Origin: Deltaproteobacteria bacterium
GTDB lineage: Bacteria; Myxococcota; Myxococcia; Myxococcales; SZAS-1
DNA length: 64,000 nt
NCBI GenBank assembly: GCA_018266075.1
Contig: JAFEBB010000032.1
Location: forward strand, 1-64,000
Reading direction: 5' to 3'
Position 1 is the first letter of the stretch. Every line of letters begins with the position of its first letter. The position numbers and the translations under genes were made by a program. A model generated the notes under the pieces. It was not told the DNA's origin, ran no database searches, and worked only from the letters and a program-made list of their open reading frames with translations. Below are positions 1 to 64,000 of this stretch, piece by piece.

Positions 1-1
1 C

Positions 2-190
2 AAGCCCGGCGACGTGTGGATCTGCAACGGCGCCCACGGCGAGTCGCACACCGAGCTCGTGGCCAGCCAGAGCGGCGGTCACGTGACGCTCATCGGCTCC
101 AACAACCACCCGGTGAGCAGCAACCAGCAGATCAACTACGACTCCTACTCCGCGTCGATCTCGGGCTCGTTCATCCTCGCGCCCCCCTAG
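2..190 (+). CDS. C-terminal fragment of a protein, possibly CHAP/NlpC-like
   Basis: An open frame enters from the left edge and ends at TAG 188-190, giving the last 62 residues of a larger protein. It contains GDVWICNGAHGESHTELVAS followed by a Gly/Ser/Asn-rich beta-type tail ending in FILAPP. The GDV...HTELV arrangement recalls the segment around the catalytic His of CHAP or NlpC/P60 cysteine peptidases, where GDV leads the strand and H-x-x-x-V follows. The catalytic Cys would lie outside the window, so this is only a suggestion. The gene starts upstream of the window. Confidence 0.6.
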   Translation, partial: KPGDVWICNGAHGESHTELVASQSGGHVTLIGSNNHPVSSNQQINYDSYSASISGSFILAPP

Positions 191-245
191 ATCGAAGGGC
201 AGGACGAAGCGCGAACGCCGCTCGGGCTCCGGCCTGGGCGGCGTT

Positions 246-818
246 TCACTTTGGGTCCCAGCGCACGCGGTAGAGCGCGGCCCGGTTGTCGGGTTCGGCC
301 TCGTGCGGCCAGACCTCGCCCTCCACGCTGCAGAGATCGAACGCGAAGCGGAACACGCCCTCCCAGGCGAGGAACCAGCCGCGGTTGCCGGGCTCGTCGT
401 GGCTGAGGCGGATGGCGCCGTTGGTGGGGCCCTTCTGCTCGTAGGTGAAGACCACGTTCTTGGCCATGGTGGCGCCAATGGTGCCCAGGTGGCCGAAGAG
501 CGTGTGCGGTGATCGCCCGAACATGGCGAGCAGGCTCTGCAGCATGGGCACCAGCATCGGGCCGGCGGTGTCGCGGGTGGTGCCGTAGTTCATCTCGCGC
601 GCGGCCTCATCGCCCCGGAGCTGCGCCACCAGCGCGGTGAGCTCGTCGCTCACCTGGGCGTTGATCTTGGCCAGCGAGAGCGGCGGCCGCTCCAGCGCCG
701 CGCGGAGCTCGGGCGAGGCCTTCTCGGTGACTGCCTCGAGCAGGCCCATGCGCTCGAGCTGCTTCTTGTGGCCGCGGATCACCAGCCCGGAGAACTGTCG
801 CGGTGGGGGAGCGGTCAT
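246..818 (-). CDS. Probable DUF2378/TIGR02265-type myxobacterial protein
   Basis: 190-residue soluble protein beginning MTAPPPRQFSGLVIRGHKKQ. ATG 818 is preceded by GAGG; the frame is open further upstream but without a better start. Opening with F-S-G-L-V-I-R-G and ending with a Y-R-V-R-W-like strand resembles the paralogous DUF2378 (TIGR02265) proteins that are abundant in myxobacteria, whose function is unknown. The middle (MLVPMLQSLLAMFGRSPHTL, then TIGATMAKN) matches the helical core and beta-rich C-terminal half of that family only loosely. No signal peptide or membrane segment. The next gene on this strand upstream is the alpha/beta hydrolase ending at 997. Family assignment is tentative; that it is a gene is fairly sure from codon bias. 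Confidence 0.6.
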   Translation of the reverse strand: MTAPPPRQFSGLVIRGHKKQLERMGLLEAVTEKASPELRAALERPPLSLAKINAQVSDELTALVAQLRGDEAAREMNYGTTRDTAGPMLVPMLQSLLAMFGRSPHTLFGHLGTIGATMAKNVVFTYEQKGPTNGAIRLSHDEPGNRGWFLAWEGVFRFAFDLCSVEGEVWPHEAEPDNRAALYRVRWDPK

Positions 819-996
819 GGTGGCCTCGCGCGCAGCGTGCCCCAACGCCGCGCCAGGTTCCATTCGAGAAGCTGGAGGGCCCCCGCTCGGGCGTATTGCC
901 GAGCGGGGATGCGATGAGCGCGGAAGCCTGCTGGTGCTCGACCCCTTCGCCGACGAATGCGCCGAGATCGACGCGCGCCGCCTCGACGCCTTCGTT

Positions 997-1791
997 TCAG
1001 CGCGGCAGCTTCTCCAGCCACGCGCGCACGGCCGCGTTCCAGGCCTCGGGCTGCTCCATGGGTGAGAGGTGTCCAGCGTTCTGCAGCTCCACGAACGTCG
1101 CCGAGGGCGCCGCGCGCGACATGGCCTCGGACTCGTCGCGCGAGATGATCGCGTCCTGCGCGCCGTGAATCACCAGCACCGGGCAGGGGCAGCGCGCCAG
1201 CCAGGCGAGGCTGTCGAGCCGCGCGGCCATGCCCCGGCTCGCAGCCGCCGAGCCCACCGGCGAGCCCGCGCGGATCATCCCCAGGACTTCGGCTCGAAGC
1301 GCCTCGCTCGCCTGCGGCCCGAGCAGCTTGGGAAAGAGGCTTTCCTCGAGCTCCACCATCCCGCGCTTCATGAGCGACTGGGCCATGCGCTCGCGGTTTT
1401 GGCGGGCAGCGTCGGTGTCGGCGGCGGCGCGGGTGTTGGTGAGGATGAGCCCGCGCACCATCTTCGGGTAGCGACGCGCCAGCGCCAGCGCGACGTAGCC
1501 GCCCATCGAGCAACCGCCGACGACCGCGCGCGGGATGCGCAGCGTCTCCAGCAGCACCGCGACCGAATCGCCCATCCGATCCATCGGCGAGGCGCTCGGC
1601 GACACCGGCTCGCTCTCGCCCACGCCCGGCAGGTCCGGCGCGATGACCCGGTGGCGTTTGGAAAGTTCCGTTGTCTGTGCACGCCACATGTCGCTGGTCG
1701 TACCAAAAGCATGCAAGAGGGCGAGCGGTTCGCCGGCGCCAGCGTCGAGGAAGGACAGGCGTCGCCCATTCACGATCTGCAGCTCGCCCAC
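997..1791 (-). CDS. Alpha/beta hydrolase
   Basis: 264 residues from GTG 1791 (start chosen because homology begins at GELQIVNGRRLSF; the frame stays open upstream into the divergent gene). A typical alpha/beta hydrolase fold: oxyanion-region LLHAFGTTSDMW near residue 25, the second conserved block VIAPDLPGVGES near 50, nucleophile elbow GGCSMGGYVAL (Ser of GCSMGG), acid in HGAQDAIIS, and the catalytic His in NAGHLSPMEQP. The closest general type is the 3-oxoadipate enol-lactonase/haloperoxidase-like group; the substrate cannot be read from sequence. Cytoplasmic. Divergent from the gene at 1883, with 91 bases between the starts. Confidence 0.85.
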   Translation of the reverse strand: MGELQIVNGRRLSFLDAGAGEPLALLHAFGTTSDMWRAQTTELSKRHRVIAPDLPGVGESEPVSPSASPMDRMGDSVAVLLETLRIPRAVVGGCSMGGYVALALARRYPKMVRGLILTNTRAAADTDAARQNRERMAQSLMKRGMVELEESLFPKLLGPQASEALRAEVLGMIRAGSPVGSAAASRGMAARLDSLAWLARCPCPVLVIHGAQDAIISRDESEAMSRAAPSATFVELQNAGHLSPMEQPEAWNAAVRAWLEKLPR

Positions 1792-1882
1792 GGTGCCCTC
1801 GGATTCCAAACTTCGATTCCGCCGCGGAACATATATCCTGGGGCTTCGCTGCGTTTGATTGGTGTGCTTTGAGGTTTTGTCC

Positions 1883-3073
1883 GTGAACGACGCGCGCCCG
1901 CCGTCAGGCTTTGAGGCCGCCATCCAGGCTGTGCTGGAGCGCGTGCTCGATCCGACGATCGCTCAACGACTGGAACGCGTGTACGTGGCCGCGGACAAGT
2001 GCGTGGGCGGACTGCGAACCATCGACCTCTCCGTGCTCGAGCGCGAGGACGAAGAGAGCGGCCCCGACCTCGGGCTCTGGGAGCAGGTGGCGCCGGCGGT
2101 GGGGCAGACGCTGGGCTTCGTGTCTGCGCTCATCCAGACCATCCAGGCCGACTTCCCCGAGACCGGCGGCGGCGGCGAAGACGGCCTCGACATCAGCCTC
2201 GATGACGAGTCGGAGATCGATCCCGCCGAGAAGGCCAAGACCGAGGAGAGCGCCTTCGCCGTGCGTGCCGCGGGCAAGCTCCTGCAGCAGCAGGTGGCCG
2301 CGCTCGGCACCGGCGTGCGAAACCCCGAGGTGGTGGCCTCGCGCTGGGGGCTCTTGAACCTGTTGCAGTCGGCGATCGGGCGCTTCTACGGCGTCATCGG
2401 CGACATGGTGTACGCGAGCGCCGTGGCCTTCGGCGAGGTGAAGCGCAGCGAGATCGTGCCGTACCACGGCGATCTCTTGAAGGAGTCGCTGACGTTGCGG
2501 CGCGCCGCCGTCGACCTGAGTCGGGTGAGCGGGCTCTATCTCGAGCGGCTGAAGGCGGCGGTGTCGTCGGAGATGCCGCCGCTCCTGCTCCAGCTCGAGC
2601 GCGACCTGGCGAGCTTCTCCAAGACCACCGCGTACAAGTCGCTCTGGGCCGCCGACAAGCAGAAGTTCCTCGGCCACCGGGCCAAGCTGCGCGCGGTGGC
2701 GGCCAGCCCCGGCGACGCGGAGGCGGTACGCGGCGTGGTGAGCGAGTTCGCCGCGTTCGCACACGAGCTCATCTCCGTGAACAGCCGCGTCATCCTGCGC
2801 GACCACGATCGCGAGGTGGCCGCGAGCTGCGCGGCGCTGCTGGAGCAGGCGGAGCAGGCCCGCTGCGCGCACCCCGACGAGGCCGCGCTGCTCGTGGCCC
2901 AGGTGCTCCGCGATGCCTGGAGCCTCTACGGCCGCGACGCCGAGCTCGACGTGTACCTGCGCCAGGTGAAGAAGCGCGGCGCGGTGTCGTTCACGCCGGA
3001 GCTCCTGGCCGCGGAGATCCAGCAGGTCTCGGCGCTGGTGGCGCGCGTGCCCCAGGCCCTGTTCTCGATGTAG
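1883..3073 (+). CDS. Hypothetical helical protein
   Basis: 396 residues from GTG 1883, chosen over an upstream TTG at 1859 because GAGG sits at 1871-1874 with good spacing. I do not recognise the family. The protein is soluble, almost entirely helical by composition, with an acidic stretch around residues 95-125 (GGGGEDGLDISLDDESEIDP). No signal peptide, membrane segment or catalytic motif is visible. Long Leu/Ala-rich helices (for example KLLQQQVAALG and PPLLLQLERDLASFSK) suggest a bundle or coiled-coil scaffold. It ends 60 bases before the YXWGXW protein and shares its strand. Confidence 0.75.
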   Translation: MNDARPPSGFEAAIQAVLERVLDPTIAQRLERVYVAADKCVGGLRTIDLSVLEREDEESGPDLGLWEQVAPAVGQTLGFVSALIQTIQADFPETGGGGEDGLDISLDDESEIDPAEKAKTEESAFAVRAAGKLLQQQVAALGTGVRNPEVVASRWGLLNLLQSAIGRFYGVIGDMVYASAVAFGEVKRSEIVPYHGDLLKESLTLRRAAVDLSRVSGLYLERLKAAVSSEMPPLLLQLERDLASFSKTTAYKSLWAADKQKFLGHRAKLRAVAASPGDAEAVRGVVSEFAAFAHELISVNSRVILRDHDREVAASCAALLEQAEQARCAHPDEAALLVAQVLRDAWSLYGRDAELDVYLRQVKKRGAVSFTPELLAAEIQQVSALVARVPQALFSM

Positions 3074-3133
3074 CCAGCCGTGGCATTTCGTCGCCGAGAT
3101 ATGCGTCCAACGCCCAACACCCCGGAGCTCACC

Positions 3134-3733
3134 ATGATGAGCGTGATCACCTTGGCGCTGCTGCTCAGTGTCCCGGCCGTGGCCCGCGCCGACTGGCACG
3201 AGGGCAAGGGCCACGAGGGCCACCACCACGACGTCGGTGGCGTGCACGGCGCCCAGCCGCCGCCGCCGCGCTACGAGGCACCTTCGCCGCGGCACCACTG
3301 GGTTCCCGGCTACTGGGCCTGGCGCAACGGCGCGCACGTCTGGGTCGACGGCACCTGGGTGCTCCCGCCCGAGGGCTACGTCTGGGAGCCCGCGCGCTGG
3401 GAGAACGTGGATGGCGAGTGGGTGTTCTTCGAGGGCCACTGGCGGCCGGTCGATCAGCCCGACGCGACGGTGGTGTACCAGCCGCCCGCACCGCCCGTGA
3501 ACGAGGTGGTCGTCGAGGCCGCGCCGCCTCCGCCGGTGGAGGAAGTGCAGCCGCCCATGCCGTTCGCGAACGCGTACTTCGTGCCCGGCCACTGGTGGTG
3601 GAACGGCTACCGCTACGCGTGGATCGCCGGGCGCTGGACCGCGCGCCCTGCGGGCTACGTGTGGGAGGCCGCGCGCTGGGAGCACCGCCCGGACGGCCGG
3701 TGGGGCTGGCGTCCAGGTTACTGGCGCCGCTAG
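3134..3733 (+). CDS. Secreted YXWGXW/WXXGXW-repeat protein
   Basis: 199 residues from ATG 3134 with GGAG at 3124-3127. An N-terminal signal peptide (MMSVITLALLLSVPAVARA) is followed by a His-rich segment (KGHEGHHHDVGG) and two blocks of aromatic repeats: HHWVPGYWAWRNGAHVW...DGTWV...GYVWEPARW...EGHW, then YFVPGHWWWNGYRYAWIAGRW...GYVWEAARWEH...WRPGYW. These are the short W-x-x-G-x-W/Y-x-W-G-x-W repeats of a family of periplasmic or surface proteins of unknown role, common in proteobacteria. A Pro/Val-rich hinge (about residues 120-150) separates the blocks. Exported; a structural or envelope role is only a guess. Confidence 0.85.
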   Translation: MMSVITLALLLSVPAVARADWHEGKGHEGHHHDVGGVHGAQPPPPRYEAPSPRHHWVPGYWAWRNGAHVWVDGTWVLPPEGYVWEPARWENVDGEWVFFEGHWRPVDQPDATVVYQPPAPPVNEVVVEAAPPPPVEEVQPPMPFANAYFVPGHWWWNGYRYAWIAGRWTARPAGYVWEAARWEHRPDGRWGWRPGYWRR

Positions 3734-3863
3734 TTAGCAGCTCGGATGACCCCCGCGCGGGCGGGTTCGATCCGCGCGGCGCACCGCGTATGATCTCCGA
3801 CAGTCGCGCCGCTCGGGCGCGGGTCGGGCCGGTTGCGTGGGGACGCTCCCCGGGGAGTTCATC

Positions 3864-5204
3864 GTGAAGACCATCGTTCGCGTCGCGCTGGTGTGCGCGG
3901 CTTTCACATTCGTGCTGGGCTGCGGCAGCAACAAGACCGCGGGCAGCGGCAGCAGCGGAACCACGCACGGCACGGGCGCCACAGGTGCGTCCGGAGCGAG
4001 CACCGCCGCAGCGGCTGGCTCCAGCGGATCCACCGAGGGCAGCACCAGCGCTGCGAGCACCTCGGGCAGCACCGCCGGCTCGACCTCCACGGCGGCGAGC
4101 ACGGGCAGCACCGCCGGCTCGACTTCCACGGCAGCGAGCACGGGCAGCAGCGCCGCGAGCACCGGATCGACCTCGACGACGGGCTCGACGTCCGCCGCCA
4201 GCACGGGCAGCACCGCTGCGAGCACCTCCGGCACGGGCTCGACCGCGGCCGCGAGCACGGGGAGCACCGGCGCTGCGACGACCACCGGCAGCACGGGCAG
4301 CACCGGGACCACGGGCGGCTGCCCGACGCCTGGCACGGACCGCTTCTACGTCGACGCGTCCGCGAGCCCCACCGGCAACGGCTCGCAGCAGTGCCCGTTC
4401 ACCACCATCACCGAGGGCCTCGCCGCAGCCACGGCGAGCCCGGCCAGCGCGGTCACGGTGCAGGTCGAGCCTGGCACCTACGACGCCAACCTCGGCGAGG
4501 TCTTCCCGCTGGTGGTGCCAGCCAAGGTCAAGGTCACCGGCGACACGCCCGCGGCCAGCTCGCGAAACGCGTTCGTCATCGACGGCTCGGGTTCGCTGAG
4601 CGCCAGCAGCGTGGGGCTCACCGTGGGCGTCGTGCTCATGGGCGAGATCGACTACATGCTCATCGAGGACAGCAACCCGGTCGGCAACGATCCCGACGCG
4701 ATCGTCTACGCCGCCAGCGGCACGCCGCACCTCTCGCTGGTCTCGGTGGACGGCACGAACGTGACCACCGCGGCCATGCTCATCACCTCGGTGGCGGGCT
4801 CGCAGGGGGCCACGGTCACCCTCGACAATCAGGGCGAGTTCAAGAGCTCCGACGCCGACGGCATCTTGATCGAGCCGGGCACCGGCACGCCGCCCACGGT
4901 GACGATCACGGGCGCGCTGGTGCACGACAACGCCAACGACGGCGTCCACATCACGGCCAGCAACGGCAGCGCGCCCACCGTGAACCTCAACGGCACCAGC
5001 GCGGACAACTTCTTCTTCTGCAACGGCGACTACGGCGTGGACAGCGCCGTGTCCGTCGACGCCCGCGGCAACTCCTGGGACCACGACGCCAACGCGCTCA
5101 CCGACGGCTCGGGCGGCAACGGCCCGCCCGCCGACGTGAACGACTTCGCGGTGGTCAACACGGCCAACGCGGTGGCGCCGAGCGCCAACGCCTGCAACCA
5201 GTAG
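3864..5204 (+). CDS. Lipoprotein with Ser/Thr-rich linker and DUF1565-like beta-helix domain
   Basis: 446 residues from GTG 3864 with GGGGAG six bases upstream. The signal peptide ends in lipobox VLGC (Cys20). Residues about 22-155 are low-complexity Gly/Ser/Thr/Ala repeats (units like STAASTGSTAG). The remainder begins DRFYVDASASPTGNGSQQCP and continues FTTITEGL...VQVEPGTYDANLGEVFPL, the opening signature of DUF1565 right-handed parallel beta-helix domains (pectate-lyase-like fold). Likely a surface lipoprotein whose linker lifts the beta-helix away from the membrane. No catalytic residues are identified, so binding or enzymatic function is open. It abuts, tail to tail, the DUF4920 gene at 5205. 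Confidence 0.87.
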   Translation: MKTIVRVALVCAAFTFVLGCGSNKTAGSGSSGTTHGTGATGASGASTAAAAGSSGSTEGSTSAASTSGSTAGSTSTAASTGSTAGSTSTAASTGSSAASTGSTSTTGSTSAASTGSTAASTSGTGSTAAASTGSTGAATTTGSTGSTGTTGGCPTPGTDRFYVDASASPTGNGSQQCPFTTITEGLAAATASPASAVTVQVEPGTYDANLGEVFPLVVPAKVKVTGDTPAASSRNAFVIDGSGSLSASSVGLTVGVVLMGEIDYMLIEDSNPVGNDPDAIVYAASGTPHLSLVSVDGTNVTTAAMLITSVAGSQGATVTLDNQGEFKSSDADGILIEPGTGTPPTVTITGALVHDNANDGVHITASNGSAPTVNLNGTSADNFFFCNGDYGVDSAVSVDARGNSWDHDANALTDGSGGNGPPADVNDFAVVNTANAVAPSANACNQ

Positions 5205-5717
5205 CTATCGGCGCAACTCGACGCCGCTGGCCACGAGCTGGACCTCGCGGGGCTTGCCATCGGCGCCGCGGGGCACGGTGGCGCCCTCGCTCTCGTAGTG
5301 CGCCGCCTGCTCCGCAGACAGCTCCGCCACCTTCACCACGCCCTGCACGCGCGCGTGCGAGCCCGCGGAGTCGGTGGGCACGAAGAAGGCGTAGTCCTTG
5401 AAGGTCACGCGCACGCCGGCGCCCTTGGCGGTCGACGCGGTGGCCAGCTCCATCCAGCAGCCTCGGCGGGTGCAGGCGCGGCGGACGTCGCCCTCGATGA
5501 CCAGCGTCTTGCCGTCGAAGCCCTGGGGCTTGGCGAGCACGTCGGCGATCTTCACGGCCGCGCCGGCGGGGACCTTGTCGCCGCGGAGCACCACGCCGTC
5601 CTTGGCGGGCGCGGGCGCGGCGGCGTTCGCAGGCGGCTCGGGGTGGTCGCAGACCTCGCCATGGGCAAAGGCGTTCGGCGCGGCGAGCAGGGTCAGGGCA
5701 ACGAGCAGGCGCTTCAT
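5205..5717 (-). CDS. Secreted DUF4920-like protein
   Basis: 170 residues with a clear signal peptide (MKRLLVALTLLAAPNAFA). The mature part contains a Pro/Ala-rich spacer, then KIADVLAKPQGFDGKTLVIEGDVRRACTRRGCWMELA, which carries the C-x(3-4)-C-W-M-E-L motif and OB-fold-like beta pattern typical of DUF4920 proteins, followed by VRVTFKDYAFFVPTDSAG. Family function is unknown; the paired Cys near the centre suggest metal binding or a disulfide in the periplasm. The start ATG at 5717 is supported by the signal peptide. Stops of this gene and the convergent lipoprotein gene are directly adjacent. Confidence 0.8.
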   Translation of the reverse strand: MKRLLVALTLLAAPNAFAHGEVCDHPEPPANAAAPAPAKDGVVLRGDKVPAGAAVKIADVLAKPQGFDGKTLVIEGDVRRACTRRGCWMELATASTAKGAGVRVTFKDYAFFVPTDSAGSHARVQGVVKVAELSAEQAAHYESEGATVPRGADGKPREVQLVASGVELRR

Positions 5718-5765
5718 GGGCAGACCTCGGTGAGGCCCGCCTTCTACCCCAATCCGCGGCCGCGC

Positions 5766-6902
5766 TCACTCTGGCGGGGAGAGCGCGGGGAGCACCTGCG
5801 GCGACGGCGGGAGCTCCTCGGCGTCGCAGTCGTCCGGGGCGCGCTCGGGCGCAGCGAGAAGCTGGAGCCCGTGCGGCGTGCGGCCGACCAGGAAGAGGAA
5901 GCTGCGATCGCTGTCGTCATCGCCGCTCTGGCTGACCTCGATGAGCTCGCGGTCGCCCTCGCACGCGTGGCGCACGGCCTCGGTGGAGCCGCCGTCCTCG
6001 CGCGCCTGCGCGAGCGCGCGGTGGGCCTCGAGCAGCTCGCGGCGGGCGCCCGGCGCCACCACCTCCTTCGCGAGCGACCAGTCCGCGCCGGCCCAGGCAT
6101 CGACCAGCCCCTCCGCGTCGACCGCCTCGGGCGGCTCGGGCAGGAGCTTGTCGCCGGCGACGCGGAAGGTCTCGACGTGAACGCGCGACAGGGAGACGGG
6201 GTCGAGGTCGTCGTGGCCGATGTACGCGAAGGCGATGCCCGAACGACTCACTGCCAGCCGGTAGACCTCTTCGTCGCAGCGGTAGTCGCCGGCGCTGCGG
6301 TGGTCGATGACGATGGGCGCCTCCGGATCCGCGCTTGGCCGCATCACCTCGAGGTGCACCTCGTTCCAGCACGAGGTCTCCCAGGGCACGCCCCAGGCCA
6401 CGGCCGCGAACCAGTTGCCGCGCGCGTCGGAGGGCGAGACGCGGAGCAGCTGGCTCTCACGTGCGTCATGCGCGTCGCCGTGCGCGGGTGACTCGCTGGC
6501 CAACACCTCGTGCCAGGCCACGCCGCGGCGCTCGTAGAGGTAGACGGCGTCGTCGGAGTGCGCGCCCGCAGTCAGGCCTACGTCGACCGCGCGGAGCTCG
6601 GCATGCCCGGGGACCTCGTCCGCGCGGACCTCCACGAAGCCGCCCTCGCCGAGCAGCATCGAGACATCGGATTCGAGCGCAAGCCGGGCATTCGCGAGAT
6701 CGGTGCGGCCATCGCCGAGCGCTTCCGCGCCCAGGTCGCGCAGCGCGTGCCGGAGCCGGTCGAAGGCCTCGCTGCCCTGGGGCGTGAAGGCGGCGTCGCG
6801 ATCGTCGGCGGTGAGCGTGCGCAGCTCCGAAGCGGCCCGGTGGGCGCGCTCGAGCGCACCGGACGGCGAAGCGAGCAGGGTGAGGGCAAGGAGGGTGTGC
6901 AT
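5766..6902 (-). CDS. Hypothetical secreted protein
   Basis: 378 residues from ATG 6902, chosen because MHTLLALTLLASPSGA forms a short signal peptide; the open frame continues upstream without coding character. I do not recognise the family. The mature protein has an N-terminal helical segment (LRTLTADDRDAAFTPQGSEA) and a long mixed region rich in acidic residues with scattered Cys (for example ETSCWNEVHL and YRCDEEVYRL). It looks like a periplasmic protein specific to this lineage. Head-to-head with the HAD phosphatase gene at 7040; the 137 bases between hold the candidate promoter for that gene. Confidence 0.7.
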   Translation of the reverse strand: MHTLLALTLLASPSGALERAHRAASELRTLTADDRDAAFTPQGSEAFDRLRHALRDLGAEALGDGRTDLANARLALESDVSMLLGEGGFVEVRADEVPGHAELRAVDVGLTAGAHSDDAVYLYERRGVAWHEVLASESPAHGDAHDARESQLLRVSPSDARGNWFAAVAWGVPWETSCWNEVHLEVMRPSADPEAPIVIDHRSAGDYRCDEEVYRLAVSRSGIAFAYIGHDDLDPVSLSRVHVETFRVAGDKLLPEPPEAVDAEGLVDAWAGADWSLAKEVVAPGARRELLEAHRALAQAREDGGSTEAVRHACEGDRELIEVSQSGDDDSDRSFLFLVGRTPHGLQLLAAPERAPDDCDAEELPPSPQVLPALSPPE

Positions 6903-7001
6903 GGCCCCGACCTTTGCAATCTCGCGACCGCGCGCAGGTCCAGCATTCACGCGGGATTGCGCGCGTTGCCCTTGCGTCCACGCAGACGCGCTGAGGTCGT
7001 C

Positions 7002-7030
7002 CGGACACGGCTGGCGACTTGCTCTAGAGT
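7002..7030 (+). promoter_or_regulatory. Candidate sigma-70 promoter for the HAD phosphatase gene
   Basis: CGGACA (7002-7007, 4/6 to TTGACA), 17-base spacer, TAGAGT (7025-7030, 4/6 to TATAAT). Transcription would begin around 7037, about three bases before ATG 7040, giving an essentially leaderless message; no Shine-Dalgarno sequence precedes that ATG. Confidence 0.35.
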
Positions 7031-7039
7031 GCGCGCGCC

Positions 7040-7846
7040 ATGGCTTCGTTCGCTGATCTCTCGCCGCAGAAGCTCGCGCGGGTGCGCGCATTCCTCACCG
7101 ACTTCGACGGCACCCTCACCACCTCCGGGGAGCTGCGCGCGGAGACGCTGGGCGCGCTGGAGGAGCTGCGCGACTCGGGCATGCCCTGCGTGATCGTCAC
7201 CGGCAGGCCGGCGGGCTGGGGCGAGATGATGGCGCGGACGTTCCCCGTGCACGGCGTCATCAGCGAGAACGGCGGGCTCTGGCACCGACGAAAGCCGGAG
7301 AGCGGCCGCATCGAGAAGGTCTTCATCGAGAAGCCGAGCGAGCGCGGCCCGAACCGCAAGCGCCTGGAGCGCGCGGTGGCCGAGGTGCTGCGCGAGGTCC
7401 CCGGCGCGCGGATGTCGACCGACAGCCCGTACACCGAGGTGGATCTCGCCATCGACTACAACGAGGACGTGCAGCTCGGTCAGGCCGCTGCGGCGCAGAT
7501 CGAGCGCGCGTGTCGCAAGCGCGGGCTGCGCGCGGTGCGCTCGAGCGTGCACGTGAACGTGTGGGTGGGCCGCTTCGACAAGCTGCACACCGCGCGGCGC
7601 TACCTCGCCAACGAGCTCGACATCGACGCGCGCACGGCCGCCGCGAGCTGCCTCTACCTCGGCGACTCGCTCAACGACGCGCCGCTCTTCAAGGGCTTCT
7701 CGCTCTCGGTGGGCGTGGGCAACGTGCGCGACGTCTGGGAGCGGCTCGCGCACAAGCCGCGCTACGTGACGCAAGAACGCGAAGGGCAGGGCGCGCTTCG
7801 CGTGATGCGCGCGCTCGCCCGGGCCCGCGCGCGAAAGTCGGCCTAG
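7040..7846 (+). CDS. HAD-superfamily (type IIB) phosphatase
   Basis: 268 residues. Motif I is FLTDFDGTLTTSG (nucleophile Asp and second Asp of DxDGT); motif II is VIVTGRPAGWGEMM; Lys and motif III/IV region includes CLYLGDSLNDAPLFKGF, with the GDSLND acidic pair that binds Mg2+. The large cap between motif II and the Lys region is the alpha/beta cap of Cof-type (IIB) enzymes, which dephosphorylate sugar phosphates, mannosyl-3-phosphoglycerate or trehalose phosphate. The substrate cannot be assigned. Cytosolic. It is followed after 36 bases by the RlmI-type methyltransferase gene. No Shine-Dalgarno sequence is evident before ATG 7040. Confidence 0.88.
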   Translation: MASFADLSPQKLARVRAFLTDFDGTLTTSGELRAETLGALEELRDSGMPCVIVTGRPAGWGEMMARTFPVHGVISENGGLWHRRKPESGRIEKVFIEKPSERGPNRKRLERAVAEVLREVPGARMSTDSPYTEVDLAIDYNEDVQLGQAAAAQIERACRKRGLRAVRSSVHVNVWVGRFDKLHTARRYLANELDIDARTAAASCLYLGDSLNDAPLFKGFSLSVGVGNVRDVWERLAHKPRYVTQEREGQGALRVMRALARARARKSA

Positions 7847-7853
7847 TCCGCCA

Positions 7854-7881
7854 GGAACCCGGAACCAGGAACCAGGAACGA
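7854..7881 (+). repeat. Four tandem GGAACC-type heptamers at the rlmI ribosome binding site
   Basis: Four head-to-tail copies of a seven-base unit: GGAACCC, GGAACCA, GGAACCA, GGAACGA. The last copy supplies the AGGAA that would serve as Shine-Dalgarno for ATG 7883. Confidence 0.8.
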
Positions 7882-7882
7882 A

Positions 7883-9091
7883 ATGGGCGTCCAAGTCGAG
7901 CTGTCGAAGGATCTCGCGCGGCACCTGCGCGCAGGCCACCCGTGGGTCTTCCGCAAGGCGCTCAAGCAGCCGCCGCGGATGCCCGCGGGAACCATCGTCG
8001 ACGTGGCCGAGAACGGGCGCTTCGTGGCCCGCGGCTACTACGACCCGCTCTCTCCCATCGCCGTGCGCGTGCTCACCCGCGACGAGCGTGAGCCGATCGA
8101 TCGCAGCTTCTGGAAGCGGCGCGTGGCCGACAGCCTCAAGCTCCGGCGCGAGCTGCTCGACCTCTCGCACACCGACTCGTTCCGGCTGCTCCACGGCGAG
8201 AGCGACATGCTGCCGGGCGTGAACGCCGACCTGTATGCCGGCTTTGCGGTGCTCAAGCTGTACAGCGCCGGGCTCACGCCGCACCGCGAGGCCATCGTGG
8301 CCGCGCTGCGCGACAACGTGCCGGACCTGCTCGGCGTGCTCGGCCGCGACGAGCTCTCCCGCGACGACGCCGAGGACGAGAGCGATCGTCCCGCGCAGGG
8401 GCGCCCGCTCTGGGGAAAGCCGCCGCCGCAGAAGCTGTGCATGACCGAGAACGGGATGAAGCTCTGGCTGGATCCGTACACCGGCCAGAAGACCGGCATG
8501 TTCCTCGACCAGCGCGACAACCGCCGCCTGGTGCGCGACCTCGCCAAGAACCGCAGCAGCGCGCTCAACATGTTCTGCTACACGGGCGGCTTCTCCGTCG
8601 CGGCGGCGCTGGGTGGGGCCAAGCGGGTGGTGAGCGTCGACTCCGACGCCGACGCGGTGGCGCTCTGCCGCGAGAACTTCGAGCTCAACGAGCTGGGGCC
8701 CGCGAACCACGAGTTCGTCGCCGATGACGCGTTCAAGGTGCTCGACCGCTACAAGGCCGAGGGCAGAAGGTTCGAGCTCATCGTGCTCGACCCGCCCGCA
8801 TTTGCGAAGAGTCAACGTACGGTCGAAGCCGCCCTCGACGGCTACGCGAGCCTGAATCGCGCCGCCCTCGCTTTGCTCAGTCCCGGCGGACTCTTGTGCA
8901 CGGCGTCATGTTCCGCGCGCGTCTCGGCCGAGGATTTCTTCACAGCAGTGAAGGAAGCCGCGTTCAAGGCGCGGGTGGACCTGCAACTCGTCCACCAGCG
9001 GTTCCAGCCGCCCGACCACCCTGTCCTGGCTCAGTTTCCCCAGGGCAGGTATTTGAAATTCTTTGTCTTTAGGCGGCCGGGCGGAGTGTGA
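7883..9091 (+). CDS. rlmI: Class I rRNA large-subunit methyltransferase, RlmI family
   Basis: 402 residues. An N-terminal PUA-type RNA-binding domain (residues about 1-75: LRAGHPWVFRKAL...GTIVDVAENGRFVARGYYDP) precedes a Rossmann SAM-dependent methyltransferase. Motifs: DPYTGQKTGMFLDQRDNR, the SAM-binding ALNMFCYTGGFSVAAALGGA, acidic VVSVDSDADAVAL, and the catalytic-region LIVLDPPAFAKS. This arrangement is that of RlmI/RlmO-like enzymes that make m5C in 23S rRNA; CTASCSARVSAEDF carries the expected C-terminal motif. An insertion around residues 155-185 (acidic, DDAEDESDRPAQ) is unusual. Tandem heptamers surround its ribosome binding site. Confidence 0.88.
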   Translation: MGVQVELSKDLARHLRAGHPWVFRKALKQPPRMPAGTIVDVAENGRFVARGYYDPLSPIAVRVLTRDEREPIDRSFWKRRVADSLKLRRELLDLSHTDSFRLLHGESDMLPGVNADLYAGFAVLKLYSAGLTPHREAIVAALRDNVPDLLGVLGRDELSRDDAEDESDRPAQGRPLWGKPPPQKLCMTENGMKLWLDPYTGQKTGMFLDQRDNRRLVRDLAKNRSSALNMFCYTGGFSVAAALGGAKRVVSVDSDADAVALCRENFELNELGPANHEFVADDAFKVLDRYKAEGRRFELIVLDPPAFAKSQRTVEAALDGYASLNRAALALLSPGGLLCTASCSARVSAEDFFTAVKEAAFKARVDLQLVHQRFQPPDHPVLAQFPQGRYLKFFVFRRPGGV

Positions 9092-9104
9092 AGGAAAGTG
9101 CACG

Positions 9105-9120
9105 CCCCGTGTCGGGGTTT
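9105..9120 (+). terminator. Short hairpin after the methyltransferase gene
   Basis: CCCCG (9105-9109), loop TGT, CGGGG (9113-9117), then TTT. A compact stem 13 bases past the stop of the upstream gene; weak T tract, so rho-independent function is plausible rather than certain. Confidence 0.5.
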
Positions 9121-9198
9121 GACAAATTGGCAGCATGTAGGGGAAGCTGCGCATCCCTCGTGGGCCGGAGTTCAACCGAGCGGTCAGGAGAACAATCG

Positions 9199-9801
9199 AT
9201 GAAGCGGATCATGTCAGCGGCGCTGCTGCTCGTGGGAGCGGCGGCCTGTGGTGGTGGCGGTCAACCCAAGGAAATCGTCTACGCAGTCATCAATCCGACT
9301 ACGGTCGCCGGCCCCAATGCGGACTGCAACCTCGGCGTGCAGAATGGCATCGTCGAGGTCAACTACAACACTGCGAACACGGCCCTCTTCTACCAGGGCG
9401 ACGCAACCCACTGGTACCTCGACTTCACTGATCCTCTCAGTGGCAGCCCGGTGACCATCGAGGGCACGGCCAACGGGGGCACCTACACCTTCCAGGGCCA
9501 GAAGCAGGTCGAGGACCGGGCGCTCCAGAATGCGCAGACCGACGTGGTCAATCTCACCACGTACAGCATCACCATCAAGGACAGCGGCTCGAACAACGTC
9601 ACGGGCACGTTCACGGTGGAGCAGAAGGAGACCTGCTCGAACGTTGGAAATGACAACACGGCCTGCAAGACCCAGTCGCCGCTTGCTCCGTCCGGAAACA
9701 CCATCGATTGCATCACCCAGGGCAACATTCAGGGTTCCGAGATGCCCTCGCCCAAGTACTACACGGGCCAGCCCACGCCGGGCGGAAACGGCAGCCTGTG
9801 A
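9199..9801 (+). CDS. Lipoprotein, first of a tandem paralogous pair
   Basis: 200 residues from ATG 9199 with AGGAG at 9186-9190. The signal peptide ends GAAAC (Cys17). The mature protein is beta-rich, with a short Gly run, then a lipocalin- or immunoglobulin-like series of strands and two C-terminal Cys-containing loops (ETCSNVGNDNTACKT and TIDCITQGNIQGSEMP). I do not recognise a family. The next gene encodes a protein of similar size and pattern, including a shared TIDCI(T/Y)...(N)...G(S/E)(E/Q)(M/L)P segment near the C-terminus, so the two arose by duplication. Possible sensing, binding or surface-layer role is unknown. Confidence 0.8.
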   Translation: MKRIMSAALLLVGAAACGGGGQPKEIVYAVINPTTVAGPNADCNLGVQNGIVEVNYNTANTALFYQGDATHWYLDFTDPLSGSPVTIEGTANGGTYTFQGQKQVEDRALQNAQTDVVNLTTYSITIKDSGSNNVTGTFTVEQKETCSNVGNDNTACKTQSPLAPSGNTIDCITQGNIQGSEMPSPKYYTGQPTPGGNGSL

Positions 9802-9830
9802 TTTCTGCCAAGACCTACGGAGACCATCCC

Positions 9831-10370
9831 ATGAACAAGCTCATTTTTTCGGCGGCCGTGGCAGTTGTGCTCGCGGGTTGTGGCGGCGGTAACCCTGTGA
9901 CGACCTACGCGGTCAACGAGGACAAGCAGGAGCTCGTGGCAGCGGGTACGAACGCCCAGTGCAGCGCCGCAGATCCTCAGTCGGAAGTGACCACGACCAA
10001 CATCAAGGCGGACGCCATCCTCAGCCTCTGGACCGAGGCGGACAACACCGTCTACGCCGAGCTGGCGGGCAAGGTGTACACCGGCAAGAAGGGGAGCAGC
10101 AACAGCTACACCCTCACCGATTCGAAGTCGACGGAGAACACCACCCAGCAGAACGTGGACTCGATCACCAGCGACGTCTGGACGCTGACCTTCACGGTGA
10201 ACGGCAACTTCGTCTCCGGCTCCGTGACCGAGGAGCAGCACTCCAGCTGCAATGGAAGCGCGTGCAACAACCAGCCGACCATTGACTGCATCTACACCAC
10301 CAACCTGCGTGGTGAGCAGCTGCCCAATGACGGCGCGCTCGCGGGCTTGCCCACGCCGAGCGGCGGCTGA
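9831..10370 (+). CDS. Lipoprotein, second of a tandem paralogous pair
   Basis: 179 residues from ATG 9831 with GGAG at 9819-9822. Lipobox VLAGC (Cys17), then Gly-Gly-Gly and a beta-rich domain. It mirrors the preceding protein: TYAVNEDKQELVAAGTNAQC at the N-terminus compares with VYAVINPTTVAGPNADC, both contain a conserved E-x-x-x-S/T-C pair, and both end in a Pro/Gly tail after QLPNDG/EMPSPK. The 29-base gap and shared strand suggest co-transcription, ending at the hairpin at 10395-10432. Function unknown. Confidence 0.8.
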   Translation: MNKLIFSAAVAVVLAGCGGGNPVTTYAVNEDKQELVAAGTNAQCSAADPQSEVTTTNIKADAILSLWTEADNTVYAELAGKVYTGKKGSSNSYTLTDSKSTENTTQQNVDSITSDVWTLTFTVNGNFVSGSVTEEQHSSCNGSACNNQPTIDCIYTTNLRGEQLPNDGALAGLPTPSGG

Positions 10371-10394
10371 TAGCCGAAGCAGTCCGTTGAAGAT

Positions 10395-10432
10395 CGCGGC
10401 CGCCCTCCGGAGCTCCCGGTGAGGCGGCCGCG
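10395..10432. terminator. Bidirectional hairpin between convergent genes
   Basis: A perfect 10-bp stem, CGCGGCCGCC (10395-10404) with GGCGGCCGCG (10423-10432), and an 18-base loop containing CTCCGGAG. It lies between the stop of the lipoprotein gene and the stop of the convergent cytochrome gene. No T run, so it may act as a transcript-end stabiliser or rho-assisted terminator. Confidence 0.6.
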
Positions 10433-10438
10433 GTGTCT

Positions 10439-10828
10439 TCAGCGCGCGGCCGTCCGACCTGCGTCGCCGGCGCTGCCCGCAGCTGCGGGGAAGCCTGCGC
10501 GCATCCAGCTCACCACCTGGGCGATCTCACGCTGGGTGAGCTTGTTCTTGTACGCCGGCATGATCGCATCGCCGTTCTCGATCTGATCCCAGATGCGCGC
10601 GTCGCCCACGTACGGCACGAGCTGCTGCAAGTCCGGGCCGCGGATGGTGCCGCTGCCGTCGGCGCCGTGGCAGTGGAAGCACTTCGCCTGGGCTGCGCTG
10701 TAGCCGTTGAAGATGAGCGCCCCCGGGTCGTCGAGCTGCGAGCTGGGGATGGGCATCGGGCCCGCACAACCCGTGAAGGCCGCCGCGAGCAGAACCACCG
10801 ACCAGGTGCTGGGGAGAACGCGCCGCAT
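10439..10828 (-). CDS. Cytochrome c lipoprotein (class I, single haem)
   Basis: 129 residues with a lipoprotein signal (AAAFTGC, Cys21). The haem-binding site is AKCFHCHGADGSG (CxxCH), followed by the class I cytochrome pattern GPDLQQLVPYV...IWDQIENGDAIMPAYKNKL, where Met of IMPAY is the probable distal ligand, and a C-terminal helix REIAQVVSWMRAGF. It resembles small diffusible or membrane-tethered cytochromes of the cytochrome cL/c6 type. Periplasmic electron transfer is expected; the partner is not visible in this window. Divergent from the dienelactone hydrolase gene. Confidence 0.88.
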   Translation of the reverse strand: MRRVLPSTWSVVLLAAAFTGCAGPMPIPSSQLDDPGALIFNGYSAAQAKCFHCHGADGSGTIRGPDLQQLVPYVGDARIWDQIENGDAIMPAYKNKLTQREIAQVVSWMRAGFPAAAGSAGDAGRTAAR

Positions 10829-10912
10829 GCCCGGGATACGCGCGCGCCCGGACTCGGTTTCGTTCCCGAAAAATCGTATGAGTGGCTAGTCTGCGACGCC
10901 CAGGGAGGCCCC

Positions 10913-11659
10913 ATGGCTGAAACCAAGATCGATGTCCGCACCGCAGACGGGACAATGGACGCCTACTGCTTCGCGCCACCGGGCGGAAAGCCTGCGCCGG
11001 TCGTGGTGCTGATCTCCGACGCGTTCGGCGTGCGCCCGGCGACGAAGGAGATGTGCGAGAAGCTCGCGGCCAAGGGCTACTTCGTGGTGATCCCCAATGT
11101 GCTCTACCGCTCCGGCAGCTTCGCGCCATTCGAGCCCGCGAAGGTGTGGACCGATCCCGGTGAGCGCCAGCGGCTCATGGGGATCATGCAGAAGGCCACG
11201 CCCGATGGCGTGATGAAGGACCTGGGGGCGCTCTTCGACGCGCTCACCAAGCAGCCCGGCGCCAAGCCCGAGAGGGTGGGGATGGTGGGCTACTGCATGG
11301 GCGGCCGGCTGAGCTTCCTGGCCGCGGCCGCGTTCCCGGAGCGCGTGGTGGCGGTGGCGGCAATCCATGCCGGGCGGGTGGTGACCGACGCGCCCGACAG
11401 CCCCCACAATCAGGCGGGCACGATCAAGGGTCGGCTCTACTTCGGCGTGGCCGACAACGACCCGAGCTTCACCCCGGAGCAGCAGACGCAGCTGAAGAAC
11501 TCGCTCAACGCGGCCAAGGTCCGCTACGACCTCGAGGTCTACCCCGGCGCGAAGCATGGCTTCGCCATGGCCGACACCCCCGAGTACAACGCCGAGGCCG
11601 ACGCCAAGCACTGGGAGCGGGTGTTCGCGCTCTTCGCCGAGACGTTGCCCAAGAGCTGA
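10913..11659 (+). CDS. Dienelactone hydrolase-family protein
   Basis: 248 residues from ATG 10913 with AGGGAGG just upstream. The DLH fold is clear: PAPVVVLISDAFGVRPATKE, the nucleophile elbow VGMVGYCMGGRLSF (Cys in GYCMGG, the DLH hallmark), an acid in the YFGVADNDPSF region, and the catalytic His in YPGAKHGFAM. DLH enzymes hydrolyse dienelactones in chloroaromatic or muconate breakdown, but most homologues are of unknown specificity. No catabolic genes neighbour it. The stop is followed within four bases by the start of a frameshifted small gene. Confidence 0.87.
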   Translation: MAETKIDVRTADGTMDAYCFAPPGGKPAPVVVLISDAFGVRPATKEMCEKLAAKGYFVVIPNVLYRSGSFAPFEPAKVWTDPGERQRLMGIMQKATPDGVMKDLGALFDALTKQPGAKPERVGMVGYCMGGRLSFLAAAAFPERVVAVAAIHAGRVVTDAPDSPHNQAGTIKGRLYFGVADNDPSFTPEQQTQLKNSLNAAKVRYDLEVYPGAKHGFAMADTPEYNAEADAKHWERVFALFAETLPKS

Positions 11660-11662
11660 TCG

Positions 11663-12101
11663 ATGGGCGTCCTCTGTGACTACTTCGCGGCGAAGGGACG
11701 ACGCGCTCGCGGCCGCGGCGATCGATCGCGACGGCGGCCCCGGCGCCGGCAGCATCCCGGGCAAGGGCATCGACCCTGTGGTGATGATGGGCACGCTGGA
11801 GTCGCTGCTCACCGGGGCGTCGGATGAGCAGGTCGCGAGCGATCCGCGCTCGGGCCACGCGGTCGCCGAGCGCGACGGCGGTGAGCGATTGGTGATCGCC
11901 CTGACCGATTCGCTGGCGGCCGCCCTGGCCGCCACCGACGCCAAGAAGCTGCACGCGGTCGCCAAGCCGTGGTGCGAGACCGAAGAGTTCTGGGGCCAGG
12001 GCGAGCCCGCAGTCGTGGAGAAGTTCCTCGCGGAGCTCGCGTCGCTCGCGCGTCGCGCCACGGATCGCGGCGAGCGGCTCTATTGCTGGGTCTGCGTCTG
12101 A
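11663..12101 (+). pseudogene. Small conserved protein gene with an apparent +1 frameshift
   Basis: ATG 11663 opens MGVLCDYFAAK, but the coherent reading then continues in another frame as DDALAAAAIDRDGGPGAG through GIDPVVMMGTLESLLTG, ending RGERLYCWVCV at 12101. The switch occurs at 11695-11697, where GGG replaces an expected GG (AAG-G-GACGAC). Deleting one G restores a 145-residue protein typical of a small soluble family (recognisable by the MGVLCDYF start and LYCWVCV end) whose role I do not know. It lies between two hydrolase genes, in an apparent operon. It could be a real inactivating mutation or a sequencing error. Confidence 0.7.
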
Positions 12102-12102
12102 G

Positions 12103-12711
12103 ATGGTCCAGAAAGGTCAGTTCCTCGAGCGGCCCACGCTCATCCCCTCGGGCAAGTTCACGCTGGAGGGGCTGTGGCATCGCGGCACGGTGGCGCCGTC
12201 GGCGCTCCTGATTCCGCCGCTTCCGGGTGAAGGCTCGATGGACGCGGCCGCGCTCAACGAGCTCGCCTTCGCGCTCTCGCGCGCGGGACACCCCAGCCTG
12301 CGCTTCAACTTCGGTGGCATCGGCGCGAGCCAGGGCCAGTCGAAGACGCTCGCTGCGCAAGAGCGCGACGCGCGCGCCGCCGCCAAGCTCCTCCGCGAGA
12401 GCGCCGGGTTCGAGCCGCTGGCAGCGGTGGCCTTTCGCTCAGGGGCCAACGTGGCGCTGCGGTTGGTGGATTCGGCGACGAAGCTGGTGCTGGTGTCGCC
12501 GCCGCCCGAGCTGGATCTCGGCGATCTGGCGACCACGCCCGTGGAGACGCTCTTCGCCATCCCTGAAGCCGATCCCGGCAGGCCCCGCTGGGGCGAGCAC
12601 TGTGCGCGAAGCGGCGATCGGCTGGCGCTCATTGAGGCTGCAGATCCCGCGTGGAATCGGGGGCTTCCGCAGCTGGCGCGCGAGGTCGTCCAGTTCCTGG
12701 ACACCCCGTGA
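12103..12711 (+). CDS. Alpha/beta hydrolase-like protein, nucleophile not conserved
   Basis: 202 residues; ATG 12103 lies one base after the stop of the preceding reading. Similar in layout to COG2945-type small hydrolases: SALLIPPLPGEGSMDAAA, then SLRFNFGGIGASQGQSKT (their R-F-N-F-R-G-V-G-x-S-x-G), then PLAAVAFRSGANVAL where G-x-S-x-G is expected. Here the nucleophile position reads Arg (A-F-R-S-G), and no obvious acid/His pair is preserved at the C-terminus. It may be a non-catalytic relative. Cytoplasmic. It shares an operon-like arrangement with the dienelactone hydrolase and the frameshifted gene. Confidence 0.75.
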   Translation: MVQKGQFLERPTLIPSGKFTLEGLWHRGTVAPSALLIPPLPGEGSMDAAALNELAFALSRAGHPSLRFNFGGIGASQGQSKTLAAQERDARAAAKLLRESAGFEPLAAVAFRSGANVALRLVDSATKLVLVSPPPELDLGDLATTPVETLFAIPEADPGRPRWGEHCARSGDRLALIEAADPAWNRGLPQLAREVVQFLDTP

Positions 12712-12849
12712 CGCCGCACACGGCACCCGCGCGGCGCCGCTGATACACTTCTTCATGGTTTGCGGGACCCGCTGAAAGAACTTTCTTCGCGACTCGTACG
12801 TTCCAAGCAGCAGCGGCACCGGTGTGTGTGACGTCCGCGGAGGAAGCCC

Positions 12850-14751
12850 ATGCGCAAGTCCGTCCTCGGGTTGGCACTCGTCCTGGGAGTTTGGGGATGT
12901 GAGCGCGCCAAGGCGCCCGCGTCGAGCACGCAGGTTCCGGTCGACCGGCCGATGCAGCTCTCGCAGAAGGACGCGCCGACGTCGGCGACCGACGACGACG
13001 CCATCGACGACGAGCGCGACGGCAAGGACTACGAGCTGGTGGTGAAGCTCAAGCCCACGGCCGACATGGACGCCGAGCTCAAGGCGCTCGACGACGCCGA
13101 GCCCGAGGACTTCCGCTGGAACAGCGTCGAGGGCGTGAAGGACGGCCTTGCGCTGGGCGATCTCGCCGGCGACGAGGACGTGGGCGAGGCGCTGGCGCGC
13201 ATCCGCCAGGATCCGCGGGTGGAGTTCGCGGAGCCGCTCGTCGAGGTGCACGCGGACTTCGTGCCGAACGATCCCGAGTACAAGCAGCAGTGGAACCTCA
13301 AGGCGATCCACATGGAGGACGCCTGGGAGGAGACCCAGGGCGAGGGGGTCACGGTGGCCGTCATCGACACCGGCATCGCGTTCGAGGACTACGGCGAGTT
13401 CAAGCAGGTGCCAGATCTCAAAGGCATCAAGTTCGCCAAGGGCTACAACTTCGTCGCCGACAACGATCACCCCGACGACGACCAGGGCCACGGCACGCAC
13501 GTGGCTGGCACCATCGCCCAGGCCACCAACAACGGCGAGGGCGTGGCGGGCGTGGCGTTCAAGGCCACGCTGATGCCGGTGAAGGTCCTCGACGAGAACG
13601 GCACCGGCAACTCCGCCGACATCGCCGACGCCATCTACTGGGCCGCGGACCACGGCGCGCAGGTCATCAACATGAGCCTCGGCGGCGGCGCGCCCTCGCA
13701 GGCCATGGGCGACGCGGTCGCGTACGCGCGCAAGCGCGGCGTGGTCGTGGTCTGCGCGGCCGGTAACGCGCGCCGCGGCATCGTGGAGTATCCGGCGGCC
13801 TATCCCGGCGCGGTGGCGGTGAGCGCGGTCGGTCCTTCCGGCGAGCTCGCGCCGTACTCCAGCTGGGGCAAGGAGATCGACATCGCGGCGCCCGGCGGCG
13901 ACAAGAGCCAGGGCGAGCAGAACGGCATCCTGCAGCAGACGATTGATCCCTCGGAGCCGTCGCGCGCGGTCTACGCGTACTACCAGGGCACCAGCATGGC
14001 CACGCCGCACGTGGCCGGTGTGGCCGCGCTGCTCTACGGCGCGGGCGCCAAGGACCCGGACGCGGTCGAGAAGGCGCTCTTCGTCGGCGCCGAGGCCAGC
14101 GCGCAGGGCGGCTGGAACGACCGCAAGGGCCACGGCCTCTTGAACGCGCACGCGTCGCTGGCGGCGCTCAAGGGCAAGACGGTCGCCCACGAGCCCGAGG
14201 TGGCCCAGGCCGACGTGACCGACGAGGGCACGTTCTCGGTGCTCGACGAGGCCGCCGACTCCACGGGCGCGCTCATCAAGTTCGGGCTCGCCGTGGCGAT
14301 GGCGTTCGGCGTCGCGGTCACGCTGCGCAAGCGCGAGCGCGGCACGCTCAGCCCGGCGCTGCTCACGGCGCTGCTGCTCTCGGCCGCGGGCCTGTGGTTC
14401 TTGCCCAAGCCCGAGTCGCACGGCGCGGCAGCCACGGCGCTCAAGCTCATCGAGATCCCGTTGCCGGATTGGGGCAAGTGGCTCTTCGGCCCGGGGCGCG
14501 CGTCGCCGCTGTTCTACTCGGCGCTGATCCCGTTCGGCCTCTCCATCGTGGGCTACTTCTGGAAGCCGTCGCGGCCGGTGATGGCGGGCGTGTGCTTCGG
14601 CTTCGCCTCGTTCCTGGCGTACTGCGCCTGGAGCGGCGCGCCGGCCATCGCCTGGATGCCGCTGCGCGTGATGGCGCTGCCGTTCCTCATCGTGAACGTG
14701 GTGCTCTGCCTCTTCTTCGGGCGCGCCCTGCTCCGCAAGGAGGCGGCATGA
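12850..14751 (+). CDS. Subtilisin-like (S8) serine protease with polytopic C-terminal membrane region
   Basis: 633 residues from ATG 12850 with GGAGGA at 12838-12843. Lipobox-like VWGC (Cys17), an acidic propeptide region (to about residue 150), then the S8 catalytic domain: Asp in VTVAVIDTGIAFED, His in GHGTHVAGTIAQAT, oxyanion Asn in CAAGNARRG, and Ser in GTSMATPHVAGVAALL. After the protease (about residue 450) five hydrophobic segments follow (for example LIKFGLAVAMAFGVAVTL and FLIVNVVLCLFFGRALL). Secreted proteases usually lack such a tail, so the enzyme is probably anchored in the inner membrane facing the periplasm. The small gene after it overlaps its stop (ATGA). Confidence 0.93.
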   Translation: MRKSVLGLALVLGVWGCERAKAPASSTQVPVDRPMQLSQKDAPTSATDDDAIDDERDGKDYELVVKLKPTADMDAELKALDDAEPEDFRWNSVEGVKDGLALGDLAGDEDVGEALARIRQDPRVEFAEPLVEVHADFVPNDPEYKQQWNLKAIHMEDAWEETQGEGVTVAVIDTGIAFEDYGEFKQVPDLKGIKFAKGYNFVADNDHPDDDQGHGTHVAGTIAQATNNGEGVAGVAFKATLMPVKVLDENGTGNSADIADAIYWAADHGAQVINMSLGGGAPSQAMGDAVAYARKRGVVVVCAAGNARRGIVEYPAAYPGAVAVSAVGPSGELAPYSSWGKEIDIAAPGGDKSQGEQNGILQQTIDPSEPSRAVYAYYQGTSMATPHVAGVAALLYGAGAKDPDAVEKALFVGAEASAQGGWNDRKGHGLLNAHASLAALKGKTVAHEPEVAQADVTDEGTFSVLDEAADSTGALIKFGLAVAMAFGVAVTLRKRERGTLSPALLTALLLSAAGLWFLPKPESHGAAATALKLIEIPLPDWGKWLFGPGRASPLFYSALIPFGLSIVGYFWKPSRPVMAGVCFGFASFLAYCAWSGAPAIAWMPLRVMALPFLIVNVVLCLFFGRALLRKEAA

Positions 14752-14963
14752 AGTTCTCGGGCAAGGTGGAGAAGGTCGACCTGGGCGCGGGCGCGTTCGT
14801 GCTCGTCGCCGACGATGGCCAGCGCTACGAGCTCACCGGCGGCGACCGCGGCATGAAGAAGCCCGGGCAGCGCTTCGAGATCGAGGGCGACGTCGACGCC
14901 AACGCCATGAGCAGCGCCATGGCCGGCCCTGTGCTGCGCGTGAAGAGCTACCGCGCGATCTGA
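14748..14963 (+). CDS. Small beta-rich protein, possibly DUF5818-like
   Basis: 71 residues; ATG 14748 overlaps the protease stop (ATGA), a typical sign of translational coupling. The sequence alternates charged strands: KFSGKVEKVDLGAGAFVLVA, DDGQRYELTGGDRGMKKPGQ, RFEIEGDVDANAMSSAMAGP, VLRVKSYRAI. This is an OB-fold-like 5-strand pattern similar to DUF5818 domain proteins. No signal peptide, so cytoplasmic unless delivered by the protease. It probably works with the membrane protease but no specific function is inferable. Its last 16 bases overlap the convergent CPBP gene. Confidence 0.7.
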   Translation: MKFSGKVEKVDLGAGAFVLVADDGQRYELTGGDRGMKKPGQRFEIEGDVDANAMSSAMAGPVLRVKSYRAI

Positions 14964-15889
14964 CCGAGCGAGTGCGTGGCCCAGGCCACGAGCACCATCG
15001 CCACGGCCGAGACGATGGCCGCGGCGGTCCAGCCGCGGAGCTGGCGCGAGAGGTCCGCGGGGGGCGTCCACGGCTGCGGCTCGACGGGCCGCCGCGAGCG
15101 CCATGCTGCGTACAGCAGCGGCGCCGTGAGCACGACGCCGAGCGCGAACAGGCCCAGGAGCTGGAGCTTCTCCGGCGGCGCTTCGTCCTTCGCGTCGCCG
15201 GCGACGAAGTAGAGCCCGGTGGCGAAGAGGTTGTTCGCGGCGTGCGCGGCCATGCTCACCCAGAGCGAGCGCGTCCAGAAGACGAGCAGCCCGAACACGA
15301 TGCCCAGCTCCATGCGCGCCAGGAAGCCGATCGGGTCGAGGTGGATCAGCGAGAACAGCGCGGCCGTGATGGCGATGGCTCCTGCCGGTCGCAGGGAGCG
15401 CGCGAGGCTCGGCTGGAGCACGCCGCGGAACATCGTCTCCTCGCCGAGTGGCGCGGCCAGCACCACGGCCAGGACGATCACCGCCTTCTGCCAGCCGTGC
15501 GCATTGCCAAAGGCGTGCGCCGCGAGATCGAAGAACTTCGAGATCGCGGGCCAGCGCGCCTCCACCCAGGTGCGGACCAGGACCTCGAGCGTCCCCGCCA
15601 GCGGGTAGTTCGCCAGCCCCACCAGGAAGCCCAGCGCCACGTGGAGGGGCCGCGGGCGCGAGAGCCCCAGCCAGCTCGCCGGGTCGCCGCGGAATGCGCA
15701 GACGAGCAGCCAGGCCGGCGCGAAGAAGGTGAAGGCCTCCGTCCACAGCAGGCCCAGGGGCAGGCTGGCCAGCTGCATCAGGCTCCCCAGCACCACCGCA
15801 GCGAACGCCGAGACCGCCAGCAGCGCCAGGGCCATGCCGGCGGTCGGGGCAGGGGATGGAGCGGGCGCCGGCACGGACGGAGTGTCCAT
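14948..15889 (-). CDS. CPBP-family intramembrane metalloprotease (CAAX/Abi type)
   Basis: 313 residues from ATG 15889, the second possible start, where a Pro/Ala-rich N-terminus begins before the first membrane helix. About eight membrane segments. The motifs of CPBP glutamic/metalloproteases are all present: LGEETMFRGVLQP (EExxxR), FSLIHLDPIGF (FxxxH) and AAHAANNLFATG (HxxxN-like). Family members process prenylated proteins or bacteriocin-linked peptides; the substrate here is unknown. The 3' end overlaps the small gene at 14748-14963 on the other strand by 16 bases. Confidence 0.9.
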   Translation of the reverse strand: MDTPSVPAPAPSPAPTAGMALALLAVSAFAAVVLGSLMQLASLPLGLLWTEAFTFFAPAWLLVCAFRGDPASWLGLSRPRPLHVALGFLVGLANYPLAGTLEVLVRTWVEARWPAISKFFDLAAHAFGNAHGWQKAVIVLAVVLAAPLGEETMFRGVLQPSLARSLRPAGAIAITAALFSLIHLDPIGFLARMELGIVFGLLVFWTRSLWVSMAAHAANNLFATGLYFVAGDAKDEAPPEKLQLLGLFALGVVLTAPLLYAAWRSRRPVEPQPWTPPADLSRQLRGWTAAAIVSAVAMVLVAWATHSLGQIAR

Positions 15890-15936
15890 TCGCGGCACGA
15901 TGGGCAGGCAGGCGGGCGCCGTCAAGGTAGAAGGCT

Positions 15937-15964
15937 TTGACCCGGGGACGAGATCGGCTATATG
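15937..15964 (+). promoter_or_regulatory. Sigma-70-type promoter of rpmB
   Basis: TTGACC (15937-15942), 16-base spacer, TATATG (15959-15964). Transcription would start near 15971, giving a leader of about 93 bases before rpmB. It is the clearest promoter in the window. Confidence 0.6.
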
Positions 15965-16063
15965 TGCGCCCCTTCGTCACTGCCGGGCCATGCAGGGCCT
16001 GCAGATTGCCGCGGCGGCCGCGCCGAAAACCGGCCTCGCAGCAGGAACTTTAGGAGACGTGTC

Positions 16064-16255
16064 ATGGCCTGGAAGTGCGACATCTGTGGCAAGGCCCCGC
16101 TGGTGGGCAACAACGTCAGCCACGCCAACAACAAGACCAAGCGCAAGACCTACCCCAACCTCCAGAAGCTCCGGGCGATGGTTGAGGGCAAGCCCACGCG
16201 CGTGCGCGCGTGCACCCGCTGCATCAAGGCGGGCAAGGTCTTCAAGGCGGCCTGA
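16064..16255 (+). CDS. rpmB: Ribosomal protein bL28
   Basis: 63 residues; ATG 16064 is preceded by TAGGAGA. The sequence [20 protein letters not shown] is the canonical L28 N-terminus, with the (H/N)xx(N)xxTKR motif [14 protein letters not shown] and the C-terminal [10 protein letters not shown]. Four Cys (CDIC and CTRC) make this a zinc-ribbon (C+) form. bL28 is a structural large-subunit protein. It is transcribed alone here: its own promoter lies upstream and a hairpin with T run downstream, whereas many genomes pair it with rpmG. Confidence 0.97.
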
Positions 16256-16275
16256 TCCAACTTTTCAGTGTGACT

Positions 16276-16330
16276 GCGGGGAGCGGCCAGCCTGGTCGTT
16301 CCCCGCGGCGCATTGCGGGCTTCGTTTTTT
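16276..16330 (+). terminator. Rho-independent terminator of rpmB
   Basis: GCGGGGA (16276-16282) pairs with TCCCCGC (16300-16306); a second, alternative stem CCCGC/GCGGG (ending 16319) is followed by CTTCGTTTTTT. The T run at 16325-16330 supports intrinsic termination. Confidence 0.65.
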
Positions 16331-16396
16331 ACAGCCAGGGGGCGGGCGGCTAAGCTGAGCCGCGGCTGGCGCCGTTGCGCCAACCGCGAGGTTCTC

Positions 16397-16843
16397 TTGG
16401 CCGAGCCCTACCGCATCCGCCCAGCGCGCCGCGGTGACCGCGAAAGCATCGCCGCCCTGCTGGCGGAGGTGGGCTACCCCAACGCCTGCGACTCGGCGAC
16501 GCTGTCCTGGGTCATCTCGCATCCAGAGATGGAAGTGCACCTCGCGGTTGATCCCCTCGACCGCGCGGTGGGCATGGTGAGCCTCTCGCACCGGCCGCAG
16601 CTCAAGCTCAAGGGGCGCATCGCCACCATCGACGAGCTCATCGTCCTGCCGAGCTGGCGCAAGAAGGGCATCGGCAAGGACCTGCTCCAGCGCGCGGTGA
16701 CGCGCGTGAAGGTGCTGGGCTGCAAGCGGCTGGAGATCAACACCCTCGACCGCGCGGGCTCCGCGTCGTTCATGAAGAAGCTGGGCTTCGTGGAGATCGA
16801 CTCCACGGTGATGCGCCTCGAGGACCTCGAGCGCGTGCGCTGA
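16397..16843 (+). CDS. GNAT-family N-acetyltransferase
   Basis: 148 residues from TTG 16397, preceded by GCGAGG, with homology starting at AEPYRIRPARRGDRESI. The GNAT fold is clear: beta strand pair MVSLSH...GRIATIDELIVLP, the acetyl-CoA pyrophosphate-binding SWRKKGIGKDLLQRAV (R/QxxGxG/A), and C-terminal CKRLEINTLDRAGSASFMKKLGF. GNAT enzymes acetylate amino groups on small molecules or protein N-termini; substrate unknown. Cytosolic. It is read convergently with the PilZ gene; the stops are only nine bases apart. Confidence 0.87.
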   Translation: MAEPYRIRPARRGDRESIAALLAEVGYPNACDSATLSWVISHPEMEVHLAVDPLDRAVGMVSLSHRPQLKLKGRIATIDELIVLPSWRKKGIGKDLLQRAVTRVKVLGCKRLEINTLDRAGSASFMKKLGFVEIDSTVMRLEDLERVR

Positions 16844-16852
16844 ACGTCGGCG

Positions 16853-17224
16853 CTACTCCGCGAACGGCTTGGTCACGTCGGCCACCGGCGGCGGCGCGCC
16901 CACGGCGGCGTTGCGCGAGTCGCCCAGCAGCTTGCGGATGAAGCCGAAGGTCTTGTTCTCCTCGGCGGTGGCAGGCTGGAAGCGCACGCCGATGTAGCCG
17001 GGCTTTCGCCAGGCCACCACCGCGCGGATGGGCAGGGGCTGCTCGCCGAAGTCGAGGTGCACCAGCAGCTGGTCGCCGATCTCGTAGTACTTGATGACCT
17101 GGATGCAGAGCCCGCCGGTGCCGTGCTGGCCGGAGTAGGTGGCCAGCGACTCCGCGAGCGATGCCGAATCGGTGAACTTGAGGGTGATGGTGGCGGCGAG
17201 CCCGGACGTCGGCGAATCAGCCAT
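16853..17224 (-). CDS. Atypical PilZ-domain protein (TIGR02266-like)
   Basis: 123 residues from ATG 17224. The core is a PilZ-like beta barrel: GGLCIQVIKYYEIGDQLLVHLD...LPIRAVVAWRKPGYIGVRFQPAT. It has the (x)-G-(L)-...-D...-V-x-W...GVxF pattern of TIGR02266 proteins known from myxobacteria, which often lack the N-terminal RxxxR c-di-GMP-binding arginines. Here no R-x-x-x-R precedes the barrel, so direct c-di-GMP binding is doubtful. Probably a regulatory or adaptor protein. The rest is a short N-terminal strand segment (ITLKFTDSASLAESLATYSG) and a Pro-rich C-terminus. Divergent from the transglycosylase gene at 17291. Confidence 0.75.
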   Translation of the reverse strand: MADSPTSGLAATITLKFTDSASLAESLATYSGQHGTGGLCIQVIKYYEIGDQLLVHLDFGEQPLPIRAVVAWRKPGYIGVRFQPATAEENKTFGFIRKLLGDSRNAAVGAPPPVADVTKPFAE

Positions 17225-17290
17225 GCGCGGCAAGATAACACGCGCGGTCGGTTTCTGGCCTGGGTGCGAAGCGCGGATTAGCGTCGGCGC

Positions 17291-18148
17291 ATGGCGTCGA
17301 AGAGCAAGCCCGCATCCAAGAAAGCCGCATCCCCCAAGGCCGCCGCGAAGGTCGCTTCGCCGACCAAGCCGCGCCGCTGGCGCTGGGTCGCAGCGGGGCT
17401 CTTCGTCATGGCCGCGGCGGTCGTCGTGCACGCGTTCGCCACCCTCCCCGACGCCGACGAGATCGCCCGCCTCGCCAAGCGCCCGCCGCACTCCACCGCG
17501 CTCATCGACGCGCGCGCTCGCGAAGCGGAAAAAGAAGGTCACCGCTTCACGAAGCAGCAGCGCTGGGTGCCCCTGGGCGAGGTGGCGCCGGAGCTGGTGT
17601 CGTGCGTCATCGCCAGCGAGGACGCGCGCTTCTTCCTCCACGACGGCGTCGACGTCGCCCAGATGAAGCAAGCGGTGGAGAAGGACCTGCGCACGCACCG
17701 CTATGCGCGCGGCGCCTCCACGCTCACCCAGCAGCTCGCGAAGAACCTCTGGCTCACCGAGAACAAGAGCCTGCTCCGCAAGCTGCAGGAGGCCGTGCTC
17801 GCCGAGCGCCTCGAGGACGCGCTCAGCAAGGAGCGCATCCTGGAGCTCTACGTGAACGAGGCCGAGTGGGGCGAAGGCATCTTCGGCGTGGAGGCCGCGA
17901 GCCGCGCGTACTTCAACCGCGAGCCGCGCGCGCTCACCCTCGCCCAGAGCGCCATGCTCGCCGCCATGCTGCCTGCGCCGCGCCGCCTCTCGCCGCGCAC
18001 CGACGCCGCCGAGCTCTTGCCCCGCGCCCGCCACGTGCTCGAGCGCGTGGCCGACGAGCACCTCGCCACGCCCAAGGCCCTCGCGCTCGCGCGTGAAGAG
18101 CTGGAGCGCACGCTCGCGCCGGGGGAGCGTCGTCAAGCAAGTATGTAG
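17291..18148 (+). CDS. Monofunctional peptidoglycan glycosyltransferase (MtgA-like, GT51)
   Basis: 285 residues. A Lys/Ala/Pro-rich cytoplasmic N-terminus (residues 1-28) precedes one membrane segment (WVAAGLFVMAAAVVVHAF), then the GT51 domain: catalytic Glu in ASEDARFFLHDGVD, RGASTLTQQLAKNLWLT, second Glu area in AVLAERLEDALSKERILELY and VNEAEWGEGIFGVEAAS. No transpeptidase domain follows, so it polymerises lipid II glycan strands alone (MtgA type). A degraded copy of its 3' end is present at 23077-23213. Confidence 0.93.
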   Translation: MASKSKPASKKAASPKAAAKVASPTKPRRWRWVAAGLFVMAAAVVVHAFATLPDADEIARLAKRPPHSTALIDARAREAEKEGHRFTKQQRWVPLGEVAPELVSCVIASEDARFFLHDGVDVAQMKQAVEKDLRTHRYARGASTLTQQLAKNLWLTENKSLLRKLQEAVLAERLEDALSKERILELYVNEAEWGEGIFGVEAASRAYFNREPRALTLAQSAMLAAMLPAPRRLSPRTDAAELLPRARHVLERVADEHLATPKALALAREELERTLAPGERRQASM

Positions 18149-18267
18149 AAATCGCCTGACGCGACGCGCAAAGTTGTCGGGCTCTCCATTACTTGTTGGC
18201 CCCGCACCGGGCCGATACTCTCACCAGGTTGAAAAACATTGGTGTCGTGAGAGCGGGAGGGCGCTGC

Positions 18268-19371
18268 ATGACGGCTCGTCGAAGGCTGATGTCCTGGGTT
18301 GTGGTGGGTTGGGCGCTGGGGTTCGCGGGAAGCGCCTCCGCGACAAACGCCAAGCTCGAAGACGCGAAGGCCAAGCTGGAGCGGCTCCAGTACTCGAGCG
18401 CGGCCGAAGAGCTCAAGCAGGCGCGCCAGGCAGACGGGCTCTCCCACGACGACCTCTTGCAGATCCTCGAGCTGCAAGGCGTGACCGCCGCCGCGCTTGG
18501 TCGCAGCGAGGAGGCGGAGCAGTTCTTCCGCGAGCTGGTGGTGCTGGCGCCGGACTTCAAGCTGCCCAAGCGCTGGGGCCCGAAGATCCAGACGGCGTTC
18601 TTCGGCGCCAAGAGCTGGCTCGACGATCAGCAGCCCATGTCGCTCAGCCGCCAGGCGCCCCAGCAGCTCGACGGCAAGATCGTGGGCGTCCAGCTCCAGC
18701 TCGGGCCGGATCCGCTGCAGCTCGTGCGCCGGGTGCGCGTGCACCTCATGCCCGAGGGCGCGAATGCTTCCGTCGAGACGCGCGAGACCAGGGCGCCCGC
18801 GGCGGTGACGGTGGCCGTCGCGCCAGGGGCCACGGTGCGCTGGTGGGCCGAGTCGCTCGGCGTCCACGGCGAGGTGCTCCAGGTCCTCGGCAGCAAGGAC
18901 GCGCCCGTCACCGATCACCTCGAGCCGCCCGCCCCTGCGCCGAGCGCGCCGCCGGTGCCGCTCGCGGCCGGGGAGCCGGCGCCCAAGCCCAGCGGCGGAC
19001 TCGAGCCGTCGAGCAGCGTGGAGAAGCAGGCCGCCGGCGGTGAAGCGCCCATGAGGCCTCTGGCGTACGTGCTGATGGGGGTGGGCGCCGCGGCGCTGGT
19101 CACGGGCGCGGTCTTCGCGACCCAGGTCTCCAGCGCGCACTCCAAGCTCGACCACCCCGAGCTCGACGCCAATGGCCACGTCGTCGGCATCACCCAGAAG
19201 GACGCGCAGTCGCTGGTGGACCAGTCCAAGTCGCAGGCGGCCATCGCCAACATCTGCCTCATCTCCGGCGGCGTGCTCGCTGCGGGCGGCGGCGCCGTCT
19301 ACGTGTACGGCATGCTCAATCCCTCGAGCCCGGGCAGCGGCGGCGGGGTGGGCGTGGGAGGCCGGTGGTGA
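18268..19371 (+). CDS. Secreted TPR-like protein with C-terminal membrane segments
   Basis: 367 residues from ATG 18268 with GGGAGG at 18255-18260. The signal peptide MSWVVVGWALGFAGSASA is followed by a helical TPR-like region (AKLERLQYSSAAEELKQARQ and LGRSEEAEQFFRELVVL), a beta-rich domain and a Pro-rich linker (PPAPAPSAPPVPLAAGEPAP). Two hydrophobic segments near the C-terminus (PLAYVLMGVGAAALVTGAVF and ANICLISGGVLAAGGGAVYV) form a hairpin. This architecture recurs in myxobacterial envelope proteins. Function unknown. The next gene begins 29 bases after its stop. Confidence 0.75.
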   Translation: MTARRRLMSWVVVGWALGFAGSASATNAKLEDAKAKLERLQYSSAAEELKQARQADGLSHDDLLQILELQGVTAAALGRSEEAEQFFRELVVLAPDFKLPKRWGPKIQTAFFGAKSWLDDQQPMSLSRQAPQQLDGKIVGVQLQLGPDPLQLVRRVRVHLMPEGANASVETRETRAPAAVTVAVAPGATVRWWAESLGVHGEVLQVLGSKDAPVTDHLEPPAPAPSAPPVPLAAGEPAPKPSGGLEPSSSVEKQAAGGEAPMRPLAYVLMGVGAAALVTGAVFATQVSSAHSKLDHPELDANGHVVGITQKDAQSLVDQSKSQAAIANICLISGGVLAAGGGAVYVYGMLNPSSPGSGGGVGVGGRW

Positions 19372-19400
19372 GCATCGCGATCTCGAGTCGGGGGTTCTCC

Positions 19401-21362
19401 ATGAAGACAGCTGCTCCGTGGCTCTTGGGCGTTTCGCTCGCGCTGGCTGGTTGTGGTGGTGCGACGCTTCCCAACCAGCCCTTCGCGTGCACCGCCAACG
19501 CCGACTGCGCGGCAGGCTTCATCTGCCAGCAGGGCGTGTGCGTGTCCGCGGCCATCGCGGCCGGCTCCACCAACGCAGCCAGCGGCAGCGGCGCGAGCTC
19601 CAGCGGGAGCACGACCACGAGCACGACCGAAGGCGCGTCGAGCAGCGGCAGCAGCACCAGCGCGTCGACGACGAGCACCACATCGAGCAGCAGCACCAGC
19701 GCCACCGCGTCCTCGTCGTCGGGCAGCAGCAGCACCGCGAGCACGTCGAGCAGCGGGAGCGGCAGTGGCAGCACGGGCGTCGCGTCCACCGGCTCGTCGA
19801 GCAGCACCACCTCGACGACCAGCAGCGGCTCGTCCAGCGCCACCAGCAGCACCGGGAGCTCCTCGAGCTCTTCGTCGACCACGTCCACATCGAGCACCGG
19901 CTCCACGGGCTCGAGCGGCTCCAGCGGGAGCACCGGCAGCACCTGCGGCAGCGGCGAGGGCACGCTCACCGCGGACGTCTACCTCGAGGTGGGCAGCGGC
20001 GACGACTACCAGGCGGTGGTGGCCGTGGCGGGCGGCACGCCGGTGATGCGCATGCACGCCGCGACCCCCTTCATCTGGAACGAGGAGCAGGGCAAGACCT
20101 GGTACACGTTGAACAACACCATCAGCCAGGGGTCAGGCACCACCCAGAGCTACTCGCTCTGCGTGCCGGCCGGGGACTACACCCTGCAGTTCTGGGACGT
20201 GTGCGGCGGCGGCGGGTCGTGCAGCTCCGGCTTCGGCTTCAACGCCGGCACGCCGCCGGCCACCGCCTACGGCTCCGGCTGGGAGGTCGGCGACCCGTCG
20301 CGCGTGGTGAGCGTGACGGTGGGACAGGAGACGCGGGTGCGGCTGAACCAGACCAAGACCAACGTCCCCACCTGGGACAACTTCTATGGGACCTACGCGA
20401 CCTGGTCGTACGGCGACTGCAGCGGCGGCCAGAGCTGCCCGGGTTTCGCCACTTGCTACCAGGGCACCTGCGTGGACACGGGCTACGACTTTCACAACTG
20501 CGGCACGGGGGGCAGCGCCTGCACCGGCGGCACCGCCTGCTGCGCAGGCGTGTGCAGCGACGAGTCCTCGGACAACAACAACTGCGACGGCTGCGGCGTG
20601 GTCTGCGGCCCGGGCACCACCTGCACCAGCGGCGTATGCACGCCCAACGATGGCACCTGCGGCGTCCTCACCGCCGAGGTGGGCACCGACTCACCCGCCG
20701 ACCCCACCAACTACCAGGGCATCTTCGCCGTCGCGAACGGCACCCCCGACGAGAACACCGGCCCCGGCGTGTACTGGAACGTGGAGAAGAACAAGACTTG
20801 GTACACGTTGGCCTCGCAGATCTTTACCGACCCGTACCTGCGCTACGTGTACTCGGCGTGCGTCCCGCCGGGGAGGTACACCCTGCAGATGTGGAACGAC
20901 GGCTGCGTGAACAACCAGGGCGGCTGCGGCACCTTCGACAACGGCATCCCGCCCAACCCGGTGTACGTCTGGGAGATCGGCGACGCCACCCTGAGCCTCC
21001 CCGTCACCACGGGCAGCGTCACGGCGGTGAACGTGATCAACTCGCTGAAGCACGTGCCCACCTACGACAACTTCTACGGCGCGTACGCGCTCTGGAGCTA
21101 TGGCGGCTGCGGCACCTACTGCCCGCCCAGCGGCGGTTGCTCGTCGGAGACCTGCGCACTGGGCACCACTTGCCTCCAGGGCGCCTGCCACGACACCACG
21201 CACGACATCCTCGCCTGCGGTACTGCCGGCAGCGCTTGCCCCACTGGCCAGCTCTGCTGCAGCAGCACATGCACCGACAACGGCAGCGACGACAACAACT
21301 GCGGCGAGTGCGGCATCGTCTGCACGGGCGGGCAGCACTGCGTCACTGGACAGTGCCAGTGA
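19401..21362 (+). CDS. Lipoprotein with Ser/Thr-rich linker and two tandem Cys-rich repeats
   Basis: 653 residues from ATG 19401 (GGGGG upstream). Lipobox LALAGC (Cys18); a small Cys module, ACTANADCAAGFICQQGVC (residues about 29-47), is followed by a 130-residue Ser/Thr/Gly linker. Two homologous units of about 230 residues follow, each starting with a beta domain (LTADVYLEVG or LTAEVGTDSP; the KTWYTL motif is shared), passing through DNFYG(T/A)YA(T/L)WSYG, and ending in a knot like NNNCDGCGVVCGPGTTC. The DNNCGECGIVC modules resemble Cys-rich stigma-type repeats in myxobacterial surface lipoproteins. Probably an extracellular adhesin or binding protein. Confidence 0.87.
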   Translation: MKTAAPWLLGVSLALAGCGGATLPNQPFACTANADCAAGFICQQGVCVSAAIAAGSTNAASGSGASSSGSTTTSTTEGASSSGSSTSASTTSTTSSSSTSATASSSSGSSSTASTSSSGSGSGSTGVASTGSSSSTTSTTSSGSSSATSSTGSSSSSSSTTSTSSTGSTGSSGSSGSTGSTCGSGEGTLTADVYLEVGSGDDYQAVVAVAGGTPVMRMHAATPFIWNEEQGKTWYTLNNTISQGSGTTQSYSLCVPAGDYTLQFWDVCGGGGSCSSGFGFNAGTPPATAYGSGWEVGDPSRVVSVTVGQETRVRLNQTKTNVPTWDNFYGTYATWSYGDCSGGQSCPGFATCYQGTCVDTGYDFHNCGTGGSACTGGTACCAGVCSDESSDNNNCDGCGVVCGPGTTCTSGVCTPNDGTCGVLTAEVGTDSPADPTNYQGIFAVANGTPDENTGPGVYWNVEKNKTWYTLASQIFTDPYLRYVYSACVPPGRYTLQMWNDGCVNNQGGCGTFDNGIPPNPVYVWEIGDATLSLPVTTGSVTAVNVINSLKHVPTYDNFYGAYALWSYGGCGTYCPPSGGCSSETCALGTTCLQGACHDTTHDILACGTAGSACPTGQLCCSSTCTDNGSDDNNCGECGIVCTGGQHCVTGQCQ

Positions 21363-21403
21363 TCGTAGAACGGGCCGCGTCGGATCAGCGCTAGGATACG
21401 GAC

Positions 21404-23044
21404 GTGCAAAACGCGGGAGCCCTCTCGATCAGCGACGCGTTCGCGGGCCCGCGGCAGCTGGGCCGCTACACGCTCCTCGTGAAGCTCGCCACCGGCGGCA
21501 TGGCCGACATCTTCCTGGCCAAGCAGCGCGGCGCGCAGGGCTTCGAGAAGCTGGTGGTGGTGAAGCGGATCCTGCCCAACTACGCCGCGGATCCCGAGTT
21601 CGTGGGCATGTTCCTCGACGAGGGGCGGCTGGCGGCGCACCTCACCCACCCGAACATCGTCCAGACGTTCGACCTCGGCGAGGACGCCGGCAGCTACTTC
21701 ATCGCCATGGAGTACGTGGCCGGCGAGAGCCTGGTGGCCATGGCGCGCGCGGCCCGGCTCAAGGGCAAGCTCATCGACGACCGTTTCTCGGCGCGGCTCA
21801 TCTCGCAAGCCGCCGTGGCGCTGGATCACGCGCACCGCCAGACGGATGTGATGGGCAGCCCACTGAACATCGTCCACCGCGACGTCTCGCCGCAGAACCT
21901 GCTCGTCACCTACGACGGCCAGCTCAAGGTCGTCGACTTCGGCATCGCCAAGGCGGCGAACCGCGCCACCCAGACCGGCGACGGCCAGGTGAAGGGGAAG
22001 ATCACGTACATGGCGCCGGAGCAGCTCCGCGGCGACCAGGAGGTGACCGGCCAGGCCGACATCTTCGCGCTCGGCGTGGTGCTCTTCGAGCTCGTCACCG
22101 GCACGCGGCTGGTGGAGGGCGGCGACCAGGCGCGGGCCATCTCGCTCATCGGTGGCAACGCGCCCATGCCGCTGCCCTCGGAGCGGCGGCCCGATCTCGA
22201 CGCAGAGCTCGACCGGATCATCGGCCGGGCCATGAAGAAGGATCTCGGCGAGCGCTACAAGACCGCGGGCGAGCTTCACGCCGACCTCGAGGCCTGGCTG
22301 GGCACGCACCAGGTGACGGCCGCGGAGATCTCCGCGTTCGTGCGCGAGCTCTTCTCCGACAAGATCGCCAAGCGCAAGGAGATCATCGAGAAGGCGCTGA
22401 AGGGCGAGTTCGAGGCCAAGGGCGAGGTGGGCGTCGCGGAGGCCAAGAGCGGCGGCTCCATGCCCGACGGCACCGCCTACGTGCACGAGCCCTTCGCGGC
22501 CATCCAGCGTCAGCAGCGCATGAAGGTGCTGGCCGGCATCGGCGGCGGCGCGGCGCTGCTCATCGGCGTCGGCGTCTTCGCGTTCGGCCACCATGGCTCG
22601 GAGCCCGACCCGCAGCGAAAGCCGCCCATGGTGGCGACGCCCGCTCTCGCTCCCGCTCCCAAGCCGGCGGAACCCACGCCCGCGCCGCCAGCACCTGCGC
22701 CGACGCCGACGCCAACGCCGGTCGCTGCGACTCCCAAGCTCACTTCGACGCCCGCGCCCGCTCCGACACCAACGCCCGCTCCGACGCCGACGCCCATCGC
22801 CGTGGCGCCGAAGCCTGCGCACGTCTTCCGTGCGCGGCCGGGGAAGCTCTCCATCGACACCACGCCGTGGACCGAGGTCTTCTGGCGCGGCAAGAGCCTG
22901 GGCCAGACGCCGCTCATCGGCGTGGACTTGCCGCCCGGCTCGCAGCGCCTGGTGCTCAAGAACCCGGGCGAGAAGATCGAGCAGACCGTCGAGGTCGAGA
23001 TCAAGAGCGACCAGACGACCGCCAAGCGGCTGCGGCTCCAGTAG
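21404..23044 (+). CDS. Ser/Thr protein kinase with PEGA domain
   Basis: 546 residues from GTG 21404. Hanks-type kinase domain: glycine loop LGRYTLLVKLATGGMADIFL, Lys in LVVVKRILP, HRD in VHRDVSPQNLLV, DFG in VVDFGIAKA and APE in YMAPEQLRG. HRDVSPQN is the variant frequently found in myxobacterial kinases. A membrane segment (MKVLAGIGGGAALLIGVGVF, near residue 375) separates the cytoplasmic kinase from a Pro/Ala/Thr-rich periplasmic stretch and a C-terminal PEGA domain (SIDTTPWTEVFWRGKSLG...). It lies between two Cys-rich lipoprotein genes, but there is no direct evidence that it acts on them. Confidence 0.93.
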   Translation: MQNAGALSISDAFAGPRQLGRYTLLVKLATGGMADIFLAKQRGAQGFEKLVVVKRILPNYAADPEFVGMFLDEGRLAAHLTHPNIVQTFDLGEDAGSYFIAMEYVAGESLVAMARAARLKGKLIDDRFSARLISQAAVALDHAHRQTDVMGSPLNIVHRDVSPQNLLVTYDGQLKVVDFGIAKAANRATQTGDGQVKGKITYMAPEQLRGDQEVTGQADIFALGVVLFELVTGTRLVEGGDQARAISLIGGNAPMPLPSERRPDLDAELDRIIGRAMKKDLGERYKTAGELHADLEAWLGTHQVTAAEISAFVRELFSDKIAKRKEIIEKALKGEFEAKGEVGVAEAKSGGSMPDGTAYVHEPFAAIQRQQRMKVLAGIGGGAALLIGVGVFAFGHHGSEPDPQRKPPMVATPALAPAPKPAEPTPAPPAPAPTPTPTPVAATPKLTSTPAPAPTPTPAPTPTPIAVAPKPAHVFRARPGKLSIDTTPWTEVFWRGKSLGQTPLIGVDLPPGSQRLVLKNPGEKIEQTVEVEIKSDQTTAKRLRLQ

Positions 23045-23047
23045 CCG

Positions 23048-23085
23048 TTAACCGATCAGTTTCAAACCCGCAGGCAAGCTCTCGC
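23048..23085 (-). pseudogene. Relic of an Hsp70-family gene 3' end
   Basis: Reading the minus strand gives VLGESLPAGLKLIG and a stop, almost identical to the C-terminus (VFGESLPAGLRLLG) of the large Hsp70-family protein encoded at 25658-28450. On the DNA level a core beginning ACCCGCAGGCA differs at about one base in 22. No Hsp70 coding sequence continues upstream, so this is a truncated copy. It overlaps the start of the transglycosylase relic. Confidence 0.7.
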
Positions 23086-23213
23086 CCAAGACGATGCCGC
23101 CGAGTTCGTGCCACGCGCACGTCACGTGCTCGAGCGCGTGGCGGACGAGCAACTCGCCACGCCCAAGGCTCTCGTCTCGCGCGGGAGGAACTGGAGCGCA
23201 CTCTGGGCGGCCC
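23077..23213 (+). pseudogene. Relic of a transglycosylase gene 3' end
   Basis: About 135 bases closely resemble bases 17990-18125 of the MtgA-like gene; from GCCGCCGAG to CCCAAGGC roughly nine bases in ten agree. Translation gives PRARHVLERVADEQLATPKAL, against PRARHVLERVADEHLATPKAL. A one-base deletion after that breaks the frame, and the rest (ELERTL-like bases GAACTGGAGCGCAC) reads out of frame. No intact transglycosylase lies here, so it is a decayed duplicate. Confidence 0.8.
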
Positions 23214-23546
23214 TCGGCCCTCTTCGCCGGAGTCCCGATGGTGCTCCGGTTCGGCCTGCGAAAGCGCGCGGCTCGTCGCGAACGCGACATCGCTCGCATA
23301 TTGAGTCACGAGGCACGCGGCGGTCGCTTCACTCGCCGACCACATCGACGGGTTCAACAACCCAGCCCGGAGACACTCGCATGTCGATTACGCGAGCTCA
23401 CTCGAGTGTGAATTGAGAGAACCGGTCGCTGCACAAGCTGCATAATCAAACGGTCACAAAATCGGGGCAGGATCAGGCGAAGACACGTTGACTTCTGTCT
23501 CCGCCCCTGCAGACGATCGCAAGAAGAATGGGAGGACTCCGCAACC
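23214..23546. other. Non-coding stretch between relics and the delta-60 lipoprotein gene
   Basis: I see no convincing gene: reading frames are short and without consistent codon bias. Base composition becomes less GC-rich after about 23400. It contains CATAAT (23441-23446, like a -10 box) with no matching -35 element. A Shine-Dalgarno-like GGGAGG lies about 15 bases before ATG 23547. Confidence 0.5.
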
Positions 23547-25607
23547 ATGCGACAGGTTTCGTTCGGGGGTACGGTCCCGAGTCTTGTCTTGTTGACCTTG
23601 GCGGGGTGCGTCGTCCAGCCGCCACACTGCACGCAGGATTCTGACTGTCGCGCGGGCGCCTCTTGCGACACGCAGCACTTTAGTCCAGGGGTCTGCTTCG
23701 AGCGCAGCTCAAGTTCGGCATCTTCTGGACCAAGTACGATTGGTTCGTCGAGTGCTATTGGCGCTTCGTCGAGCGGGAGCAGCGGAGGACCGAGCGACAG
23801 CAGCGCAATCGGAACGAGTTCGTCGAGTTCCAGTGGAAGCTCCTATTCCACGAGCGCCTCAGGAACGACAACTGCAACTTCAACCGAAACGGCAGCATCG
23901 AGTGGCGCAGTCAGCTCGAACAGCAGCATGGGTGGCACAGGCGGATCGACAAGCGTGGCCAGCGTGAGCGTGGGATCAAGTGCCGGCGCCAGCAGTGGAA
24001 CCAGCGGTTCGGGAAGCGCAGTTTCGAGTGGCTCCACAGGCGCTGGGCCTCCTGTGATCTCGATGTTCACGGCAACCCCGAATGCAATCACCGCGGGCGA
24101 TTCCAGTCTGCTGTCCTGGACCGTAGCTGGCGCGACGCAGGTCACTCTTGACCCTGGCTCGATTGCGGTTGCTGGCTCGTCTTATTCCGTCTCGCCAAGC
24201 ATCACGACCACGTACGTGCTGACTGCATCCAACAATTCAGGCACGGTCAGTTCGAGTGTCGTCATGACGGTCTATCCTGTAGACAACGTCACAGTTTATC
24301 CCTCAATTGCAAGTATGAATACCGAAGGTGTTCGGGACTTTGTGGCCAACTCGTCTGGTGGGGTCACGTGGTCCGTCGATGAGGCGCCCAATGGCGGTGC
24401 GATCGACGCGACTGGGTACTACACTGCACCTTCGGAGGCTGGCGTCTTTCATGTAAGAGCAACCAGCAGCGTCAACCCCCTGGTGAGCAAGACTGCAGTC
24501 GTAAGTGTTTATTTCTCGGATGCCGGGACTCTAGACTACGAGTTCGGTTACGAAGGTACAGTCTCAATTCGTGGCCCCGATGACGCGGGCTTCATCGCTT
24601 CATCTGTACTGGTCGATCCCAACCATTTACTCCTCATCGTCGGAAGCGCCCCCGGAAGTCAACAAGGCCTTGCTGTGCGCTTCTTCCTCGACGGCGGGTT
24701 GGACTCGACGTTTGGAGCGCCAGCAACGCCCGGCTACGCACTACTGGGGTCCGGTACGCCCGTTCGACCGGCTCCATTGGGATTTGGCTACGCCGTACCC
24801 ATGAAACCCAGCAGCGGCAAGGCCTACATGTACGACCAAATTTCAATATTTGGTTCTGTCAACCGAATAGATCTTTCGTCGGTCTTGCCAACGCAGGGAG
24901 TGTTTACTGATAGCGCACCCGGAAGCCAAGGGTATGGGAGCGTATTCATCTCAGGATACGGCGGTAATGCCTATGTCGCGAGCGTTCAACTAGACGGAGG
25001 CTTAAATCGCCAATTCGGCGACGGAGGCATTGTTTCAATCTCCGTCAATTCGCCCGTCTATATAGCGCCGCGGTCGGACTGGGGAGTTGTGGCAGGAACC
25101 GCGTTCGGATCTTGGTACGACTGGCAGATTTCGCCAGGTGGAGCGACCTCGTCGCTTGCACCGGTTTTCGTCCAGCCGAACGCGTATGCGGGGCCATTGA
25201 CAAGCTTCATGGGCGGCCGATTCGTATTCTCGGCACTCCAAGGGTCTGGCACCCAAGCTTCGTCCGTTCTGGGGATGCTTTCCCCAGATGGTGGTTTAGA
25301 CCCGTCCTTTGGTGATGGAGGCTTACTAGCTTTACCGGACATGCCCAAGTCTGCTCCAATCTCGCTGTTTACGGACGACCGCGGCGAAATCGAATCCGCG
25401 TGGTCTTCCAGCGGGTGCGCGGTCGCGCAATACCTCGCGGACGGCCAACCCGATCCGGCATTCGGGGGCGGGACGGTGGTTATGGAAAGTCTGCCCGGAG
25501 AGGTTCTGACGACGTGCGGAGGACTCGTGCAGGGCAAATTGGGTGAAACGTTGGGCGTTGCGAATTGCGCCGACGGGTCGGCTATCTTGTTCGCGATTTG
25601 GCACTAA
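23547..25607 (+). CDS. Lipoprotein with Ser-rich linker, Ig-like domain and delta-60 repeats
   Basis: 686 residues. Signal peptide with lipobox LTLAGC (Cys21), a Cys module (HCTQDSDCRAGASC), and a Ser/Gly linker to about residue 165. One or two Ig-like domains follow (SMFTATPNAITAGDSSLLSW; VTWSVDEAPNGGAIDATGYY). The C-terminal half carries repeats of the delta-60 type: LDYEFGYEG, LDSTFGAPA, LNRQFGDGG, LDPSFGDGG and PDPAFGGGT, each opening a beta-propeller-like blade. Codon use is visibly less GC-biased than in neighbouring genes, with many A/T third positions, suggesting acquisition or lack of expression selection. Surface exposure likely. Confidence 0.88.
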   Translation: MRQVSFGGTVPSLVLLTLAGCVVQPPHCTQDSDCRAGASCDTQHFSPGVCFERSSSSASSGPSTIGSSSAIGASSSGSSGGPSDSSAIGTSSSSSSGSSYSTSASGTTTATSTETAASSGAVSSNSSMGGTGGSTSVASVSVGSSAGASSGTSGSGSAVSSGSTGAGPPVISMFTATPNAITAGDSSLLSWTVAGATQVTLDPGSIAVAGSSYSVSPSITTTYVLTASNNSGTVSSSVVMTVYPVDNVTVYPSIASMNTEGVRDFVANSSGGVTWSVDEAPNGGAIDATGYYTAPSEAGVFHVRATSSVNPLVSKTAVVSVYFSDAGTLDYEFGYEGTVSIRGPDDAGFIASSVLVDPNHLLLIVGSAPGSQQGLAVRFFLDGGLDSTFGAPATPGYALLGSGTPVRPAPLGFGYAVPMKPSSGKAYMYDQISIFGSVNRIDLSSVLPTQGVFTDSAPGSQGYGSVFISGYGGNAYVASVQLDGGLNRQFGDGGIVSISVNSPVYIAPRSDWGVVAGTAFGSWYDWQISPGGATSSLAPVFVQPNAYAGPLTSFMGGRFVFSALQGSGTQASSVLGMLSPDGGLDPSFGDGGLLALPDMPKSAPISLFTDDRGEIESAWSSSGCAVAQYLADGQPDPAFGGGTVVMESLPGEVLTTCGGLVQGKLGETLGVANCADGSAILFAIWH

Positions 25608-25657
25608 CAGTTAACGCTAGCCTACAAGAATGGAACCGCAGGGGACCCTAGGGGCCC

Positions 25658-28450
25658 TCAGCCAAGAAGCCTAAGACCCGCAGGCAGGCTCTCGCCGAAC
25701 ACGCGCGCCTCCTCGGCTTGCTCGAGCTGCACGCCCTCGCGCACCGCATGCAGCCATGGCTCGGGCGACTTCGCCAATTCGAGTCGCTTCGCCACGCGCT
25801 CGCGCAGCTCCGGTGCGAGGTCGCGGGCGCGATCGCCGGTGGCACGCGCGAGCAGCATGGCCGCGAAGGGCACGGTCTCCACCTGGGCGGCGTCGAGCGC
25901 GAGGATGCGCTCCAGCCACGCCTCGGCAACATCCGGTGTGACCACCGTGTGCGCCGAGCCGAAGAATGGCTTGCGCGCGCCAAGCCGGCCGATGGACCAG
26001 GCCAGCGTGGACGCGCCCGCGAACGGCTTGGCGTCGCTGGCCTTCGCGGCGCGCACGGCGTCGAGCCGCGCGAGGAGGATCTCGCCCAGCTCCTGCTTCT
26101 CGCGCGCCCCGAGGCGCTCCAGGCTCGCCGCGAGCCGCACCATCTCTTCGGAGCCCTGCGGCTGCACGCCCTTGGCCTTCGTCGGCTTCGCGCCGGGGAC
26201 GGGCAGGCGCAGGTGCGGCGCGAGCTGGGCGTAGATCACGCGGTGCGCGGCTTCGTCGAGCCCGCCGGCGATGCGGCGCCACATCACCCACCACTCGGTC
26301 CAGTTGGGCGTCTCGGTGTGGAACTGCAGCGCCGGCTCGAAGACCTTCCAGGTCTCGCCCGCGCGCCAGGCATCGAGCGGCGCGCCGAAGCCCGGCCGCA
26401 GCGTGAAGCCCGTGAGCTGGCACCACACGCGCTCGTGATCCGCGGAGCGACGCCGACGGCCCATGCCCGCGTGCAAAGCGCTCCAGAGCTCGCGACACAC
26501 GGCGGTCGACCAGACCTCGCGCGGGCCGAGCGCGCGCTCCAGGTTTCGAAACAAATCCTTTACATCGCGCGGGGACACCGGCATCGGCTTCTTGCCGTAC
26601 ACGCGCTCGACGAGCTCGCGACCCTCTTCGAACTTGGCGGGCAGCGGCTCGACGCGCGTGTCGCCTTCGCGTGCCGCCGCGCCGCGCAGCTGGAACTCGA
26701 GCTTCCAGCGCAGCTCCGATCCACCCGGGCCCTTGTCGGACACGAGGAAGAGCTCGAGCGTTCCCAGCTCGCTGAGCCGCGACACCATCCGGACCGGCAC
26801 CTGGCCCTGAAGCCCATTCGGCGCGCCGAGCACGGTCTGCAGCGCGGGCAGCGCCTCGAGCTCGTCGCCGAGCGGCAGGAGCTCGCCGGCTGCGCGCGCC
26901 GCATCGCCGGTGGACGAGAAGAGCTCGAAGCGCACCGGCTCGTTGAGGCGCAAGGCGAAGGTGCGCTCCAGCGGCACTTCGACGCCTTCCTCTTGCCGAC
27001 GCGGAACCACGCAGAGCGCCTGGGTCTTGCCGTCCTTCTCCACGCCCACGAAGTACGCGCGCGCCGAGCCGCCGCCGATGCGCACGCCCTCGCCGCGACG
27101 CACGCGGCCAAACCAGCTCGCGCCCCGCGCGACGGCGAGATCCAGGTCGTCGTGCTTGAGCAACTTCACGGGCGGTGAACCCGGGAACCAGGCGTTCACC
27201 ACCTCGAGCAGGCGCGTCTGGAGCAGCTTGGCGTTGAACACACCGCCATTGAGCAGGATCGCGTCCGGCCGCGGCAGCTCGACGAGCGGCTCGTTGAGCG
27301 CCTCCGAGACCGCGCCCGCGTGGCGACGCAGGAAGGCCACGATGTGCCGGGAGATGGCCGCGTCGGCTGCGTAGGGCAGGCCGAGCTCTTGAATCGCGGC
27401 GCGTCCTGCGCGCGCGGGCGCGGCGTCTCGCGGCACCTGCGGAAAGAAGCCTTCGACGATGCGCTGGCGGACCTCGTCGCGCGCGAGCTCGGTCTTGAGC
27501 GTGCCGCCCACGAGCTTCGAGCCGCGGCCGACGACAGCCACCGTGACCTTGTCCGGGCCGTCGTCGGCGAGCAGCTTCTCCTTCGCGTCGCGCGCGGCGG
27601 CCACGAGCATCGACCACTGCGTGGCGTCGAGCTTGTGCAGACCCACGAGCCGCTCTTCGCACGCGCGCGCGAGGAGCATGTCCATGTTGTCGCCGCCGAG
27701 CATCAAGTGATCGCCCACCGCGATGCGCGTGAGCTTGGGCCGGCCGTCGACGAATGCCGCGTGAATCAACGTGAGGTCCGTGGTTCCGCCACCGACATCG
27801 ACCACGAGGATGAGCTTCGCGCCGCCCAGCGCCGCCTCGAGCGCGCGCTCGTGCCGCGAGAGGAAGTCGTAGAACGCGGCCTGCGGCTCTTCGACCAGCA
27901 CGAACTTGGGCAGGCCTGCTTCCTGTGCGGCGCGGATGGTGAGCTCGCGCGCGACCTCGTCGAAGCTCGCGGGCAGGGTGAGCACCAGCTCCTGCTCGCC
28001 GAGCGGGTGGTTCGGGAACTTGCGATCCCACGCGTGGCGCAGGTGCTCCAGGTAGCGCGCGCTCGCGGTCACCGGCGACACGCGCTCCACTTCCGCCGGC
28101 GCACCCCATGGCAGGATCGGCGAGGTGCGCTCGACCGCAGGATTCGCGAGCCAGCTCTTCGCGCTCGCGACCATGCGTCCGGGTACGCGCGCGCCCTGCG
28201 CCCGCGCGAACTGGCCCACCACGTACGGCGGCTCGCTCCAGGGCAGCTTGGTGGCCCCTTCGGCGAGCTCGTGCGGTCCGGGCAGGTACAGAAAGCTGGG
28301 TAACAGCGGCAGCGGCTGAACCTGGCCCGGCCCGACGAGCTGCTCGACGCCCAGCACCTCCACATGCGCGCCCGTGCGCTCGGTGTCCGCGAGCGCGAGC
28401 ACGGTGTGCGTGGTGCCCAGATCGATGCCGACGACGTAGCGTGAGGCCAT
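25658..28450 (-). CDS. Hsp70-family protein with DUF3731-type C-terminal region
   Basis: 930 residues. An actin-like ATPase with DnaK signatures: VVGIDLGTTHTVLALA near the N-terminus, LILVVDVGGGTTDLTL (phosphate 2), and AILLNGGVFNAKLL. The usual peptide-binding lid is replaced by a large domain: EVWSTAVCRELWSALHAGMG and the Trp-rich TPNWTEWWVMWRRIAGG are features of DUF3731, found in long Hsp70 relatives whose substrates are unknown. It is the third gene of an operon after DUF2760 and a shorter Hsp70 paralogue. A fragment of its 3' end was duplicated at 23048. Confidence 0.92.
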   Translation of the reverse strand: MASRYVVGIDLGTTHTVLALADTERTGAHVEVLGVEQLVGPGQVQPLPLLPSFLYLPGPHELAEGATKLPWSEPPYVVGQFARAQGARVPGRMVASAKSWLANPAVERTSPILPWGAPAEVERVSPVTASARYLEHLRHAWDRKFPNHPLGEQELVLTLPASFDEVARELTIRAAQEAGLPKFVLVEEPQAAFYDFLSRHERALEAALGGAKLILVVDVGGGTTDLTLIHAAFVDGRPKLTRIAVGDHLMLGGDNMDMLLARACEERLVGLHKLDATQWSMLVAAARDAKEKLLADDGPDKVTVAVVGRGSKLVGGTLKTELARDEVRQRIVEGFFPQVPRDAAPARAGRAAIQELGLPYAADAAISRHIVAFLRRHAGAVSEALNEPLVELPRPDAILLNGGVFNAKLLQTRLLEVVNAWFPGSPPVKLLKHDDLDLAVARGASWFGRVRRGEGVRIGGGSARAYFVGVEKDGKTQALCVVPRRQEEGVEVPLERTFALRLNEPVRFELFSSTGDAARAAGELLPLGDELEALPALQTVLGAPNGLQGQVPVRMVSRLSELGTLELFLVSDKGPGGSELRWKLEFQLRGAAAREGDTRVEPLPAKFEEGRELVERVYGKKPMPVSPRDVKDLFRNLERALGPREVWSTAVCRELWSALHAGMGRRRRSADHERVWCQLTGFTLRPGFGAPLDAWRAGETWKVFEPALQFHTETPNWTEWWVMWRRIAGGLDEAAHRVIYAQLAPHLRLPVPGAKPTKAKGVQPQGSEEMVRLAASLERLGAREKQELGEILLARLDAVRAAKASDAKPFAGASTLAWSIGRLGARKPFFGSAHTVVTPDVAEAWLERILALDAAQVETVPFAAMLLARATGDRARDLAPELRERVAKRLELAKSPEPWLHAVREGVQLEQAEEARVFGESLPAGLRLLG

Positions 28451-28469
28451 GTTAACGAACTTGTTTCAA

Positions 28470-30323
<1,854 letters not shown>

Positions 30324-30355
30324 GGCCTACCTCTTAATCGCGAATCCGCGCCCGG

Positions 30356-30946
30356 CTACGGCAGCTCGACCTCGGCCGGCGCGACGACGCGGCCGTCGCC
30401 TGCCGGCTCGGGCACCGTGACCTTGGTCGCCTTCCAGCCGCGGTGCTTGAGCGTGCCGCGGAAGGGCGGGTTGCCGACGACGTTGCCCGTCAGCCGGATC
30501 GCCGCAGGATCGAAGCCGGCCTCCACGGTGATCATCGCGCCCTCGGGCTTGTCGAGCACGGGCGCGAGCGCGAGGTGCGCGGCGATGCTCTTGCGGCAAC
30601 CTTCGTAGACCGTCGAGCGCACCACGGCAGCCAGATCTGCGTCGCTGGCGCCGGCGAGGTCCTCTTGCAGGAAGTCCACGAGCCGGCCGTCGCGCTGGAG
30701 GATCGCGAGCAGCGCCACCGCTTCGGCGCCGGGCTCACGCGCGGGCTTGGCGGGCTCGGACGGCTTCGTCTCCACGGTCTGCACCCGCGCGGGCTGCGCG
30801 GCCTCGGGCGCGGGCGCGCTCGGCAGCGACGGCGAAGAGCCGTGGCGCAGCGCCCAGACGCCTTCGGCGAAGGAGCGGTCGAACCACACCTTGAAGAACG
30901 CCACGAAGGCCAGGAAGAACCGGTTCAGCCCGCTCATCGGCGGCAT
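30356..30946 (-). CDS. DUF2760 protein
   Basis: 196 residues from ATG 30946 (an alternative ATG lies three codons later). The N-terminus has a short hydrophobic helix (NRFFLAFVAFFKVWFDRSFA) that may associate with membranes, then a Pro/Ala/Glu linker (residues about 40-72) and the DUF2760 core: LLAILQRDGRLVDFLQEDLA, STVYEGCRKSIAAHLALAPV and GTLKHRGWKATKVTVP. DUF2760 genes sit beside Hsp70-family genes in many proteobacteria, so it is probably the partner or adaptor of the two Hsp70 paralogues downstream. First gene of the operon. The role is unknown. Confidence 0.85.
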   Translation of the reverse strand: MPPMSGLNRFFLAFVAFFKVWFDRSFAEGVWALRHGSSPSLPSAPAPEAAQPARVQTVETKPSEPAKPAREPGAEAVALLAILQRDGRLVDFLQEDLAGASDADLAAVVRSTVYEGCRKSIAAHLALAPVLDKPEGAMITVEAGFDPAAIRLTGNVVGNPPFRGTLKHRGWKATKVTVPEPAGDGRVVAPAEVELP

Positions 30947-31079
30947 GCGCGCACCAATCTCTTTCGAATCGGGCGGGGTTTAGCACTGCACCTGCGCGCG
31001 CACCACGGGAACACGCGGGGCGGCGTCGTCCCAGTGACAGCGCCTCAGCTAGACTGGATGCTCCGTCCCAGAGGTCGCC

Positions 31080-32633
31080 GTGGGCTTTTCTGGTCGCAGC
31101 GCGCTCGTGGCGATCGCCTTGATGTCCGCGGGCTGCGACGCGAAGGTGATTCTGCCCAGCGGTGATGCGGGCTCGGTCGACGCGGGCCGGCAGGATGCGG
31201 GGCCGTCCGATGCCGGCCCATTCGACGCAGGTTCGGTCGACGCAGGTTCGGTGGATGCGGGCTCAGTCGACGCGGGCCCACTCGACGCCGGAGTCGTCAC
31301 GGCCACCGCCACGTTCTCGCCCGTCGCGCTCGATCCTGACGCGGGCGATCTCACCAATCCGATGCGTGGCCAGTACCTGTGGCTCGGGACGTCCGCGTAT
31401 CCGGCTGGCTGGACCGATCTCGACGCGTACGAACGCTGGGAATGGGTCACCGTCGAGCCGTCGGAGGGCAACATCAACTGGCAGCTCATCGACGACCAGC
31501 TCGACGCGGCCCGCGCGCGCGGCGGTCGCTTCGGCATGCGGGTGATGCCGCTCTGCGAAGGCTGCGCGTCGCATACGTACCAGGGCGCGCAGTCCTCGAT
31601 TCCGGATGACCTCGCGGCCGTCGCGAATCCGCTCATCGCCGCCGCGCCCGGCGACGATCCGAGCGTGCTCTACGTGCTCCCGGACTGGAACAGCGACGCG
31701 TACCTCAATCGCCTCCAGGAGCTCTTGCAGGCCATCGGCACGCACTACGCGAACGATCCCACCTTTGCGTGGATGGATGTCTCGAGCTACGGCAACTGGG
31801 GCGAGTTCCACCTCTATCCGTTCACGACGGCTGGCGGGCCGTACGACACGTCGACGCAGCGGCCCATCACCGACGCCAACGCAATCCGCATCGTGGACAT
31901 GAACGCGGCCGCGTTCCCGAACAAGCTGCTGGTCGTGAACTCGGAACAGGCGGCGGCGCTCGGCGAAGCCGTCGCGACCACGTCGCCGCCGGTCGGTCTG
32001 CGCGTGGACTGCGTGGGCTCCGACGGGCTGGCTGGCGGTCAGAGCGCCATCTCGGCCGTGCCCGGCGCGGACCAACTCTGGCGCCGCGCGCCGTTCATCA
32101 CCGAGTGGTGTCAGTACAACCTCGGCAACAGCGGCGCGGATCTCTTCGTCCAAGGCGAGCAGCAGGTGCGCGATTTCCACATCTCGATGATGTCGTCCGG
32201 GAACTTCCAGAGTCCGCCCTCGACGGCCGACGAGATCGCGGCGTTCCGCGCGGCCAACCTCGAAGCGGGCTATCGACTGCGGCCCACGAGCGTGCAGCTC
32301 ACGATCGATCGCACGTCGCAGCGGGTGCGCGTGGTGAGCCACTGGGTCGACGACGGCGTCGCGCCCACGTACCTCGCGTGGCAGCCGGTGTTGGTGCTCG
32401 ACGGGCCGGCGCATGTCGAGCTGCCGCTGGCCATGGATCTGCGCCAGGTGATGCCGGATGCGCCGCTCGACGACGACGAATCGCTCGATGCGAGCACGCT
32501 GCTCACGTCAGGTTCGTACACGGCCTCGCTGCGCGTCGACGACGTTCAGGCGATCTCGCAGCCCATGAACCTGGGCATCGCCGGACGCGTCAGCGACGGC
32601 AGCTATGCGCTCGGTTCCGTGCAGCTGCCCTGA
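31080..32633 (+). CDS. Lipoprotein with Asp-Ala-Gly linker and DUF4832-like glycosidase fold
   Basis: 517 residues from GTG 31080. Lipobox MSAGC (Cys19), followed by a linker of Asp-Ala-Gly pentads (SVDAG/PFDAG/PLDAG) to about residue 75. The catalytic-like domain starts DLTNPMRGQYLWLGTSA, similar to NPxRG...Y openings of DUF4832/DUF4874 proteins, and continues YERWEWVTVEPSEGNINWQL, FAWMDVSSYGNWGEFHLY and APFITEWCQYN, a TIM-barrel-like arrangement with an acidic residue after the fourth strand (GNWGE). The C-terminal 100 residues form a beta-sandwich. Probably a cell-surface glycoside hydrolase or carbohydrate-binding protein; which sugar is unknown. Confidence 0.82.
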   Translation: MGFSGRSALVAIALMSAGCDAKVILPSGDAGSVDAGRQDAGPSDAGPFDAGSVDAGSVDAGSVDAGPLDAGVVTATATFSPVALDPDAGDLTNPMRGQYLWLGTSAYPAGWTDLDAYERWEWVTVEPSEGNINWQLIDDQLDAARARGGRFGMRVMPLCEGCASHTYQGAQSSIPDDLAAVANPLIAAAPGDDPSVLYVLPDWNSDAYLNRLQELLQAIGTHYANDPTFAWMDVSSYGNWGEFHLYPFTTAGGPYDTSTQRPITDANAIRIVDMNAAAFPNKLLVVNSEQAAALGEAVATTSPPVGLRVDCVGSDGLAGGQSAISAVPGADQLWRRAPFITEWCQYNLGNSGADLFVQGEQQVRDFHISMMSSGNFQSPPSTADEIAAFRAANLEAGYRLRPTSVQLTIDRTSQRVRVVSHWVDDGVAPTYLAWQPVLVLDGPAHVELPLAMDLRQVMPDAPLDDDESLDASTLLTSGSYTASLRVDDVQAISQPMNLGIAGRVSDGSYALGSVQLP

Positions 32634-32634
32634 G

Positions 32635-33270
32635 TCAGGTGCCGCGCGCGCCGCGAAGATCCTCGGGCAGGTAGGTGGTGTCGCCGAGCAGCTTAAGCAG
32701 CGGGCCCGAGCTCTTGAACTCCACGGCGCTCACGCCCGCCACCGGCATGCCGATGCGCCGACGGAAATCGCCCACCGGGATACCCAGGAACGCGCACATC
32801 AGAATCCGCAGCGTGGCCTTGTGGCTCACCACCAGCACGCTGCCTTCGCCGTGCTTGGCGCGGATGCGCGAGATGGCCGCCATCGACCGCTCGGCGATCT
32901 GGATCGCCGTCTCGCCGCCGGGCGGCGGCACCTGGTCGGGATGATCGCTCCACGCCTTGAACGCGCCGGGATGCGCGCGCTCCACCTCGTCCTCGTTGAG
33001 GCCTTCCCAGGCGCCGTACTCGATCTCGCGAAGGCCCTCGTCCACCTGCACCGGGAGCTTGAGCTTGTTGGCGATGGGCGTGGCCGTGGCGATCGCGCGC
33101 GACTTGTTGCTCGCGTAGACCGCCTGCAGCGGCAGGTGGCTCCAGTGCTCGGCCACGGCCTGGGCCATGCGGTGGCCCGAGTCGGTGAGCGGCACGTCGA
33201 GCGAGCCGCAGAAGGTGTTCTCGCGCGACTGGGCCGTCTGGCCGTGGCGCACGAAGTAGATGGTGAGCAT
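32635..33270 (-). CDS. Histidine phosphatase (phosphoglycerate mutase-like)
   Basis: 211 residues from ATG 33270. Catalytic signature TIYFVRHGQTAQSRENTF (RHG), the second-site Arg in VYASNKSRAIATATPI, GLREIEYGAWEGLNEDEV and the second His in VLVVSHKATLRIL. These place it in the branch 1 histidine phosphatases, which include cobalamin phosphatases, SixA-like and broad-specificity phosphatases. The substrate is unknown. Its ATG overlaps the stop of the OPT transporter gene by one base (ATGA), so they are co-transcribed, and it may process a product related to the transported substrate. Tail-to-tail with the lipoprotein gene ending at 32633. Confidence 0.88.
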   Translation of the reverse strand: MLTIYFVRHGQTAQSRENTFCGSLDVPLTDSGHRMAQAVAEHWSHLPLQAVYASNKSRAIATATPIANKLKLPVQVDEGLREIEYGAWEGLNEDEVERAHPGAFKAWSDHPDQVPPPGGETAIQIAERSMAAISRIRAKHGEGSVLVVSHKATLRILMCAFLGIPVGDFRRRIGMPVAGVSAVEFKSSGPLLKLLGDTTYLPEDLRGARGT

Positions 33271-35318
33271 CAAGCCCCCGCTTTTTTCTCCCGCTTGATG
33301 AAGCCGTATCCGAAGAGGCCCACCAGCGCCACCGCCAAAGCGCCCACCAGCCACTCGATGCCGGTCACCAGCATGGGGTGCGTCTTCGAGGTCTCGGCGA
33401 GGAGCCCGGGCACCGCGATGAACAACGCGATGGCCACGCCCATGATGCTCTCGCCGGCGATGAGCCCCGAGGCCACCGGCACGACGTACGCCTCGGCGGT
33501 GACCGGCTTCTTCTTCTCCAGCACCCAGGCGATGAACGCGCCCAGGAACATGCTGATGCAGTTCCACGCGGGGATGACGAACGCCAGGCCGATGCCCGTC
33601 GCCGAGGGGATGAGGTGCTTGTGCTTGGGGAAGGCCCTCTCCAGCAGCGTGATGGCGATGCCCGCCGCGCCGCCGATGCCAATCGCATAGAGCATCGTCG
33701 GGTGGAGCGCGTGCACGCCCTTGCCGAGCAGCTCGGCCACGGCCTTCCACACCTGCGCGCTGGGCGCGGGGAAGCGGTCGTTGCCCACGGAGTCCGGGGT
33801 GGGCGCGAGCATGTAGAACACGGGCACCGACACCAGCGCGCCCATGAACACGCCCGAGAACTGCGCCAGGAACTGCCGCCGCGGGTTGGCGCCGAGGAGG
33901 TAGCCGCTCTTGAGGTCGGTGAGCAGGTCCGCCGAGGCCGCCGCGATCGACGAGGTCACGTTCGCGGTCATGAGATTGGCGGTCATGTTCTGCGGGATGA
34001 GCGCGCCGTAGGTGAGCTGGGTGATCTTGCCGAGCGCGCCGATGGGCGTGGTGTCCGTCTCGCCGGTGGCGCGGCAGGCCACGATGGCCAGGATGGCGCT
34101 GATCAGCACCGAGAGCACGCCCAGCCACACGGGGATGTTGAAGGCCCAGGCGATGATCGCCACGGTCGCCGCGCCAGCGAGGCCCACGCCGGCCACGAAC
34201 CACGAGGTGGGCACCTCGATGCGCGCGAGCGGATCCTCCTCGGCGTTCGCGTCCTTCTTCTTGAAGATGCCGGCCAGGCCACTGAAGGCGCGCACCAGCG
34301 TCTTCCACTGCATGAAGAAGTTGAGCAGCGCGGCGGTGGTCATGAGCGACACGCCGCCCCAGACCGTCCACGACACGATGCCGCGGTAGCCGAGCGCGTT
34401 GATCACCATGCCGCCGTGGCCGTCGGGCAGGTTGTGCATGATGGGCGCGAAGACGCCGTACGCCAGCACCGCGCCGATGAGCAGCGACACGCCCACGCGG
34501 ATGCCCATGATCGCGCCCGCGCCCACCATGATCGTCGAGAGCTCGAGCGAGAACGTGTAGCCCTTGGGATCCACCACCGTGGCGGCGTTGTTCAGGCCCA
34601 GCTTGCGCAGCCAGTCGTGCAGCGGGAGGTAGTTGGGCAACGACCAGCTGTCGAGCTTGGGAATGAAGACCCCCAGGCCGTCGCGCCAGAGGGCGATCAG
34701 GCCGCCGATGCCCATCGAATAGAAGAGCGCCTTGGCCTTCTTGGCCGAGGCCTCGCCGGCGGTGAAGAGCGAGCGCAGCGTCTCCGCGCTGGCGGTGCCG
34801 GTGGGGAAGGGCAGCTGCTCGATGTTCACCATGTTCCGCTTCATGGGGATGGCCATGAAGACGCCGAGCATGGCCAGGAAGAACACCAGGCCCATCGTCA
34901 GCATCATCGGCAGGTGGTGCCCGCTGATCATCAAGTAGGCCGTGAAGGCCGAGACCAGCGTGGTGCCCGTGGAAGCGCCGGCCGCGCTGGCCGTGCTCTG
35001 CATGCAGTTGTTCTCGAGGATGCTGGGCTCGCTGCCCAGCACGGGCTTGAGCGCCTTGAAGATGGTCCAGCTCATGATGCACGCGGTGATGGTGACGCCC
35101 AGGCTCCAGCCGGTCTTGAGGCCGACGTAGAGGTTGGAGAGCGCCATCACCGCGCCGAGGATCAGGCCCATCACCACCGCGCGCACGGTGAGCTGGGGCA
35201 TGTCGTCGCCCTGGTAGACCTCTCGCAGCCACTTGAGCTCGGGATCCTCGACCTTGCCGTCGGCGTGGACCGCGGGCGTGGCGGGAGGATCGGCGGGGAG
35301 GTTGGGGGCGGCGGCCAT
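33270..35318 (-). CDS. OPT-family oligopeptide/metal-chelate transporter
   Basis: 682 residues with about 14-16 hydrophobic segments. Family motifs are visible: LTVRAVVMGLILGAVMALSN, LYVGLKTGWSLGVTITACIM, the conserved NNCMQSTASAAGAS, QLPFPTGTASAET, and DLKSGYLLGANPRRQFLAQF. OPT proteins are proton-coupled importers of oligopeptides or siderophore/nicotianamine-type chelates, located in the inner membrane. A soluble N-terminal extension of about 40 residues carries many Pro and Asp residues. The histidine phosphatase gene follows in the same operon. Divergent from the MscS-like channel gene with 160 bases between. Confidence 0.93.
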   Translation of the reverse strand: MAAAPNLPADPPATPAVHADGKVEDPELKWLREVYQGDDMPQLTVRAVVMGLILGAVMALSNLYVGLKTGWSLGVTITACIMSWTIFKALKPVLGSEPSILENNCMQSTASAAGASTGTTLVSAFTAYLMISGHHLPMMLTMGLVFFLAMLGVFMAIPMKRNMVNIEQLPFPTGTASAETLRSLFTAGEASAKKAKALFYSMGIGGLIALWRDGLGVFIPKLDSWSLPNYLPLHDWLRKLGLNNAATVVDPKGYTFSLELSTIMVGAGAIMGIRVGVSLLIGAVLAYGVFAPIMHNLPDGHGGMVINALGYRGIVSWTVWGGVSLMTTAALLNFFMQWKTLVRAFSGLAGIFKKKDANAEEDPLARIEVPTSWFVAGVGLAGAATVAIIAWAFNIPVWLGVLSVLISAILAIVACRATGETDTTPIGALGKITQLTYGALIPQNMTANLMTANVTSSIAAASADLLTDLKSGYLLGANPRRQFLAQFSGVFMGALVSVPVFYMLAPTPDSVGNDRFPAPSAQVWKAVAELLGKGVHALHPTMLYAIGIGGAAGIAITLLERAFPKHKHLIPSATGIGLAFVIPAWNCISMFLGAFIAWVLEKKKPVTAEAYVVPVASGLIAGESIMGVAIALFIAVPGLLAETSKTHPMLVTGIEWLVGALAVALVGLFGYGFIKREKKAGA

Positions 35319-35441
35319 GGAGCGGCTCCTGCTTTCGCGACTTTGGAACGCGAAGCGGGCGGGATTACTTCATCCGCGCGCTCCGGGGCAAGGCGCGCAG
35401 GGTCGCACGGCCGCCCGAGGGGCAGGCAGGCCGACTTCCTG

Positions 35442-35470
35442 TTGACCCCCCTCGGCATGCCCTCGACAAT
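35442..35470 (+). promoter_or_regulatory. Candidate promoter for the MscS-like channel gene
   Basis: TTGACC (35442-35447), 17-base spacer, GACAAT (35465-35470, 4/6). The start would fall about 35477, two bases from ATG 35479, suggesting leaderless translation; no Shine-Dalgarno sequence is present. Confidence 0.4.
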
Positions 35471-35478
35471 CGCCGGGC

Positions 35479-36981
35479 ATGCACATGGCCCCGCTCATTG
35501 CGGAGAACGTGCAGACCACGGTGTCGGTGATCCTCGCCGCGCTGCTGCTCGGCTTGCGGGCGCTCGCCCAGCACGAGCAGCTCAAGAAGGACTGTGGCGG
35601 CGCGGCCAAGTACTTCCTTACCTCGCTTGCCGCCAACATCGCCGCGAGCACCTTCGACGCGCCGAACCACCCGCGTCCTTGGGTCGTCTACCTCGACGCG
35701 CTCGGCCTCCTGCTCTTCACCTGGGGATGCTGCCGGACGGTGGTGGGCCTGACCATCTGGGTCTTCCGCAGCCGGCGCAACGTGCCCACGCCCAAGATCG
35801 TCCGCGACGTGGTGGACGGCGTGCTCTACGCGCTCTGCCTCGTCGTGGTGCTGCGCGCGACCTTGAAGGTGGACCTGGCCTCCCTGGTGGCCACCAGCGC
35901 GGCGCTCTCGGTGGTCGTCGGCCTCGCGCTGCAGGAGACGCTGGGCAACCTCTTCGCCGGCCTGTCGCTGCAGCTCGAGCACCCGTTCCAGGTGGGCGAC
36001 TGGGTGGGGATGAACGAGTTCGTGGGCCGGGTGGTCCAGGTCGCCTGGCGCGGGACGAAGCTGGAGACGCTGCGCCGCGAGCAGGTGACGGTGCCCAACT
36101 CCAGCATCGCCAAGGCCAACGTGGTGAACTTCTCGCGCCACGGCATCGTGGCCAAGGAGCTCACCGTGGGCGTGGCCTACAAGGCGCCGCCGAATCTCGT
36201 GAAGGCCGCGCTCCTCGACGTGCTCACCCATCTGCCGGAGATCGTCCAGGACCCGCCGCCGCGCGCGCAGGTGCTGCGCTTCGACGACTCGGCCGTCACC
36301 TACCAGCTCCGCTTCTTCGTGAAGGGCTTCGAGAACGTGGAGGTCGCGGCCGACGCGGTGCTCTCCGCGCTCTGGTACCGGCTCAAGCGCGAGGGCATGG
36401 AGATCCCCTTCCCGCAGCGCACGCTGCAGCTCGAGCGCGTGCCGCCGCAGCGCAACGTGTTGGCCCACGGCGACGACTTCGCGGACACCGTGGAGCTCTT
36501 GAGCACGGTCGACTTCCTCAAACCGCTCGGCGACGACGGCCGGGCCTCGCTCGCCCGCGGCGTGCAGCGCGAGCTCTACGGCCGCGGGGAGCCCATCATC
36601 CGCGCGGGCGACCAGGGCGACGCCTTCCACATGGTGGCCGCGGGCGAGGTCATCGTGCGCGCGAAGGTCGGCGAGAAGGAGCAGGAGGTCGCGCGGCTGC
36701 GGCGGGGCGAGTTCTTCGGCGAGATGTCGCTGCTCACCGGCGAGCCGCGCTCGGCCACGGTCCTCGCCGCGACGGACGCGACGCTGGTCACCATGCACCG
36801 CGGCGCCTTCGCCGAGGTGCTCGCGCAGCACAACACCGTGGCCGGCGAGCTGGCGGAGATCCTCGCCCGGCGACGGGCGCACCTCGCGGAGGCCAAGGCC
36901 GGCGCGGATGACACCCAGAATCAGCGGGCGGAGTCGAAGCGCATCTTTGGAAGGCTGCGCGAGCTCTTCAAGGTCACTTGA
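35479..36981 (+). CDS. MscS-type channel with cyclic nucleotide-binding domain
   Basis: 500 residues. Three or so membrane segments at the N-terminus (TTVSVILAALLLGLRAL, VVYLDALGLLLFTWGC, VDGVLYALCLVVVLRA), then the MscS pore helix and beta domain: VVVGLALQETLGNLFAGLSL, HPFQVGDWVGMNEFVGRVVQ, and VTVPNSSIAKANVVNFSRH. The C-terminal 130 residues are a cNMP-binding fold: RGEPIIRAGDQGDAFHMVAA, LRRGEFFGEMSLLTGEPRSA and TVLAATDATLVTM, including the PRSATV phosphate-binding cassette. This is the bacterial cyclic-nucleotide-gated (bCNG) channel architecture, which opens in response to cAMP or cGMP rather than stretch. A class III cyclase is encoded 10 kb away. Confidence 0.92.
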   Translation: MHMAPLIAENVQTTVSVILAALLLGLRALAQHEQLKKDCGGAAKYFLTSLAANIAASTFDAPNHPRPWVVYLDALGLLLFTWGCCRTVVGLTIWVFRSRRNVPTPKIVRDVVDGVLYALCLVVVLRATLKVDLASLVATSAALSVVVGLALQETLGNLFAGLSLQLEHPFQVGDWVGMNEFVGRVVQVAWRGTKLETLRREQVTVPNSSIAKANVVNFSRHGIVAKELTVGVAYKAPPNLVKAALLDVLTHLPEIVQDPPPRAQVLRFDDSAVTYQLRFFVKGFENVEVAADAVLSALWYRLKREGMEIPFPQRTLQLERVPPQRNVLAHGDDFADTVELLSTVDFLKPLGDDGRASLARGVQRELYGRGEPIIRAGDQGDAFHMVAAGEVIVRAKVGEKEQEVARLRRGEFFGEMSLLTGEPRSATVLAATDATLVTMHRGAFAEVLAQHNTVAGELAEILARRRAHLAEAKAGADDTQNQRAESKRIFGRLRELFKVT

Positions 36982-37520
36982 TGATTGCGCTCGTCGCGCC
37001 GCTGCTGCTCGCGGTGGTCCAGCCCCTGCCTGCGCCGAACGACCGCCACGCCGGCGAGCGCGCCAGCCAGTGCATCTACTACTACCGGCTGCAGACCACG
37101 TTCGTGCCCGGCGGCAGCGCGGCCTGCGAGGCCGACGGCTACGGGCTGGAGTTCATGCGCGCCCACTGGGCGGAGATCTCCGACCTCGAGCACAAGAAGC
37201 AGGAGCAGATGGATCAGCGCCTGGCGCACGCGCGCGAAGTGCAGGCGGCCAAGGCGCACGCGGCCGAGCTGAAGGACCCGTGCTTCGCGATGATCCTCGA
37301 CGGCGGCGCCGGACCCGACGGCGGCCAGGCGCTCTGCGACCTCGCCGGCTTCAACCGCGTCTACGTGACCCGCTTCGCGCAACGCGAGCAGCGCATGGCC
37401 GCGCGCGCGGAGGCGGATCGCAGCGCCGTCCAACGCAAGCGCTGGGTGGGGTGGGGCGCCGCGATCGCCGTGGTTGCCGGGGTGATCGCCGTGGTGCTGC
37501 GCACGCGCAAGCGCGCTTGA
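36981..37520 (+). CDS. Hypothetical secreted protein with C-terminal membrane anchor
   Basis: 179 residues; ATG 36981 overlaps the TGA of the channel gene (TGATG), so they are translationally coupled. Short hydrophobic N-terminus (MIALVAPLLLAVVQPLPA) resembles a signal peptide. The middle has paired Cys (QCIYYYRLQTTFVPGGSAAC; KDPCFAMILDGGAGPDGGQALC), a Gln/Ala/Lys helix (QAAKAHAAELKD), and a C-terminal membrane segment (WGAAIAVVAGVIAVVL) followed by RKRA. The orientation and coupling suggest an accessory subunit of the channel, but I do not recognise a family. Confidence 0.72.
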   Translation: MIALVAPLLLAVVQPLPAPNDRHAGERASQCIYYYRLQTTFVPGGSAACEADGYGLEFMRAHWAEISDLEHKKQEQMDQRLAHAREVQAAKAHAAELKDPCFAMILDGGAGPDGGQALCDLAGFNRVYVTRFAQREQRMAARAEADRSAVQRKRWVGWGAAIAVVAGVIAVVLRTRKRA

Positions 37521-37556
37521 TTGCTCGCTTGCTTGCTTTGAAGGGGGCGCGTTTTT

Positions 37557-37584
37557 TTGGAGTCGCGCGGCTCGGGCATATAGT
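37557..37584 (+). promoter_or_regulatory. Promoter of the DivIVA-domain gene
   Basis: TTGGAG (37557-37562, 4/6), 16-base spacer, TATAGT (37579-37584, 5/6). Transcription should start near 37591, two bases before ATG 37593. There is no Shine-Dalgarno sequence, so the message is probably leaderless. Confidence 0.5.
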
Positions 37585-37592
37585 CGTTGGCG

Positions 37593-38081
37593 ATGAAGCT
37601 CACGCCGCTCGACATCCGACAGAAGCAGTTCAAGACCGGCTTCCGCGGGCTCGACCCCAAGGACGTGGAGGCCTTTCTGGATCTCGTCGCCTCGGAGTTC
37701 GAGGAGCTGGCGAAAGAGAACCTCTTCATCAAGGACGAGATCTCGCGCAAGGCGCTCAAGATCGACGAGTACCGCGACCGAGAGAAGACGCTCCAGGAGA
37801 CGATGGTCGCCGCCCAGAAGGTCGCCGAGGACATGAAGGAGGCGGCCAAGAAGCAGGCGGAGATCGTGGTGAGCGAGGCGGAGCTGCAGGCGGAGAAGAT
37901 CGTCCAGGGCGCGCACCAGCGGCTGGTGGAGATCGTCTCCGAGATCAGCGAGCTCAAGCGCCAGCGCACCCAGTTCGAGAGCCAGGTGCGCTCCGTCATC
38001 GAGAGCCACCAGAAGCTCTTGGAGACGTTCTCGAGCCCCGCGAAGGCCGAGGACAACGTGGCCTACTTCGCGAAGAAGTAG
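37593..38081 (+). CDS. DivIVA-domain protein
   Basis: 162 residues. The DivIVA signature is at the N-terminus: MKLTPLDIRQKQFKTGFRGL then DPKDVEAFLDLVASEFEELAKEN, with the F/G membrane-insertion motif GFRGLDPxxV. The rest is one long coiled coil (RKALKIDEYRDREKTLQETM through KRQRTQFESQVRSVIESHQK). DivIVA-type proteins bind negatively curved membranes at poles or septa and recruit growth or chromosome-segregation partners; in deltaproteobacteria the exact client is unknown. Its own promoter (37557-37584) lies immediately upstream. It is not evidently part of an operon with the DUF167 gene that follows. Confidence 0.88.
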   Translation: MKLTPLDIRQKQFKTGFRGLDPKDVEAFLDLVASEFEELAKENLFIKDEISRKALKIDEYRDREKTLQETMVAAQKVAEDMKEAAKKQAEIVVSEAELQAEKIVQGAHQRLVEIVSEISELKRQRTQFESQVRSVIESHQKLLETFSSPAKAEDNVAYFAKK

Positions 38082-38259
38082 CGCGCCTCAGCTCGCCGGT
38101 GCAGCTTCGAGAAATCGAGCAGCTTTTTGACCAGGGGCGCCTCGCGGATCCTCGGATCCGACAGCGCCAACGGATTCCAGGTTCCGTCCGACCGCCCATG
38201 GCGCCGCTTGCTCGAGCCTCCTAGAATGAGGGCTCCGTTGGGGCTGGGCAGGGCAGGTC

Positions 38260-38556
38260 ATGGCGCCGTACCTCCGAGAGACGCAGGAAGGTGTCGAGGT
38301 GGCGCTGCTCGTCCAGCCGCGGGCTTCTCGCACGCGCGTGGTGGGTGAGCACGACGGCAGGCTCAAGGTCGCCCTGGCCGCGCCGCCCGTCGACGGCGCC
38401 GCCAACGACGCGCTCATCGAGTTCCTCGCCGATTGCTTGAAGGTCGGTCGGCGCGCGCTGCGGCTCGCGCACGGCGATGCGTCGCGGCGGAAGACCGTGG
38501 TCGTCGCCGGCGCCAAGGCGTCGGAGATCCAGCAGGCGCTGGAGGCCGCATGCTGA
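38260..38556 (+). CDS. DUF167 (YggU) family protein
   Basis: 98 residues. The compact family signature is present: EVALLVQPRASRTRVVGEHD, RLKVALAAPPVDGAANDALI, and CLKVGRRALRLAHGDASRRK. DUF167/YggU proteins are small conserved proteins of unknown function, often adjacent to cell-division or proline-biosynthesis genes. Here DivIVA precedes it by 178 bases, consistent with the DivIVA-YggT-YggU clustering seen in many bacteria, although YggT is absent. Its last seven bases overlap the start of the metalloprotease gene. Confidence 0.9.
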   Translation: MAPYLRETQEGVEVALLVQPRASRTRVVGEHDGRLKVALAAPPVDGAANDALIEFLADCLKVGRRALRLAHGDASRRKTVVVAGAKASEIQQALEAAC

Positions 38557-39530
38557 CGCCGCTGCTCGCGTTGGCGCTGGTCGCGGCACCGTGGCGGGCC
38601 GACGCGCCGAAGACGCACGAGATCGATCTCCCGCGCTTTCACATCCAGGCCACCGACGCCGCGCTGGGCACGGCCAACCTGCTCGCCAACGAGCTCGAGC
38701 AGGACCGCGACCAGATCGCCACGCGCATGGGCGCCGACTATCCCGGCGTGACCGAGGTGCGCGTGGGCGAGGGCATCGAAGAGGTGCTGCGCCTGGAGCT
38801 GCCCACGGTGAACCCGCCGCGCTGGGCCGCGGGCCTGGCGCATCCGCAGGAGAACCTCATCCTCCTCGACGCCTCGCAGATCCGGAACGACCGCGGCGGC
38901 GTGGGCATCGTGCTGCACGAGCTCGCCCACCTCGCGGTGGCCGAGCTGGGCTCGCCGGAGCTGCCCCGATGGCTGCAGGAGGGGCTCGCCATTCGCATCG
39001 CGGGCGAGACCAGCCAGGAGGAGCCGCTGGTGCTGCTGCGCGCCGCGCGCGAGCCCATCCCGCTGGCCGAGCTGGACCGCGGCTTCCCCGAGGGCTACGG
39101 CGAGGTGCAGCTCGCGTACGCCGAGAGCAAGGACTTCGTGGAGTTCCTCGCCGAGCAGCCGCATGGGCCGGAGTCGCTGCGCAAGCTCCTCGAGGCCGTG
39201 CACGCGGGCACACCCTTCGACGCGGCGTTCGCGGCGAGCTTCGGCCCGCGCGCGCAGCTCGAGAGCGACTGGCTCACCCACCTCAAGCGCGACTACCGCT
39301 GGGTCCCGTTCGCCACCGGCAGCTCGGTGCTCTTCTGCATGACCTCGCTGCTCTGCATCTTCGCCTGGGCGCGGGTGCGGCGGCGGCAGCGCACGCGCAT
39401 GGCCGAGCTCGCGCTCGAGGAGCAGGCCATGCTGGCGGCGCAGCGCATCCACGCGGCGGAAGAGGCCATGCCGCAGCCGAGCGCCGCCGAGCCGCCTCCC
39501 AGCGGCGGGACGAAGCCGACGCTGCACTGA
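38550..39530 (+). CDS. Membrane-anchored HExxH peptidase, peptidase MA-like
   Basis: 326 residues from ATG 38550 (overlaps the DUF167 stop). A short signal peptide (TPLLALALVAAPWRADA) precedes a periplasmic domain with zinc-binding motif GIVLHELAHLAVAELG (HExxH) and the downstream LPRWLQEGLAIRIAGE (WxxEG, the third ligand Glu), the gluzincin/peptidase MA arrangement. One membrane segment (GSSVLFCMTSLLCIFAWARV) and a basic cytoplasmic tail (RRRQRTRMAEL) close it. Likely a periplasmic zinc protease tethered to the inner membrane. The substrate is unknown. Confidence 0.87.
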   Translation: MLTPLLALALVAAPWRADAPKTHEIDLPRFHIQATDAALGTANLLANELEQDRDQIATRMGADYPGVTEVRVGEGIEEVLRLELPTVNPPRWAAGLAHPQENLILLDASQIRNDRGGVGIVLHELAHLAVAELGSPELPRWLQEGLAIRIAGETSQEEPLVLLRAAREPIPLAELDRGFPEGYGEVQLAYAESKDFVEFLAEQPHGPESLRKLLEAVHAGTPFDAAFAASFGPRAQLESDWLTHLKRDYRWVPFATGSSVLFCMTSLLCIFAWARVRRRQRTRMAELALEEQAMLAAQRIHAAEEAMPQPSAAEPPPSGGTKPTLH

Positions 39531-39533
39531 GCG

Positions 39534-40130
39534 TCAGAAGAAATCGAAGATCACTTCGATCACGAAGCCCACGACGCTGAAGACCGCGCCGCCGACGTCG
39601 AACCACGAGCTGGATTCGTTGGCGCTGCGGTTCTGGGCGATGGCGTCGTCGATGGCGCGGTTGCGGCGGCGGCGCTCGAGCTCGGTCTGGCGGCGTCGGT
39701 CGGGCGCGTGGAGCGTCTGCGCGCGCTCGGCACAGAGCCGACAGAGCGTCTGCTCCGCGCCGATGATGGCCTCCCCGCGGGGAAGCTCGCGCTCGCAGGA
39801 CTCGCAGCGGAAGGTGCGCGGCGTCAAGGACGGGCGGTGCGCGTGGACCAGGATCTCCAGCTCGCCGCGGTCGAGGAAGGTGCCGGTGCAGGTCTCGCAG
39901 GAGTCGATCTCCACCAGCGGGCTCCGGTAGGCGGTCATCGGCGTGCGGCAGCTGGGGCAGTCGCGCGGCGCATCGCTCGCGGCGGCCACGAGATCCGAGC
40001 CAAGGCGCGCGCCCTTCTTCGACAGCGCCGCCGGGCTGAGCCAGAGCCCGCCGCAGCGCGCGCAGCGGGCCGCGCTGGGCTCGGTGAAGCGCAGCTCGCC
40101 GCGGCAGGCCGGACAGGGGAGGGCGTCCAT
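39534..40130 (-). CDS. Zinc-ribbon protein (zf-TFIIB type)
   Basis: 198 residues. Two TFIIB-like zinc ribbons: PCPACRGELRF...ARCARCGGLWLSPAALSK and RDCPSCRTPMTAY...VEIDSCETCTGTFLDRGELE, which is the standard CPxCx...CxxCxGxxLDxGEL arrangement. A third Cys module follows (FRCESCERELPRGEAIIGAE, TLCRLCAERAQTL), then a basic helix (RRRQTELERRRRNRAIDD) and a hydrophobic C-terminus (VGGAVFSVVGFVIEVIFDFF) that could anchor it to a membrane. Function unknown. Tail-to-tail with the peptidase gene, four bases between stops. Confidence 0.87.
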   Translation of the reverse strand: MDALPCPACRGELRFTEPSAARCARCGGLWLSPAALSKKGARLGSDLVAAASDAPRDCPSCRTPMTAYRSPLVEIDSCETCTGTFLDRGELEILVHAHRPSLTPRTFRCESCERELPRGEAIIGAEQTLCRLCAERAQTLHAPDRRRQTELERRRRNRAIDDAIAQNRSANESSSWFDVGGAVFSVVGFVIEVIFDFF

Positions 40131-40155
40131 CGCCAGAGCCTACCGCGGCGATCGC

Positions 40156-41508
40156 TCAGCGGGTGATCATCGCCGGCGGGTGGGCGCAGAGCCGCAGCAC
40201 CTCCTCGCGCGCAGCCTGGAAGTCCACCGGCCGCCCCGGCAGCGCGAAGTCCGGCGCCAGCACCTTGGCCGCGAGCCGGCGCGCCTTCACCGGGTCGCGC
40301 TTGGCGGCCATCAGCAAGAGCTCGTAGTCCTCCAGGCCCTTGCGCAGGAGCTTGAGCCGCACGGTGGTGCGGGGCTCGCCGCTCGGCGACTGGTCGAGCA
40401 GCGCCACCGGGTCGCGCGCGTACAAGCCCACCGCGCCCGCGTGGAAGGCCGCCCAGCCCAGGCTGCGGACGCGATAGCCGTGGGTGCCGCGCTCCAGCCA
40501 GCTGCCGGAGTCGTCGCGCGCCATCGACGCGCCGTCGGCGCCCTCGGGGCCGCGGCCCAGGCGCCACCAGAACTGCCCCGAGCGCGGCCCGTCGTCGTGC
40601 GCGGCCACCAGCGAGATGCCCGGCCCCGCGTGCCCCTGGACGCCGCTCAGCATCCGCCCGTCCTCGCCGAAGCTGACCAGCAGATCTCCCATGCCGCGCT
40701 GTGCCAGGTGCCGCTTCACCGCCAGCAGGTACTCGAGCCGCCGCGGCGCGGGCACGCCCTCGGGCACCTCGAGCGCCACGGAGCTCGCGCGCACGTCGCC
40801 CTCGAGCCGCAGCGGGGCGAGGGCGCGGTCGAACTCGGTGAAGTCGAGCGCCAGCGTCCCTTCCAGTCGACGCACCTCGAACGGCGGCGGGCGGGCCACG
40901 CGCAGCGTCACCCGCTCCTTGAGCGCCGCGCGCGCGAAGGCTCCGGCGGCGCCGCTCCCGTCGGGCGGGAAGCTGGTGGCCAAAGACGGCGTGCGCGGCA
41001 AGGTGAGCGGCAGCACCTCGACCTCGATGGGCACCGTGCGCGCGCCGTGCGAGGTCTCGAGCTCGAGCTGTCCGCGGTACTGCCCGGGCGCGGCCTCGCG
41101 CGGCACCGCGACCTCCACCCAGAGCAGGAGGTTCTCCTCCGGGCTCACCGGCAGCGGGCCCTGGCAGGGCTCGAGGCTGTCGGGGAGCTCGCCGCGCGGC
41201 GTGGGCGACCAGCCGACGCGATCCAGCTCCACGCTCGACGAGGGGATCGACTCGCCGTGCGGCCCCTGGAGCGCGCTCATCCGAGCGGTGAGCAGCCCCG
41301 ACGCGGCCGAACGAATGGCCACCATCGCCGGCTCGCGCTCACCCCGGGCCGCGCGCAGGTGCAGCGCCGCCGCACCCTGGGCCTCCGTCTGCCGGGCGAC
41401 CTGCGCCTCGGGCGGCAACACCACCGCCTCCAGCCCGCCCGACGAGGCCACCGCCCAGGCCCTCGTCGCCCCGCACAGCGCAAGACACGTCCAGACGCTC
41501 GTACGCAT
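40156..41508 (-). CDS. Secreted DUF4091-like protein, glycoside hydrolase-type
   Basis: 450 residues from ATG 41508, chosen because MRTSVWTCLALCGATRAWA is a signal peptide (the frame is open further upstream). The N-terminal half is beta-rich with NLLLWVEVAVPREAAPGQYR, a typical exported-domain opening. The C-terminal part carries VRSLGWAAFHAGAVGLYARD and RLKLLRKGLEDYELLLMAAK, matching DUF4091 motifs (R-x-x-G-W...F and R-x-K-x-x-R-x-G-L-E-D-Y-E). DUF4091 proteins are TIM-barrel-like, often assigned to glycan degradation in bacteria. Periplasmic or extracellular. Confidence 0.82.
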   Translation of the reverse strand: MRTSVWTCLALCGATRAWAVASSGGLEAVVLPPEAQVARQTEAQGAAALHLRAARGEREPAMVAIRSAASGLLTARMSALQGPHGESIPSSSVELDRVGWSPTPRGELPDSLEPCQGPLPVSPEENLLLWVEVAVPREAAPGQYRGQLELETSHGARTVPIEVEVLPLTLPRTPSLATSFPPDGSGAAGAFARAALKERVTLRVARPPPFEVRRLEGTLALDFTEFDRALAPLRLEGDVRASSVALEVPEGVPAPRRLEYLLAVKRHLAQRGMGDLLVSFGEDGRMLSGVQGHAGPGISLVAAHDDGPRSGQFWWRLGRGPEGADGASMARDDSGSWLERGTHGYRVRSLGWAAFHAGAVGLYARDPVALLDQSPSGEPRTTVRLKLLRKGLEDYELLLMAAKRDPVKARRLAAKVLAPDFALPGRPVDFQAAREEVLRLCAHPPAMITR

Positions 41509-41766
41509 GGCCCGCCTCCCAGCCGAGCCAGCGACGGCCCGGACTCCTCGCCCGGGCTCCTGAAGTCGCAACGGCCGTGCCGCCTGGAGCGTCGGCCGCT
41601 GAACCGGAGAGGCGGCGCCGTTGGGAAGGGCAGTCGCCTGTCGAAGTTTCCGGATTCCGCGCGGCGCGGGTTGCGCGCCCTCGTGGACCCGCCGGGTTGC
41701 ACGGCTGGCAGGCGGCTTGCTCCAGCGTGGGGCGGACGGGCGTCCGAGGTTCGCGGGAGGCGTGGA

Positions 41767-42270
41767 ATGGAGCGGGGGCTGGCCCAGGGTGAGCAGGCGG
41801 CGGAGCGGGCGGAGCTGGGGGCGGCGCTGCAGAGCCGGGCGACCGAGCTGGCGCAGCGCTGGCGGCGGCTGCTCTTCCAGGGCGACGTGCAGCAGGCCTC
41901 GGAGCGCACCGCGCTCCTTCAGGACGTCGCCGAGCCGCTGCTGTTCGAAGCCGGCCGGCAGCTCGCGTCGGGCGGGAGCGGAGCCACGGGGCCGTGGTCG
42001 CGGTGCACCGGGCTCTTGCGGCTCTCGCCCGCGCGCGGCGCGCCCGGGCTCGACGAGGAGTTCGCCGCCTTGCAGGACGTGGTCGAGGCCTTCGCCGCCG
42101 CGCTCGACGCCCCCTTGGCCGCGCGCCGCCGGCTGCGCACCTACCTGGAAGCGGCGCGGCTGCTCTCGCGCGCCGAGCTGGCGCGGAAGCTGGATCCGCT
42201 GGCGCCGCGACCCGCAGCGCCATTTGGCGGGGTGGTGGTGGAGCTGTACGAGCGGGCGCTCTGGCACTGA
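41767..42270 (+). CDS. Hypothetical helical protein
   Basis: 167 residues from ATG 41767 with GGGAGG at 41755-41760. I do not recognise the family. It is all-helical by pattern (GEQAAERAELGAALQSRATE, LAQRWRRLLFQGDVQQAS, LQDVVEAFAAALDAPLAARR), with no signal peptide or membrane segment. The length and helix spacing resemble N-terminal sensor bundles of RsbR-like or globin-coupled proteins, but nothing specific supports that. The 258-base spacer before it is GC-rich and holds no gene I can support; the divergent DUF4091 gene lies on its other side. Confidence 0.7.
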   Translation: MERGLAQGEQAAERAELGAALQSRATELAQRWRRLLFQGDVQQASERTALLQDVAEPLLFEAGRQLASGGSGATGPWSRCTGLLRLSPARGAPGLDEEFAALQDVVEAFAAALDAPLAARRRLRTYLEAARLLSRAELARKLDPLAPRPAAPFGGVVVELYERALWH

Positions 42271-42329
42271 GCCGTCCTCTCCGGGGGAGGGGCGGAGAGG
42301 ACGGCAGTCGAGCGGATGAGGAGGTCGCG

Positions 42330-42632
42330 ATGCGGTTCGGCTGGGTGCTGGCGCTGGGGATTCTGGCCGGGTGGGGCTGCGGGAGCCGGCCGCCGTCGCA
42401 GGGGCGGCTCGAGCGCACCGCCCGCGGGGGTCGGCCCCTGCGGGTCCGGCTGCCGAATGAGCAACCGGGACCGCTGCGCGCGTATCGCTTCGTCCACGGC
42501 GATCCGCTCTGGGGAAAGGGCGGCTCCGCGCTGGAGACGCCGCTCATGGCGCCGTCCACCGGCCGCTTCGGGATCATCACCTCGCCGATGATCGACGGCT
42601 ATCGGCGCATCGGCCCGTGGAAGGACGACTGA
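42330..42632 (+). CDS. Small lipoprotein
   Basis: 100 residues from ATG 42330 with GAGGAGG upstream. Signal peptide with lipobox AGWGC (Cys17). The mature sequence is short, basic then mixed (RGGRPLRVRLPNEQPGPLRA, DPLWGKGGSALETPLMAP), without recognised domains. It sits just after the helical protein gene with no clear functional link and ends 20 bases before the convergent cNMP-binding gene. Probably lineage-specific and surface-exposed. Confidence 0.72.
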   Translation: MRFGWVLALGILAGWGCGSRPPSQGRLERTARGGRPLRVRLPNEQPGPLRAYRFVHGDPLWGKGGSALETPLMAPSTGRFGIITSPMIDGYRRIGPWKDD

Positions 42633-42652
42633 CGGTCGTTAACCAAAAGGTT

Positions 42653-43087
42653 TCAGCCCATCAGCTTGGCGAGCGCCTCTTCACTGCGCATCACGCCGAC
42701 CTTGGAGAGCATCTCCCTGGCGGCGGGATACTCGGCGAGCACCTGGTCCACGGCCGCACGCGGAAAGCGCACCAGCTCGATCTCGCCGAGCGCGGTCACG
42801 GTGGCGCTCCGCTTCTCGTGGTTGAGCACCGCCATCTCGCCGAAGAACGCGCCCTTCTCCAGAACGGCGATCTCCTTGGCCTCGCCCAGGTCGTCCGCGC
42901 TCACGCGCACCCGGCCCATCACGAGCACGTAGAACTCGTCGCCGACCTCGCCCTCGGTGCACACCACGTAGCCGTCGGGGTGGCGCGTCTTCTTGGCCAG
43001 GCCGAGCAGCTTGTGGCGGCCCGCTTCATCGAGGGCCTCGAACAGCTTGGACACCTTGGCCAGCTGGTTGCCGGAGACGTCGCTCAT
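42653..43087 (-). CDS. Single-domain cyclic nucleotide-binding protein
   Basis: 144 residues, essentially one cNMP-binding fold: FEALDEAGRHKLLGLAKKTR, GYVVCTEGEVGDEFYVLVMG, GAFFGEMAVLNHEKRSATVT and LVRFPRAAVDQVL, with the phosphate-binding cassette FFGEMAVLNHEKRSATV (E and R present). No DNA-binding or effector domain, so it is a stand-alone regulator or adaptor. It follows the GAF histidine kinase gene by 12 bases in the same direction and probably forms a two-gene operon with it. An adenylate cyclase is encoded 3 kb away. Confidence 0.9.
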   Translation of the reverse strand: MSDVSGNQLAKVSKLFEALDEAGRHKLLGLAKKTRHPDGYVVCTEGEVGDEFYVLVMGRVRVSADDLGEAKEIAVLEKGAFFGEMAVLNHEKRSATVTALGEIELVRFPRAAVDQVLAEYPAAREMLSKVGVMRSEEALAKLMG

Positions 43088-43099
43088 GGGATTGCTCCG

Positions 43100-44917
<1,818 letters not shown>

Positions 44918-45066
44918 TCCCCGCTGAGGATACACGAGCCGGCCTCGGTGCTTAACCCCGGTCGGGGCCGGCGGGTCGGCTGGCGACGGCGCTCGCAGAT
45001 TGATTAGAAAGTGGCTGCCGTCCGCTCGAACCCCAAGCCGCGCCCTCCGGCGCAGAAGGAGCAGCG

Positions 45067-45474
45067 ATGAGAAAACGCCGTCCCATCCTCGCCGCGGCCG
45101 TGCTGGCCCTGGCGCTGGGCGCGCTCGCTTGTCACAAGGAGCAGCCCGACGCCTTTGGTCAGCTCAGCCCCGACGAGGTCCAGAAGATGGTGGAGGCCAA
45201 GCAGGTCTCCGTCTTCGACAACAACTCGCAAGACCGCTTCAACAAGAGCCACGTGCCCACCGCGACCTGGCTCCAGTTCGACGAGGTCAAGCCAACGGAT
45301 CTGCCCGCAGACAAGGACCGCAACCTGGTCTTCTACTGCGCCAACGAACATTGACACGCGTGTCATGAGGCCGCCCGTGCGGCGGTCCAGCTCGGTTACA
45401 AGCACGTGTTCGTCATGCCGGCGGGAATTGCCGGCTGGGAGAAGGCAGGAAAGCCGGTGGAGAAGGCGGGATAG
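45067..45474 (+). CDS. Rhodanese-domain lipoprotein with in-frame TGA (candidate selenoprotein)
   Basis: Read through one TGA, 45067-45474 encodes 135 residues. Lipobox LGALAC (Cys22); Asp/Phe-rich VSVFDNNSQDRFNKSHVPTA is the rhodanese N-half and GYKHVFVMPAGIAGWEKAGK the C-half. The active-site loop reads FYCANEH-TGA-HACHEAARAA: rhodanese relatives have Y-C-x4-C-x2-(C/S)-x-K/E-A-A here, so TGA 45352-45354 (residue 96) replaces the second conserved Cys. Coding bias, frame and homology continue without interruption after the TGA. AAGGAG precedes ATG 45067. If TGA is a real stop, the 95-residue product lacks half the domain and the gene is a pseudogene; if recoded, it is a selenocysteine rhodanese. 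Confidence 0.75.
45352..45390 (+). promoter_or_regulatory. Candidate bacterial SECIS element after the TGA
   Basis: Downstream of TGA 45352-45354 a hairpin GCCGC (45370-45374), loop CCGT, GCGGC (45379-45383) can form, with an apical G at 45377, 23 bases past the TGA; bacterial SECIS loops usually carry a G about 16-37 bases from the codon. The TGA itself lies in the palindrome TGACACGCGTGTCA (45352-45365). Structure is predicted by eye only. Confidence 0.4.
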
Positions 45475-45494
45475 AGGTTCGAGCGCGTTGAAGA

Positions 45495-45533
45495 CCGGGG
45501 CCCTGGACTGCGACGTCCGGGGCCTCGGCGTTT
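45495..45533 (+). terminator. Strong terminator of the rhodanese gene
   Basis: CCGGGGCCCTGGAC (45495-45508) and GTCCGGGGCCTCGG (45515-45528) form a 14-bp stem with two G-T pairs and a 6-base loop, followed by CGTTT. It ends the rhodanese transcript past the readthrough stop at 45474, which supports the longer reading. Confidence 0.7.
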
Positions 45534-45622
45534 CCAGACCGGACACACGCTTCCGCGCCCATTCGTGCCAACGTGAATGGGTCCCGCTCGGGAGAGGCCG
45601 CCCGGGCGGAGGCGGGGGCAGC

Positions 45623-45865
45623 ATGCGACTCGGGAAGCTCTTTCACGTGCTCGTCGTGGGCGGCGCGGTGCTCGCGACCGGCTGCGGCGGCGATCCCAAC
45701 AAGAAGTTCGACCCCAGCGACACGACGTCGACCGGCACCGGCGGCGCGGGCAGCAGCACGCCGACCGACGGCGGGAGCACCAGCACGGGCGGCGTCACCA
45801 CCACCGGCGGGCACACCACCGGGCCCACCGGAGGCCCCAGCGGAGGCGGAATCGGCGGCTGGTAG
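45623..45865 (+). CDS. Small lipoprotein with Gly/Thr/Ser repeats
   Basis: 80 residues from ATG 45623 with GGAGGCGGGGG upstream. Lipobox VLATGC (Cys21), then GGDPNKKFDPSDTTSTGTGG and a low-complexity Gly/Thr/Ser tail ending in GGGIGGW with no globular domain. Such linker-only lipoproteins look like structural or processed surface peptides. It lies 32 bases before the cyclase ATG and may share its operon. Function unknown. Confidence 0.72.
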   Translation: MRLGKLFHVLVVGGAVLATGCGGDPNKKFDPSDTTSTGTGGAGSSTPTDGGSTSTGGVTTTGGHTTGPTGGPSGGGIGGW

Positions 45866-45896
45866 CGCGCGTGGGCCCGTGATTCCATGGGAGCCG

Positions 45897-47432
45897 ATGA
45901 CGCGCGTCGGCTGGAAGATCATCCTCTCCGTCTCGCTCTGCAACACCGTGGCCACCCTGCACGCGGTGGGCTACGGGCTGCTCCTCACGCGCAGCTCGCC
46001 CCACGCGCTCCCGTCGGAACCGCAGCTGCTCACCTATGCCGGCGTGGGGCTCCTGGTGGCCTTCTCCTTCGGTGGGCCGTGGCTGGTGCACACGCTGCGC
46101 CCGGTCACCGGCGCCGTCGACGCCCTCCAGCGCGGCCTCCCCCTCGACGACGCCGAGCGCCTCCGCGCCCAGAAGCGCGTGCTGGTGCTCCCCACCGTGG
46201 TCACCCGCGCCTCGACGTACATCTGGTTCGCGAGCGGGCTGGGCTTCGTTCCTTTCAGCGTGCTGCGAAACCTGCCGCTCGATCTCGCCACCGTGCACGA
46301 GGTCCTGGCGGTGTTCATCGTAGGCGTGGTCTCGGGGACGCTGGTCTTCTACCTGGTCGAGCGCGTGGCGCGGGCGGAGGTCATCCCGGTGCTCTTCCCG
46401 GACGGGAAGCTCTCCGCGGTCGAAGGTGTGGCGCCGGTGCCCATCTCCACGAAGTTCCTCATCCTGCTCAGCACCACTGTCCTGTTGCCGCTGGCGGTGA
46501 TGTGCTTCGCGGCGTGGTCGGGCGCGCTCTCGCCGGCGGTGGTGCTCTACCTGGGCGCCTCGTTCTTCATGTTCGCGGCGGTGCAGGCCACCTTCATCGT
46601 GGGCAGCATCAACGCGCCGGTCGAAGCCCTCGCGGCCGAGGTGCACCGCGTGGGCCGCGACGACCTCTCGGCCCGCGCGCCCGTGCTCTCCACCGACGTG
46701 CTCGGCGCGCTCGCCGAGGGCTTCAACAAGATGGTGGAGGGGCTGCGGCGCGGCGCGTTCGTGCGCGAGACCTTCGGCCGCTACGTGTCGCCGGCAGTGG
46801 TGGAGGAGGTGCTCGCCGGCCGGGTCGCGCTCGGCGGCGAGCTGCGGGAGTGCACCGTGCTCTTCTCCGACATCCGCGACTTCACCACCCTCTCCGAGCA
46901 GCTCAGCCCGACGGAGGTGGTGAGCGTCCTCAACAGCTACCTCGACGCGATGGTGGAGGTGGTCGTCGCCCACGGCGGCACCGTGGACAAGTTCATCGGC
47001 GACGCGGTGATGGCCACGTTCGGCGTGCCCGTGGCCCGCAAGGACCACGCGCTCCAGGCCGCGCGCGCGGGCCTGGCCATGCTCGAGCGCCTCGAGGCCT
47101 GGAACGAGGATCGCGCCGCTGCCGGCAAGCCGACGCTCCAGATCGGCATCGGCCTGCACTCCGGCGAGGTGGTGGCCGGAAACATCGGCTCCACGCGCAA
47201 GCTCGAGTACACGGTCATCGGCGACACCGTGAACACCGCGAGCCGCATCGAAGGCCTCACCAAGAAGTTGAGCGCGAACCTCCTCGCCTCGCAGGCCACC
47301 TGGGAGCAGGTGAAGTCGCACGTCGAGGGGCGCGCCCTCGGGCCGATCGAGGTGAAGGGCAAGCGCGCGGCGATCGAGGTCTACGCGCTCGTGCGCGAGC
47401 GGGCGCCCACCGCCGATTCCCGCTCCGCCTGA
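45897..47432 (+). CDS. Class III adenylate cyclase with six membrane segments and HAMP
   Basis: 511 residues from ATG 45897 (an in-frame GTG at 45879 is possible). Six membrane segments (for example VGWKIILSVSLCNTVATLHA and KFLILLSTTVLLPLAVMCFA), a HAMP-like linker (SINAPVEALAAEVHRVGRDD), then the catalytic domain: metal-binding Asp in CTVLFSDIRDFTTLSEQL, second Asp in DKFIGDAVMATFG, base-selecting Lys-Asp in RKLEYTVIGDTVNTASRIEG and the transition-state Asn/Arg (NTASRIEG). The Lys/Asp pair indicates ATP as substrate, giving cAMP. Nearby are a cNMP-binding protein, a GAF kinase and, 10 kb away, a bCNG channel. Confidence 0.93.
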   Translation: MTRVGWKIILSVSLCNTVATLHAVGYGLLLTRSSPHALPSEPQLLTYAGVGLLVAFSFGGPWLVHTLRPVTGAVDALQRGLPLDDAERLRAQKRVLVLPTVVTRASTYIWFASGLGFVPFSVLRNLPLDLATVHEVLAVFIVGVVSGTLVFYLVERVARAEVIPVLFPDGKLSAVEGVAPVPISTKFLILLSTTVLLPLAVMCFAAWSGALSPAVVLYLGASFFMFAAVQATFIVGSINAPVEALAAEVHRVGRDDLSARAPVLSTDVLGALAEGFNKMVEGLRRGAFVRETFGRYVSPAVVEEVLAGRVALGGELRECTVLFSDIRDFTTLSEQLSPTEVVSVLNSYLDAMVEVVVAHGGTVDKFIGDAVMATFGVPVARKDHALQAARAGLAMLERLEAWNEDRAAAGKPTLQIGIGLHSGEVVAGNIGSTRKLEYTVIGDTVNTASRIEGLTKKLSANLLASQATWEQVKSHVEGRALGPIEVKGKRAAIEVYALVRERAPTADSRSA

Positions 47433-47517
47433 CGTGTTTCGCGGGTTTGGCGACCGCGTTGCACATGAACCCACCTCCGTGCGTATATCGGCACGGCCGC
47501 CCCGATCAGGACTTCGC

Positions 47518-48666
47518 ATGAACCGCAATCGAATCGTCACCGTGTTGGCCTTCGCCGTGGGGTTCGGCGCGGCGCTGCTGCAGAGCTGCGGCGGCAACAG
47601 CTGCGGCCCCGGCAACTGCACCGGCTGCTGCGACACCGCCGGCATCTGCCAGACCTCCAGCTTCAACAACTGCGGCGTGGGCGGCGGGGCCTGCCAGACC
47701 TGCTCCGGCCTCCAGCAGTGCGTGCTCGGCAGCTGCGCGTTCCCCGGCGGCAACGGCAACGGCAGCGGGAACGGCAACAACAGCAGCGGGAACGGGAACG
47801 GCACCAACTCCACCGCGTCCAGCAACGGCAGCAGCTCCACCACCGCGTCGACGGTGGGCACCAACTCCAGCGAGTCGACGAGCACCAGCGGCACCACCGG
47901 CGCCAACACGAGCACCACGAGCGCCACCGGCACCGCCAACGCGACCACCGGGGCCACCACCACCTCGACGACCAGCACCAACGGCCCGGGCTCGACCGGC
48001 ACCAGCAGCACGACCACCACCACCGCCACCACGGCGACGAACACCACGGGCACCTCGTCGACCAACGCGGCGTCCACGCTCGGCAGCAGCACCGGGTCGA
48101 ACACCACCGGCACCAGCGCCACGACGAGCACCAGCACCACCGGGACGACCGGGACCACTGGCCGGGCCATCTGCCAGCCGTGCACCGTGAACCAGGACTG
48201 CGCGAGCGGCTTCTGCAATGGCCAGGACGGCTCGAGCCCCTTCTGTGACTCGGCCCAGAACTGCAACAGCGCCACCGTCGCCACCCAGTGCGGCGGCGTG
48301 GTCAGCTCCTGCGTGACTGTGCCCAGCGGCGCCGAGGACTGCAACTGCCCTCAGCTCGCGGGGACGGCTGCGTCGACCACCGGTACGAGCGCGACGTCGG
48401 GCTTCGGCACGGGCGGCTTTGGTACGGGTGGCATCGGCGGCACGGGCACCAGCGCCATCGGCGGCATCGGCGGGACGGGCACCACGGGCATCGCGGGCAG
48501 CATGTGCCAGCCGTGCACCAACAACGGTCAGCCCTGCGCCGACGGCCTCACCACCTGCATGAACGGCGTCTGCAACTTCTCGGGCTGCAGCACCCAGGAT
48601 CTCTGCATCTTCCTGGGCGGCGGCACGTGCAACACCGCGACCGACACCTGCTCCTGCGCGCCGTAA
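47518..48666 (+). CDS. Cys-rich lipoprotein with Asn/Ser/Thr/Gly linkers
   Basis: 382 residues from ATG 47518 with AGGA at 47508. Lipobox LLQSC (Cys24), then Cys modules (NSCGPGNCTGCCDTAGICQT, NNCGVGGGACQTCSGLQQC), a 150-residue linker rich in Asn/Ser/Thr/Gly (GNGNGSGNGNNSS, STSTSGTTGANTSTTS), then Cys modules QPCTVNQDCASGFCNGQ and CQPCTNNGQPCADGLTTC, another Gly/Thr-rich spacer, and a C-terminal FSGCSTQDLCIFLGGGTCNT. The alternation of disulfide knots and flexible linkers suggests a surface fibre or stalk component. Same family type as the lipoprotein at 19401. Confidence 0.82.
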   Translation: MNRNRIVTVLAFAVGFGAALLQSCGGNSCGPGNCTGCCDTAGICQTSSFNNCGVGGGACQTCSGLQQCVLGSCAFPGGNGNGSGNGNNSSGNGNGTNSTASSNGSSSTTASTVGTNSSESTSTSGTTGANTSTTSATGTANATTGATTTSTTSTNGPGSTGTSSTTTTTATTATNTTGTSSTNAASTLGSSTGSNTTGTSATTSTSTTGTTGTTGRAICQPCTVNQDCASGFCNGQDGSSPFCDSAQNCNSATVATQCGGVVSSCVTVPSGAEDCNCPQLAGTAASTTGTSATSGFGTGGFGTGGIGGTGTSAIGGIGGTGTTGIAGSMCQPCTNNGQPCADGLTTCMNGVCNFSGCSTQDLCIFLGGGTCNTATDTCSCAP

Positions 48667-48677
48667 TCGACGGCCAA

Positions 48678-49753
48678 TTAGCCGCTCTTGCGGCGCACCT
48701 TGGCGGCCTCGGCCGGCCGCGCCTGACGCGCGCCGCTCTTTTGCACCGCACCATCGCGCGCGCCCCAGTACGCGGAGAGCTGCGGCCAGAGGCCCTTGGC
48801 CGCGGCCTTTGACACCACCGCGCCCACGTGGCCGCCGGGCAGGTGGATGTTCTGCTTGTCCTCGGCGCCGGCGAGCTCGAGCAGGGCCTTGGCGCTCGCG
48901 GCAGGAACGATGTTGTCGTGCTCGAAGGTCACCGCCAGCGTGGGGCAGGTGATGGCCTGCGGCCGCGCGAGGGAGCCGGAGAGCGTGAAGGTGCCGCGCG
49001 CGAACGCGTCGCCGCGGTAGAGCTCCTCGACGTAGCGCTGGTACGCCGCGCCCGGGAAGCTGACGTTGTCGTTGCCCCAGGTCTCGAGCGCGAGGAAGCC
49101 GTCGAGGAAGTTGTCGTCCCAGGCGCGGTCGAGGAGGTGCACGGCCTTCGAGAGGTTGAGCGTCGGCCGCAGCAGGTGAAACGCGCTCTGCATGAGCTGC
49201 CAGGGCACGTTGCCCATCGCCGAGACGAGCATCTCCACGTCGAACGTCTTGGTGCGCGTCCACGCGGCGAGCAGGCCCTCGTCGCCGAAGCGCACCGGCG
49301 CGGCGAGCGCGGTCAACGACGCCATCGAATCGGGGTGCGCGGCGGCGTGAATGGCCGCGAGCGTGCCGCCCAGGCAGTAGCCCAGCACGTGCGGCTTCTT
49401 TTGCGGCGCAGCACGGCCGGCGATTCGAATCGCGCGGCCGAGGTAGCCGTCGGTGATCTCGTCGAAGGTGAGGAAGCGGTCTTCAGGACCGGGCGTGCCC
49501 CAGTCGATGGTGAAGACGTCGTGGCCCTGGGCGACGAGGTACTCGGTGAAGCTCTTCCCGGGCATCAGGTCGAGCACGTAGTGCCGGTTGATCAGCGACG
49601 GCACCAGGAGCAGCGGCGTCTTGAACGCGACGCCCTGCGGCCGCGGCCGGTAGTGCAGGAGCTGCCACTTGTTCTCGCGATGCACCACGTCGGCCGGCGT
49701 GGCGCCGACGGTGGGCTTCATGAACGGCAGCTTCGCCAGGTTGAGCCAGCGCT

Positions 49754-49757
<4 letters not shown>
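48678..49757 (-). CDS. phaC: PHA synthase (class III-type PhaC)
   Basis: 359 residues from ATG 49757. Small PhaC as in class III enzymes that need PhaE. Signatures: KTPLLLVPSLINRHYVLDLM (PhaC N-region), DVFTIDWGTPGPEDRFLTFD, lipase-like elbow PHVLGYCLGGTLAAIH with nucleophilic Cys near residue 128, acid in TFEHDNIVPAASAKALL and His in LPGGHVGAVVSK. It polymerises (R)-3-hydroxyacyl-CoA into polyhydroxyalkanoate granules. Its ATG overlaps the stop of the acyl-CoA ligase gene (ATGA); PhaE-like subunit lies upstream in the same operon. A second copy is at 58459. Confidence 0.9.
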
Positions 49758-51460
<1,703 letters not shown>

Positions 51461-51464
51461 GGCA

Positions 51465-51755
51465 CTACTCCTTCGACTGGGCGGCCTCGAGCTTCTCCTC
51501 GAGGTCGAGCAGCTTGCTCTGCAGCTGGTTCACGGTGTGGAGCAGGCGCTCCTGATCGCGCTTGGTCGGCAGGCCCCAGAGGCCCCACCACTGCGCGGCG
51601 GCCTTGTCCATCTGGGCCTTGGTCTTCATGGCCGCGGTGAGCAGCGCGCCGCTCGGCGTGAGCACGCTCTCGCTCTTGAGGAACTGCTCCATGTACTGCG
51701 CCGTCGCGTTCTCCCAAGCGTCGAAGCCCTTCTTCCACGTCTCCCACGGGTTCAT
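51465..51755 (-). CDS. PhaE-like PHA synthase subunit
   Basis: 96 residues from ATG 51755. MNPWETWKKGFDAWENATAQ at the N-terminus and the C-terminal coiled coil WWGLWGLPTKRDQERLLHTV then NQLQSKLLDLEEKLEAAQ resemble PhaE, the partner of class III PhaC, but it is much shorter than the usual 300-360 residues, so it is a reduced PhaE or a phasin-like protein. The W-G-L-P-T-(K/R)-R-(D)-x(n)-L coiled-coil feature is the part shared with PhaE. Stop and start overlap the lipoprotein gene upstream (ATGA). Confidence 0.7.
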   Translation of the reverse strand: MNPWETWKKGFDAWENATAQYMEQFLKSESVLTPSGALLTAAMKTKAQMDKAAAQWWGLWGLPTKRDQERLLHTVNQLQSKLLDLEEKLEAAQSKE

Positions 51756-52627
51756 GGCGTGCTCCTTTGAAGGCTGAGGCGACGGACCTCCGTCGCGGTG
51801 GTGAAGTCGGGGTTGGTCTCGTCGAGCTGGCTGGTGGCGCGCGCCACCTCGCCGAAGCACTCGAAGAGCCACGAGCTCTGCTGCGTGGTCACGGTCGCGC
51901 CCACGATGGGAACGACGGTCACCGTGGTCTTCACGCGCATGGCCTGGGTGAAAGTGATGTCCGGGAGGATCAGCGTGCCCGCAGAGTCGACGCTCACCGT
52001 GTACGTGTCCGTCGACGCGTAGGGCAAGCCGTCGAAGGTGCCGTTGCGCACTGTGCCCACCGACGTCCAGCTCGCGCCGGGCGTGAGCGGAAATCGATAT
52101 ATCGCGACGGGCTGGTCGTAGACGTAGAGCGTCTGGCCGTTGCTCGGGTTCTGCTGCGTCGACGCGATGCCGAGCAGATCCACCTCGGTGTCGCTGTGCG
52201 TGTAGACGCCCTCGAGCGTATCGGCCACGTCGAGCGGCGCGACCCACTGGCCATTCGGGAAGCTGCCCGCGTACCACTTGCCGGCGAGCGACTGCGCCTG
52301 GATCGACGCGAGCTGATCGCTCCCGTCATCTACGGAGAAGTCCCAGGTGCGCTTGCCGGCGCCGTCGACATCGCCGGTGAGATCGACGGTGCGCGTCTGC
52401 CCCGCGGGCGAGACGAGCAGCGACTCGGAGATTCCAATCGCGGCCTCTAATTCGTTCGCGTCGATCTGCCCGTCGAGGTTCGGCAGGCACGCGAGCTGGC
52501 CGGCGTCAGGGATGACGTAGTCCTGGTGCTCGGGCGGAACGGTGGTGTTGTCGCCGCACGCCGCGGCCCCAATCGCGATCGCAACGAAGATGTGGGAGGC
52601 GCTTCCCAGCGCCGACGAAGGTCTCAT
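51752..52627 (-). CDS. Lipoprotein of the PHA operon, paralogue of the one at 55145
   Basis: 291 residues from ATG 52627. The signal MRPSSALGSASHIFVAIAIG ends in GAAAC (Cys24). A beta-rich domain follows: GQTRTVDLTGDVDGAGKRTW, DFSVDDGSDQLASIQAQSLA, EGVYTHSDTEVDLLGIASTQ, PLTPGASWTSVGTVRNGTFD. The similar spacing of DLLGI, the (W)DF core and a PLTPG/LNASW turn shows homology to the lipoprotein encoded at 55145-56191. Codons 3-12 of the gene coincide with a REP-like element (52589-52616), so the signal sequence appears partly repeat-derived. Stops four bases into the PhaE-like ATG. Function unknown. Confidence 0.75.
   Translation of the reverse strand: MRPSSALGSASHIFVAIAIGAAACGDNTTVPPEHQDYVIPDAGQLACLPNLDGQIDANELEAAIGISESLLVSPAGQTRTVDLTGDVDGAGKRTWDFSVDDGSDQLASIQAQSLAGKWYAGSFPNGQWVAPLDVADTLEGVYTHSDTEVDLLGIASTQQNPSNGQTLYVYDQPVAIYRFPLTPGASWTSVGTVRNGTFDGLPYASTDTYTVSVDSAGTLILPDITFTQAMRVKTTVTVVPIVGATVTTQQSSWLFECFGEVARATSQLDETNPDFTTATEVRRLSLQRSTP
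52589..52616 (-). repeat. REP-like element, copy 1
   Basis: A 28-base unit identical to 55105-55132. Its centre folds as GGCGCT-GGGA-AGCGCC with flanking GTGGGAG-type bases, the pattern of RAYT-associated repetitive extragenic palindromes in gamma- and betaproteobacteria. This copy lies inside the coding sequence of the lipoprotein gene, encoding SALGSASHI of its signal peptide. Confidence 0.7.
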
Positions 52628-52629
52628 GG

Positions 52630-54192
52630 TCAGAACACGTAGGTGAGCCGCAGGCGCACGAGCTGCGCGGGCTGGGCGGTGAGGTTGAGGACCACGTTGT
52701 TGAAGCCGGCGAGCGGGAAGAGCGCGGCGTACTCGAGCGTGGCGTTGAAGCCGTCGAGGCCGCCGTACGAGATCGTCGGGTCGACTTCGACGCCGAGGTT
52801 GTTGTCGCCGCCGGGCGTGCTGTTGGCGAACACCGCGCGCGAGTAGATGGCGGCGACCTGCGCGGTGAGCTGGTTCACGCCCCATTGTGCGATGCGGTAG
52901 CGCGCGTGCGGGCGGAAGTAGATGGCGTCGGTGACGGTGCCGATGATCTCCGCGAAGAGGATGCGGTCGATCTTGTAGTCGCTGCTGAACTTGAAGTTGT
53001 CGACCTTGGTGTCGTACGGCGGGTTGGCCTGCGGCCCATCAAGATCGCCGCCGACGGGCTGCGCCTGATTCGGCTGCGGGAACGCGCCGAAGCCCGGCGC
53101 GGGATCGCCGCTCGCGTACCCCAGGTCGAGCCCGAAGGAAAACGGGTCCTCGGGCGCGCCGAAGTCGCTCTCCTCGGCAAATCCCAGCTGGGTCGATGTA
53201 ACCGGAACGTTATATTCGACGCCGGGGATCAGCGAGGCCTGATCCACCTTGGCGAGCAGCAGCGCGGCCTCGGCCTCCACGCGCATGCGCGGGCCGATGA
53301 GGCGGAACCAGCCGTCGAACGCGGCCGCCTGGAAGCCGCGATCCACGACCTGGGCGCCGTCGAGGTTCACGGGCGCGGCGAGCGCGAGGTAGCTCGCGGG
53401 GAGGTCGTGCGGCTGCCAGCGGTAGCTCGCGTAGGCGCCGTAGTTGAAGGTGAGGAGCCCGGCCTTGCGGCGGCGCACAAGAGCGGCTGGATCGTTCCAA
53501 TTCAAGAACGCGAAGGTCACGGTGCGCACGTCGACGGTGGGATCGATGTCGACCTGGCGGATGCCGTCGCGCTCGGTGGCGAGTGGGCCGCTGGAGCTGA
53601 AGTCGTAGCTGAGCGCCCAGATGTAGCCAGCGATGGGCGAGATGAGCGCAATGCGATCGGCCACGTCGCCGTCGTCGCAATCGGCGCAGTCGCCACCGTT
53701 GGTGAGCATGCCCAGGCCCCACTGATCGCCCGTGCGCCCGGCGACGATGAGACCAAACGGCAAGAGCGCTTCGCCGTAAGCGCGTCGCACGCGAATCGAC
53801 GGCGTAGGCGAGAGCTGCGAGTGCGACGCCGAGGGCACGCCGTCCGGCAGGCCGCCCGCAGCGAGGTCGCCGAGAATGTCCAGGCGTGCCTTCACGGCCA
53901 CGATCCCGCCGGGCGCATAAGCCGCGAGATCCGTGCGCAGGCGCAGATCTGCGGCCGTGAGCCACTGTCCGTTCGGATCAGAGAGAGGCACAGGGAACAG
54001 CAGCTGGCCGCTCGGCGTCGGCCCGCGATCGAGGTCGAGGTTGTCGAGGCCGGCGGTGCGCAGGCGGAAGGTGCCTGCGGCTTCGAAGCGCGGCGTATCG
54101 GTCGGGACGATGTCCTGGCCGATGTCGGTGAAGCCGGTGGCCGCCGCGAGCGCGGGAACGCACACGATCGCAAGGGCCATGAGAAACTTCAC
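52630..54192 (-). CDS. Outer-membrane beta-barrel-like protein, TIGR04551-like
   Basis: 520 residues from GTG 54192; the frame is coupled to the upstream hydrolase (GTGA overlap). Signal peptide KFLMALAIVCVPALAAATG, then FTDIGQDIVPTDTPRFEAAG. The rest alternates polar and hydrophobic residues with short strands and aromatic ends (LTFNYGAYASYRWQPHDLPA, YFRPHARYRIAQWGVNQL), ending in QPAQLVRLRLTYVF, with an aromatic C-terminal residue typical of BamA-inserted barrels. I read it as a TIGR04551-type myxobacterial outer-membrane protein; confidence in the family is modest. In a PHA operon it may be a channel or a carrier for the cluster's lipoproteins. Confidence 0.7.
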   Translation of the reverse strand: MKFLMALAIVCVPALAAATGFTDIGQDIVPTDTPRFEAAGTFRLRTAGLDNLDLDRGPTPSGQLLFPVPLSDPNGQWLTAADLRLRTDLAAYAPGGIVAVKARLDILGDLAAGGLPDGVPSASHSQLSPTPSIRVRRAYGEALLPFGLIVAGRTGDQWGLGMLTNGGDCADCDDGDVADRIALISPIAGYIWALSYDFSSSGPLATERDGIRQVDIDPTVDVRTVTFAFLNWNDPAALVRRRKAGLLTFNYGAYASYRWQPHDLPASYLALAAPVNLDGAQVVDRGFQAAAFDGWFRLIGPRMRVEAEAALLLAKVDQASLIPGVEYNVPVTSTQLGFAEESDFGAPEDPFSFGLDLGYASGDPAPGFGAFPQPNQAQPVGGDLDGPQANPPYDTKVDNFKFSSDYKIDRILFAEIIGTVTDAIYFRPHARYRIAQWGVNQLTAQVAAIYSRAVFANSTPGGDNNLGVEVDPTISYGGLDGFNATLEYAALFPLAGFNNVVLNLTAQPAQLVRLRLTYVF

Positions 54193-55055
54193 GGCTGGCC
54201 CTCCAGGAAGCGCTGGAGCTCCGCGTTCGACTGCTCCGCGGCCTCGATCATGGGGAAGTGGCCGCAGCGCGGATAGGCCACGAGCTTGGCGTCGAGGTCG
54301 CGCGCGAGCCGCTCGCCGACATCCAGCGTGGTCACGCGATCCTCGCGGCCCCAGAGCAGCAGCGCCGGCTTGCGCAGCGAGCGGTACTTGAGCTGTTGCT
54401 CCGCAAAATGCATTCCCCGCACTGCAGCAAGCGCGGCGGCGCGGGTGCCCGGACGGTCGAGCGCTTTCTGTACGTCGTCCACCAGCTGCTGGGTCACGTA
54501 GCGCTGATCGTAGAAGGCGAGGGCGAGTCGCTCGTCGGGGCGCTGGTCGTAGTAGAGGCCGAATAGCGTCTCGCCCACGCCGCGCGCGCGCGCCCATAGG
54601 AAGAACGTGGGGAGCTGCTCCTCGTAGACGTACGCGTCGTACAGCGCGATCTTCTCCACGCGATCCGGCTGCTGAATCGCCATGGCCAGGGCGATGCTCG
54701 AGCCCCACGAGTGGGCCACGATGCTGGCCTTCTTCACGCCGCGCTGGTCGAGCAGGGCCCACACCAGCGTGGCCTGCGCGTCGGGTGAGTAGTCGCCCTC
54801 GGGGCGATCGGTCCAGCCAAAGCCCTTCAGGTCGAGGGCGATCACGCGGTGGTTCTTCGCGAGCTGCGGCGCGACGGCGGTCCACGTCTCGAGCGAGCTC
54901 GCGAACCCGTGGAGCATGACCACCACCGGCCCGGAGCCGGTGTCGGTGTAGCGGACGCGCGCGCCTTCGACGTCGGCGTAGGTGGCGTCGGCGGGCTCGC
55001 CGGGCATGGCGCCGCGGTGGAAGCCGAGGCAGCCCGTGACCAGGGGAAGCGCCAT
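54189..55055 (-). CDS. Lipoprotein alpha/beta hydrolase
   Basis: 288 residues from ATG 55055 (upstream TTG 55100 would add a fuller lipoprotein signal: GQIVAGQQLWRFLLMALPLV then TGC). The alpha/beta hydrolase core is complete: VVVMLHGFASSLETW, VIALDLKGFGWTD, nucleophile in KASIVAHSWGSSIALAMAIQ, acid in LLLWGREDRVTTLD and His in PRCGHFPMIEAA. Exported and lipid-anchored by VTGC. An enzyme of this type in a PHA operon might hydrolyse hydroxyacid esters or oligomers outside the cytoplasm; that is inference. It overlaps the downstream beta-barrel gene. Confidence 0.82.
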   Translation of the reverse strand: MALPLVTGCLGFHRGAMPGEPADATYADVEGARVRYTDTGSGPVVVMLHGFASSLETWTAVAPQLAKNHRVIALDLKGFGWTDRPEGDYSPDAQATLVWALLDQRGVKKASIVAHSWGSSIALAMAIQQPDRVEKIALYDAYVYEEQLPTFFLWARARGVGETLFGLYYDQRPDERLALAFYDQRYVTQQLVDDVQKALDRPGTRAAALAAVRGMHFAEQQLKYRSLRKPALLLWGREDRVTTLDVGERLARDLDAKLVAYPRCGHFPMIEAAEQSNAELQRFLEGQP

Positions 55056-55074
55056 CAGAAGGAATCTCCAGAGC

Positions 55075-55089
55075 TGTTGCCCCGCAACA
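55075..55089. promoter_or_regulatory. Candidate PhaR-type palindrome upstream of the hydrolase gene
   Basis: TGTTGC (55075-55080), CCC, GCAACA (55084-55089): perfect half-sites around the TGC-N3-GCA core. Lies just upstream of ATG 55055 on the transcribed strand. Confidence 0.45.
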
Positions 55090-55104
55090 ATCTGACCCAA
55101 GGTG

Positions 55105-55132
55105 GATGTGGGAGGCGCTTCCCAGCGCCGAC
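55105..55132 (-). repeat. REP-like element, copy 2
   Basis: Identical over 28 bases to 52589-52616; this copy is intergenic, in the 89-base gap between the hydrolase start and the lipoprotein gene ending at 55145. The hairpin GGCGCT/AGCGCC with a GGGA loop lies at its centre. Confidence 0.7.
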
Positions 55133-55144
55133 ACGATCCCTGGC

Positions 55145-56191
55145 TCACGGCGCGAGCCCCTTGAGCTCGCTGGCCTGGCCGAAGTTCACGTCCACCGGCC
55201 CGAAGTACGAGGTCTGGGACGCGGCGCTGGCCACGGTGCCGAAGCAGTCGGTGGTGAAGGCCATGGTGCGGCTGTAGCTGAGCACGCCGCCGACTTCGCG
55301 CGTGAGCTGGGTGTCCACGCGGAGCACGGGGAAGCTGGCGTAGGGCGTCTGCGCCACGCCGGCGGCGTCCACGGTGGTGTCGTACGACTCGTAGTACGCG
55401 GTCGGCGTGACGCCCTGGAACGTCCCCGTCACCAGCGAGCTGTCGGTGCTCCAGCTGGCGTTGAGCGTGATCGGGAACTGGAGCACCACGATGGGCGGGT
55501 CGTAGGTGAGCTCGGTCTCGCTCGGGCCGCTCGCGGGCGTCGCCACGCCGAGCAGCAAGAGCTGCGTATCGGTGATTTGGAAGATGCCGAGCAGGTCCGC
55601 TCCGGCGGAGAGCGGCGTGGTGTACGACGCGCTGGGGAAGTCGTTGGCGAACCAAGCATTCGCGAGCGAGTTGGTGGTGAAGACGTCGGCGGTGCCCGGC
55701 GCGAGCACGGCGTCGAAGTCCCAGAGCGTGCCGCCGTCGTCGAGCATGGTGCCGGCGACGTCGAAGCCCGCATCGAAGACCGCGCGGTACTGCGCATGCA
55801 GTCCGGCCTGGAGCGGGAGCTCGGCGCGCGTGATGGTCGCATCGCCGTTGGGCTGACATGCGCCGGTGGTGCCGCTCGTGCTGCTGGACGTCGAGCTGGT
55901 CGTGGTGCTCGTGCTCGAGGTGCTCGTCGTCGTCGTCGCGCCGCTCGAGCCGCTGGTGGTCGTCGACGTCGTCGCGCTCGTGCTGCTGCCGGTCGACGTC
56001 GTTGAGCTGGCGGTGCTGCCCGAGCTGCCACCCGTCGAGCCTGCGGCGGTGCTGCCGCCGACGGGCGCGCAGGAGCCGTCGCTGCGGCAGACGCCCGAGG
56101 CGCAGTCTGCTGCAACGCGACATGCGCTCTGCGAGCCGGAGCACGCAGTGCACAAGAGGGCGAGGGCGGCGATGGCGACGGCGCGGTTCAC
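55145..56191 (-). CDS. Lipoprotein with Thr/Ser-rich linker, paralogue of the one at 51752
   Basis: 348 residues from GTG 56191, with GGAGGCGG upstream. Signal peptide ALALLCTAC (Cys17), Cys module QSACRVAADCASGVCRSDGS, then a Ser/Thr/Gly linker (about residues 50-115). The beta domain (CQPNGDATITRAELPLQAGL, LWDFDAVLAPGTADVFTTNS, LLGIFQITDTQLLLLGVATP) parallels that of the lipoprotein at 51752-52627. The gene begins one base after the MFS transporter stop on this strand, and so is its operon partner. Function unknown; placed on the cell surface. Confidence 0.82.
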   Translation of the reverse strand: MNRAVAIAALALLCTACSGSQSACRVAADCASGVCRSDGSCAPVGGSTAAGSTGGSSGSTASSTTSTGSSTSATTSTTTSGSSGATTTTSTSSTSTTTSSTSSSTSGTTGACQPNGDATITRAELPLQAGLHAQYRAVFDAGFDVAGTMLDDGGTLWDFDAVLAPGTADVFTTNSLANAWFANDFPSASYTTPLSAGADLLGIFQITDTQLLLLGVATPASGPSETELTYDPPIVVLQFPITLNASWSTDSSLVTGTFQGVTPTAYYESYDTTVDAAGVAQTPYASFPVLRVDTQLTREVGGVLSYSRTMAFTTDCFGTVASAASQTSYFGPVDVNFGQASELKGLAP

Positions 56192-56192
56192 G

Positions 56193-57410
56193 TCAGGCCG
56201 CCTCCAGCCCGCGAATCGAGCGATCCTCGACCGCCGCCGGGCCCGTCTCACGCATGCCCATCGCGGGAATGACCACCAGCCCGTGCAGCATGGCCAGCGT
56301 GGCGAGCGCCGCGGTGAAGCCGGCGTGCTGCGCGACCGCGCCCGTGAGCGTGGGCAGCAAGAAGCCGCCGGCCTGGCCCACGAGCATGAGGAAGCCCATC
56401 GCCGCACCGGCGCGCGCCGGTCCGATGCCGGGCAGCTCGAGCGGGAGCTGGAACAGCAGCGGCGAGACGCAGCCGCCGCCGAGCGCGGCGATCATCAGGA
56501 ACGCGGTGCCCATCTGGCCGGGCACGAATGCGAAAGCAAAGAGCGACACGCCGGCCACCAGCCCGCCCACGAGGAGAATCGGCCGCCGGCGCCCAAGGCG
56601 ATCGGAGATCGCCGGGCCGCCGAAGTTCGCAATGGCCGCCGCCACGAGCCACAGCGCGATCGCCGGACCAACTTGCGTGAGCGCAAAGCCGCGCGCCAGC
56701 AGCGCGTGGGGCAGCGTGCCCAGCAGCGCGAGGTAGCCACCGAAGATGAGGAACTGCATGCCGCCGACGCGGAGGAGCTGCCCATCGCGGGCCAGCTTGA
56801 GCACATCGCCGATGGCCGCGTGCTTCGACGCGAGCTGCCGATCGCGCGCGAGCGCCAACCACAGCGCGGCCACGACGGCCATCGCCACACCCGCGGCCAC
56901 CATGAGAGGACGCCAGCCGCCGAGGGTCGGTGCGAGGAAGGTGCGCGCCGTGAGCACGGTGAGCGCCGTGCCGAGCGTGTAGCAGAGTAGGGCGAGCCCG
57001 TTTGCGCGCGCCAGATGTTGCGGCGCAACATGGCCGGCGAGCAGCTTGGGAATCGCGGGCGCGGTGAAGCCGATGTGCAAGCCAAACGCGAACATGGAGA
57101 GGCCAAGGCCCACCGGCCCGTGCACGAGCGCCCGGCAGGCGCAGGCGAGGGCGCCGGCGATCAGCGCCAGGCCGGCAACCCGACGCGGCCCGAAGCGGTC
57201 CACCGCTGCGCCACCGACGGGAGAAGCCAGCGCGATGCCCGCCGGCGCCATGCCCCAGATCAGACCCATCACGCCGGTGCCGAGCGAGAGCTCCTTGGCA
57301 ATCTGCGGCATGAGCGGCGGGAGGAGGCTCCAGCCGAGGCCGCCTCCGATTCCCTGGGCGAGCGCTGCGAGCAGCACCGTGGAGCGGGGACGCATACCGG
57401 CTTGGACCAT
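56193..57410 (-). CDS. MFS transporter
   Basis: 405 residues from ATG 57410. Twelve hydrophobic segments; typical MFS signals: loop 2-3 VGGAAVDRFGPRRVAGLAL (the G-x-x-x-D-R-x-G-R-R motif) and its second-half echo ISDRLGRRRPILLVGGLVAG. The N-terminal MVQAGMRPRSTVLLAALAQGI begins the first helix. First gene of a leftward run that ends at the PHA synthase at 48678, and transcribed divergently from phaR. The substrate is unknown; a hydroxyacid, fatty acid or other carbon precursor would fit the context. The PhaR-type palindrome at 57016-57030 lies within its coding region. Confidence 0.9.
   Translation of the reverse strand: MVQAGMRPRSTVLLAALAQGIGGGLGWSLLPPLMPQIAKELSLGTGVMGLIWGMAPAGIALASPVGGAAVDRFGPRRVAGLALIAGALACACRALVHGPVGLGLSMFAFGLHIGFTAPAIPKLLAGHVAPQHLARANGLALLCYTLGTALTVLTARTFLAPTLGGWRPLMVAAGVAMAVVAALWLALARDRQLASKHAAIGDVLKLARDGQLLRVGGMQFLIFGGYLALLGTLPHALLARGFALTQVGPAIALWLVAAAIANFGGPAISDRLGRRRPILLVGGLVAGVSLFAFAFVPGQMGTAFLMIAALGGGCVSPLLFQLPLELPGIGPARAGAAMGFLMLVGQAGGFLLPTLTGAVAQHAGFTAALATLAMLHGLVVIPAMGMRETGPAAVEDRSIRGLEAA
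57016..57030. promoter_or_regulatory. Candidate PhaR-type palindrome within the MFS gene
   Basis: TGTTGC (57016-57021), GGC, GCAACA (57025-57030): perfect half-sites in the coding sequence of the transporter, 380 bases into it. May be a chance or an auxiliary operator. Confidence 0.3.
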
Positions 57411-57471
57411 GACAGGCCTCCGTGCGAGCGGGCGGCAAGATAGCCGCCGGGACGAACCTGTCAAGCGACAA

Positions 57472-57487
57472 TTGTTGCGGCGCACAA
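57472..57487. promoter_or_regulatory. PhaR-type operator between the divergent promoters
   Basis: TTGTTGC (57472-57478), GGC, GCACAA (57482-57487), a TGC-N3-GCA core in an extended TTGTTGC/GCACAA palindrome. It is between the MFS start (57410) and phaR (57555). Confidence 0.5.
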
Positions 57488-57526
57488 AAACGGCGGGTTG
57501 CGAATGCCGGAGTGGGCGACTAGGGT

Positions 57527-57540
57527 GCTGCACCGCAACG
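57527..57540. promoter_or_regulatory. Second PhaR-type operator before phaR
   Basis: GCTGC (57527-57531), ACC, GCAACG (57535-57540): TGC-N3-GCA core, 15 bases before phaR ATG 57555, where a bound repressor would block translation or transcription. Confidence 0.45.
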
Positions 57541-57554
57541 AGGGGAGGTCTTTC

Positions 57555-58082
57555 ATGGTCCAGGTGAAGAAGTACGGAAACCGCCGGCTCTACGACACGG
57601 AGGAGAGTCGCTACATCACGCTCGAGGAGCTGGCGGCCAAGGTGCAGGGCGGCAGCGACGTGCAGGTCGTCGACGCCAAGACCGGCGAAGACCTCACCCA
57701 GGCCACGCTGGTGCAGATCATCATGGAGAGCCGCGGGGCCGCACGGTTGCTGCCTGTGCCGCTGCTCATCCAGCTCATCCGGCTGAACCACGAGGCCCTG
57801 GGCGAGTTCCTGGGCCGCTACGTGGCCGGCGCGCTGGAGCTCTACCTCCAGGCCAAGAGCGGCGCCCAGGCCCTGGCGCCCTTCAACCCCTTCGCCACCG
57901 TGCCCTTCAGCGCCGCCGACGCCTTCTCGCGCATGCTGGGCGGGGTGATGCCGGGCTGGGGTGGCCGCCCGCCGCAGCCCGCTCCTGCTGCACCGCAACA
58001 GGGCCCGGACGACGTGGCCCGCCTGCGGCGCGAGCTCGACGAGCTGAAGCAGAGCCTGCGCAAGCGGGCGAAGAAGCGCTGA
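57555..58082 (+). CDS. phaR: PHA-responsive repressor PhaR
   Basis: 175 residues from ATG 57555 with GGGGAGG at 57542-57548. The N-terminal DNA-binding PHB_acc_N domain is unmistakable: VQVKKYGNRRLYDTEESRYI then TLEELAAKVQGGSDVQVVDA and KTGEDLTQATLVQII. The middle (LLPVPLLIQLIRLNHEALGE) and hydrophobic ALELYLQ segment are the PHA-binding PHB_acc region. PhaR represses phasin and often its own gene until it binds PHA granules. First gene of phaR-phasin-phaC-phaB. TGC-N3-GCA sites flank the gene: in its own upstream region, within its 3' part (57989-57997) and downstream at 58085. Confidence 0.95.
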   Translation: MVQVKKYGNRRLYDTEESRYITLEELAAKVQGGSDVQVVDAKTGEDLTQATLVQIIMESRGAARLLPVPLLIQLIRLNHEALGEFLGRYVAGALELYLQAKSGAQALAPFNPFATVPFSAADAFSRMLGGVMPGWGGRPPQPAPAAPQQGPDDVARLRRELDELKQSLRKRAKKR

Positions 58083-58084
58083 AA

Positions 58085-58100
58085 TTGTGCACCGCAACAA
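58085..58100. promoter_or_regulatory. PhaR-type operator at the phasin promoter
   Basis: TTGTGC (58085-58090), ACC, GCAACAA (58094-58100): mirrors the site at 57472. It lies just upstream of the phasin -35 box, where PhaR binding would repress the phasin promoter. Confidence 0.5.
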
Positions 58101-58107
58101 ATTTCGC

Positions 58108-58135
58108 TTGACGGATTCGTCGGGGTGGCTACCTT
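58108..58135 (+). promoter_or_regulatory. Candidate phasin promoter
   Basis: TTGACG (58108-58113), 16-base spacer, TACCTT (58130-58135, weak). Directly adjacent to the PhaR-type site at 58085. Confidence 0.35.
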
Positions 58136-58184
58136 CTCGCGGCTGTAAGCCAACCCGCGGCCGCGCGCCGCACGGAGAAATCCC

Positions 58185-58454
58185 ATGAGCGAGAAGAACG
58201 TGAACGTGGCTGGTCCGATGGCCGATGCGTGGAAGAAGGGCGTCGAGGAGAACATGGCCCGCGTGCAGGCCGGCTTCGAGGAGCTGGCCAAGCTGGAGCA
58301 GATGGCCACCGAGCAGACCCGGGTGCTGCTGAACGACATCGCCCGCCTGCAGCAGGAAGGCCTGACCTGGGCCACCAAGGTGAACGCCGAGTGGCGCAAG
58401 GTGGGCATGGACGCCTTCCGCAAGAGCGCCGAGCTCTTCACCCCCAAGGCCTAA
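58185..58454 (+). CDS. Phasin-like granule protein
   Basis: 89 residues from ATG 58185 with CGGAGA upstream. Sequence is one amphipathic helix after a short start: ADAWKKGVEENMARVQAGFE then LAKLEQMATEQTRVLLNDIA and LNDIARLQQEGLTWATKVNA. This fits phasins, small amphipathic proteins that coat PHA granules; the order phaR-phasin-phaC supports it. The promoter region carries a PhaR-type operator. Followed four bases later by phaC. Confidence 0.82.
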   Translation: MSEKNVNVAGPMADAWKKGVEENMARVQAGFEELAKLEQMATEQTRVLLNDIARLQQEGLTWATKVNAEWRKVGMDAFRKSAELFTPKA

Positions 58455-58458
58455 GACC

Positions 58459-59535
58459 ATGAGCGACGCCGCCATGCCGAGGACGGATGCAGGCACTTCG
58501 GGTGGGCCGCCCTCGCTTGGCGGCGCGCCGTGGAAGCCGGGGATGCCCGTCACCCCGAAGGACGTGATCTGGCGCGACGGGATCGCGCAGCTCTACCGGT
58601 TCCGCCCCGCGGTGGGCGCGCCGCGCGACGCGAAGGCGCTGCCGGTGCTGCTGGTGCCGTCGATCATCAACCGCTGGTACGTGCTCGACCTGCGCCCCAC
58701 CGCGACGCTCGCGGGCGCGCTGGTGAAGGCCGGGCTCGACGTCTACTGCCTGGATTGGGGCGCGCCCGAGGACGAGGACCGCTTCCTGAACTGGGACGAT
58801 CTGCAGGCTCGCCTGGGCCGCGCCGTCCGCAAGACCCTTCGCGACGCGGGCACCAAGAAGCTGAGCATGCTCGGCTACTGCATGGGTGCCACGTTGGCCA
58901 GCATCTACGCTGCGCTGCACAACGAAGAGATCGGCGGCCTGGTGAACCTGGCCGGGCCGATCGACTTCTCGCAGGGTGGCTTCCTGGCGCACATGACCGA
59001 CAAGCGCTGGTTCGATCCCGAGGCCATCGCCTCCGCCGGCAACATGGGCGCTGCGCAGATGCAGGCGGGCTTCGCCGCGCTGCGGCCCACGCTCAACGTG
59101 GCCAAGTGGGTGGGCTGGCTGGACCGCGCCCACCTCCCCGAGGCGCGGGAGAGCTTCGACGCGCTGGAGAGCTGGTCGGGCGACAACATCGCGTTCCCGG
59201 CCGCGGCGTACGCGACGTACATCCGCGAGCTGTACCAGGAGAACCGGCTCGTCCGCGGCGAGCACTTTGTTGCGGGGCAGCGTGTGTCGCTGGGGAAGAT
59301 CACCTGCCCGATTCTGACCGTCGTGGCCGAGAAGGACACCATCTGCCCGCCGCCTGCAGCCAAGGCCCTCAACGAGCACTCCGGCTCCAGCGACGCCCAG
59401 GTGCTCGCCGTGCCCGGGGGCCACGTGGGCGCCGTGGTGGGAGGGAAGGCCGCGACGCTGCTATACCCCGCGCTCGCCCGCTGGTTCGGGGCCCGAACGC
59501 GATCTGCTTTGCGCAACGCGAAATCCCAACTGTGA
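58459..59535 (+). CDS. phaC: PHA synthase (second PhaC)
   Basis: 358 residues. The PhaC signatures are the same as in the other copy: KALPVLLVPSIINRWYVLDL, DVYCLDWGAPEDEDRFLNWD, nucleophile Cys in LSMLGYCMGATLASIY near residue 140, acid in VAEKDTICPPPA and His in VPGGHVGAVVGG. The short class III-like length is unusual beside a PhaR-phasin-PhaB set. It is likely expressed with phaR, phasin and phaB as a storage unit, and may differ from the copy at 48678 in substrate range or partner. Confidence 0.9.
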   Translation: MSDAAMPRTDAGTSGGPPSLGGAPWKPGMPVTPKDVIWRDGIAQLYRFRPAVGAPRDAKALPVLLVPSIINRWYVLDLRPTATLAGALVKAGLDVYCLDWGAPEDEDRFLNWDDLQARLGRAVRKTLRDAGTKKLSMLGYCMGATLASIYAALHNEEIGGLVNLAGPIDFSQGGFLAHMTDKRWFDPEAIASAGNMGAAQMQAGFAALRPTLNVAKWVGWLDRAHLPEARESFDALESWSGDNIAFPAAAYATYIRELYQENRLVRGEHFVAGQRVSLGKITCPILTVVAEKDTICPPPAAKALNEHSGSSDAQVLAVPGGHVGAVVGGKAATLLYPALARWFGARTRSALRNAKSQL

Positions 59536-59554
59536 GTCTCGAGGAGAACCGCAC

Positions 59555-60301
59555 ATGCAACTCAAGGATCTGAAGATCATCGTCACTGGCGCTGCCCGCG
59601 GCATGGGCGCGCACTTCGCCAAGCGGCTCGCCGAGGCCGGAGCCAAGGTCGCCGCCGGCGACGTGGCCGAGGACGCGCTCAAGGAGCTCGCGCCCCACGG
59701 CATCAAGACCCGCAAGCTCGACGTGAGCAACGAGGCCGACGTCGAGGCCTTCGTGGCCTGGGCCCACCAGGAGCTCGGCGGCCTCAACGGCCTCATCAAC
59801 AACGCGGGCATCCTCCGCGACGGCCTGCTGGTGAAGAAGGACAAGACCACCGGCGAGATCAAGAAGCTCTCCACCGCCGACTGGAACGCGGTCATCGGCG
59901 TAAACCTCTCCGGCGCCACGTTCATGGTGCGCGAGACGGTGGCCAAGATGGCGGCGAGCGGTGAGAAGGGCGTCATCGTGAACATGAGCTCGGTGGCGCG
60001 GCACGGAAACCGCGGCCAGTCGAACTACGTATCGGCGAAGGCGGCGCTCGCGGCCAACACCCTCACCTGGGCGCGCGAGTTCGCGCCGTTCGGCATCCGC
60101 GTGGGCGCCATCGCCCCGGGCATGATCGAGACGCCCATGACCCAGGGCATGAACCAGAAGGCCCGCGACGCCCTGGTGGCCAACGTGCCCGTGGGCCGCA
60201 TCGGCGTGCCCGAGGACATCTGGCTGGCGGTGAAGTTCGTGCTCGAGTGCGACTACTTCGACGGCCGCACCATCGACGTGGACGGCGGCCTCGCAATGTA
60301 A
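59555..60301 (+). CDS. phaB: Acetoacetyl-CoA reductase-like SDR (PhaB)
   Basis: 248 residues. Short-chain dehydrogenase fold: cofactor site KIIVTGAARGMGAHFAKRLA (TGxxxGxG), NAG motif NGLINNAGILRDGLLV, catalytic Ser/Tyr/Lys in IVNMSSVARHGNRGQSNYVS then AKAAL, and the C-terminal DGRTIDVDGGLAM. In this position, after phaC, it probably reduces acetoacetyl-CoA to (R)-3-hydroxybutyryl-CoA with NADPH; the substrate is inferred from context, since FabG-type enzymes share the sequence. The stop overlaps the first of two small hairpins that end the operon. Confidence 0.88.
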   Translation: MQLKDLKIIVTGAARGMGAHFAKRLAEAGAKVAAGDVAEDALKELAPHGIKTRKLDVSNEADVEAFVAWAHQELGGLNGLINNAGILRDGLLVKKDKTTGEIKKLSTADWNAVIGVNLSGATFMVRETVAKMAASGEKGVIVNMSSVARHGNRGQSNYVSAKAALAANTLTWAREFAPFGIRVGAIAPGMIETPMTQGMNQKARDALVANVPVGRIGVPEDIWLAVKFVLECDYFDGRTIDVDGGLAM

Positions 60302-60329
60302 CGAAGTCGTTACGTAACGAGTCTGTTAC
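60298..60329 (+). terminator. Two tandem palindromes over the phaB stop
   Basis: GTAACGAAGTCGTTAC (60298-60313) and GTAACGAGTCTGTTAC (60314-60329) are two adjacent small hairpins, sharing GTAACGA. They start inside the stop codon TAA 60299-60301. Confidence 0.6.
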
Positions 60330-60335
60330 GTCAGG

Positions 60336-60368
60336 AGCCCGTTCGTCCCGCGTTGGGATGGGCGGGCT
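60336..60368 (+). terminator. Terminator hairpin between phaB and the ABC permease gene
   Basis: AGCCCG (60336-60341) pairs with CGGGCT (60363-60368), with further pairing of GTCCC and GGGAT inside. It lies in the convergent spacer and may serve both strands. Confidence 0.6.
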
Positions 60369-60371
60369 TCG

Positions 60372-62057
60372 TCATTGCTGGCTGAGATCGAACCGTTCGA
60401 AGCAGCGCCCGAGGAAGAGCACCCCGAACGCCGCCTCGACGAGCAGCACCAGCGCGCCCGCGGCCGCACCCAGCACCACCGCGAGCGGTCCCCAGCCCGC
60501 GCCCAGCGCCACGAGCGCGAACACACCCGCGCCCACCACGCCCGCCGGAATCAGACCCAGCGCGGCGGCGAGCAGGGTGCCGATGAGCGTGAGCATGCGC
60601 TGGCCCATGGCCTCGATGCCGCGCGGCCCCTGCACGCCCGACTGCACCCAGCCGGGAAACAACAGCACGCCTGCGTTCTGCACGATCACCAGGCAGAGGT
60701 TCACCGGCGGCAGCAGGAGCGCGAGCCCGAGCGCGGTGCCGGCGCGGCCGGCGAAGGCGAGCGTCGACGCGGGGATGATGAGCGTGGCGCCGAGCAGGCA
60801 GCACCACTGCGCCGCGGCCACGACGGTCGCCGGCGCGAGCACCTCGCCGGCGGCCACTTGCCAGCCGCGCAAGGGCAGGGTGCGGAGCATGTCGATGTTG
60901 GGCAGGTCGAGGCGGAAGTCGAGGCGGTACACCTGGGTGCCGAAGAGCGTGAAGTAGCCCGCGAGGATCACCAGACACCCGGCCGCAATGACGCGGCGCT
61001 CATCTCCCGTCGCCATCAGCACCGGAACCATCGCCAGCGCGAAGAGGATCGCGAAGGCGATGCCCATACGCAGCGAGAGCAGCCGCACGCCCGCGGTGAG
61101 GTTCTTCCAGAGCAGCGCGACGATCGGGCTACCCGAGGCAGAGAGCCGCCAGGGCGCCTTGGCCGCGCGGAGCGGGAGCTGGCCGCGTCGCCTCGCCTCG
61201 AGGCGCTTACCGCGGCGCTCGGCGGCGGCGATCGAGGCTTCTTGAAAGTTCGCGTCGGTCGTAAGCGCCCACGTGTAGTGCGCGCCCAGCGAGAGCAGCG
61301 CGAACGCGAGCGACAGCGGCAGCGTGCTCCCCGGTAACGCGAGCGCGACCTCCAACGCCGGCCGGATTGGCGCGGAGACCCAGCGCAGCGGGCCCGCACC
61401 GAACGCGTCGAGGAACCAGGTCTGCACCTCGGGCGCGGTGCTTGGGAAAGGCACGCGGTAGATCGTGTAGCCCATGGCGCCCACGATGGCCGCGGGCACG
61501 AGCAGCGCCAGGAGCCGCCTCGCGCCGCCGGCCACGCCGTGCTCGAGCAAGCTCCCGCGCGTGAGCGACGCGGAGATGTTGTGCAAGCCGAGCGTGGCCA
61601 CGCCCATCCACGCGCCGATGAAGAAGCGCACGTTGGGCGCGCCGATGCGATGGCCCAGGCCCCAGGTCAGGAACAGCGCGGTGAACGCCGAGAAGAAGAG
61701 CGTGCGCGCGAGCTTGTAGTGCACGAGCGCGCGGCGCGTGAGCGGCGCGGGAAACAGGAACTGAATCTCCGCTTCGCTGAAGGTGAGGCTGGCCTCGTCG
61801 CCGCCGAAGGTCCAGGTCCAGAGCACGATGAGAAGGAAGAGCGCGAGCATGCCCGCGCCGAGCACGGTGCTCTCCACGCTCAGCGCGAGCCCGTGCGTGG
61901 GCCGCATGCCGTGCCGCGCGAAGATGCTCCAGAGGTAGAAGAAGCCCATCGCCGACGCCGCCAGGTAGCGCGGCTGGCGCAGCCGCTGGAGCTGGCGGCG
62001 CAAGAGGTTGCGCAGCGTCGCGGTGGTGATGAACATCAGCACCGCCACGGCCTTCAT
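60372..62057 (-). CDS. ABC exporter permease
   Basis: 561 residues with about 10-12 membrane segments spread over the length and an internal basic stretch (AAERRGKRLEARRRGQLPLR). It is similar in layout to putative ABC exporters (PF16962-like): AEIQFLFPAPLTRRALVHYK near residue 100 is the shared (F)-L-(L/F)-x-(A/G)-P motif. Gene order (ATPase directly upstream, overlapping by four bases) confirms a heteromeric exporter. The exported compound is unknown. Convergent with phaB. Confidence 0.85.
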   Translation of the reverse strand: MKAVAVLMFITTATLRNLLRRQLQRLRQPRYLAASAMGFFYLWSIFARHGMRPTHGLALSVESTVLGAGMLALFLLIVLWTWTFGGDEASLTFSEAEIQFLFPAPLTRRALVHYKLARTLFFSAFTALFLTWGLGHRIGAPNVRFFIGAWMGVATLGLHNISASLTRGSLLEHGVAGGARRLLALLVPAAIVGAMGYTIYRVPFPSTAPEVQTWFLDAFGAGPLRWVSAPIRPALEVALALPGSTLPLSLAFALLSLGAHYTWALTTDANFQEASIAAAERRGKRLEARRRGQLPLRAAKAPWRLSASGSPIVALLWKNLTAGVRLLSLRMGIAFAILFALAMVPVLMATGDERRVIAAGCLVILAGYFTLFGTQVYRLDFRLDLPNIDMLRTLPLRGWQVAAGEVLAPATVVAAAQWCCLLGATLIIPASTLAFAGRAGTALGLALLLPPVNLCLVIVQNAGVLLFPGWVQSGVQGPRGIEAMGQRMLTLIGTLLAAALGLIPAGVVGAGVFALVALGAGWGPLAVVLGAAAGALVLLVEAAFGVLFLGRCFERFDLSQQ

Positions 62058-62824
62058 GCGGCGCCGTCCTTCGCGGTGATGCGGATGAAGAGCTCCTCGA
62101 GCGACGCGCCTTCGCCGGCCTGTTCGCCCAGCCGCGCGCGGATCTCCTCGAGCGTGCCCAGCACCACCAGCTTGCCGTTGGCGATGATCAGGATCCGGTG
62201 GCAGAGCTCCTCGACCAGGTGCAGCAGGTGCGAGCTCAGCACGATCGACGTGCCCTCTTCGCTGCGCTTCTTGAGGCTCTGCTTCATCTTGCGGATGCCG
62301 AGCGGGTCCAGGCCCGTGAGCGGCTCATCGAGCAACACCAGGCGCGGCGAGTGCAGGAAGCCGCAGGCAATCGTCAGCTTCTGCTTCATGCCGCGCGAGA
62401 GCTCGCCGGGGAGCACGTTCTGCTTCTCGCGCAGCTCGAGCTCCTCGAGCAGCGAGTCCGCGTGCGCTTCCCAATCCGCGACGCCGTACAGCCGCGCGAC
62501 CAGGTTCAGGTGCTCGCGGACGGTGAGGTAGTCGAAGAGCCGCGGCTCGTCGGGCAGGAAGGCGAGCTCGCGCTTGGCGGCCACGGGATCCTGGGCAATG
62601 TCGCAGCCCACGATGCGCACCGTGCCGTGCGTGGCCGGGAGCACACCGCCGAGGCAGCGCAGGGTGCTGGTCTTGCCTGCGCCGTTGGGGCCCACGAGCC
62701 CGAGCACCTCGCCCGGGCGCACGGCGAAGCTGAGATCGGTGACGGCGGTGAAGCTGCCGTACACCTTCGCCAGGTTCTGCACCTCGAGGACGGGCGGCGC
62801 TTCGGTCGCGAGAACGGGCTGCAT
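62054..62824 (-). CDS. ABC transporter ATP-binding protein
   Basis: 256 residues. Walker A GLVGPNGAGKTSTLRCLGGV, Q-loop region LAFLPDEPRLFDYL, signature LSRGMKQKLTIACG, Walker B RLVLLDEPLTGLDPLG and H-loop SIVLSSHLLHLVEE are all present. Sequence resembles ABC-2 drug/lipid exporter ATPases. It pairs with the permease gene that overlaps its stop (62054-62057). Transcribed toward the permease, with 44 bases separating it from the polA stop. Confidence 0.95.
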   Translation of the reverse strand: MQPVLATEAPPVLEVQNLAKVYGSFTAVTDLSFAVRPGEVLGLVGPNGAGKTSTLRCLGGVLPATHGTVRIVGCDIAQDPVAAKRELAFLPDEPRLFDYLTVREHLNLVARLYGVADWEAHADSLLEELELREKQNVLPGELSRGMKQKLTIACGFLHSPRLVLLDEPLTGLDPLGIRKMKQSLKKRSEEGTSIVLSSHLLHLVEELCHRILIIANGKLVVLGTLEEIRARLGEQAGEGASLEELFIRITAKDGAA

Positions 62825-62868
62825 GCGCGTCGAATTCTAGCGACAACCGCGCGCAACGCGAGGGGCGC

Positions 62869-64000
62869 TCAGTGCGCCTCGGCCCAGCTCTTGCCGCTCC
62901 CGAGGTCGACCTTCAGCGGCACGTCGAGCTGGGCGGCGCCTTCCATCGCGGCGCGCGTCACGCGCCCGAGCGCGTCGAGCTCGTCCACCGGCGCCTCGAA
63001 CAAGAGCTCGTCGTGCACCTGCAGCAGCATGCGCGAGCGGAGCTTGTTCTTCGCCAGCGCCTCGTCCACGCGGAGCATGGCGCGCTTCACGATGTCGGCG
63101 GCGGTGCCCTGAATGGGCGCGTTCACGGCGATGCGCTCGGCCGCAGCGCGCAGCGCGAAGTTGCGCGAGGAGATGTCGGGCACCGGTCGGCGGCGGCCGT
63201 ACAAGGTGCTCACCACCTCTTCTCGCTTGGCCTGGGCGATGGTCTCGTCGAGCCACTTGCGCACGCCCTGGTAGCGCTGGAAGTACTTGTCGATGATCAC
63301 CTGCGCGTCGGCGCCGGGGATGTCGAGGCGGTGCGAGAGCCCGAAGCTCGTCTGCCCGTAGGCGATGCCGAAGTTCACGGCCTTTGCGGCGCGGCGCATC
63401 TCGGGCGTGACCTGGTCGAGCGCCACCCCGAAGACCTCGGCGGCGGTGCGGGTGTGCACGTCCTCGTCCTTCTTGAACGAGTCGGACAGCGCCTCGTCCT
63501 TGGAGAAGTGCGCGAGGATCCGCAGCTCGATCTGCGAGTAGTCGGCCGAGACCAGCTCCCAGCCCTCGCGCGCCACGAACGCCGCGCGGATCTGGCGGCC
63601 CTGCTCGGTGCGCACGGGGATGTTCTGAAGATTCGGATCATTTGAGCTCAAACGACCGGTCGCCGCGCCGATCATGTTGAACGTGGTGTGCACGCGATCG
63701 TCCGCGTCGCAGAGCGCGGGCAGGGTGTCCACGTAGGTGCTCTTCAGCTTCGAGAGCGAGCGGTGCTCGAGGATGATCTTCGGCAGCGGGTGGCTCTCGG
63801 CGAGCTTCTCCAGCGTCTCCTGGTCCACCGAGTTGCCGGTCTTGGTGCGGCGCTGCACGGGCAGCTTGAGCTCGTCGAAGAGCACCTGGCCGAGCTGCTG
63901 CGTCGAGCCCACCACGAACTCGTGGCCCGCCAATTGATATATCTCTTTGAGGAGCCGGTTCAGCTCCTTCTCCATGTCGGCGTCGAGCGAGGCGAGCAGC
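62869..64000 (-). CDS. polA: DNA polymerase I, C-terminal part (runs off the window)
   Basis: Covers the polymerase domain of Pol I; the 5' part lies beyond 64000. Thumb/palm: RTKTGNSVDQETLEKLAESH and KLKSTYVDTLPALCDADDRV, then motif A (LVSADYSQIELRILAHFSKD, catalytic Asp), motif B (EMRRAAKAVNFGIAYGQTSF, K/N-F), and motif C (MLLQVHDELLFEAPVDEL, catalytic His-Asp). NLQNIPVRTEQGRQIRAAFV and PNLQN are the template-binding surface. Family function is excision repair and Okazaki processing. The frame is open at the window edge. It faces the same direction as the ABC genes. Confidence 0.97.
   Translation of the reverse strand, partial: LLASLDADMEKELNRLLKEIYQLAGHEFVVGSTQQLGQVLFDELKLPVQRRTKTGNSVDQETLEKLAESHPLPKIILEHRSLSKLKSTYVDTLPALCDADDRVHTTFNMIGAATGRLSSNDPNLQNIPVRTEQGRQIRAAFVAREGWELVSADYSQIELRILAHFSKDEALSDSFKKDEDVHTRTAAEVFGVALDQVTPEMRRAAKAVNFGIAYGQTSFGLSHRLDIPGADAQVIIDKYFQRYQGVRKWLDETIAQAKREEVVSTLYGRRRPVPDISSRNFALRAAAERIAVNAPIQGTAADIVKRAMLRVDEALAKNKLRSRMLLQVHDELLFEAPVDELDALGRVTRAAMEGAAQLDVPLKVDLGSGKSWAEAH

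Follow-up and report, generated by a model that had tools for sequence, protein, structure and literature searches.

In a 64,000-nucleotide stretch of a Myxococcales genome (contig JAFEBB010000032.1; hereafter the window), remnants of the 3' ends of two genes, mtgA and an Hsp70/DUF3731 gene, were found joined at a shared 8-bp sequence. We hold with moderate confidence that this seam arose when two diverged versions of the same chromosomal interval recombined additively, DNA of a diverged relative being joined by way of homology in Hsp70 and microhomology at its other end. The genes concerned are arranged in the window in the order mtgA, an unannotated ORF, a Stig1-type lipoprotein-like gene, a kinase, the seam, a delta-60 lipoprotein-like gene, Hsp70/DUF3731, a second Hsp70, and a DUF2760 gene. 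The scar is real and informative, but ordinary in kind; it is passive, and we propose no function for it.

Table 1. Genes, relics, and shared sequences at the mtgA–Hsp70 locus (window coordinates).
Feature	Position	Strand	Remarks
Intact mtgA, monofunctional peptidoglycan transglycosylase	17291–18148	+	Pfam PF00912, E 2.4e-56; NCBIfam TIGR02070, 193.7 bits (cut-off 182.65)
Microhomology CTCTCGCCG in intact mtgA	17987–17995	+	
ORF, first gene of interval version A	18193–19371	+	GC3 0.91; no match in Pfam, PHROG, or NCBIfam
Ser-rich, Cys-rich lipoprotein-like gene with Stig1 domains, version A	19365–21362	+	PF04885, E 3.7e-15; "lipoprotein" judged from the look of the N-terminus
Serine/threonine protein kinase, version A	21404–23044	+	PF00069, E 1e-34
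Hsp70/DUF3731 3'-end relic	23048–23092	-	14 codons and stop; peptide VLGESLPAGLKLIG*
Seam CTCTCGCC	23079–23086	+	Common to both relics and both intact genes
mtgA 3'-end relic	23092–23204	+	Can be aligned from 23079 onwards; contains two one-base deletions
Delta-60, Ser-rich lipoprotein-like gene, interval version B	23547–25607	+	TIGR02608, E 1.9e-11, 43.7 bits (under the family cut-off of 76.5); no Pfam match
Intact Hsp70/DUF3731 gene	25658–28450	-	PF12531, E 3.9e-89; PF00012, E 3.8e-13
Microhomology CTCTCGCCG at intact Hsp70 3' end	25689–25697	+	Plus strand of the minus-strand gene
Second Hsp70	28470–30323	-	
DUF2760 gene	30356–30946	-	

Local alignments and shuffled controls placed both relics at the position and on the strand given for them in a preliminary description of this DNA. 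Region 23079–23204 aligns with 17987–18114 of mtgA, with 87% identity over a core of 114 nt (18001–18114), and the score of 23092–23213 against mtgA was 158, as compared with 49.5 for the best of 1000 Markov shuffles. For the Hsp70 relic, 23044–23093 aligns with 25654–25703 at 74% identity over 50 nt (score 42.5; best of 1000 shuffles, 37), and nothing else on the plus strand of the window matches it better than the Hsp70 3' end (36.0 for the best of 200 shuffles; minus strand, 26.5). The peptide encoded by this relic fits the C-termini of Hsp70-family proteins read in 110 loci, some genomes being present twice; examples of such tails are VFGESLPAGLKLIG in locus L123 and VFGETLPAGLKLIG in loci L106, L116, and L130. 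The intact mtgA gene is the parent or an allele of the plus-strand relic, and the intact Hsp70/DUF3731 gene is the parent or an allele of the minus-strand relic.

When the 661-nt region was compared with its own genome, 40 of the 202 candidates being scored, mtgA was the one match at E ≤ 0.001 besides the region itself. In a survey of gene ends over 1,304,001 bases (13 pieces, about one-sixth of the genome, with 936 crude genes), the mtgA relic was the sole intergenic copy of at least 100 nt; the survey misses the 45-nt Hsp70 relic, and in it an antisense frame is called over mtgA. The two gene ends had been described as decayed. This holds for the mtgA end, which has two one-base deletions relative to mtgA, but the Hsp70 end reads unbroken. 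For annotation, it should be borne in mind that small ORFs in 23001–23416 overlie the gene ends and need not be genes.

The remnants do not meet tail to tail, as had been proposed. It is their truncated 5' sides that meet, while their 3' ends face outwards: the Hsp70 relic runs leftwards to its own stop codon (23048–23050), which is 3 nt from the stop codon of the kinase, and the mtgA relic runs rightwards. With the 3' ends outward and the 5' sides fused at the 8-bp microhomology, the suggestion that a transglycosylase gene and an Hsp70 gene once lay convergent at this site does not agree with the evidence. The shared CTCTCGCC starts at 23079 in the seam, at 17987 in intact mtgA, and at 25689 (plus strand) in intact Hsp70, and it amounts to nine bases in the two intact genes if the following G is counted. 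Its register in mtgA and Hsp70 agrees with both alignments, allowing a one-base gap. A match of at least eight bases within such a register window occurred in 281 of 20,000 random Hsp70/mtgA position pairs, and the plus strand of the window contains eight copies of CTCTCGCC, among them those of the seam, mtgA, and Hsp70. By itself, the microhomology is only about 1% against chance.

Along the plus strand, the pieces stand in tandem order: mtgA is followed by interval A, then by the Hsp70 end, the mtgA end, and interval B, and finally by Hsp70. Such an order results if two different versions of the mtgA–Hsp70 interval come to lie in tandem through one join, which links the Hsp70 end of the first to the mtgA end of the second. 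In self-comparisons, intervals A and B shared no DNA apart from these ends and Ser-rich stretches of low complexity.

Most of the differences between the relics and the intact genes are silent. In the Hsp70 relic, nine codons differ from the intact end (including TGA to TAA), with three residue changes (F/L, R/K, and L/I). In the mtgA relic, 13 of the 36 comparable codons differ, likewise with three residue changes, and the two one-base deletions break the frame. The combined test covers 51 codons only (36 from mtgA, 14 from Hsp70, and the stop), in which there are 25 differences, 18 of them at third positions, and six residue changes among 21 changed sense codons; left out were five codons at the left edge, where the mtgA and Hsp70 alignments overlap, and one codon at the second gap, where a base is missing. 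As it was their readable peptides that drew attention to the relics, the number of residue changes is biased downwards, and this bias is absent from the simulations described below.

Duplication followed by neutral decay was simulated in nine settings (three mutation biases by three levels of selection on the intact gene). A mean of about 13 changed residues was obtained; six or fewer were found in 0–2 of 1500 runs per setting, and at least 18 third-position differences in 0–6 of 1500 runs per setting. When both copies were constrained, the mean was about six residue changes at omega 0.1 and about nine at omega 0.2, with six or fewer in 10–13% of runs at the latter value. Tested singly under decay, the Hsp70 relic was matched in 14–52 of 1500 runs and the mtgA relic in 14–38 of 1500. 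Inclusion of four left-edge codons raised the number of residue changes to eight, which decay matched in 0–8 of 1500 runs. With the left-edge codons counted, the observed number was also unusual at omega 0.4 (5–20 of 1500 runs), and the data therefore call for fairly strong constraint. Such constraint is not self-evident for the C-terminal part of mtgA, since this part is poorly conserved across families. The divergence of the relics, being mostly silent, fits that of functional genes.

This preponderance of silent differences speaks against a plain duplication of the two ends with later decay. The preliminary description had offered a rearrangement in which both ends became repeated, with the lipoprotein gene between the copies, and this option comes close to the evidence except where it amounts to plain duplication and decay. 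A more explicit form of the latter is a simple tandem duplication within one lineage, between two CTCTCGCC sites, with subsequent differential gene loss and neutral decay of the ends. The order of the pieces is indeed that of a tandem duplication joint. However, decay predicts about 13 changed residues against the six observed (no more than 2 of 1500 runs per setting, or 8 of 1500 when the edge codons are included), the two intervals lack other detectable homology and differ in gene content, and several further losses would be required. We consider this course of events highly improbable.

A relic of a related kind was found elsewhere. A search for the final 300 nt of Hsp70 in 109 Hsp70 loci, in which some genomes are present twice, gave a single extra match longer than 100 nt; the others measured 21–89 nt. 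This match, in locus L092 (Sandaracinaceae MED-G138), is a 173-nt piece of that locus's own Hsp70 3' region (8659–8831; 93.6% identical), located 2.8 kb downstream of its Hsp70 gene on the same strand. Between the gene and the relic are ORFs that include one for a Cys-rich lipoprotein-like protein. The L092 relic thus resembles that of the window in that it derives from the 3' region of an Hsp70 gene of this kind and has a lipoprotein-like ORF in between. Unlike the relic of the window, it stops short of the final codons and was not seen to be fused to a second gene end. Its changes have the look of neutral decay, with seven residue changes in 10 changed codons (decay mean, 6.2). In 2000 runs with one mutation bias, P under constraint was 0.003 at omega 0.1 and 0.030 at omega 0.2. 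As the L092 relic comes out as decay, opposite to the relics of the window, the constraint test is able to give either answer.

The contig of L092 has no mtgA match at E ≤ 1e-6, which indicates that Hsp70 ends of this sort can arise alone. By analogy, the seam of the window might record two unrelated events, the lipoprotein gene having come with the mtgA end, and the Hsp70 end by the kinase having been left from a separate rearrangement. We regard this as improbable, as the two relics come together, to within a few bases, at an 8-mer that both parent genes contain.

The flanking genes have a GC content of about 70%; the values are 56% for 23045–23092, 70% for 23093–23204, 62% for 23205–23546, and 59% for the delta-60 lipoprotein gene. 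The GC3 of this gene is 0.61, versus 0.90–0.94 in the six neighbors measured. The genome contains three further matches to the gene on other contigs (C93:5913–7892, C82:87–1142, and C5:183698–184312), with which it makes up a small family of Ser-rich lipoprotein-like genes whose GC3 is unusually low for this genome. The three are 38–44% identical to it, in two cases over only part of the length, and have a GC3 of 0.61–0.71 in the matched stretches. As paralogues in the same genome share the low GC3, the low GC of the lipoprotein gene is no evidence for a distant donor, and we dropped it as proof of foreign origin. With residues 172–686 as the query, matches at E ≤ 1e-8 were obtained in 26 of the 59 other genomes of the order (best, 2.4e-13), all of which span less than a third of the query; full-length relatives were absent from these 59 genomes and were seen in the own genome only. 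Self-comparison of the stretches fetched revealed no scars like the seam beside the paralogues. As to a possible phage link, the lipoprotein itself has one weak PHROG match (E 1.1e-6, residues 66–243). Adjoining the paralogue on contig C93 is a Cys-rich, Thr/Ser-rich lipoprotein-like gene (C93:4473–5588; L167) with internal direct repeats of 69–80% identity.

A separate repeat was noted elsewhere in the window. Identical 28-bp repeats containing GTGGGAGGCGCTTCCCAGCGCC, an imperfect palindrome, are located at 52589–52616 and 55105–55132. The palindrome has 51 copies in the genome (two or fewer mismatches), as compared with none for the reversed pattern, and the copies include 13 inverted (-,+) pairs whose starts are 47–98 bp apart; this is a REP-like family. 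One of two Y1 transposase-domain genes (C10:16878–17201) is 1.6–2.5 kb from four of the copies.

A known process may account for the seam. In homology-facilitated illegitimate recombination, as set out in excerpts of two reports (PMC6382021, PMC2884548), one end of an incoming DNA is anchored by homology and the other is joined with little or no homology, by which new DNA is trapped. One-sided joining of this kind is known from competent bacteria (PMC6382021) and has been put forward to explain dimorphic segments in Escherichia coli (PMC2884548). For the locus studied here, one version of the interval would have consisted of mtgA, three genes ending in the kinase, and Hsp70, and the other of mtgA', the delta-60 lipoprotein gene, and Hsp70'. 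On the most economical account, a fragment with one version, coming from a diverged relative, would have paired by homology in Hsp70, and its other end would have been joined by illegitimate recombination on the 8-bp CTCTCGCC common to the Hsp70 and mtgA 3' ends. By such an event, which may have been a single one, a segment would be added without another being replaced. In the product, the kinase would be followed by the final 14 codons of the old Hsp70, then by roughly 125 bases from the end of the other mtgA, and after these by the lipoprotein gene and an Hsp70 that works. The newcomer may be the mtgA 3' end together with the lipoprotein gene and Hsp70, or conversely the other interval.

The short shared sequence that characterizes the illegitimate joint of such a product is present at the seam in the form of CTCTCGCC, and an intact Hsp70 gene stands where the long homology anchor is expected. 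No breakpoint was seen in a search along this gene, in which GC3 is 0.86–0.98 and falls to 0.74 in the last, partial 150-nt block only. The largely silent divergence of both ends lends support to DNA of another lineage beside the joint, a point on which GC content is uninformative and for which the genome searches gave no donor.

The main rival to additive recombination starts from two full, long-diverged mtgA-to-Hsp70 blocks in tandem, from which a later deletion between the CTCTCGCC sequences of Hsp70 copy 1 and mtgA copy 2 left the seam. The product would be identical, with the same microhomology and silent divergence. We nevertheless think it unlikely. It needs a large block, now vanished, with two working copies each of mtgA and Hsp70 and different cargo per copy, but the genome at E ≤ 1e-60 holds just the two Hsp70 genes of the window. 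Its transglycosylase matches number four; besides mtgA, there are among the matches listed two stretches, 37% and 44% identical, in long frames.

An assembly error was also weighed. The genome is in 166 contigs, and a chimeric join at a short repeat could occur in so fragmented an assembly. Yet the mtgA relic, with its two frameshifts and 13% divergence, is not a mis-joined resident gene, and the seam is well inside an 86-kb contig. We judge such an error very improbable indeed.

Relatives of the locus were sought in several collections. Neither of the single arrangements (an unfused sister locus) nor a donor was found in 59 order-mates, in 145 genomes of the order, or in the best 80 of 576 contig loci. 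The 59 order-mates are labeled as belonging to other families, with a best Hsp70 identity of 58%, and the contig scan with Hsp70 gave a best identity of 54% among the matches listed (the best 80 of 576). Following the preliminary description, the relic fragment was looked for as a conserved element elsewhere and as part of a single known gene, and was encountered as neither: of the 144 other genomes of the order, 16 had weak matches of 22–59 nt at E ≤ 0.001, none of which spans both pieces (five candidates scored per genome; 17 of the 145 genomes matched, including the own).

By tblastn at E ≤ 1e-6, mtgA, the 18193 ORF, and either lipoprotein gene were absent from the 109 Hsp70 loci, of which 29 have just 1.5 kb of flank and others end at contig ends. 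Kinase matches near Hsp70 were found in only two of the 109 loci (L094, about 8.5 kb downstream; L109, upstream). The arrangement DUF2760-Hsp70-Hsp70 recurs in most loci long enough to show it, but the neighbors on the 3' side of Hsp70 in the window do not. In two genomes (G033 and G056), mtgA and Hsp70 are 24–25 kb apart and face outwards; these are the closest pairs among the matches listed, and an mtgA–Hsp70 neighborhood was not seen in the other loci examined. The term "DUF3731" was not found in the literature searched, a body of text that leaves most subscription papers out of its scope.

The additive recombination proposed for this locus has partial counterparts in known systems. One-sided joining has been shown experimentally in competent cells of Acinetobacter baylyi, Streptococcus pneumoniae, and Pseudomonas stutzeri, according to the excerpted literature, whereas here it is read from one seam, and the homologous crossover was unseen. 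The locus resembles the dimorphic segments of E. coli in having alternative segments between the same conserved flanks, but E. coli strains carry one or the other, whereas here both are in tandem and the seam is readable (PMC2884548, in excerpt). The arrays of orphan immunity genes of the Vibrio cholerae type VI secretion system (T6SS), for which the authors discuss illegitimate, homology-facilitated displacement (PMC5361080, Sci Rep 2017), are similar in that new modules stand beside old ones and remnants are kept. Those arrays comprise effector–immunity modules whose retained immunity genes are useful, whereas the remnants in the window are without evident use; family scans named no effector–immunity module among the interval genes.

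Taken with the L092 relic, the seam raises the thought that the 3' end of Hsp70/DUF3731 might be a recurrent landing place for lipoprotein genes, which would arrive through one-sided homology and each leave an Hsp70-end scar. This idea, which draws on these two relics, the L092 one being decay-like and without a fused partner, is an improbable one. If it were true, such scars would be usable to count additive gene acquisitions in uncultured myxobacteria. The results also suggest that codon-position statistics, even on very short remnants, may separate a functional allele of another lineage from a copy that was duplicated and has decayed. The locus offers a readable natural example of recombination that seemingly added a gene beside the old segment rather than replacing it, in a lineage without a close relative in the collections searched.
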